A DNA stretch of 28,003 nt, taken from the IMG/VR virus record IMGVR_UViG_3300037635_001935, positions 1 through 28,003 of that record; one strand, 5' to 3'. Made by a program: the position numbers and the translations under genes. The stretch comes from a virus. Shown one piece after another: positions 1 to 28,003 of this stretch. Numbering within the stretch: the stretch's first letter is position 1; each line of letters opens with the position of its first letter. The notes below the pieces were generated by a model, which saw only the letters and a list, made by a program, of their open reading frames with translations, had not been told where the DNA came from and searched no databases.

Positions 1-95
1 ATGATGTACTCAGCATCCGAAAGACTAGAAGCATTTGAATTGATGCGATATTTGTCGCCGTTGTAGTTGTAGACTTTGCCGAAATAAACGTTCAT
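1..95 (-). CDS. Small hypothetical protein, 3' end outside window
   Basis: The frame opens with ATG at 93-95 and stays open to the window edge, giving 31 residues that begin MNVYFGKVYNYNGDKYRINS. The ATG overlaps the stop of the preceding 27-residue gene (ATGA), a normal translational-coupling arrangement, which is the main support for this start. I do not recognise the family. The visible part is tyrosine- and asparagine-rich, without a signal peptide or membrane segment. It is the third gene of a minus-strand run that would correspond to the start of the early region in a T7-like genome. Confidence 0.55.
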   Translation of the reverse strand, partial: MNVYFGKVYNYNGDKYRINSNASSLSDAEYI

Positions 96-175
96 CGGTC
101 GCCTTTCTCCCAGTATAATAAGCCAAAGCCAACGATAAAAATGATCGCAAGCGAGAATATTGTTATAATGTCCAT
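92..175 (-). CDS. 27-residue single-pass membrane peptide
   Basis: A short frame, ATG at 173-175 and TGA at 92-94, encodes a 27-residue peptide starting MDIITIFSLAIIFIVGFGLL and ending with a charged WEKGDR-type tail. Residues 2-20 form one hydrophobic helix long enough to cross a membrane, with the positive and negative residues confined to the C-terminus. It lies 4 bp after the stop of the upstream 52-residue gene and overlaps the next start by ATGA, so it sits inside a tight operon. Small membrane peptides in early regions of phages often affect host membrane functions or superinfection, but nothing here shows which. No Shine-Dalgarno sequence; the leader carries the TAACCGACTAAA repeat. 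Confidence 0.6.
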   Translation of the reverse strand: MDIITIFSLAIIFIVGFGLLYWEKGDR

Positions 176-178
176 TTG

Positions 179-190
179 TTTAGTCGGTTA
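179..190 (-). repeat. Leader repeat TAACCGACTAAA, copy 1
   Basis: The 12-mer TAACCGACTAAA (minus strand) lies 3 nt upstream of the ATG of the 27-residue gene and overlaps the stop codon of the gene before it. Identical copies are at 343-354 and 465-476. Confidence 0.6.
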
Positions 191-338
191 GTATTGATTC
201 TTCATCGCGAGCCTTCTCAAGTAAGTCGAGTAAGGACACGTAAGCTGAGTAGTAAGGATCGGTTTCGTCTACTCGTCCTTCCATCTCGCTATAAAGAATG
301 TAGTCGATAGTTTCTTTGATGTGTTCGGATGTGTTCAT
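180..338 (-). CDS. 52-residue acidic hypothetical protein
   Basis: I choose the ATG at 336-338 (MNTSEHIKETIDYILYSEME...). The frame extends upstream to an ATG at 401, but that extension (RLLRFFTSSAF...) is unlike the rest, and the 338 start follows the repeated leader TAACCGACTAAACAAT that also precedes the next gene. The product is short, acidic and predicted helical, with no cysteine, signal or membrane segment. I do not recognise a family. It is the first visible gene of a minus-strand operon that continues past position 1. Confidence 0.6.
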   Translation of the reverse strand: MNTSEHIKETIDYILYSEMEGRVDETDPYYSAYVSLLDLLEKARDEESILTD

Positions 339-342
339 ATTG

Positions 343-354
343 TTTAGTCGGTTA
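343..354 (-). repeat. Leader repeat TAACCGACTAAA, copy 2
   Basis: Same 12-mer, 4 nt upstream of the ATG of the 52-residue gene. Its position immediately before two start codons suggests a translational or regulatory leader element; the resemblance to the TACGACT part of T7 promoters is weak. Confidence 0.6.
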
Positions 355-464
355 ATATTTAGTTGAAATGCCGACGATGTGAAAAAACGTAACAGACGCA
401 AGCACTAATTTTTTAAAAACACGTAAACACAGCTTAAACACTGGCGAACACGTACACGTAAAAA

Positions 465-484
465 TTTAGTCGGTTAGTCGGTTA
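465..484 (-). repeat. Leader repeat TAACCGACTAAA, copy 3 (one and a half units)
   Basis: TAACCGACTAAA at 465-476 is directly preceded on the minus strand by a further TAACCGAC (477-484), making a tandem one-and-a-half copy. Unlike copies 1 and 2 it is not next to a start codon but lies 127 nt upstream of the 52-residue gene. Confidence 0.55.
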
Positions 485-518
485 AAAAGAATTTAAAGCG
501 ATTTTGGACGCGATTTGA

Positions 519-602
519 ACGCGATTAAAAGACCGATTTGAGACGCGATTAAAAGACCGATTTGAGACGCGATTAAAAGACCGATTTGAGACGCGATTAA
601 AA
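519..602. repeat. 24-bp tandem repeats, three and a half copies
   Basis: Three exact 24-bp units reading ACGCGATTAAAAGACCGATT plus TGAG lie head to tail at 519-542, 543-566 and 567-590, followed by a 12-base partial unit to 602. There are no spacers. The ACGCGATT core recurs in the 11-bp repeats at 3545-3604 and, inverted, in the 23-bp repeats near 3891. The period is close to two helical turns, so the copies would face the same side of the DNA, as in protein-binding arrays. Confidence 0.9.
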
Positions 603-688
603 CGAATCTGAGAATCTGATTTTATGATTAAAAGAATTAATACTTAGTTATTAGCTCAACTTTAAACGATTGAGACGAAAAAATAAAT

Positions 689-716
689 TTGACAAGATTA
701 AGCTTTTAAACATGAT
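689..716 (+). promoter_or_regulatory. Candidate sigma70-like promoter for the plus cluster
   Basis: A perfect TTGACA at 689-694 is followed after 16 bp by CATGAT (711-716), four of six matches to TATAAT. Transcription would start near 723, about 35 nt before the chosen start of the first plus-strand gene (757). This placement also argues against the longer TTG start at 670. The -10 match is weak. Confidence 0.35.
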
Positions 717-756
717 CGGCTTTTCATTTATTAATAACTCAACAAATAAAACTAAA

Positions 757-1134
757 ATGAAAATAATAACTAATAGAAAATTTAGCGACAAAACACAAAA
801 GTTTTACAACTTTGAAGGCGACATAAGAAGCGTTAAAACTTTAGAAGTTGTAAGACCGAACGCGAGTAAAAGCTATCGACTAATTACGAATGTTAACAAA
901 TTGAAAAGTACTATTAGAGCTGGAGAGTATACTTTTCTTGGTGGCTATAAACTTTTCTTTATAACAAAAGACGGTGCGTGTTTATCGTTTAAAGCTGTAA
1001 TTGAAAATTTAACAAGTGTTTACGATAGCATTAAAAATAATATTGATGATGGTTGGCAAGTTATCGGCTTAGGCTGTTCAAATGAATTAGATGAAGAGCT
1101 TTTTTGCGATCACACAAACGAATCTTTAAATTAA
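757..1134 (+). CDS. 125-residue hypothetical protein, first gene of plus cluster
   Basis: The frame is open from a TTG at 670, but I take the ATG at 757: it has the same leader (ACTAAAATG) as the next gene, and the upstream part would cover the promoter-like TTGACA. The product is basic at its N-terminus and mixed alpha/beta, with no signal, membrane segment or known motif that I recognise; the C-terminus has two cysteines (GLGCSNELDE, LFCDHTN). Base composition is markedly more AT-rich than the late genes. It leads seven closely spaced small genes that end at an intrinsic terminator, so it is probably the first gene of one transcript. Function unknown. Confidence 0.6.
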   Translation: MKIITNRKFSDKTQKFYNFEGDIRSVKTLEVVRPNASKSYRLITNVNKLKSTIRAGEYTFLGGYKLFFITKDGACLSFKAVIENLTSVYDSIKNNIDDGWQVIGLGCSNELDEELFCDHTNESLN

Positions 1135-1145
1135 TAATAACTAAA

Positions 1146-1439
1146 ATGAATAACGAAAATAATAAAATGATTAAAACACATCTTTTACAAGTTGATGATT
1201 GGCATGATGGAGAAAGCTGGTCATGGAATAATTGGTTCAAACTTGAAGAAGGCATTTATTTGCACGAATCAACTTTGAATAGTTCAAGAAAGCTTTTAAG
1301 GTTTTGTCGCGATAAACTCGATATCTTAACAAATGAATCGAAAGGTAAAATGCAAATTGAAGATGACGGGTACAATGTAAATATTCAACTTCGAAACGGA
1401 CAAACTCTTTTTGCTTTCTGTTATGGAGAATACATCTAA
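1146..1439 (+). CDS. 97-residue hypothetical protein, tryptophan-rich N-terminus
   Basis: ATG at 1146 is preferred over 1104 because 1104 lies inside the upstream gene and 1146 has the shared leader CTAAAATG. The protein has a tryptophan- and aspartate-rich stretch (VDDWHDGESWSWNNWFKLEE) around residues 15-34, then an amphipathic segment and a beta-like C-terminus (YNVNIQLRNGQTLFAFCY). No family recognised. It is 11 bp after the preceding stop and 1 bp before the next ATG, so it belongs to the same transcript. Soluble, cytoplasmic by appearance. Confidence 0.6.
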   Translation: MNNENNKMIKTHLLQVDDWHDGESWSWNNWFKLEEGIYLHESTLNSSRKLLRFCRDKLDILTNESKGKMQIEDDGYNVNIQLRNGQTLFAFCYGEYI

Positions 1440-1440
1440 A

Positions 1441-1629
1441 ATGAAAAACGAAATAAATAAACAAGCGGAAATAATTAATCTTGAATCGAATCTCTACGCC
1501 TTAAAACGATATTTAAAATATATCGACAATGACCGCGTCAACGGATGGCAAAGAGATGTTTGCTTAGTAGAAGTACAAACGCGAGTAAATACAATGATTC
1601 GATCATATCAAAAACTCTTTGACGCATGA
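1441..1629 (+). CDS. 62-residue helical hypothetical protein
   Basis: Start ATG at 1441, one base after the stop of the upstream gene, again with a CTAAAATG leader; an in-frame ATG at 1411 would run through that gene. The product (MKNEINKQAEIINLESNLYA...) is charged and likely almost wholly alpha-helical, compatible with a short coiled coil. Its stop overlaps the next start (ATGA at 1626-1629), indicating coupled translation. No family recognised. Confidence 0.6.
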   Translation: MKNEINKQAEIINLESNLYALKRYLKYIDNDRVNGWQRDVCLVEVQTRVNTMIRSYQKLFDA

Positions 1630-1784
1630 AAAACGAAAAAGATTTAACAATGGCTGAATGGTTTGAACGCGAGGAAAACGAATTAAGACGATCAACTAAA
1701 TTTCGCTTGCAACTGCTAATGGTTCCGTTTGTCGCGGTGTTTGGGTGGATCATCTTGTTGGCTTTAATGATTAAAAACAACTAA
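1626..1784 (+). CDS. 52-residue single-pass membrane protein
   Basis: ATG at 1626 overlaps the preceding stop by ATGA. The N-terminal half (MKNEKDLTMAEWFEREENEL) is highly charged and helical; residues about 28-48 form one hydrophobic helix (LQLLMVPFVAVFGWIILLAL), followed by a short MIKNN tail with lysine. The topology would place the charged domain on one side of the inner membrane. Small tail-anchored membrane proteins in accessory phage clusters can act in superinfection exclusion or lysis control, but there is no motif that assigns this one. Confidence 0.6.
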   Translation: MKNEKDLTMAEWFEREENELRRSTKFRLQLLMVPFVAVFGWIILLALMIKNN

Positions 1785-1791
1785 CATAATT

Positions 1792-2082
1792 ATGAACATT
1801 AAAATAAACGCAAGGGAAGATTCAATGGGTTGTTTAACATTAACGCCAATTAAACAATCTTACATCGATCAAATCATCGAATATTTAAAAGAGTTTAATG
1901 TCGATTCAGACGGATCCGTTTTCATTCAATCCGATTATGACATTGAAAGCTTTTATAACGATTGCAACTCGCGACAAAGGAAAGATATTCAATCTGGTTG
2001 GGGCTCGACTATGTTATTTGATGACTGGACATTTTTAACAATGATCGGTTGGGACGCGAGCGAAGGGTTGGAGCTTAAATAA
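1792..2082 (+). CDS. 96-residue hypothetical protein
   Basis: ATG at 1792 is 7 bp after the previous stop with an AT-rich leader (CATAATT). The product has an alternating helix/strand pattern: a beta strand at residues 1-20, helix SYIDQIIEYLKEF near 23-35, an acidic loop, and a tryptophan-containing C-terminus (GWGSTMLFDDWTFLTMIGWD). No signal or membrane segment. I do not recognise the family. Fifth gene of the plus-strand cluster. Confidence 0.6.
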   Translation: MNIKINAREDSMGCLTLTPIKQSYIDQIIEYLKEFNVDSDGSVFIQSDYDIESFYNDCNSRQRKDIQSGWGSTMLFDDWTFLTMIGWDASEGLELK

Positions 2083-2084
2083 TT

Positions 2085-2249
2085 ATGAAAGAAGGCGACA
2101 CAATAGAATATAAAGACGACAACGGCGACAAGTTGAAAGGTAAAGTTATATTAATATTTACTTCTTTATGCGGTCATCAATGCGTTCACATCAATAATTT
2201 CTTTCAAACTCGATTTGTTAAGGATGTAAAATTGATTAAAAACAATTAA
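2085..2249 (+). CDS. 54-residue small beta-type protein
   Basis: ATG at 2085 lies 2 bp after the preceding stop, and the frame ends with TAA at 2247-2249. The protein begins MKEGDTIEYKDDNGDKLKGK and ends FVKDVKLIKNN, a pattern of short strands around polar turns that resembles small SH3-like or KOW-like barrels; that fold is inference. It carries CGHQC at residues 29-33, two cysteines and a histidine that could bind metal or form a disulphide. Spacing to both neighbours supports a shared transcript. Confidence 0.55.
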   Translation: MKEGDTIEYKDDNGDKLKGKVILIFTSLCGHQCVHINNFFQTRFVKDVKLIKNN

Positions 2250-2259
2250 CAACGATATT

Positions 2260-2445
2260 ATGGAATACTTAATAGGAAATAAAAAAATAGTCGATTGGGG
2301 TTTATTTGCGGAAGTAGAAACCGAGCAAGATAAATCACAACAAATCGAGATTGTACTACCTCAAAAAATACAACAGCAAATATTTGATATTATCGAAGCG
2401 AACATCGACAAGGCAAAGGTTATCGAGGCAATAGCTCAGTTCTAA
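2260..2445 (+). CDS. 61-residue hypothetical protein, last gene of plus cluster
   Basis: ATG at 2260 follows the previous stop by 10 bp with leader ACGATATT. The N-terminal part (MEYLIGNKKIVDWGLFAEVE) looks like strands; residues 30-60 are helical and glutamine/isoleucine-rich. No recognised motif. A rho-independent terminator begins 22 bp after the stop, so this gene closes the plus-strand operon. Confidence 0.6.
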   Translation: MEYLIGNKKIVDWGLFAEVETEQDKSQQIEIVLPQKIQQQIFDIIEANIDKAKVIEAIAQF

Positions 2446-2466
2446 AAACAAACAAACAAACCAATT

Positions 2467-2501
2467 AAGCCCGTTTTAACGCGATTAGAACGGGCTTTTT
2501 T
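2467..2501 (+). terminator. Intrinsic terminator of the plus cluster
   Basis: A 13-bp stem (arms 2467-2479 and 2485-2497, one G-U pair), loop CGCGA, runs directly into TTTTTT on the plus strand (2496-2501). It lies just after the last gene of the plus cluster and is the clearest terminator in the window. Confidence 0.9.
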
Positions 2502-2565
2502 GTGGACGCATATAAAAGGATGGGTTTGCGATTGAAACGCGTTTTAAGGGCTTATATCGAGACAC

Positions 2566-2594
2566 AAAAAAACCACCGCGTTTTAAACGATGGT
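2566..2594 (-). terminator. Intrinsic terminator of the 3370-2618 minus genes
   Basis: On the minus strand, arms ACCATCGT (2594-2587) and GCGGTGGT (2579-2572), with two G-U pairs, enclose a 7-nt loop and are followed by a T run (2572-2566). It faces the plus-strand terminator 64 bp away, insulating the two convergent gene groups. Confidence 0.7.
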
Positions 2595-2598
2595 CTTA

Positions 2599-2620
2599 TT
2601 GTTGGTTGGTTCGCGTTTTA
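2599..2620 (-). repeat. Gene-end repeat TAAAACGCGAACCAA, copy 1
   Basis: A 22-bp element whose first three bases are the stop codon of the 2618-2809 gene. It matches 2817-2838 at 21 of 22 positions; the only difference is a C/A change. Confidence 0.75.
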
Positions 2621-2809
2621 AATTAAATTCGTTTTATTAAAGCGTTGCATTGTAGCAAGAATAAAATTCTTTGGTAAGCGTTGCCAATTCGTAATCGCGT
2701 TGCCATCAATGAGTTGTCGTTGGTAAAAATGGTAACAAGCGGATTGTTTGACTTGTACAAGCTTTGAAGCGTTGAAAGGACATTGTATCGAGATTATGTT
2801 TTTATTCAT
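2618..2809 (-). CDS. 63-residue hypothetical protein
   Basis: ATG at 2807-2809, preceded by an A/C-rich leader (CAACAACCAAACA) and no Shine-Dalgarno sequence. The product (MNKNIISIQCPFNASKLVQV...) is basic, with two cysteines at residues 10 and 25 and a central CYHFYQRQLIDG segment. No family recognised. It is the last of three minus-strand genes and precedes a terminator. The stop is embedded in a 22-bp repeat. Plausible real gene from operon position; function unknown. Confidence 0.5.
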   Translation of the reverse strand: MNKNIISIQCPFNASKLVQVKQSACYHFYQRQLIDGNAITNWQRLPKNFILATMQRFNKTNLI

Positions 2810-2816
2810 TGTTTGG

Positions 2817-2838
2817 TTGTTGTTTGGTTCGCGTTTTA
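2817..2838 (-). repeat. Gene-end repeat TAAAACGCGAACCAA, copy 2
   Basis: Second copy of the 22-bp element. Its TAA is the stop of the 2836-3078 gene and it forms most of the leader of the next gene. This points to duplication of gene-border modules or a conserved processing or initiation signal. Confidence 0.75.
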
Positions 2839-3078
2839 AGCTTGTATATTGATTTCTTCAGTTGTTTCAATCCAAATCGTTGCACCGCAAGCCAATGGCG
2901 ATTCAGGAGCGTAACAAAGTCGTACATTATCGCCTATCATAATATGATTAGCTTTGATATTGTCGCTCGTTGTTTTAATCGTCAATACCGCGTCATTAGA
3001 TCCATTCTTGCGATTGGCTTTGATGATATGCTGGTTAACATGAATGCGTTTTATATATCCTTTGTTGAGTTCTTTCAT
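2836..3078 (-). CDS. Conserved 80-residue phage protein (IHVNQH family)
   Basis: The product contains IHVNQHIIKANRKNG near residues 12-26 and PLACGATIWIET near residues 61-72. From memory, these two blocks characterise a widespread small family in phages and other mobile DNA whose members share HVNQH-IK and LSCGA-VWIET motifs; its role is unknown to me. Between the blocks is a basic, beta-rich middle (AVLTIKTTSDNIKANHIMIG). No membrane segment. The plus-strand frame over the same bases is rejected because this conservation pattern supports the minus strand. Leader CCAACCAAATAACGAAA lacks a Shine-Dalgarno. Confidence 0.75.
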   Translation of the reverse strand: MKELNKGYIKRIHVNQHIIKANRKNGSNDAVLTIKTTSDNIKANHIMIGDNVRLCYAPESPLACGATIWIETTEEINIQA

Positions 3079-3106
3079 TTTCGTTATTTGGTTGGCTTGT
3101 TATTAT

Positions 3107-3370
3107 TTAACAGCATAGATCGCCAAAACTAATAGTCTGTGTGCTGTGGAATTTGGTGAGTTCAAGCTCTTTTTTAAATTCTTCAGCATGGTCATGAGTA
3201 AGTAGAGCATATAAGTCTTCCCACTCCGTTTGCCAGTCCATCATTCTATAGCTTAAGTATTTCTTACCTCCAGTTGCTTCACTTCTCCAAGCATCGCAGT
3301 AAACATGACCATATTTGGAAATGATGGTGGTAAGGTAGGTGTATCTTTTATATAATTTTTTAAATGTCAT
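3107..3370 (-). CDS. 87-residue hypothetical protein
   Basis: ATG at 3368-3370 with an A/C-rich leader (CAAACAACAAAACA). The N-terminus is basic and aromatic (MTFKKLYKRYTYLTTIISKY), with YCDAWRSEATGGKKYLSYR following at about residues 24-42, and an amphipathic helix HAEEFKKELELTKF near 61-74; it ends in CC. No family recognised. First gene of the three-gene minus-strand unit that runs to the terminator at 2566-2594. A 14-bp inverted repeat 32 bp upstream could be an operator. Confidence 0.55.
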   Translation of the reverse strand: MTFKKLYKRYTYLTTIISKYGHVYCDAWRSEATGGKKYLSYRMMDWQTEWEDLYALLTHDHAEEFKKELELTKFHSTQTISFGDLCC

Positions 3371-3401
3371 TGTTTTGTTGTTTGATTAGTAGTTAAAAAT
3401 G

Positions 3402-3415
3402 TGAAGCTTGCTTCA
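3402..3415. promoter_or_regulatory. 14-bp inverted repeat, operator candidate
   Basis: TGAAGC-TT-GCTTCA has 6-bp perfect arms around two bases. It lies between a TTGACA (3434-3439, minus strand) and the start of the 87-residue gene, where a repressor could act. The short arms make a chance match possible. Confidence 0.3.
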
Positions 3416-3544
3416 ATCAAAATTCGTCAACATTGTCAAATCCAATATTCTTATAACACGCTACAACCCGCTTAAATACTAGTGAAGATTTTTTTTCGAG
3501 GGATTGGCGTTTTGAGCGAGTTAAAGCGATTTAAAGCAAATATT

Positions 3545-3604
3545 GAGACGCGATTGAGACGCGATTGAGACGCGGTAAGAAGGCGATTAAAACGCGATTA
3601 AAAC
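3545..3604. repeat. 11-bp tandem repeats with ACGCGATT core
   Basis: GAGACGCGATT occurs at 3545-3555 and 3556-3566 with a partial third copy at 3567-3575; then GCGATTAAAAC occurs twice in tandem at 3583-3593 and 3594-3604. The period of 11 is one helical turn. The core matches the 24-bp repeats at 519-602 in the same orientation. Confidence 0.85.
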
Positions 3605-3777
3605 GAAAAAAAAAAACAATAGTAAAGACGAATGTACGCTATTGATAACACATTATCATTAATAAGCTTTGATTTGCTTTACACGAGTAGCACAAACAAC
3701 GATTTACAACGCATTCTATAGTCAATGCGATAATATATCACTTGCGGTGGTAGTGTTTAAAAGGCATTACTTGTTTA

Positions 3778-3799
3778 ACCGTGTCCATACCGTGTCCCA
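3778..3799. repeat. 11-bp direct repeat ACCGTGTCCAT
   Basis: ACCGTGTCCAT (3778-3788) is followed immediately by ACCGTGTCCCA (3789-3799), nine identical bases followed by one mismatch and an A/T difference. GTGTCCCA-type repeats are sometimes arm sites of tyrosine integrases, but no integrase is in the window, so the role is open. Confidence 0.5.
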
Positions 3800-3890
3800 C
3801 AGGAAAAAATCGACTACCCAATGGGGGGAAATTCGACCGCCCGCTATAACGTAAGACCATTCACACTTTTTTACCAAAACTTTTTAAGCG

Positions 3891-3956
3891 CGTTCTTATC
3901 GCGTCTTTAACGTCGTTCTTATCGCGTTCTTAACGTCGTTCTTATCGCGTCTTTAA
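3891..3956. repeat. 23-bp tandem repeats, nearly three copies
   Basis: CGTTCTTATCGCGTCTTTAA plus CGT at 3891-3913, a variant with CTTT changed to TCTT at 3914-3936, and a third partial copy from 3937. Read on the minus strand each unit contains GACGCGATAA or AACGCGATAA, the same core as the other repeat families but inverted. The last copy overlaps the stop codon of the 75-residue gene. Confidence 0.85.
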
Positions 3957-4180
3957 AACGCCTGTTCACAAGTGTCACTGTCGTCTTCATCTTCGTCCCA
4001 GAAGTTCTCATCGACTTCAAACTCGACTGTGTCGTCACTTGGATCAACGATATAACTCATCTTAACGATGTCTAACACACCGACTATAGTCGCATGATTA
4101 AGGTCAAATTCGTCACGAAAGCGCATCACAACGTTTTGAAGCTCGTTACAAAATGCATCTGTTTGATCGTTGATATCCAT
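3953..4180 (-). CDS. 75-residue acidic protein, first gene after the terminase
   Basis: I take the ATG at 4178-4180 (MDINDQTDAFCNELQN...). The frame extends to 4309, but that extension covers the palindrome and promoter-like elements and is unusually rich in arginine, tyrosine and isoleucine. Residues 10-45 look helical, with ATIVGVLDIVKMSYIV at 30-45; this segment resembles small conserved phage proteins carrying a VVGVLE-VKM motif, from memory. The C-terminus (VDENFWDEDEDDSDT) is strongly acidic, as in DNA mimics, but that role is only a possibility. Position matches T7 gene 19.5; sequence similarity to it is not evident. Confidence 0.65.
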   Translation of the reverse strand: MDINDQTDAFCNELQNVVMRFRDEFDLNHATIVGVLDIVKMSYIVDPSDDTVEFEVDENFWDEDEDDSDTCEQAF

Positions 4181-4210
4181 AGGTTTAGGTAATAGTCGTA
4201 AATTTAAGGG

Positions 4211-4237
4211 TTGACGTTTTGAAAAACACGATATAAT
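4211..4237 (+). promoter_or_regulatory. Sigma70-like promoter candidate reading toward the terminase
   Basis: TTGACG (4211-4216) and a perfect TATAAT (4232-4237), 15 bp apart, which is shorter than the usual 16-18. If used, it would transcribe the 148-bp duplication and then the antisense of the large terminase gene. Confidence 0.3.
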
Positions 4238-4238
4238 C

Positions 4239-4250
4239 CTATTTATAGGA
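4239..4250 (-). promoter_or_regulatory. CTATAAATAGGA element downstream of terminase (phage promoter candidate)
   Basis: On the minus strand CTATAAATAGGA (4249-4238) is identical to a 12-mer directly upstream of the major capsid gene (21842-21853). In T7 the phage polymerase has promoters at just these two places, before gene 10 and near the right end. The element also forms a small inverted repeat, CCTAT-TT-ATAGG on the plus strand (4239-4250). Confidence 0.35.
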
Positions 4251-4269
4251 CGTATATAACGTGTCTTTG

Positions 4270-4285
4270 TATATACGCGTATATA
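4270..4285. promoter_or_regulatory. 16-bp perfect palindrome
   Basis: TATATACGCGTATATA is self-complementary over all 16 bases, centred at 4277/4278. It is a plausible dimer-binding operator or cleavage-associated site between the terminase and the 75-residue gene. Confidence 0.45.
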
Positions 4286-4307
4286 ACGCGAAACAGACGT
4301 GTAGTAC

Positions 4308-4604
4308 ATCGCAAGTTAGTACTGATGATTTAAAAACAAAAACAACAAACACGTGTAAGCTTATAAACGCTTTTTTAATACACGTTATATCGTCATTCAT
4401 ACTTAACATTAAACCTTGTTTATTCTGGTTACAAAGATTGTATGTCGTCGGTTATATCGCAAGTTACTAGTACTGATGATTAAGAAAGGTACTAGTAATA
4501 AATCACGAGTAAGCTTTAACGAATCGTTTAACAACGCCTTTATATCGTCATACATACGTAACGTTAAACCGCGTTAAGATCGATTACATTGTATGTCGTC
4601 GTTT
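4308..4604. repeat. Diverged tandem duplication, period about 148 bp
   Basis: Unit 1 (about 4308-4455) and unit 2 (about 4456-4604) both start ATCGCAAGTTA, share GTACTGATGATT, GTAAGCTT, TATATCGTCAT, TTAAACC and end TTGTATGTCGTCG, with substitutions and indels between. Unit 2 has an extra segment that creates a perfect 10-bp inverted repeat, TTACTAGTAC (4464-4473) and GTACTAGTAA (4489-4498), around a 15-nt loop. The duplication ends within a few bases of the terminase stop codon. Confidence 0.8.
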
Positions 4605-4614
4605 ATATCGCGTG

Positions 4615-6303
4615 TTAAAGCGTAGCCATCCAAGTAGTACTACGAGCAGATTTATTGTTGATCTTGAAAGCTGCGTTTTTAAAACGTTCTAATTCTTCAT
4701 CAAGTAGTTCAGCTTTTCTATCGTTGATTTTCAAGTCCGCGTTTACAGCCATTTGTTCGACCCAGTATCCACAAGCCATACAAAGCGCATCTAAACGGTC
4801 GTCTTGAAGAAGAGCGCCTTTATCGCGTGTTAAACGCGTTAGTTGGTACATCAACATGTACCTAGATTGTTGCTCAATAGGATACGTCATAGCGCTTTGA
4901 TAATCGTCTTTTATGACCCTTGAATCGACTATTAATTTGTGTCTATTAAGTATCGGTTCAAGCGTGTCTACTATACGTTTTTCTTTTTGTATGTGGTGTC
5001 TTACTTCGTTGATAGTAACAGGATACACGTTGTTTAAGACGGGCTTAAAGAGTTCGGTAAACATCCCGTCACCCATGTTCGACTCAATAATGATTTCGTT
5101 GACCTTGTATTGCTTTGCGATACGAGCTAGTTCTTTCAACACGTTATCACCGTACCCACCTTTAATACCGTTACACGCGTGAACGAACAGTTGACCGTTA
5201 AGCATCTTAACGACGCTATAAGCGGTTTCATCTTTACCACGACCAGCTGGGTCAATAGACATGACTGAACCTGTGTACTCGATCAGATCGCCGTTGGTGT
5301 CCAAAGGACGAAAGTATTTATCGCCGTTAAAGCCTACGTTAGGAAGGTCTTCGGTTATTTGTTGTGGACCAGCGGCATAGACATACTTCTCGTACGCCAG
5401 GTCGTTGTCGAGTTCGGTAACGATTAAATCGTTGATCTTTAACGGGTAACGATCAGCGTCGCTTAATCGCGGGTTAAGCATGAACTGAAGAGCGTACCCG
5501 CTTCGTCCGTAGGCAAGCCGTCTTTCTTCGAGATCAAGGTCGGTAAAGCGTAATGGTTCTGTTGTCTTACCGATATTGTCTTCCGTGGTGTTCTCGACGA
5601 TATAAGGCGATACAGCGCCGTTATAAACCGTTTGGACGTGATCCAATGGTATGTACTCAGATTGCCATATACGGGCGTTATAACCGCGTTCACGAAGCTT
5701 AGAATAGATACTGTCTTCGCATTGAGGTGTACCTAGAAAGATGATACGACTACTGTCTAGTGGTTTAACAATCGCTTCAAACTCTTTGACTTGTTCATCG
5801 AGCTTATCGCGCATTCCTTGGGTAGCGGAGTTGTTCGGTACTTCGATGTCATCAGCTACGATTATGTCAGCACGTGACCCAGTAAGCTGGGACGTGATAC
5901 CAAGTGACTTGACCGAAGGCGCGTGTGAAGCGGGTGCTAAACCTACGTCAAAGCTTATCTTACTGAAACGTTGACCGTCACGTGGTTTAAGACCTTGTAA
6001 AACGGGAATGTCGTTAATGATTTTCAAGGTAAACGTTGAGAAGTCGTCGGATCGCGATTTAGACGCCGACACAACAAGTATGTTCTTGGTAGGGTCTAGT
6101 AGTAGTTGATGTACGACATAAGCACTACATATCCACGATTTACCGACGCCTCGAAACGCCATGATGACGGAACGTTTTGGACCGCCTTGGATGAAGTTAG
6201 CGATGTCGTATTGGAGAGGTGTTGGATCGGGAAGACCCAAGTGTTTCCAAACGACGAACAAGAAGTTACGAAAGTCCCGAAGTTCGGGTGGTACGTTACT
6301 CAC
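4615..6303 (-). CDS. Terminase large subunit (T7 gp19-like)
   Basis: This is the packaging motor that cuts concatemeric DNA and pumps it through the portal. The 562 residues (T7 gp19 has 586) show a Walker A, AFRGVGKS at 49-56, a Walker B, IIVADDIE at about 147-154, and a C-terminal RNase H-fold nuclease with acidic residues in MSIDPAG (D351), EIIIES (E407) and DDRLDAL (D501-D505). The start is GTG at 6301-6303, overlapping the small-terminase stop as GTGA, so translation is coupled. It is the last of the long late genes, and its stop abuts the 148-bp duplication. The shared TerL/TerS order and size make the T7-like assignment firm. Confidence 0.97.
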   Translation of the reverse strand: MSNVPPELRDFRNFLFVVWKHLGLPDPTPLQYDIANFIQGGPKRSVIMAFRGVGKSWICSAYVVHQLLLDPTKNILVVSASKSRSDDFSTFTLKIINDIPVLQGLKPRDGQRFSKISFDVGLAPASHAPSVKSLGITSQLTGSRADIIVADDIEVPNNSATQGMRDKLDEQVKEFEAIVKPLDSSRIIFLGTPQCEDSIYSKLRERGYNARIWQSEYIPLDHVQTVYNGAVSPYIVENTTEDNIGKTTEPLRFTDLDLEERRLAYGRSGYALQFMLNPRLSDADRYPLKINDLIVTELDNDLAYEKYVYAAGPQQITEDLPNVGFNGDKYFRPLDTNGDLIEYTGSVMSIDPAGRGKDETAYSVVKMLNGQLFVHACNGIKGGYGDNVLKELARIAKQYKVNEIIIESNMGDGMFTELFKPVLNNVYPVTINEVRHHIQKEKRIVDTLEPILNRHKLIVDSRVIKDDYQSAMTYPIEQQSRYMLMYQLTRLTRDKGALLQDDRLDALCMACGYWVEQMAVNADLKINDRKAELLDEELERFKNAAFKINNKSARSTTWMATL

Positions 6304-6548
6304 TTCGCTTGTCTTATCGCTTCTTTATCTTCGTCACTATCGTCAAACGGTAGGACTTCTGCAAGCTTACCCAGAGGCGATCCTTGCTCGCTTAGGCTGA
6401 CAACATCGTTGTCTTTAAGTAGCTGTCTAGCGCCGTTTAAAAGCGCCGCATTGTACTCAGCCGCACCGACCTTCATCTCTTGTATAGCTTGGGAGTAGGT
6501 GTCAGCGATGAGTACCTGTAGGTTTTCTAGTTGTTCTCGTTTCTTCAT
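6300..6548 (-). CDS. Terminase small subunit (T7 gp18-like)
   Basis: The 82-residue acidic, helical protein sits immediately before the large terminase, overlapping it by 4 bases, and is close in length to T7 gp18 (89 residues). It begins MKKREQLENLQVLIADTYSQ, with GSPLGKLAEVLPFDDSDEDKE around residues 56-75. Small terminases bind the packaging site and assemble as rings that regulate the large subunit. Identification rests on position, length and overall character more than on a motif. Leader AACAACCAATTTAT has no Shine-Dalgarno. Confidence 0.85.
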   Translation of the reverse strand: MKKREQLENLQVLIADTYSQAIQEMKVGAAEYNAALLNGARQLLKDNDVVSLSEQGSPLGKLAEVLPFDDSDEDKEAIRQAK

Positions 6549-6560
6549 ATAAATTGGTTG

Positions 6561-6800
6561 TTAACACTTCCAACGTCTAAGCGCTAAAGCTTTTCGTGTG
6601 GGTCGTCCTTTACTATCTTTCATCGGTCCTTTGACTCCACCCATACGCGCACAAAACGACTTCTTACGACTACCGCCTTGGGGCTGTGGTGCTTTAAGGT
6701 TACTACCTGTTTTAGCGTTGTAGTACTTGCGTCCTTTCGCGGTTAAGCCGCCTTTCTTGGACTTATGTTCTTTGCGTAGTGATACTCCTTTACGGCTCAT
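6561..6800 (-). CDS. Conserved small basic protein (DUF6321-type)
   Basis: The 79 residues are very rich in lysine, arginine and glycine, with GGLTAKGRKYYNAKTGSNLK at 17-36, SFCARMGGVKGPMKDSKGRP at 48-67, and an ending RKALALRRWKC. I recognise this from many aquatic phages, where it is annotated as DUF6321; the function is unknown. The strong positive charge suggests nucleic-acid contact, possibly in packaging or inside the virion, but this is inference. It starts by ATGA overlap with the 43-residue gene upstream and precedes the small terminase by 12 bp, consistent with a packaging or late role. Confidence 0.85.
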   Translation of the reverse strand: MSRKGVSLRKEHKSKKGGLTAKGRKYYNAKTGSNLKAPQPQGGSRKKSFCARMGGVKGPMKDSKGRPTRKALALRRWKC

Positions 6801-6928
6801 TTCTTAGGAAAACCTTTCTTCATATTACCGTAGGCTTTAGGCGATACAGTTGATTTGCTTTTAGGGCGACTTATACCGAGCTTACGTCGTCGGTTAATGT
6901 TTGCGTATAAACCTTTTTTCTTTTTCAT
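6797..6928 (-). CDS. 43-residue lysine-rich conserved phage protein
   Basis: ATG at 6926-6928 and TGA at 6797-6799 encode MKKKKGLYANINRRRKLGIS followed by RPKSKSTVSPKAYGNMKKGFPKK. Short proteins of the form KKGLYANI-RRK-G-SRPKSKSTVS are common next to terminase and lysis genes in aquatic phages, from memory. The gene overlaps both neighbours by ATGA, a strong sign it is real despite its size. It is highly basic; together with the following protein it forms a conserved basic pair of unknown role. Confidence 0.85.
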   Translation of the reverse strand: MKKKKGLYANINRRRKLGISRPKSKSTVSPKAYGNMKKGFPKK

Positions 6929-7176
6929 TTTTTCATCATCATCTCCATGAGACGATCTAATTTACTGTTAATTTCTTTTACTGTTGATTCGAGTCCACTC
7001 ATGCGATTTTCAACCGCTGTGTCGCGTTCTCTTTGCGTTGCTAATTCAACTTCAATCTTTGTTAAGCGATCCTCGTCCTTGTCGAGTCTATCGGCGAACT
7101 TCTTGAATATCCAACCAAACACGCCAATAGCGATTGCTAAAGCCGTGTCAAGGAAGTGGGAGATTTGTTCGGTCAT
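6925..7176 (-). CDS. Membrane protein with coiled coil, lysis candidate
   Basis: The 83 residues have one N-terminal transmembrane helix (about 8-26, LDTALAIAIGVFGWIFKKF) followed by a long charged coiled coil (about 28-80) ending MMMKK. The topology resembles inner-membrane spanins (T7 gp18.5) or small holin-type proteins, and the place between tail appendage genes and terminase is where T7 has its lysis genes (17.5, 18.5). No outer-membrane spanin partner is evident. I call it a lysis candidate and cannot choose between holin and spanin. Its stop overlaps the next start by ATGA. Confidence 0.6.
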   Translation of the reverse strand: MTEQISHFLDTALAIAIGVFGWIFKKFADRLDKDEDRLTKIEVELATQRERDTAVENRMSGLESTVKEINSKLDRLMEMMMKK

Positions 7177-7181
7177 CGGTA

Positions 7182-7793
7182 TTAGGCGGCTATTTCGGTT
7201 ATGGTTAAGGTGGTAGCTCCAACGCCTCCCATTGTCTGACTTCCACCGTTACCGTTAATTGTAACTGTTCCAGAACCTTGTATACCAATGCGTATTTTAA
7301 ACGTTGTTGCAGAAGCTGTACCCGCAGTCATGTAGTGACTAAACGGTAATGCACACGCTCCACCCGCCGCTGGACAGTAGTTAACAGTCGCCGCAATCGC
7401 GCTTGCAGTTGAGTCTTGAAACAACGCTCCACCGATCCAAGTCGCGGCTGAACCGCCAGCTATCGTGCTGAACTCGATAAGTAGTTTGTTAGATGCGTTA
7501 GCGGGCGTTATAGCGGCGGTAAGTATTTCATCTCCTTCGGTGTTCTGTGGGATTGTATTGTCGTTGGGCATCGCGGTAGTCCCTGTCAGGACTGTGCCTA
7601 TAGATGCGTTTACAACTTGTAATACCTTACCCGCGCTAACGTTCGTTAACTGCGATCCGTCAACTGCGGGTAGCTTCGCGCTACCGTCGAGTTGAACGAC
7701 GTTGTTAGCGGATGTTCCAAGAGTGCCTTGTAGGTATGTAGAACCAGCGTCTACGTCTGATACCATTCGTGAGTGTGCCTGTGTAATTGCCAT
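7182..7793 (-). CDS. Tail appendage (fibre-type) structural protein
   Basis: The 203-residue product is rich in Ala, Thr, Gly and Val with few charges, typical of trimeric fibre material. Residues 31-51 (NVVQLDGSAKLPAVDGSQLT) are a segment common in tail-fibre proteins of aquatic phages. The C-terminal 130 residues alternate short beta strands and end GATTLTITEIAA, with cysteines in YCPAAGGACALPF that could pair. It follows the tail spike gene on the same strand, 44 bp away, so it may be a second fibre or a spike-attached tip. Receptor binding is inferred. Confidence 0.7.
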   Translation of the reverse strand: MAITQAHSRMVSDVDAGSTYLQGTLGTSANNVVQLDGSAKLPAVDGSQLTNVSAGKVLQVVNASIGTVLTGTTAMPNDNTIPQNTEGDEILTAAITPANASNKLLIEFSTIAGGSAATWIGGALFQDSTASAIAATVNYCPAAGGACALPFSHYMTAGTASATTFKIRIGIQGSGTVTINGNGGSQTMGGVGATTLTITEIAA

Positions 7794-7837
7794 ATGTTAG
7801 GTGGTTAGAGGGATTGTTAAATTGCTCAGAGAGTCGC

Positions 7838-10228
7838 TCATGCTTTCGTTACTAAAACACGCAGAGTTGCAGCACTTAAATTTACTGACCCCGTTGTGTT
7901 ATTTTTAAAAAGCACCGTTGCTGTATCAGCCGCACTAACCCAAGAGGTCAACAACAACCCTTGTGAATCCGATGCGAATGAAGCGTTTGCGAAATCACCT
8001 AGAGCCGCACCTGTTACTGTTACAGTTGTTGTTACTGAATCTCCAGCGTTAAGTAAAGGAGGATTGTATGTCGAGCTTCCACGAATAAAGTTACTGTCAG
8101 TCGTTGGGTTGCTTCCTGATAAGGTAATAACAGACCTGTAGTAATCGCCCGCCCCTTGTAAATCTTCCCAATCAATATTAACCGTTCCTGTTAAACAGCC
8201 ACAAGCGACAACGCCTGTGTTTTGGCAGTTGGAATCAGATGAAATAATGTAATTAAATTTCTTGCCCGATTCAGATGTGTTTCCAAAGTTTACATTAACA
8301 AACCTAGACCTTATAGAGTTCACAAGTCGTACAATCGCTGTTTCTCCGTTAGTATTCGGAACTGCAAGGATTGCCCCATCACTCACTCGCACAGACGTGC
8401 AGTTTTCGATTTTCCACTGTATACCAGGCGTGTTTGCAATATCGATGTAATTGTCCCAAACAAAATTAGAGATCGTAACCTCTGAGCAATTTAACAATTT
8501 TGCCGCCGTTAAACCATTCAATGTGTTTCCGACTTTTACAAAAAGCAAATTGCTAAAGGTAATTTTTGAACAATAAGAAATATCAAAAGCCCTATCAGCA
8601 CATTCAGCAATTTCTACATTATTAATATTGTTCCATTTAGTTCCTGTCGCAGGATCGGTAGCAAGCCGTTCAATAACAAGACCTTTTCCTAGACCACCAA
8701 ACGAAATCATACCGTTGATGTTAAGTTCACCACATTTGTAAAAGTAAAAACGTGGGTCTGTATTGTTTGCAAAATCATTAAACGCTTTTATGTCTTGGAT
8801 AGTGATTCCGCCGCCTTCTATGCCTATACCTCCAACATAACCGTCAGCCACAGAAGTATTCTTTATATAAATAGCACTCGCAACTGCGTTGCACAAAATG
8901 GTTTTGAAGGTAGATAAAAATATAACCTTACCGTAAATAGCATAGCCAAAGTCTTGAAAAGCACAGTCAGTAATAGTCATCCCAGAAACAACATCAGCGT
9001 AAATTCCTTTTGCCGAAGCTTGTCCGTTACCTTTAAAATTTATTCCTCTCACCGAGTTATAAGTAGAAAACGAACCACCAGCAGTCGCATAATCTTCAAC
9101 TCCAAAAATCAAACACGCTTTAACTTGAACAGTAGCACCAGCACTTGTGTCGACTCTTGTTGCGTCCGTCCATCCGTTTGCAACCGTTGCCATTTCAATC
9201 AAAGCATTTCCACCGATTAGTGAAATACCGTTTGCTTTATTCGTAGAGTTTGATTGGCAATCGATTGGTTTCTTAATTAAGTAATGACCTGAACCAAAAT
9301 CAACCGTTATTTTAGCGGCTTTTGACGCATCATATTGATTCCCTTCGTTTTTGGTGGCTATACTTTTTGCGTAATCAATAGCCTCTTGAATCTTTTCTGA
9401 GGCATCTGTAGCTCCTGTATTGTCGGCTCCGAAGTCCAACACATTCACGACCTCCCCAAAACGATCAGCGAGTGTCCGAGCCGTCGTTGAACCCGTCGCT
9501 ACAACCGTTGCATCACTTGCTGAAGACGTCGTTCCAATCGGCACAACAACGATGTTTGCACTTGTTGGAGGCGCGCTTGTAAATATAATCTTATTCGTTG
9601 TGGTATTTACGCTGTAAGCAGTTGTAGGCGTTTGAACAACGCCATCAATCGTTACAAGATACGCTTCAGCGGTGTCAGATTGCGAAGTGAACGAAAGTGT
9701 AAACTCGGTGTTTGTGTTGTCACCTGTGTGCGTAGACTTATCAAACGCGTTTAAGTTGGTCGATCCTAACGCGACTCTGTCGTCCACATAGTTCTTATTA
9801 GTTGCGTCTGTACTAAGGGTTGGAGTCGCAAGATTAACGATCTTCTTACTTTCCGCGTTAAAGTCCGTTCCACCACCTACGGTTTGCATACTGTCGTTAT
9901 TACCTTCAGCCGCTTCTTCGTTTAAATAACGATTGTGTTGATAAGCTTTATCGAGGTCAGCTTCGTTTAAAACCGATCCATTGACGAAATCAACGAGGTC
10001 AGTACCGAAGTCGCTAACGCGTTTAACACGTACCAACTGACCCGCTGTAGCGCCGCTTGTAAGTACAACCTTTTTAGAAGGCGATGTAACGATGGTGTAG
10101 TCAGTCGTTAAAGTTTTATCTATTCCGTCAATCTCTACAACGACGTGTGAATCTTCGAGGTAATTAAAGTTAAAAGCGAAATCTGTCTGCGCGGCAGTTG
10201 CGGTGTAGTCGACGTATGTATTAGCCAT
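7838..10228 (-). CDS. Tail spike: T7-fibre-type N-terminus with beta-helix (pectate-lyase-like) body
   Basis: Residues 1 to about 125 resemble the virion-anchoring N-terminus of T7 gp17 (YTATAAQTDFAFNFNYLED; VNGSVLNEADLDKAYQHNRY). A second beta domain follows (TNTEFTLSFTSQSDTAEAYL...). VNVLDFGADNTGATDASEKI at 261-280 is the entry signature of right-handed beta-helix spikes of the pectate-lyase-3 type, and the following 400 residues have repeated short strands with Asn and Gly turns. A beta C-terminus may act as trimerisation or receptor tip. At 796 residues it is longer than T7 gp17 (553). It probably binds or cleaves surface polysaccharide; catalytic residues cannot be named from sequence alone. 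Confidence 0.9.
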   Translation of the reverse strand: MANTYVDYTATAAQTDFAFNFNYLEDSHVVVEIDGIDKTLTTDYTIVTSPSKKVVLTSGATAGQLVRVKRVSDFGTDLVDFVNGSVLNEADLDKAYQHNRYLNEEAAEGNNDSMQTVGGGTDFNAESKKIVNLATPTLSTDATNKNYVDDRVALGSTNLNAFDKSTHTGDNTNTEFTLSFTSQSDTAEAYLVTIDGVVQTPTTAYSVNTTTNKIIFTSAPPTSANIVVVPIGTTSSASDATVVATGSTTARTLADRFGEVVNVLDFGADNTGATDASEKIQEAIDYAKSIATKNEGNQYDASKAAKITVDFGSGHYLIKKPIDCQSNSTNKANGISLIGGNALIEMATVANGWTDATRVDTSAGATVQVKACLIFGVEDYATAGGSFSTYNSVRGINFKGNGQASAKGIYADVVSGMTITDCAFQDFGYAIYGKVIFLSTFKTILCNAVASAIYIKNTSVADGYVGGIGIEGGGITIQDIKAFNDFANNTDPRFYFYKCGELNINGMISFGGLGKGLVIERLATDPATGTKWNNINNVEIAECADRAFDISYCSKITFSNLLFVKVGNTLNGLTAAKLLNCSEVTISNFVWDNYIDIANTPGIQWKIENCTSVRVSDGAILAVPNTNGETAIVRLVNSIRSRFVNVNFGNTSESGKKFNYIISSDSNCQNTGVVACGCLTGTVNIDWEDLQGAGDYYRSVITLSGSNPTTDSNFIRGSSTYNPPLLNAGDSVTTTVTVTGAALGDFANASFASDSQGLLLTSWVSAADTATVLFKNNTTGSVNLSAATLRVLVTKA

Positions 10229-10251
10229 GATGATTTATAATTCTTTATATG

Positions 10252-13200
10252 TTATTGGTTAAGTAATGGACGAAGGGAAGGCGATACCATATCAGACGGT
10301 AGTTCTTCCCCTTCTATTTGCTTTTGCTGTAATTCGCCTTGATACTCATATTGATCTAAGAGTTCGGGGTATTCATCAATAAGTTCCCCAAATGCTTGTT
10401 CTCTATATTGATACAACACGTTATTAATTGTTTCTTTTTGTAAATCTCTTAAAGGCGAACCAGAGCGTACTCTAGACATCTGTTGAAAGTCTGGGTTTTC
10501 ATACGCTTCAATTACAGCTTCTTTAACGTCAGATTGCGAGTATATTTGTTTCCAACGATCATAAAGCGACTGCTTAGTCCCTGGAACTTTAATATCTTTT
10601 AAGTCTAATCCTGGAATCTTTTTATCCGAAGGAGGAAAGTCATAACGACCTTGTATCTCGTTTATAATCTGAGACGCTTTATCGGTCGTTGTTTCGGTAA
10701 TAGCTAACGGACTAATTGAGTTTACTTGACGCTGTATTGAACTACCTGCTGATTTTACGACCTGTCCAAACGCATCTCTTTTAGGATCAAGCGTTTCTGC
10801 AAAGCCAGGAAGACGATTTAACAACGCTTCAAACGGTCCGTTTACTTCGCGCATAACTGGATCATTACTACGATTAACAGCGTTTAAAATAGCCCATGTA
10901 TTTCCTCGTGCTATTTCTTCAAGAAATGAATTGAACCAATCAGCGTCATCAGCGTCTACTTGACCATTAGTCAATGCCTGTAACGCACTTCCTACAGTTT
11001 CTAAATAACTCTTCTGTCCAACAGCGCTTGTCATCGCCATCATAGCAGTATTGCCTAAATAAGCTACTAACTCTTCAGGCATGTCGTTATCTTCGCTTAA
11101 TCTTAATAAGTCAGCAGATAAACCTGTAATTGTAGCTAACGGGTCAGCGCGTTGGAGACTAACGTATGTATCTCCAGGTTGATCGCCTTGGCTGTCTCCT
11201 GTTTTCCACATACGTTGAGCGGCGGTTACATTAATAGCATTAGGCTTCCAACCTGTGTTCTTTTTGTTCTGTAGTTCTTTGTAATCTTCTGGACCACTTC
11301 CTGTTATGATCTGTTGATCGGCTAAATATAAAGCACTCGACCAAAGACCAGCACCTACCAACTGCCTTCCTCTTGCTTGAGCGCGTATTAACGGATTATC
11401 GCTGTTAAATTCAGCTTTACTACGCGCCCACAGTTTACCAATTACAGGCGTCTCGGCAAATAAACTTGCTGAACCACCAGCTTCTTTAAAGATGTTAACA
11501 GGTGTCTTAATAAACGGCATGATGTACTGCACAACAAAACTGTCGTTACGAGCGTCTTGTATGCGCGACCCCATACTTTCAAACCATCCATAATCTTTAC
11601 TCAAGTCTTGTTGAAATGTAATGCGGTCACCAAAGTCACGAAGATACTCCATCTCGCTTGAAAGTTTATTATTCCAGTTATCGCTTGTGTATTGTTTGAC
11701 AAATTCAACTGCTTCATCGCCTTCCAAACCTTGTTCACGTGCTTGAGTAACGGCTTCCATGTTAACATCTTCTTTTGTCTTATAGCGTTGACCATCAACA
11801 AAATATCGTGACATTTTACCTTCGATGTATTCATCAAGCTTACCTACAGGAGCGTTACCAGACTTAATAAGTTGATTATATTCTTCAGTTAGTAGCGACT
11901 TAACTTGCGCCTTTGCAAATAAGTGACGATAAAACTCATCTTGAAAAACAAGACCTTTAGGACCAAACGCTACAAGCTCACCGAAGTTTTCTATCGACTC
12001 ACCTAAAGCGCCTTTGATGCCTGTTTCTTCCATCGACAAGGCTTTACCGCCTATCTTCTCGTAATGAGAGTTTAAAGCCATTTGACCTTTAGAGTTCTTA
12101 GCCGCAACTTTCGCCGCGTTATAAGCGTCAGGTAATGAGAACAATAAATTCTTTGCCGTGTTTATCGCCATTCTTGTAGGTTGTAGGTTACCTGTCATTA
12201 AACCGCCTATAGCTTGGTTAGATAACGAGTATAAACTCATCAAACTATTACCCATAAAAGCCGCGCCTTGGGTCGTTGGAGCGCTTAACATCATGTCGTA
12301 ACGCAATTCAACGTAAGCTTCTTTGATCTTTTCAAACGGACCTTTACGACTTATCTCTAATAAGCGACCAAGTTTAGCTGGGTCACGAACAAGTCTAAGC
12401 TCATTCATAAAACCACGAAGCGCTTTAAGACCTCCAAGTTTTTCTAATTGTTCTTTTAGTTGTTCGGGTTTTAAATCTTTCGAGTATTTAGTAAGTTCTC
12501 CTGTAAGTTCTTTTTCAACCTTCTTAGATTGTTTTTCCATTGTACTTACAACAGCGGCGATTTGATCGCGAAATACCTTACGGCTCTGTAACAACTTACC
12601 AGCAGAACTTCCTATCGTACCTGACGCTTCAGCAAACTCACCAAGTCGATCTAAGTCCGCCATTAAATCGTTTATGACTTTTGGATCGTCAAAGTTCAAA
12701 CCGCTTGCCATCTTTTTATTCCAATCTTTAAACGCGTGGAAAGTCATAGAATCAGCAACGACAGTTTTAAATATTATATCTTCTGATTCTTTTGCGATCT
12801 GCTTCGAGTAATCTAACGGATCAACTGACGGGTCGAGTTGACTGCGCAGTTTAGCCGCTTGTTCAATTAAAGATTTTTTATCGGTCTTAATACGACGTTT
12901 CTTAAACCCTTGTTCAACTTGTTCTAAGACAGCCGCCATCGAACGTTGTATATCTTCAGAGTCAGTAAACGCTCCAATGTTAACAGGTAGAATGTCGGTC
13001 TTACCGTCGATAAAGGCGGTTAAGTCATCGTCGCTCATATTCATGCGATCAAGCGCTTCGATCTTCTGTTCGTCGGTAAGTTTAGAAGGCGCTTTAGGCG
13101 CGTCTCCTTCAATAGCGGTAGCTTCTACTTTTTGTTTAGGTTTAGAAAACTTCTTATAAGCGTTTACCGCTTTTTCCATTTGTTTTTGAAACAGAAAATC

Positions 13201-14709
13201 AGCGTCAGTTTCTTCTACTTGTGTACCTAGCTTCCGCCTTTGTCCTTCTAAGAACGTTTTAAATTTGTCTGTAAGACCGTGTTTTTTTATAGCTTCAAAC
13301 GCCATTGCAACTTTAACGTTGGACATGTCGTTATCTATTTTAACTTCGTCCCACACCTTACCAAATAAATCATTGAAAGGATCGTCTACTGCTTCTGGGT
13401 CTTTAACTAAATCCTCTGCTCTCCACTCAACATCTCTACGCCATTGCTCAAGTTCTAAACCTTCAACTTCAGTACGTAACTCAATAATTTTCTCGTAATG
13501 ACCACGCTCTACTGTCGCTTCGTCTTCCCAACCTTCTAAGTCGTCCCTTTCGTTTTTAGTTACTCGTAGTTTTTCTTCTAAAGCATCGTCGTCTAGTTTC
13601 GATAAAGTCTCATCAATTTGAATAGGAGTGTCAGCACTAAGGTCTATTATCTCCCCTTTTTCGTTCATGTACTTAAACTTACCGTAACCTTCTTCACTAG
13701 GTACGTTTTTATAGTACGGACTAAAAGAAGCACCTACCGATTCGGGGTTACTACTTTCGTCGTAATCCTTGAACTTTTGAGATACACCGTCAACAGGCGC
13801 GTCTCCTTCGGGCTTTAACACCGTACCTTCGCCGACCTTCGGTTGTTCTTGGTTAGACTTTTGGAAGTCGTCAAACTGTTTTAAAATATTATCTTTTTCT
13901 TCTTGTGCCTTTGCTCTTAAACTTTCGATGTATTCTTTATCGGTTTTAGATACGACGGTTAATTGTTCGGTTAAGTCTGCCTTTTCTTTTCTTAAAAGCT
14001 TACCCATCTCTCCGTCTTTAAGCTCTGGACTTTTCTTAAACAAGTTATCAATTCTTGTAATACGTTCAGCTACAGCGCCTTCCATACGTTGTTGTATCTT
14101 CTGTGCATCGCTTGTAGACACGCCCATACGATTAATCATACTTGACGCTTCAATACGTCCTAATCCAGCGCCTATACTACCGCCTACTACGCTTCCAAAA
14201 CCTATTTCAAAAGGACTCAAGTTTTCTCTACTTCCTTCCATCATTTCTAACGACTGACGGAATAAAGCTTCACCACCACCCATAAATGCGCCTTCAGTAC
14301 CTCTTGCAGCTACTGTTCCTAACTTACCTAACTTAGCGACTTTAGCGGCGTTAAAACCTGGAATAGCAGAGAACACCCCCGCCGCCGCACCTTCGGGTAC
14401 GTTGTAGTCAGCTTCGGGGTCTCTTATTTTTTGAGCGCCGTAGTTCGAGCTTAATCCACTTGCTAATTGAGCGCCTATATAACCAGCAACACCAAAAGGT
14501 CCAGCGGCTAATAACGGAGCAAAGGCAATACCCGTCGCCATAGGCGCGCCTACTTCGAGAGCCATCGCGCTTCCTTCGCGCCAAAGGTTTGATGCTTCTT
14601 CCGTTTCGGGATCAACATAAGGTTTTTCGTTACGTGGCTGAGTAGAAGTACTGTCAGCGTCTTGAAATTGAGGGTACAACGAACGAAGGTCTACTTGTTT
14701 TTCTGACAT
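10252..14709 (-). CDS. Very large internal virion (ejection) protein, T7 gp16 position
   Basis: At 1485 residues this is the largest gene, lying between the gp15-like gene and the tail spike exactly where T7 has gp16 (1318 residues), which is ejected into the cell to form part of the trans-envelope channel. Residues 48-90 are Ala/Gly-rich and hydrophobic (GIAFAPLLAAGPFGVAGYIG); a charged coiled-coil part spans roughly 190-600; FQDEFYRHLFAKAQ at 922-935 resembles a motif seen in other large phage ejection or polyvalent proteins. I see no lytic transglycosylase motif at the N-terminus, unlike T7 gp16. It starts 5 bp after the stop of the gp15-like gene. Confidence 0.85.
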   Translation of the reverse strand: MSEKQVDLRSLYPQFQDADSTSTQPRNEKPYVDPETEEASNLWREGSAMALEVGAPMATGIAFAPLLAAGPFGVAGYIGAQLASGLSSNYGAQKIRDPEADYNVPEGAAAGVFSAIPGFNAAKVAKLGKLGTVAARGTEGAFMGGGEALFRQSLEMMEGSRENLSPFEIGFGSVVGGSIGAGLGRIEASSMINRMGVSTSDAQKIQQRMEGAVAERITRIDNLFKKSPELKDGEMGKLLRKEKADLTEQLTVVSKTDKEYIESLRAKAQEEKDNILKQFDDFQKSNQEQPKVGEGTVLKPEGDAPVDGVSQKFKDYDESSNPESVGASFSPYYKNVPSEEGYGKFKYMNEKGEIIDLSADTPIQIDETLSKLDDDALEEKLRVTKNERDDLEGWEDEATVERGHYEKIIELRTEVEGLELEQWRRDVEWRAEDLVKDPEAVDDPFNDLFGKVWDEVKIDNDMSNVKVAMAFEAIKKHGLTDKFKTFLEGQRRKLGTQVEETDADFLFQKQMEKAVNAYKKFSKPKQKVEATAIEGDAPKAPSKLTDEQKIEALDRMNMSDDDLTAFIDGKTDILPVNIGAFTDSEDIQRSMAAVLEQVEQGFKKRRIKTDKKSLIEQAAKLRSQLDPSVDPLDYSKQIAKESEDIIFKTVVADSMTFHAFKDWNKKMASGLNFDDPKVINDLMADLDRLGEFAEASGTIGSSAGKLLQSRKVFRDQIAAVVSTMEKQSKKVEKELTGELTKYSKDLKPEQLKEQLEKLGGLKALRGFMNELRLVRDPAKLGRLLEISRKGPFEKIKEAYVELRYDMMLSAPTTQGAAFMGNSLMSLYSLSNQAIGGLMTGNLQPTRMAINTAKNLLFSLPDAYNAAKVAAKNSKGQMALNSHYEKIGGKALSMEETGIKGALGESIENFGELVAFGPKGLVFQDEFYRHLFAKAQVKSLLTEEYNQLIKSGNAPVGKLDEYIEGKMSRYFVDGQRYKTKEDVNMEAVTQAREQGLEGDEAVEFVKQYTSDNWNNKLSSEMEYLRDFGDRITFQQDLSKDYGWFESMGSRIQDARNDSFVVQYIMPFIKTPVNIFKEAGGSASLFAETPVIGKLWARSKAEFNSDNPLIRAQARGRQLVGAGLWSSALYLADQQIITGSGPEDYKELQNKKNTGWKPNAINVTAAQRMWKTGDSQGDQPGDTYVSLQRADPLATITGLSADLLRLSEDNDMPEELVAYLGNTAMMAMTSAVGQKSYLETVGSALQALTNGQVDADDADWFNSFLEEIARGNTWAILNAVNRSNDPVMREVNGPFEALLNRLPGFAETLDPKRDAFGQVVKSAGSSIQRQVNSISPLAITETTTDKASQIINEIQGRYDFPPSDKKIPGLDLKDIKVPGTKQSLYDRWKQIYSQSDVKEAVIEAYENPDFQQMSRVRSGSPLRDLQKETINNVLYQYREQAFGELIDEYPELLDQYEYQGELQQKQIEGEELPSDMVSPSLRPLLNQ

Positions 14710-14714
14710 AATTA

Positions 14715-16538
14715 TTAAAGGTGATTGTTCTTATAGGTTTTTAAAAACTCATCGGCTTCGCTTTTTGTAGTAAAACCTAGCTTTTCTAGTATCGGCAGTA
14801 TCTTGTTATCTTTTTTTCCTTTTTCAAAAGCTTCAAAATCCGTACTAGTTAAACCGATATTAAAATTACCTGTTTTTAAACGCTCTTTTACACGCTCTTC
14901 AATTTTAAGTTCTAAACTGCTGTAGACGTCACCCACTCCTTCGTCTATTTTCTTGTATAATTCATCGGGTGTAATGTTCGGTAGCTGACTTATGCGATCT
15001 CTGTAGCGTCGTAACTCATTACTCCATATTGATTTAATATCAGCGCTTAACACTTGTAATGCTTGCGGCGCAACGGCTCTACTTTGAGAAAGACCAAGCA
15101 ACTCTCTAACGTAGTTTGTATCTTTATTAAGATAAGGATTACCTCCTTTAATCGTCGTGTTACTAAAATCTGATTCAATTATATCCGTATAATCACGCAC
15201 AGCGAATCGAGACATAACATTCTTTTGAAAGTCAGTTTCGTTACCGTTAGCTTTTAATAGTTCTTTATAATCAGTAAGTGACAACTCGTCTTTATAACTT
15301 TCTAGATTGTCGCTTACATCAAGACCTAATTCTAATTGTTTACGAATCTCCGCATACACATCAGGGTTAGTGACAACATTAGCTTCGCTTTCTCTGTTAT
15401 ATGTTTTATTCGCTTCTTCTCGCATCTTTGCAATTAAGCGTTCTGCGTCTGAAGATTTAACGCTATTCTCGGTAAAGGATGTACGAACACGTGTTGACCA
15501 GTCGTTTAAAAACGCATCTGTTATTGGTTCGTCGTTATTTAAACGTTGTTGGAACTCAGCTTCAAAAGGTTCTGATACGTTTGTTTTATTCGTGTTATAA
15601 CTCGTAATAGCCAAGTTAGTGAAATATTGACCGTTAGATAATATACTGCGTTCAAGCTCGTCTAAGCTGTTTAAGATTTCCGTGTTAGCAAACTTTGCTC
15701 CCTTATCGTTAATCTTCCACTTCTTTAATTCCATGACCTTTTTCATCGCACCCGCCGTGTTACCTTGTTCAACCATATCCGTAATGGCGGGCTTAAATAA
15801 GTTATCAAGTGCGTACTTACGACTACCTTTAAAAGAACCAGCACCGTCGTCTATCCACTCTTTAAACACAGGGTCGTTAATGTCGAATTGATTACGCGTC
15901 CAAGCGCTTACTTCGTCGCTTATAGAACCTAACCAATCCGTCTTACCTTGAGCGATTGCTAGGTCTTGCTCGCGTCTTGTAACGGTACTTATGAACTCGT
16001 TTGAAATCGAATCAAGCAAAGGCTTAACTGACTCACGCGCGTAGGCGCTGTCTATACTATCGTAAAAACCTTTGACCGCCTCTTGTGCGTACCCTACTGG
16101 ATCATCTGCTTGTAAAGCTTCAGGGTCGGTTAATAACTTACGTCTAAATTCTTTTGCTTGCGACTTACTACTTGCCGCTTTAATACCTAATAGAAAGTCA
16201 GGGTTCGAGCGTTCGTCTATTACGCCTTTTTCTGCAAGACTACGAAGTTGTTGTTTAGTTTTATTTCTCCGTGCCTCTAACGACGCTAACGCTTTTGTCG
16301 AATTTTCTGCGAAGAACTGTTCACCTTTAGCGCGTTGCTCATCGCCTTCTATTTTTTTAATCGCGGCATAATCCCGCAACATCGGATTAACTTTTTCCAA
16401 CGATCTAGCAAGCTGTAACATCTTATTATCACCCGCCTGTTGAACGGCTACATTATAGTTACCACCGCTTTGTATCGTCGCTTGAAGCCTTGGGGCGTCC
16501 GCTAAGTCAGCGACTTGTACTCTTTTATTGGTAGCCAT
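14715..16538 (-). CDS. Internal virion protein, T7 gp15-like by position
   Basis: The 607-residue, mostly helical and charged protein (T7 gp15 has 747) lies between the gp14-like and gp16-like genes. The start MATNKRVQVADLADAPRLQA is typical of this family in marine podoviruses, as I recall. The body alternates helices with polar turns and has no membrane segment. In T7, gp15 is part of the internal core and forms a periplasmic tube with gp16 during ejection. The ATG overlaps the stop of the preceding gene by one base (16538). Confidence 0.85.
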   Translation of the reverse strand: MATNKRVQVADLADAPRLQATIQSGGNYNVAVQQAGDNKMLQLARSLEKVNPMLRDYAAIKKIEGDEQRAKGEQFFAENSTKALASLEARRNKTKQQLRSLAEKGVIDERSNPDFLLGIKAASSKSQAKEFRRKLLTDPEALQADDPVGYAQEAVKGFYDSIDSAYARESVKPLLDSISNEFISTVTRREQDLAIAQGKTDWLGSISDEVSAWTRNQFDINDPVFKEWIDDGAGSFKGSRKYALDNLFKPAITDMVEQGNTAGAMKKVMELKKWKINDKGAKFANTEILNSLDELERSILSNGQYFTNLAITSYNTNKTNVSEPFEAEFQQRLNNDEPITDAFLNDWSTRVRTSFTENSVKSSDAERLIAKMREEANKTYNRESEANVVTNPDVYAEIRKQLELGLDVSDNLESYKDELSLTDYKELLKANGNETDFQKNVMSRFAVRDYTDIIESDFSNTTIKGGNPYLNKDTNYVRELLGLSQSRAVAPQALQVLSADIKSIWSNELRRYRDRISQLPNITPDELYKKIDEGVGDVYSSLELKIEERVKERLKTGNFNIGLTSTDFEAFEKGKKDNKILPILEKLGFTTKSEADEFLKTYKNNHL

Positions 16539-17074
16539 TAGCTTTTACGTGAGTTTTTAATATCAAGACCAGTACGGTATCCACTCGCGGCTTGCGAGCC
16601 AGCGTCTAAAACAGCGGCAAAAGCTGAAGGTTGATTTATAGGTCGATTAATACCAATTTGATTATTAACCGTACGAAACCCAGCATCCGTCAAAGCAAGT
16701 CCTGTTTGTACGTCTCTCATCTCTTGTTGACCAGTTAGAGCCGCGCGGTATGCCGCTTCTTGTTGTTTGTAATTATTTACTACAGCGTCAACCGAAAGTC
16801 CTGACACATTAGCTTGGCCAGCGCTTGTAACGTTAGTAGATTCTTTTTTAGCGCCTTCTATTGAAGCCTCAAATATCTCGCGATTAATCGCTTCCTGTTC
16901 TTGTCCTTGGCGCATCCTTATCGAACGTTGTTCCTGTATAGCGCGTTGACGCTCGGCAAGGGACGCTTGAGCTTGATACGCCTCTTGTGCCTTTGCTTGT
17001 TGCTGTTGTCCTAAGAAATTAACACCCGCTTGCAGTCCGAATGTTGTAGCTAATGCCGCTGGAAGATTACACAT
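16538..17074 (-). CDS. Internal virion protein, T7 gp14-like
   Basis: The 178-residue product (T7 gp14 has 196) starts MCNLPAALATTFGLQAGVNF and continues into a long Gln/Ala/Glu/Arg-rich helix (QQQQAKAQEAYQAQASLAER...), then an Ala/Gly-rich C-terminus. This composition, an N-terminal hydrophobic helix and a coiled Gln/Ala-rich middle, is characteristic of gp14 homologues, which are ejected and thought to make the outer-membrane pore. Position between gp13-like and gp15-like genes agrees. Confidence 0.88.
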   Translation of the reverse strand: MCNLPAALATTFGLQAGVNFLGQQQQAKAQEAYQAQASLAERQRAIQEQRSIRMRQGQEQEAINREIFEASIEGAKKESTNVTSAGQANVSGLSVDAVVNNYKQQEAAYRAALTGQQEMRDVQTGLALTDAGFRTVNNQIGINRPINQPSAFAAVLDAGSQAASGYRTGLDIKNSRKS

Positions 17075-17079
17075 GATAA

Positions 17080-17589
17080 TTAAGAATTGTTATTTTTGTA
17101 TATATAAAATTGTTTGTAACCATCGATGTCAACGTCGGTAAAGGTTGCCCCTAACCACGTTAACCAACGGAATGAAAGTTCATTTGATTCCATGACATAG
17201 TTTGTCAATACGTTATAATCGCCCATAAGTCGATCTATCCACTCCTTTGAATGTTTAATAAAAGTCTTTTTAATGAGGTGCATACGGTGAGTACCAAGTA
17301 ACCAGATTACACCTATGTTCGGTTGTCTGATCGCTGGACACACGCCAAAGCTTCCAACCATGCGCATATCAAGTGTAGTCACTGTCCACGCTTCTTCTGA
17401 TATTTTATAACTCTCTTGTAACGCTTGACGAGGATGTTGACCTAGACCTATTATTTCTAACATGTCTTGGGTGCGCATATCTTCATATAAAGGCAACCAA
17501 TCAAACTCCCCATTGGCGGGATCAATCCGACAGTCGTTATAAATGTACTCAACTGTATCGTTTTGATTGTGCATGTATAAAGCTTTCAA
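17080..17589 (-). CDS. T7 gp13-like protein (DUF2833 / acetyltransferase-like)
   Basis: The 169 residues (T7 gp13 has 138) carry MVGSFGVCPAIRQPNIGVIW followed by LLGTHRMH at 77-104, matching the gp13 pattern (a strand, G-V-P, then G-IW-LGT) that gives the family its GNAT-like appearance. T7 gp13 is needed for virion assembly and appears in the internal-protein cluster; enzymatic activity has not been shown here. The first ATG (17587-17589) overlaps the nozzle gene by 41 bp; MHNQ at 17574 is an alternative start. It sits between nozzle and gp14-like genes, as in T7. Confidence 0.85.
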   Translation of the reverse strand: MKALYMHNQNDTVEYIYNDCRIDPANGEFDWLPLYEDMRTQDMLEIIGLGQHPRQALQESYKISEEAWTVTTLDMRMVGSFGVCPAIRQPNIGVIWLLGTHRMHLIKKTFIKHSKEWIDRLMGDYNVLTNYVMESNELSFRWLTWLGATFTDVDIDGYKQFYIYKNNNS

Positions 17590-20077
17590 ATTCAGCGGCT
17601 AATAGTTTCATCGGTAATGCTGAACTTGATTTAATTTTGATTGTAACGTCATCGTGTTTACATTGAATAGGAAAGCGAAACGATCCGCTGTCAAGCACAA
17701 GTGAACCTATCACAGCATCAGCACCCAATGTAGACGGGTTAAAAGCGTATGAATATGTATCCCTGTATTGCGGGGTAACTTCGATTGTAAAGTGTCCTGT
17801 AGCGTCGTAATCAACCGCGCCACGACGTAGTACTTGATGAGTAAAGTTAGAAGACGCTCGTCCTCCACGTTCTGTAGGTTGCTTTAAAGTCTGCGTTGAG
17901 AACGTGTAAAGAGATTCGTATTCAAGACCGACAAAGAACGATGTGGACGAGTAGTCGCCTTCAATCGTAAACTCTGTTGCCGAAAGCGAAGTATCCTCGG
18001 CGTCCGTTGTCAGCGGTAAACGCAATCCATCGGCGGTGTAGACAACTGCTCCAGCTGGATCGTAAGGCATCGTTGATACAGTCGTCTTCTTGTTAGCGGC
18101 ACTGTAAGACCTTGTAAGCGAAGAACTTGCAACACGTCTATCAAGATGTATAGCGTAGTTTTTACCTGTGTCTTTATGTCCCGCTTCCATCGCCATCTTT
18201 TCGAGGTGACCATCGGTTGTAACGACAAATAAATCGCTGTCTATAAACCCGCTTCCAACGATGTCTTTCGCGAACTCAAAGCGCATCCAAGCAGATTGTA
18301 TCTTTTCACGGTTCTGCCAGAAGTAACGATACACATATAAGTGCTTTAAGTTGTCTGTAGTAGACGCGACTATAACGTCCTCACTAGGCGTACCGATAAG
18401 CTGTCTTAAAGATGATGGAACATAAGTAGGTACTTGAGAAGTGATTTCAGAAGCGTCAAATATATCTGTATCCTTATCGACGTAGAACTCGTATAGACCT
18501 TCGTAGCTATCGCGTGGAAAGCTGAAGTAAACGTAGTTAGTAAGCGCTAACGGTTTAACGTCGCTTGTCACGTTGTACTCGGTTATAGGCGAGATGTTAA
18601 CGGTTTTAGCTGTAAGTAAATCTGCTCCTCTTAATACGAACTGTGATTGAGGACTGAACAACACAAGCTTTTCTTGGAAAGGTACAGCGTGTTTAAGAGT
18701 CGATACCTTGGTATGAGCAACTCCAACATCGATGGGAGCGCCGTCTAAAAGCGTCAACACAGTCGTTCTAAAGAAGTTAAAATATTCATCAGCTTCGGAA
18801 AAGATAACAGAGCCGTCAGTCAACAGTCCAAGTCGATTCTTAAAGAAGAAGATGTCATTGATTGTCTTACCGACAAAAGACGGATTAGGGTTTGTTTCAT
18901 CGTCGCCTACAAGTCGATTAGTAAAAGTTGATTCTTGCGCAGAATAATGAACGACAGAACTGCTCGATATAACGTAACCTACACTACTTGCTGACCAAGC
19001 TGGCGCTGACTTTATATCTGTTACTGTCTCCCAATAAGTTGATCCACCGCCTGTTCCAGGCTCAGTACCTGACGATGAAGTATGCGCTTGTAACGCTTTA
19101 TAAACGCTACCACCATGACTGACATAAGATTTAAAAGTAGGAACGATCTGGATCGGTAAAGTCGTGTTATCAAGCGTCGTTTGAACGCCGTACCCAACGT
19201 CTTCCACCCAAGTTCCTTCTCCAAATGTAGCACCGTCTTTAGTCTCGAACTTAACGTAGTAATCGTCTTGAACGAGTTCCACATCGCCTTTGACTTTTAC
19301 TCGATGTCCGTTAAAGCATTTGATAGGAAGATCAGTAATCGCTGATACCGATTTATACACGAGTCCTAGACCTGTGTTAGAAAGGCTGTCACTAACGGTA
19401 ATGTTCAAATCGCTCGACATAACGATCTTAATGACCGATCCGTTAGCTGTAGCAGATGTAACACCAGCTAAACTCGATATGGGAGTTGCTGCATCCGTCG
19501 CTAAATCGGACGCGATGGTTTCGGAGCTATGATCCGAAGGTCCAGACGTTGTCGCGGTATTACCATTAATAGTTACGTTATAATCTGTATCGTCATTACC
19601 TTGCTTAACAAAGACAACAGCTTCGTTTGGAAGCGCGGTTGAAGTCGTACCCGCCATAGCAACAGTCTTACCTGTGTCAGCGACAAAAGTATAATCAGCA
19701 ACGTTCAACACTCTGAAGTCGCTTAAAGGATTAGTAGCACCGTTTAGGTACGTCTGAGCGGCTGAAGTTATAGTCGTAGTTACAGCCGCTCCATTGGTAG
19801 TATTAAAGATGTTTAACGAAGTAGTACCGCCAGAATGATTAAACAACATGACGTGTTTATTCGCTACGTCTCTGTCAAAAAAGCTGACTAAGGCGTCGTT
19901 CTCAAGCGTCGTCCCCAACGCCGCTATATGATCGGTATGAGGACGTTTTGTAAGTCCGTCTACAACGGAGCTAAAAGCGTTTACTTGCTCTTCAGCTTGT
20001 CCAGGAAATCTTAAATTGTCAGGCTGTTGCGATACACCTTGGACGAGGTTCGGTACAGAAGTAGTAAGTAACGGCAT
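17549..20077 (-). CDS. Tail tubular protein B / nozzle (T7 gp12-like)
   Basis: The 842-residue protein (T7 gp12 has 794) begins with the hallmark nozzle N-terminus: TSVPNLVQGVSQQPDNLRFP at 6-25 and VDGLTKRPHTDHIA near 39-52. It is otherwise beta-rich throughout, as expected for the six-bladed propeller subunits of the nozzle. An extra Ala/Ser/Thr-rich stretch near residues 100-230 (e.g. TVAMAGTTSTALP) resembles an insertion. The nozzle closes the tail and carries the fibres. It starts 2 bp after the stop of the tail tube gene, with leader GATAGATAGAC and no Shine-Dalgarno. Confidence 0.95.
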   Translation of the reverse strand: MPLLTTSVPNLVQGVSQQPDNLRFPGQAEEQVNAFSSVVDGLTKRPHTDHIAALGTTLENDALVSFFDRDVANKHVMLFNHSGGTTSLNIFNTTNGAAVTTTITSAAQTYLNGATNPLSDFRVLNVADYTFVADTGKTVAMAGTTSTALPNEAVVFVKQGNDDTDYNVTINGNTATTSGPSDHSSETIASDLATDAATPISSLAGVTSATANGSVIKIVMSSDLNITVSDSLSNTGLGLVYKSVSAITDLPIKCFNGHRVKVKGDVELVQDDYYVKFETKDGATFGEGTWVEDVGYGVQTTLDNTTLPIQIVPTFKSYVSHGGSVYKALQAHTSSSGTEPGTGGGSTYWETVTDIKSAPAWSASSVGYVISSSSVVHYSAQESTFTNRLVGDDETNPNPSFVGKTINDIFFFKNRLGLLTDGSVIFSEADEYFNFFRTTVLTLLDGAPIDVGVAHTKVSTLKHAVPFQEKLVLFSPQSQFVLRGADLLTAKTVNISPITEYNVTSDVKPLALTNYVYFSFPRDSYEGLYEFYVDKDTDIFDASEITSQVPTYVPSSLRQLIGTPSEDVIVASTTDNLKHLYVYRYFWQNREKIQSAWMRFEFAKDIVGSGFIDSDLFVVTTDGHLEKMAMEAGHKDTGKNYAIHLDRRVASSSLTRSYSAANKKTTVSTMPYDPAGAVVYTADGLRLPLTTDAEDTSLSATEFTIEGDYSSTSFFVGLEYESLYTFSTQTLKQPTERGGRASSNFTHQVLRRGAVDYDATGHFTIEVTPQYRDTYSYAFNPSTLGADAVIGSLVLDSGSFRFPIQCKHDDVTIKIKSSSALPMKLLAAEFESFIHAQSKRYS

Positions 20078-20079
20078 GT

Positions 20080-20655
20080 CTATCTATCTACAACACGTAA
20101 TACATCATAATTGTCAAATATATTACGATCTGCGTTTTCACTGTCGCTATCTATCGCTGTAGCTTTTGAGTTAATCTCGTCACGAAGCGTAAAGCTCTCG
20201 ATCTCAGGAGATCCAAGAAAGCGATTAGCAAACTTACGTGCCGCTCGTATCGTGATGTAGCTTCTAAATTGTTGTGGTAGTTGTTCAAAGGTGAGTTCAA
20301 AAGTAATAGAAACGTCTAGGTCTTCGCCAAAGACGTCGGTGTGGTTCTTCCTGTCATACAATGTAGTACCACGCTGTACGATGTCTATGTCGTTATACTT
20401 GTCGATTGGAACGTCGACTTTAAGCGTGTTAGCGGGAAGATTAATTTTATTAGAGGCGTCTCTTACAAGTGGATACACATGCTCGGTATTGTAATGCCAT
20501 CCTTCCGATTGGACTTCTCTATTGACTTCATCAAGGACGTTTAAAGCGGTCACCACAGATACAGGTAAACTACTACCGCTAATTGAATTGACGGGGCTTT
20601 CGCCTACTACGCCAATCATTGTGTTGACTGCTTCAAGCTTCGATGTAAGTGCCAT
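20080..20655 (-). CDS. Tail tubular protein A (T7 gp11-like)
   Basis: The 191-residue product is nearly the length of T7 gp11 (196). It shows the family pattern MALTSKLEAVNTMIGVVGES near the start, EVNREVQSEGWHYNTEHVYP around 44-63, and FRSYITIRAARKFANRFLGS near 130-149. Gp11 forms the dodecameric adaptor between portal and nozzle. It follows the capsid gene after a 110-bp gap with a hairpin and is transcribed with the nozzle gene. Confidence 0.95.
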   Translation of the reverse strand: MALTSKLEAVNTMIGVVGESPVNSISGSSLPVSVVTALNVLDEVNREVQSEGWHYNTEHVYPLVRDASNKINLPANTLKVDVPIDKYNDIDIVQRGTTLYDRKNHTDVFGEDLDVSITFELTFEQLPQQFRSYITIRAARKFANRFLGSPEIESFTLRDEINSKATAIDSDSENADRNIFDNYDVLRVVDR

Positions 20656-20700
20656 ATATAAAAGGTAAGAATAAAGTTAAAGAATAATCTGATTGCGAGA

Positions 20701-20743
20701 GAGGAGCGAGGTCAAAACGAAAATTAAAACCCTCGCTCCCCTC
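20701..20743 (-). terminator. Hairpin after the capsid gene (T-phi-like attenuator candidate)
   Basis: Arms at 20703-20711 and 20731-20739 form nine GC-rich pairs, extendable past one mismatch, around a 19-nt A-rich loop. No clear U run follows on the minus strand, so this may be an attenuator or processing site. It is placed where T7 has its terminator between gene 10 and gene 11, which lowers tail-gene expression relative to capsid. Confidence 0.5.
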
Positions 20744-20765
20744 AACACAACCAAACAAGAATGGA

Positions 20766-21830
20766 CTATTTCTGTAATTCGATAGCACATTCAGGACGGA
20801 GTATTCCGTGACCCATCGCGTACTTCGCAATAAACAGAGTTCCTTGGCGCTCCATCTGATACTCGGACTCAGTCGCAAGATCAAGAAGCTTAACAGTTCC
20901 AACAGCCGATGGGTGAGCAACGATACCAAGCGAGTTGGTGAAGTTACCATTGTACCCTACGCCGCCTGAACCGAACACATCGTTAGAAGATGCTCCGTCA
21001 CCTGTAGAGGTGGAAGACAAATCAGTCGATGGAAGGTGAGTAGACTTATAGATGCTGATACCAGCAACCTGAGCAATAGAACCAGAAGCAAGTGATCCAG
21101 AACCACCAACGTCTTGATTAGACGCAGAAGTCGAGATAACGAGCGATCCGCTACCACCAGTGATAAGCTTGTAATACTCTTGAGGACGAAGAACACAGAA
21201 TCTTCCATCGGAAGGAACGTCGTTCTCATCGAGCTTTTGAGCGGCGGTAAACAACGCGGCAACAAGCTCTGCTCCTGTTGGATCAGAATTGTCGGAGTCG
21301 TCAGAACCGTCAGCGGGTGTTCCCATCGCGTTAGCAGATACGTCAAGTACTCCACCAAGCTTTCCACCTGTAACGTTAGCTGTAGCTTCACGAGCGGCGG
21401 CAATAAACACTTTAGCAATCGCTTCATCGAAACGTTTAGCAAGCGCTTTACCAAGCTCAGAAGCATAGACGGAACGTATATCGTAATGATTTTTTACATC
21501 GTCGATAGAACTGAGGAATGTCGAAGAAAGAAGTACGTCGTCAATAGTGATGACTTTCTCGTTCTTCTTGATGTCGCTCAAGTAAGAGTTACCGCTGTCA
21601 GCAATGTTCTGTCCAGGAGTATAGTAACTAGCGGAAGCAATACCTGTAACAGGAAATTGAGCGCTCTTACCATTCTCGATAGTACGGATCGTATGCAAAG
21701 GTTTGAAGATATTATTTTCTTCAAAGGTCGTTAATATTTCGCCAGCAAACTTCTTCAAGAAAAGGGCATCAGCCGCTCCACTTGAATTAATCTGACCGAC
21801 GCGTGAGGGAGTTGTATCTCCATTAGCCAT
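20766..21830 (-). CDS. Major capsid protein (T7 gp10A-like)
   Basis: The 354-residue protein (T7 gp10A has 345) builds the HK97-fold shell. Its N-terminus has the family run FAGEILTTFEENNIFKPLHT (28-47) and ENGKSAQFPVTG (52-63), followed by DDVLLSSTFLSSIDDVKNHY and ALAKRFDEAIAKVF. This is the only late gene in the window with both a strong Shine-Dalgarno sequence (AGGAG, 9 nt before ATG) and a 110-nt leader carrying a promoter-like element and a hairpin, which suits a protein needed in hundreds of copies. A hairpin follows the gene. Confidence 0.97.
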   Translation of the reverse strand: MANGDTTPSRVGQINSSGAADALFLKKFAGEILTTFEENNIFKPLHTIRTIENGKSAQFPVTGIASASYYTPGQNIADSGNSYLSDIKKNEKVITIDDVLLSSTFLSSIDDVKNHYDIRSVYASELGKALAKRFDEAIAKVFIAAAREATANVTGGKLGGVLDVSANAMGTPADGSDDSDNSDPTGAELVAALFTAAQKLDENDVPSDGRFCVLRPQEYYKLITGGSGSLVISTSASNQDVGGSGSLASGSIAQVAGISIYKSTHLPSTDLSSTSTGDGASSNDVFGSGGVGYNGNFTNSLGIVAHPSAVGTVKLLDLATESEYQMERQGTLFIAKYAMGHGILRPECAIELQK

Positions 21831-21853
21831 AATTAAGTTCTCCTATTTATAGA
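21831..21853 (-). promoter_or_regulatory. Capsid leader: CTATAAATAGGA element and strong Shine-Dalgarno
   Basis: Minus strand CTATAAATAGGA (21853-21842) overlaps AGGAG (21844-21840), nine bases before the capsid ATG. The 12-mer is shared with the site at 4238-4249. It could be the end of a phage-polymerase promoter, by analogy with the CACTATAGGGAGA end of T7 promoters, or just a good ribosome-binding site; the latter is certain, the former is not. Confidence 0.55.
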
Positions 21854-21899
21854 GTTAATATTAGTGTTAGTATTATTAGTCGTTGCTAGTCGGTCAGTT

Positions 21900-21915
21900 G
21901 TCCCGCGCACGGGGC
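21900..21915. other. GC-rich hairpin in the capsid leader
   Basis: Six base pairs (GTCCCG with CGGGGC, one G-U) around loop CGCA. It stands out in an AT-rich leader. No U run follows on the minus strand, so a terminator is unlikely; mRNA stabilisation or processing upstream of the capsid gene is plausible. Confidence 0.4.
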
Positions 21916-21941
21916 TGTCTTTTGCTTCGTCTAAAAAAGTG

Positions 21942-22406
21942 TTATCTTCGTCCTCCAGGTGTGAAGTAAAACCCCACGATCATTGGCAGAACTACGGTTG
22001 CTTGAAAGAGCGCGATATGTCCTGTTGTAACAACCAAAGGGGCTTGGCTTGCTTGAAGACTGATGAGTCCGAATAAAAGTTCGTTCCGTCCTTCTCCCGT
22101 GATGTTAGTGACGGAGACAAGTGGGACGGTTGGATAAACGGCTGTGATGCATGTGACGAACGAGAGCGTTGACATCCCGATAAGAGCAAGCATACGACGA
22201 GTACCACGGACAAAACCGCCAGCATCCCCGCTATTGATACTTTCTTGAAACTTAACTGCTTGTTCATTATTACGTGCCTCCCTTGCCATTTCGAGTTCAA
22301 ACCGATGTTGACGACCGTCTACCAACGCGCCAAAAACGCCCTTTAACACGCTTCCCATCGCGGCACTTCCACCGCCTGTAAGAAAGAGTGTTAAGAGTTC
22401 AAACAT
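21942..22406 (-). CDS. Membrane protein between scaffold and capsid, holin candidate
   Basis: The 154-residue protein has a Gly/Ala-rich N-terminus (LFLTGGGSAAMGSVLKGVFG, 8-27), a charged amphipathic helix (about 32-62), and two hydrophobic segments at about 71-96 (MLALIGMSTLSFVTCITAVY) and 128-148. The pattern, GGGSAAMG then charged helix then RR-hydrophobic helix, recalls the three-TM holin family of gene-transfer agents and marine phages; this is from memory and is the best guess. It starts one base after the scaffold stop and precedes the capsid leader. A membrane protein here is unlike T7, where genes 9 and 10 are adjacent. Confidence 0.6.
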   Translation of the reverse strand: MFELLTLFLTGGGSAAMGSVLKGVFGALVDGRQHRFELEMAREARNNEQAVKFQESINSGDAGGFVRGTRRMLALIGMSTLSFVTCITAVYPTVPLVSVTNITGEGRNELLFGLISLQASQAPLVVTTGHIALFQATVVLPMIVGFYFTPGGRR

Positions 22407-22407
22407 A

Positions 22408-23169
22408 TCAGATATTGGATACCGCCAATCGACGGTCTACCTCGGCGTGATACGCCTTATCGCCGCTTTTATATCGTGGGTCTTGCATTGCTCGACTCAC
22501 TTCTTGCATAGATTGATACGGCATTGTCGATGTACCTGTTGTATTGCCCGTGACAAGCTTTGGTCCTTGACCACCTGTCTCGTTCTTATAACGCGCGTAC
22601 AAACCGCTTACAGCGAGCTTGGCGTGTTCAACAGTTCCATTGTTTACAACGTCGTTAAAAGTGTTCATCTCTTCGTCCGACAGCACTTCGCCAGCCCATT
22701 CCGACATAGTATCGTATTCACCATTTGCCGCGCTTTTAATCGTAGTTGATTCGCTGTCTTGTAGAGCCGCTTGACCACGCGCAAAGCTATCGACCAACTC
22801 GCGGTTAAGACCGACTTTAGCCAACGCTTCATACGTTTCATCTGTAAGTTTACCGTCATTCTCAAAAAATTCCTTCGATGCGTCTGTAATTAAAGTTTGT
22901 GCTTCGTTTGATTCCGTCGATGGTTCAGTCTCATTTGTTACTTCTTCTTCGACTTCTTGTTCTTCTGCAACTGGTTCGCCTTTGCCCATTTTGGACTCAA
23001 GTTCTCCGTAGGCTTTGACGAGGTCTTCCGCTGATTTAAACTTCTCTGGTAACCATTCTGGGCGTTCTTGCTCGACTTGAGGTTCTTCAACCGTCTCTGT
23101 TTGCTGTTGATCGGGTTCAATCTCGTTAGGTGCTTTTTCGTTTATTTCGACTTTTTGGTAATCTGCCAT
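22408..23169 (-). CDS. Capsid assembly scaffolding protein (T7 gp9-like)
   Basis: The 253-residue, very acidic protein has the scaffold signature RPEWLPEKFKSAEDLVKAYG at 36-55, a Glu-rich linker, and a helical C-terminal half ending QEVSRAMQDPRYKSGDKAYH plus AEVDRRLA, the part expected to contact capsid subunits. T7 gp9 has 307 residues. It follows the portal gene by 30 bp, as in T7. Scaffold guides shell assembly and leaves before maturation. Leader GAAAGAATACAATC is shared with two other late genes. Confidence 0.95.
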   Translation of the reverse strand: MADYQKVEINEKAPNEIEPDQQQTETVEEPQVEQERPEWLPEKFKSAEDLVKAYGELESKMGKGEPVAEEQEVEEEVTNETEPSTESNEAQTLITDASKEFFENDGKLTDETYEALAKVGLNRELVDSFARGQAALQDSESTTIKSAANGEYDTMSEWAGEVLSDEEMNTFNDVVNNGTVEHAKLAVSGLYARYKNETGGQGPKLVTGNTTGTSTMPYQSMQEVSRAMQDPRYKSGDKAYHAEVDRRLAVSNI

Positions 23170-23199
23170 GATTGTATTCTTTCACGTGGTTTGGTTGTG

Positions 23200-24744
23200 T
23201 TATTGTTCTTGTGATTGTTGATCAGCAATAGCGTTTATAGTCGGCGCTACAGCGGGCGCTCCAAGCTTCATCATCATTTCTTGTTGTTGAGCCTGTTGCA
23301 TCTGTTGTTGAATTTCTTCTTCCGTCTTAATCAAACCTTCGGTCTCGATTCCCAACGCGGTAGCACGTCGTTTAAAGTAATCACTTACATTGACGTATTG
23401 CATAACGGAGTCAGGACCTACGACTTGTGACGCTCCAGCAAGGAACATATCAAGACGATTAAGATCGTTACCACGACCAAGCGCTTCAACACCTGTTACT
23501 ATGGTAGGTTTAACGATGTCCTTCGGAAGTTTAGGAAGGCGATCCTTCTTACTCATTCGCTCCATTAAGCGCGATACAAGCGGAAGTTGGAACTCCTGTG
23601 AAAGAATTGAATAGAGACCGCCCAATGCTGATTCTAGTTCTTGGCTTAACATACGTATTTCTTCAGCTGTAACTCGTTCAGCATCACGCACCACGGAACT
23701 ATTCAAAAGGAAAGCGTGAGATAAACGGTCTTGTATTTTAGCACTTACCGATTCAGCTACACGAAAGTCATTAAACTTATTAAGTTGTAAAACGGATACA
23801 TCGCCGTCACTACCTTGTACAATCGCACCGTTAGGCGCTTCAGCTAAAGTTCTCGCGCGCGTAGTACCGTTAGGATTAATCATAAACAACACCTTAGCGG
23901 CGGCGGCACTACCTTCTACAATTGCTTTAGTCAGCGCTTCAAGCGATTTAAGGTCGCCTATGTACTCTTCAACAAATCCACGTCCGTAGTCTTCGCCGTC
24001 AATACGTGTATATCTCAACGGTATCCAAGGTGACTTGTCGATAGAATACGATCCTTTCGACTCTTCGATGACAATTCCTTTGACGTCCTGTTGAACGATG
24101 AACTTGTCACCTTCACGAACAATACTCGTGTATAAGTCGCAGTTGTTATCTTTTGATTCCTTGTAAACTTCTTGGCGTACTTCTTCGGGAAGCATGAAAG
24201 GTGCAACAGTTTCCTTCACAGCTATATGCGTGACATTGCCCATTGCATCGCGTTTAACGACGTATCTGTCTGGACGGAACACACGCATACCACCATCGTC
24301 AGGCATGTATAAAAGCGTGTTACCACTAACCAATAAATTCTTTAATGCTTCAAACACACCGACTCGAAACGCTTCGACTTCGACCTCTTGACTTACTGCT
24401 CGTTCAACATCGCTTAAAGCTTTTTCAAGATCGGTGCGTAACTGTTCGCCTTGCTCCTCGCCCATTTCTGCCTTTGCTTTTTCAAGCTCGTATCGGTCGA
24501 TGACCAAACGAAAGAAAGGCGCGTTAGGCGGTAGTAAAGCGATTAATAACTTAGACGCTAGATTGTTCACACCACGCGCACCTATACCTTGATAAGGCGT
24601 GTAGTACTTCGTATGAGGACCGTGTCCTTCGGGTGGAAGAACGTAAGGTATCGTCAACTCAGCAGACGTTCTAGCGCGATCTAAAAACGACCAACGCGAG
24701 TTTTCAAGCTGAGTGTAGAGGCTTTGAGCCGTTTCGTATTGCAT
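23200..24744 (-). CDS. Portal / head-to-tail connector (T7 gp8-like)
   Basis: The 514-residue protein (T7 gp8 has 536) shows typical portal elements: MQYETAQSLYTQLENSRWSF and RARTSAELTIPYVLPPEGHG at the N-terminus, the clip and stem core PWIPLRYTRIDGEDYGRGFV in the middle, and a Gln/Met-rich C-terminal crown (EEIQQQMQQAQQQEMMMKLG). It forms the dodecamer through which DNA is packaged and ejected. It lies 5 bp after a 66-residue gene and before scaffold. Confidence 0.97.
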   Translation of the reverse strand: MQYETAQSLYTQLENSRWSFLDRARTSAELTIPYVLPPEGHGPHTKYYTPYQGIGARGVNNLASKLLIALLPPNAPFFRLVIDRYELEKAKAEMGEEQGEQLRTDLEKALSDVERAVSQEVEVEAFRVGVFEALKNLLVSGNTLLYMPDDGGMRVFRPDRYVVKRDAMGNVTHIAVKETVAPFMLPEEVRQEVYKESKDNNCDLYTSIVREGDKFIVQQDVKGIVIEESKGSYSIDKSPWIPLRYTRIDGEDYGRGFVEEYIGDLKSLEALTKAIVEGSAAAAKVLFMINPNGTTRARTLAEAPNGAIVQGSDGDVSVLQLNKFNDFRVAESVSAKIQDRLSHAFLLNSSVVRDAERVTAEEIRMLSQELESALGGLYSILSQEFQLPLVSRLMERMSKKDRLPKLPKDIVKPTIVTGVEALGRGNDLNRLDMFLAGASQVVGPDSVMQYVNVSDYFKRRATALGIETEGLIKTEEEIQQQMQQAQQQEMMMKLGAPAVAPTINAIADQQSQEQ

Positions 24745-24749
24745 TAATC

Positions 24750-24950
24750 TTAGGATTCTTGTACATTAACAGCCAAATGATCGGCTTTCCATGTACCTTC
24801 TTCTTTAACTCTTAATAACCATTGTCCGTCCGCTTCTACGGGTATGGCATATTCAACTGTACCTGCATCGTCAGGTATACCTAGAAGCTGTTTTAATCTT
24901 TCATTCTCGGCTAAGGCTTCTTCTTCTGTGTTATGTACTGAGTATTTCAT
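24750..24950 (-). CDS. 66-residue hypothetical protein preceding portal
   Basis: MKYSVHNTEEEALAENERLK at the start suggests a helix; the second half (AIPVEADGQWLLRVKEEGTW) is a beta hairpin-like segment. It is acidic, soluble, without cysteine. Similar short proteins precede portal in related aquatic phages, from memory, with no known role. It is flanked by 1-bp and 5-bp gaps, so it is certainly part of the late transcript. Confidence 0.75.
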   Translation of the reverse strand: MKYSVHNTEEEALAENERLKQLLGIPDDAGTVEYAIPVEADGQWLLRVKEEGTWKADHLAVNVQES

Positions 24951-24951
24951 A

Positions 24952-26253
24952 TTAGCTAAAAGTTGATGCGGACATTGCAGAGTACTTGTTATTAGCGTAA
25001 TCCTTGATTACATTTAAATCTGAGATTGATAAGGTTGAATTAAAAACTAAAACTTCGTGTATGCGAGCATCAAGACCTTGATAGTATCCAGCACCCAAGG
25101 TAGTTTGGGTTACGCTGTATGAAGATGTGATACTGTACACCTCTGATCCTCCTTGATACCAATACTTAAAACTTGTACCTGCTTTAGTGACTACATGAAT
25201 ATTAGGATCAGTTTGTGAGAAGGTTGGTTGATTGGTTGTTTGACCAGTACCTGCAAGTTTTATTTGAGTGCCATACGCACCACCTGTTCCAAAAAGCGTG
25301 TTAGTCGATGTTGCGGAAGTGCGGTCAAGAGATAAACCAATTAAACTATTTTCGGATACATCAGTATTAGTGGCTATGATTACTTGTGTTAAACTAGTTG
25401 GAGTTGCAAGGGAGGTTGCTAAGTCAAAGTAATCACCTGAATCAAAAGTAACTCCAGTCAAACCCGCTACGGAATAATAAGTTGGTTGCTCGGAGGCGGT
25501 GGTTTGACCTAAATCATAATCAGTAGCACCTCCTGACCTATCACCCCAACTAGTCAGAGTAGCACCATTGGTTGGGTTATTAGCGTCATCTGCACCATCC
25601 ATGTAATCAGCATCGAAGTGCATAATGGGTTGGGTAGATATGTAATAATTAGCTGAACTATTAAAAAAGATACCGTTAGGATAGTTTAGGGCATTAGCTC
25701 CAGGAGGTGATATTGCTTGTGCAGTTCCATCCAATACATAACTGTCTGTGCCTATTGGATATATATTTACAGAAGCATAGCGTCCAGCCGTTGCGTTGTT
25801 GGAGTTATATCCAGACAATGTAGCTGAACCTGAAATAAGGACTTTAACTATTCCTGATCCTTCTTGAACAAGTGTACAATTGAATCCTGAAGTTAAGCCG
25901 TCTGGTAATGTAATCGTAACATCATTGGCATTGCTACAAACAATTACTTTACCGTTATCACTATTACTAAGTGTACGAGCGGTTGTTGTTTCCGCTACAG
26001 TGCTAAAGAAAGCAGAACTAAAGTCTGTACTTGCGGATGTTGCTGCTGTACCAAGTCCACTAACATCTGTATTACTAAGTGTTACTGTCCCCGTCCTTCC
26101 TGCTACCGATTGAACAGGAGCAAGAGTCATTAGGTTAGTAGCGGTTACCTTTTTAGTTGTGGGTGTACCTGCGACATCGTCAACGATTGCTATAACATCC
26201 GCTCCAACTGGAGTCGCTAGGTTATCTAAGTCTGTAAATTTTTTATTAGCCAT
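24952..26253 (-). CDS. Adhesin-like appendage protein with LamG/concanavalin-type C-terminus
   Basis: The 433 residues start with a short fibre-type N-terminus (MANKKFTDLDNLATPVGADV; VAGRTGTVTLSNTDVSGLGT at 49-68), continue with a beta segment (KVIVCSNANDVTITLPDGLT) and, from about 209, a LamG-like jelly roll: IMHFDADYMDG, SWGDRSGGATDYDLGQ and the typical ending RIHEVLVFNSTLSISDLNVI. Such domains bind carbohydrates. The protein is probably a fibre or head decoration that recognises the host surface. It is coded before the portal, far from the spike gene, which is unusual for T7 itself. Confidence 0.75.
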   Translation of the reverse strand: MANKKFTDLDNLATPVGADVIAIVDDVAGTPTTKKVTATNLMTLAPVQSVAGRTGTVTLSNTDVSGLGTAATSASTDFSSAFFSTVAETTTARTLSNSDNGKVIVCSNANDVTITLPDGLTSGFNCTLVQEGSGIVKVLISGSATLSGYNSNNATAGRYASVNIYPIGTDSYVLDGTAQAISPPGANALNYPNGIFFNSSANYYISTQPIMHFDADYMDGADDANNPTNGATLTSWGDRSGGATDYDLGQTTASEQPTYYSVAGLTGVTFDSGDYFDLATSLATPTSLTQVIIATNTDVSENSLIGLSLDRTSATSTNTLFGTGGAYGTQIKLAGTGQTTNQPTFSQTDPNIHVVTKAGTSFKYWYQGGSEVYSITSSYSVTQTTLGAGYYQGLDARIHEVLVFNSTLSISDLNVIKDYANNKYSAMSASTFS

Positions 26254-26262
26254 GTTTTTAAA

Positions 26263-26460
26263 TTAAGGTTCAAATAATAATATATCATCAGCTTCAGTAA
26301 CTAAAGGTTCACTGAGTTCTGTAGTTAAAGCTCCATCAATAACAGGAGTTTGCGGTGTGTCAAATCCATACGAAGCACCAAAGATAGGTCTGAGTAACTG
26401 ATTAGGTATTGTTGTTATCTCGCTAGGTTTATCTAGCTGATCTGTGAAGGTGATAGACAT
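26263..26460 (-). CDS. 65-residue hypothetical protein
   Basis: A short acidic protein (MSITFTDQLDKPSEITTIPN...) rich in Pro, Thr and Leu, with no recognised motif. Its ATG shares one base with the stop of the upstream 106-residue gene (TAATG), and it ends 9 bp before the adhesin-like gene, so it probably belongs to the same structural module. It may be a small virion or assembly protein. Confidence 0.65.
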   Translation of the reverse strand: MSITFTDQLDKPSEITTIPNQLLRPIFGASYGFDTPQTPVIDGALTTELSEPLVTEADDILLFEP

Positions 26461-26780
26461 TACAGAGAATCAGTAGTACCTGTTGCGAATAAGCTATAAG
26501 TACCATCGGTACGAGCTGATACATTACCTCGTATCTTTTCATAATGTCCGTGGTCGTCTCTTATAGTTACGTTACCGTCGGCTGTGACCGCTTCGCTATG
26601 GATGACGCGCCATCCGCCGCCGATATACGCTTCAACATCTACAGTACCACCGCTCGTAACTGAGCTTGATGCAACGGTAAATGTCCAGCCTTTCGAGCGT
26701 TCAACGCTGAAGGAACTGCCCGCACCTGTCGCCGATACAGCGGACAAGAGCGTGATTTTCTGGAGTGATTTTAATGCCAT
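26460..26780 (-). CDS. 106-residue beta-rich structural-type protein
   Basis: The protein is almost all short beta strands (ERSKGWTFTVASSSVTSGGT; VDVEAYIGGGWRVIHSEAVT) with GNVTIRDDHGHYEKIRGNVS near residues 68-87. This looks like a compact beta sandwich such as head-decoration or fibre-associated proteins. I do not know the family. The leader AAAGAATAATCATC is shared with scaffold and tail spike genes, which suggests common expression with structural genes. Confidence 0.65.
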   Translation of the reverse strand: MALKSLQKITLLSAVSATGAGSSFSVERSKGWTFTVASSSVTSGGTVDVEAYIGGGWRVIHSEAVTADGNVTIRDDHGHYEKIRGNVSARTDGTYSLFATGTTDSL

Positions 26781-26806
26781 GATGATTATTCTTTCTGTGT
26801 ATTATA

Positions 26807-27007
26807 TTAAGTAGGTAAATTGACGCCACTTCCTGAGTAGCTTCCACCCATCGAAGGACGTGTTAACTGTGCAGTACCGCGACGTCTTTTAGACGAAGAT
26901 GAACCGCGCTTACCCGCTGGCTTAACGACCGCCGCTGTCTGAGTTGGAGGCGGAGGAGGAGGCGGAGGTGGAGCGGGTGTTACAAATTTAGGTGATGGAA
27001 AGCACAT
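26807..27007 (-). CDS. Proline-rich small virion or tail-assembly protein (T7 gp7.3/6.7 position)
   Basis: The 66 residues begin MCFPSPKFVTPAPPPPPPPP, a run of nine prolines at 13-21, then a basic KRGSSSSKRRRGTAQLTRPS segment and end GGSYSGSGVNLPT. The C-terminal pattern (RR-G, serine-rich, GG---GVN) resembles the end of T7 gp7.3 (KKSLSVARSSGGGINI), a small tail-assembly protein encoded just before the portal. The family is recognisable in many marine podoviruses. AAGGA before the ATG gives a Shine-Dalgarno sequence. Confidence 0.7.
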   Translation of the reverse strand: MCFPSPKFVTPAPPPPPPPPPTQTAAVVKPAGKRGSSSSKRRRGTAQLTRPSMGGSYSGSGVNLPT

Positions 27008-27013
27008 AGTTAA

Positions 27014-27214
27014 TTATTCCTTGGGACTTATTAGTGTTTTATGTTGTTCGTCATAAGTGTCTATAAGGAACTCGATGACTTTTCGTTGACCGACCTTGAT
27101 CCATATCTCTCGTTCGCTATCCTTTATATCGGGTAAACGAAGCGGAAATCGAGCGTCTAAAACGTCGATTAAATCGCGGCTCAAGTCGGGAAGTTTTCTA
27201 ATAGAATCGGTCAT
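27014..27214 (-). CDS. Conserved 66-residue phage protein
   Basis: MTDSIRKLPDLSRDLIDVLD followed by ARFPLRLPDIKDSEREIWIK and a helix GQRKVIEFLIDTYDEQ. The RDLI-LD--FP---P--KDSERE-W---GQR pattern recurs in small proteins between exonuclease and portal in aquatic podoviruses, as I recall; no function is known. Soluble, helical. AGGTG before the ATG. It is 4 bp after the exonuclease stop and so co-transcribed. Confidence 0.75.
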   Translation of the reverse strand: MTDSIRKLPDLSRDLIDVLDARFPLRLPDIKDSEREIWIKVGQRKVIEFLIDTYDEQHKTLISPKE

Positions 27215-27218
27215 TCAC

Positions 27219-28003
27219 CTAAAAACTAATCGGATCAAAAGGTTTTTGTCGAGACAAATCTTCGTCTAAATCGCCTGTGACTTGATGAATTAAATGACTG
27301 TATTTTCGCTTTTGTTTTTCGTCAAAGCACGACGGCATCCATAGGTATTTAATCTGTTTGTGTTTGTTATTATACTCGTCCTTGCGAATAAGATAAGCCA
27401 TCCACGCGTTCATAAGCGCGTCTTGTTCGGTCATGTGTGCCTTCTTATACGCGTTAAGAACGGTGTCCCAAGTTGCTCCGTATATGTCGAGTAGCTTACC
27501 CGCTGACTTAACGCCTATGCCTGGAACGCCTTTATATCCGTCAACAGGATCACCCGCTAGGGTCTGCATCAAGTGATAATGATCCGCTTGTTCTTTGGTT
27601 GTCTCGTGTAACTCACCACGGTTGAAGTCGTAGAACGCACAGGGTACAGACTTGAAGTCTTTATCAATACTAACGATGATACGCTTGTCCTTTCGGTTCG
27701 GTCGTTCCGTCGCTAGAATCGCGAGTACATCGTCAGCTTCAAGGTTAGGATAGATAACCGTACCGTATTCTTCTGCAAGCCAATCGCGTATAGGGTCAAG
27801 TCCTATCGGTGCAAACTTAGATCGTCTATTCGCTTTGTACTCGCTGTTAAGCTTGCGTCTGAAGTTGTTCTTATCAGATATAGCGAGGATGAAGTCGTCC
27901 GCTTTCATACGTTTTTTAAACGTTTCAAGTCGATCAACAATCCATGTCTTCGCAATAGCAAGATCAGTATGTACCGTCCACAGGTCTTCCTTCCATTGTA
28001 TGT
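27219..28003 (-). CDS. 5'-3' exonuclease (T7 gp6-like, FEN family), N-terminus outside window
   Basis: The frame is open to the window end, so the true start lies beyond 28003 and the ATG at 27908 is internal. The visible part has LAISDKNNFRRKLNSEYKAN, the arch-side motif LEADDVLA, the metal-site strand SIDKDF, and the helix-three-turn-helix AGDPVDGYKGVPGIGVKSAG, together diagnostic of the FEN-like exonucleases used by T7-like phages to degrade host DNA, remove primers and recombine concatemers. The first catalytic Asp should lie in the missing part. It is the boundary between DNA-metabolism genes (to the right) and structural genes. Confidence 0.95.
   Translation of the reverse strand, partial: IQWKEDLWTVHTDLAIAKTWIVDRLETFKKRMKADDFILAISDKNNFRRKLNSEYKANRRSKFAPIGLDPIRDWLAEEYGTVIYPNLEADDVLAILATERPNRKDKRIIVSIDKDFKSVPCAFYDFNRGELHETTKEQADHYHLMQTLAGDPVDGYKGVPGIGVKSAGKLLDIYGATWDTVLNAYKKAHMTEQDALMNAWMAYLIRKDEYNNKHKQIKYLWMPSCFDEKQKRKYSHLIHQVTGDLDEDLSRQKPFDPISF

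Follow-up and report, generated by a model that had tools for sequence, protein, structure and literature searches.

A counter-transcribed block of small genes near the TerL gene of T7-like marine phages, read as a probable reversed early operon

Phages of the Autographiviridae (T7-like phages) usually, though not by definition, carry their genes on one strand. This layout is not found in the stretch of DNA analysed here (the window), a 28,003-base viral record that ends within the early region and in which seven small genes are opposed to all the rest. The question raised by this locus is whether the opposed genes form an acquired accessory unit, as a preliminary description had proposed, or belong to the early region of the phage itself.

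The window contains T7-like packaging and structural genes in late order, namely TerL (phrog_38), a head-tail adaptor (phrog_449) and the major head protein (phrog_267), along with tail proteins (phrog_446/457) and internal virion proteins (phrog_805/6651). Judged by TerL, the closest named phage is Ayaqvirus S45C18 (AP013544; 63%), followed by the CRP-group Roseobacter phages (about 60%). A close relative, L007, extends past the end of the window and carries a P-loop kinase-like gene (a name taken from a sequence motif only), a tyrosine-recombinase-type integrase gene and then an RNA polymerase gene; the lineage is therefore probably temperate-capable, and the phage of the window presumably possesses the RNA polymerase and integrase genes of its relatives. 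Temperate features have been reported for related T7-like phages (PMC10134795; PMC11092137), and in the related Roseobacter autographiviruses the early region has been termed a host takeover module (PMC11092137). A prophage search with TerL against bacterial genomes returned only distant matches (39-56%, Pelagibacter being the best), and so no host was assigned. Elsewhere in the window, an imperfect duplication of about 150 bases lies downstream of TerL (4305-4617), with double matches in L003 and L009 as well. A 169-aa frame (20957-21466, minus strand) is contained entirely in the capsid gene (20766-21830), which shares its strand but uses another reading frame; this 169-aa frame has no PHROG match and is probably due to chance. 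The sequence upstream of the capsid gene suggested a phage promoter of the T7 type, but this guess yielded no set of sites above chance.

The seven genes and their products

Seven consecutive plus-strand frames, all beginning with ATG, occupy positions 757-2445 as the preliminary description had it, separated by -4 to 11 nt, and every other recognisable gene of the window is on the minus strand (the forward direction of the genome). Within 757-2445, ATG frames of at least 50 aa cover 98% of the plus strand and 24% of the minus strand; when the bases of this segment are shuffled, such frames cover 3% on average and 32% at the maximum. The block is also, as had been claimed, more AT-rich than the late genes (32.8% GC, against 43.0% for 4615-27908), but composition alone does not single it out, since the adjoining forward small genes are AT-rich too (36% GC). 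Selection was assessed for the families of g2 to g6 and for two families found in the blocks of relatives, of 92 and 298 aa. Median dN/dS was 0.08 for g4, 0.07 for g5, 0.07 for g6, 0.12 for the 92-aa family and 0.14 for the 298-aa family; g2 gave 0.09 from a single pair, and the differences in g3 were too few for a useful value. No frame-breaking mutation, the kind of evidence that had been named as telling against the block, was seen in the sequences tested. Judged by frames that stay intact in relatives and by dN/dS of about 0.07-0.14 in the well-sampled families, the seven frames are real genes, and these values indicate that purifying selection acts on the well-sampled families.

The earlier statement that no product is recognisable was nearly right. 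None has a tested function, but g1 (757-1134, 125 aa) matches the family phrog_18452/18238 with E about 1e-12, and g6 (2085-2249, 54 aa) is phrog_14219-like (6e-6). Homologs of g1 run in the forward direction in L064 and L066; a scan of viral contigs for close relatives with g1 confirmed none, and its AlphaFold prediction failed (pLDDT 37). The products of g2 (1146-1439, 97 aa) and g3 (1441-1629, 62 aa) are 91% and 97% identical to proteins encoded in the counter-transcribed block of L004 and in the block of L086, respectively, and g7 (2260-2445, 61 aa) has so far been found only in the window. The single membrane protein of the preliminary description is g4 (1626-1784, 52 aa; family 52-59 aa), with a charged N-terminus and one transmembrane segment at the C-terminus, and its gene is the only one present in all eight complete blocks, the window included. 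The 96-aa alpha/beta protein g5 (1792-2082) occurs in six of the eight and is forward in L022, L045 and L210-L216. Its structure model is confident (pLDDT 90.8); a Foldseek comparison with the PDB found no relative (best E 0.58), and BFVD yielded just one confident match, a 96-aa sequence that is 88% identical. Five of the eight complete blocks contain g6, which is forward in L064, L072 and L076.

Searches of Pfam, PHROGs, PADLOC and the PDB with the products of the block and of its relatives assigned no activity. The only PADLOC matches were weak ones to g1 and the 298-aa protein (E 0.005-0.009), from a library of defence rather than anti-defence models. None of the blocks yielded a match to a repressor or DNA-binding family, and a DNA search with the block among named phages gave no match. 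Two families recur inside annotated terminal repeats of large Caulobacter and Klebsiella phages: g1 has such homologs in CcrPW, CcrSC and Klebsiella phage Muenster, the 298-aa protein in Ccr5, Karma, phiCbK and CcrBL10. RHEph01, a T7-like phage, has the 298-aa family at its left end, in the forward direction. Small membrane genes comparable to g4 occupy similar places in L116, L119, L039, L060 and L064. Roles in anti-defence, exclusion or takeover are plausible for these products.

The block adjoins small forward frames on the minus strand, of which m8 (2618-2809) and m10 (3107-3370) have no relative that could be found. The protein of m9 (2836-3078) is 98.7% identical in L060. The idea of a recent exchange with L060 was dropped because synonymous sites between the two are saturated (dS about 2.4), and m9 appears to be under unusually strong constraint for a small early protein. 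Another small frame on the minus strand, at 92-175, encodes 27 aa of membrane type (MDIITIFSLAIIFIVGFGLLYWEKGDR) and directly precedes another early gene. In most relatives the stop of this small frame overlaps the start codon of the gene that follows; its sequence is kept across divergent phages, and it is easily missed by gene callers.

Promoters, terminators and leader regions

The promoter candidate that had been noticed ahead of the block, TTGACA-N16-CATGAT at 689-716 on the plus strand, heads the block in nine phages, the window included; its -10 element, CATGAT, is not the textbook TATAAT. A divergent partner on the minus strand, TTGCGT-N16-CATCGT at 374-401, points to the early genes and to the RNA polymerase gene. 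The pair is present in nine of nine phages of the clade, with the partner 250-344 bases from the cassette -35. A pattern consisting of a TTG-type box, 16 bases and a CA-type box fits only two sites in the 28-kb window, 689 (+) and 401 (-), a count that by itself proves nothing because shuffled windows average 1.2 matches. The weight lies instead with the occurrence of the pair in all nine phages, the conservation of its cassette member, and a spacing and -10 element like those of forward promoters. Indeed, the forward early promoters of L004, L007, L012, L022 and L118 have the same 16-base spacing and a similar CATGAT-like -10; in the window itself, the pattern is not shown by the promoter ahead of m10. 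By its architecture, the cassette promoter is a putative host-type early promoter.

Between the divergent promoters lies an array of 24-base units, GACGCGATTAAAAGACCGATTTGA (507-603), and such arrays are flanked by the two promoters in all nine phages. Similar units recur near 3547-3615 and within the terminators, and 10 of the window's 11 copies of the word ACGCGATT fall within 508-3600. The units could be regulator sites or packaging-end repeats, both of which are possible.

At its other end the block has the strong terminator that had been described, a 13-pair hairpin with a T tail at 2467-2497 on the plus strand (-20.3 kcal/mol, z -5.0). It is faced by a terminator of the forward early genes at 2569-2597 on the minus strand (z -4.3). 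An Rfam search gave only sub-threshold matches, sited at the two terminators, and a tRNA search found none.

A conserved leader, region A (360-500), contains the divergent partner promoter and is related to part of region B (3350-3640), which is conserved, non-coding and upstream of the first forward early gene and includes the repeat units at 3547-3615. The long non-coding stretch in which most of region B lies, between m10 and m11 (3371-3952), is partly conserved in distant relatives, with about 3803-3963 aligning with L028, L025, L039 and L044. This stretch is a candidate packaging end, terminal repeat or origin.

Contents and orientation in related phages

A comparison of the same locus in related phages, which the preliminary description had proposed, revealed a conserved block with differing contents. 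The complete unit is found in eight phages (the window, L004, L007, L104, L106, L107, L109 and L086), and L112 and L009 each provide one end of it. All eight retain the divergent promoter pair, the counter-transcribed block and the two facing terminators, while the number of genes per complete block ranges from 3 to 8, drawn from a common pool. Families of 92 aa, 91 aa, 298 aa, 125 aa and 57 aa, and DUF7249, come and go; a further scan with the 91-aa family added nothing.

In more distant relatives, families of the pool also occur in the forward direction. In L022, L045, L064, L072, L076, L115, L118 and L211 they lie mostly in the interval that separates TerL from the gene for the RNA polymerase, and L066 and the others of L210-L216 carry them forward as well. 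Where several families can be compared, gene order is the same forward and backward. Thus, L022 and L045 carry the 92-aa family, the 57-aa family and g5 forward in the order found in L086, and L064 has g1, a small membrane gene and g6 in that order. Outside the window's clade, where all nine phages have one orientation, the backward arrangement is seen in L039/L191, L116, L119, L120, L190 and L192, and a tree of the neighbouring kinase gene requires at least two changes of orientation. The early genes of L115 (forward) and L116 (backward) are colinear at 70-76%, with the cassette aligned in inverted orientation, and a similar terminator is present in L115 on the forward side. The evidence for this inversion is a single metagenomic contig of 4 kb, in which an assembly error is possible.

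These comparisons bear on the idea of an acquired accessory unit. The block is indeed counter-transcribed, modular, conserved and equipped with its own promoter and terminator, but a simple recent acquisition is unsupported, given that the layout is common to seven related contigs, the promoter is of the group's forward type, and the families run forward elsewhere. On comparative grounds, the block is not a one-off insertion and is better read as a native part of the early region, reversed in orientation and showing a high turnover of genes.

Reading of the block and its rivals

The best reading, which we would hold at odds of roughly two in three, is that the block is a reversed early accessory operon, driven by the host polymerase, near the junction of the terminase end with the presumed left end of a probably temperate autographivirus. 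The reality of the genes, the anatomy of the operon, the conserved promoters and terminators, the two orientations and the turnover of contents are all read directly from sequence; the early timing, the use of the host polymerase, the place relative to the genome end and the function of the products are inferred. A position at the first-entering end, in particular, is suggested by comparison with RHEph01, LUZ100 and CRP-113. The host RNA polymerase would start at the divergent promoter pair, with one promoter serving the early genes and the gene for the phage RNA polymerase in the forward direction and the other leading backward into g1-g7. The backward transcript would halt at the terminator that meets that of the forward small-gene unit, an arrangement proposed to keep the two transcription arms from colliding. 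The cargo would be a rotating set of small takeover, exclusion or counter-defence proteins, with the g4 membrane protein as its fixed member. The resemblance of regions A and B suggests that the reversal may have been accompanied by a duplication of the early leader, and the direction of change would likewise be from forward to reversed.

The richness in AT, the high gene turnover and the opposite strand could all be expected of a recently acquired island of foreign origin that has no relation to the early genes native to the phage. This is very improbable, since conservation of the layout throughout the clade already goes most of the way to refuting it; relatives keep the same bounds, the early promoter architecture is shared, and homologs are found in early regions that read forward in this phage group. 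Only slightly more credible, and still highly unlikely, is an invertible segment, actively switched by recombination so that populations would contain both orientations. The existence of both orientations with conserved gene order, the homologous but inverted cassettes of L115 and L116 between colinear flanks, and the presence of short repeats in both orientations are in keeping with switching. The nine phages of the window's clade, however, all have the same orientation, no long inverted repeats were found around 689-2600, the opposite orientation in the L116 group comes from the single 4-kb contig, and only two changes satisfy the kinase tree. Most of the early region, in which a recombinase gene might be sited, falls beyond the window. 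In a broader and rather doubtful suggestion, the orientation of a whole early accessory operon would serve marine temperate T7-like phages as a regulatory trait open to evolution and perhaps to switching. If true, running the same ordered pool forward or backward would alter its mode of transcription and its timing relative to the RNA polymerase gene.

The block might alternatively be linked to lysogeny, with the prophage expressing immunity or superinfection exclusion (g4) and the divergent promoters and repeat array serving as an operator. The presence of a tyrosine-recombinase-type integrase gene close to that of the RNA polymerase in L007, L106, L109 and L112, the arrays between divergent promoters in all nine phages, the temperate features of related T7-like phages (PMC10134795; PMC11092137) and the single-pass membrane nature of the constant member, g4, all point this way. 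Against it are the absence of repressor and DNA-binding families from every block, the likeness of the cassette promoter to forward early promoters, and the occurrence of pool families in the terminal repeats of large phages, and we consider this explanation unlikely.

On the reading as a reversed early operon, the locus is a recurring and well-bounded site in marine phages for the swapping of small, probably host-directed genes. It provides a list of candidate takeover or counter-defence proteins, among them the fixed membrane protein g4 and the 96-aa g5, which has no solved-structure match. The one-direction rule of T7-like genomes is broken in a whole lineage, with orientation having changed at least two times in the group. 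The architecture has good support from the sequence comparisons, and the openly licensed papers searched do not describe it for this phage group.

Several known systems resemble the locus in part. In SPO1, the small early takeover genes occupy the terminal part of the genome (PMC6873191). This takeover module and the terminal-repeat genes of large phages are clusters of small early genes at the genome end, a place and timing that are probable for the block as well; SPO1 is, however, another kind of phage. LUZ100, RHEph01 and the marine CRP roseophages share the succession of TerL, early genes, regulator or integrase, and then RNA polymerase, and LUZ100 also has host-type promoters for its early genes. 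LUZ100 and CRP-113 differ in that their early protein genes are all forward in the stretches viewed, whereas in RHEph01 three genes near this junction are on the minus strand (469-714, 42238-42510 and 42494-42991). A close parallel is the T7 early (class I) region of Autographiviridae, where small unknown genes near the left end, with promoters of the sigma70 type and bounded by a terminator, precede the phage RNA polymerase gene, as the block is predicted to do. The difference is that here one arm is oriented against the genome, with a divergent promoter at its head and facing terminators at its end. We regard the system as a modified T7 early region and not as something new in kind.
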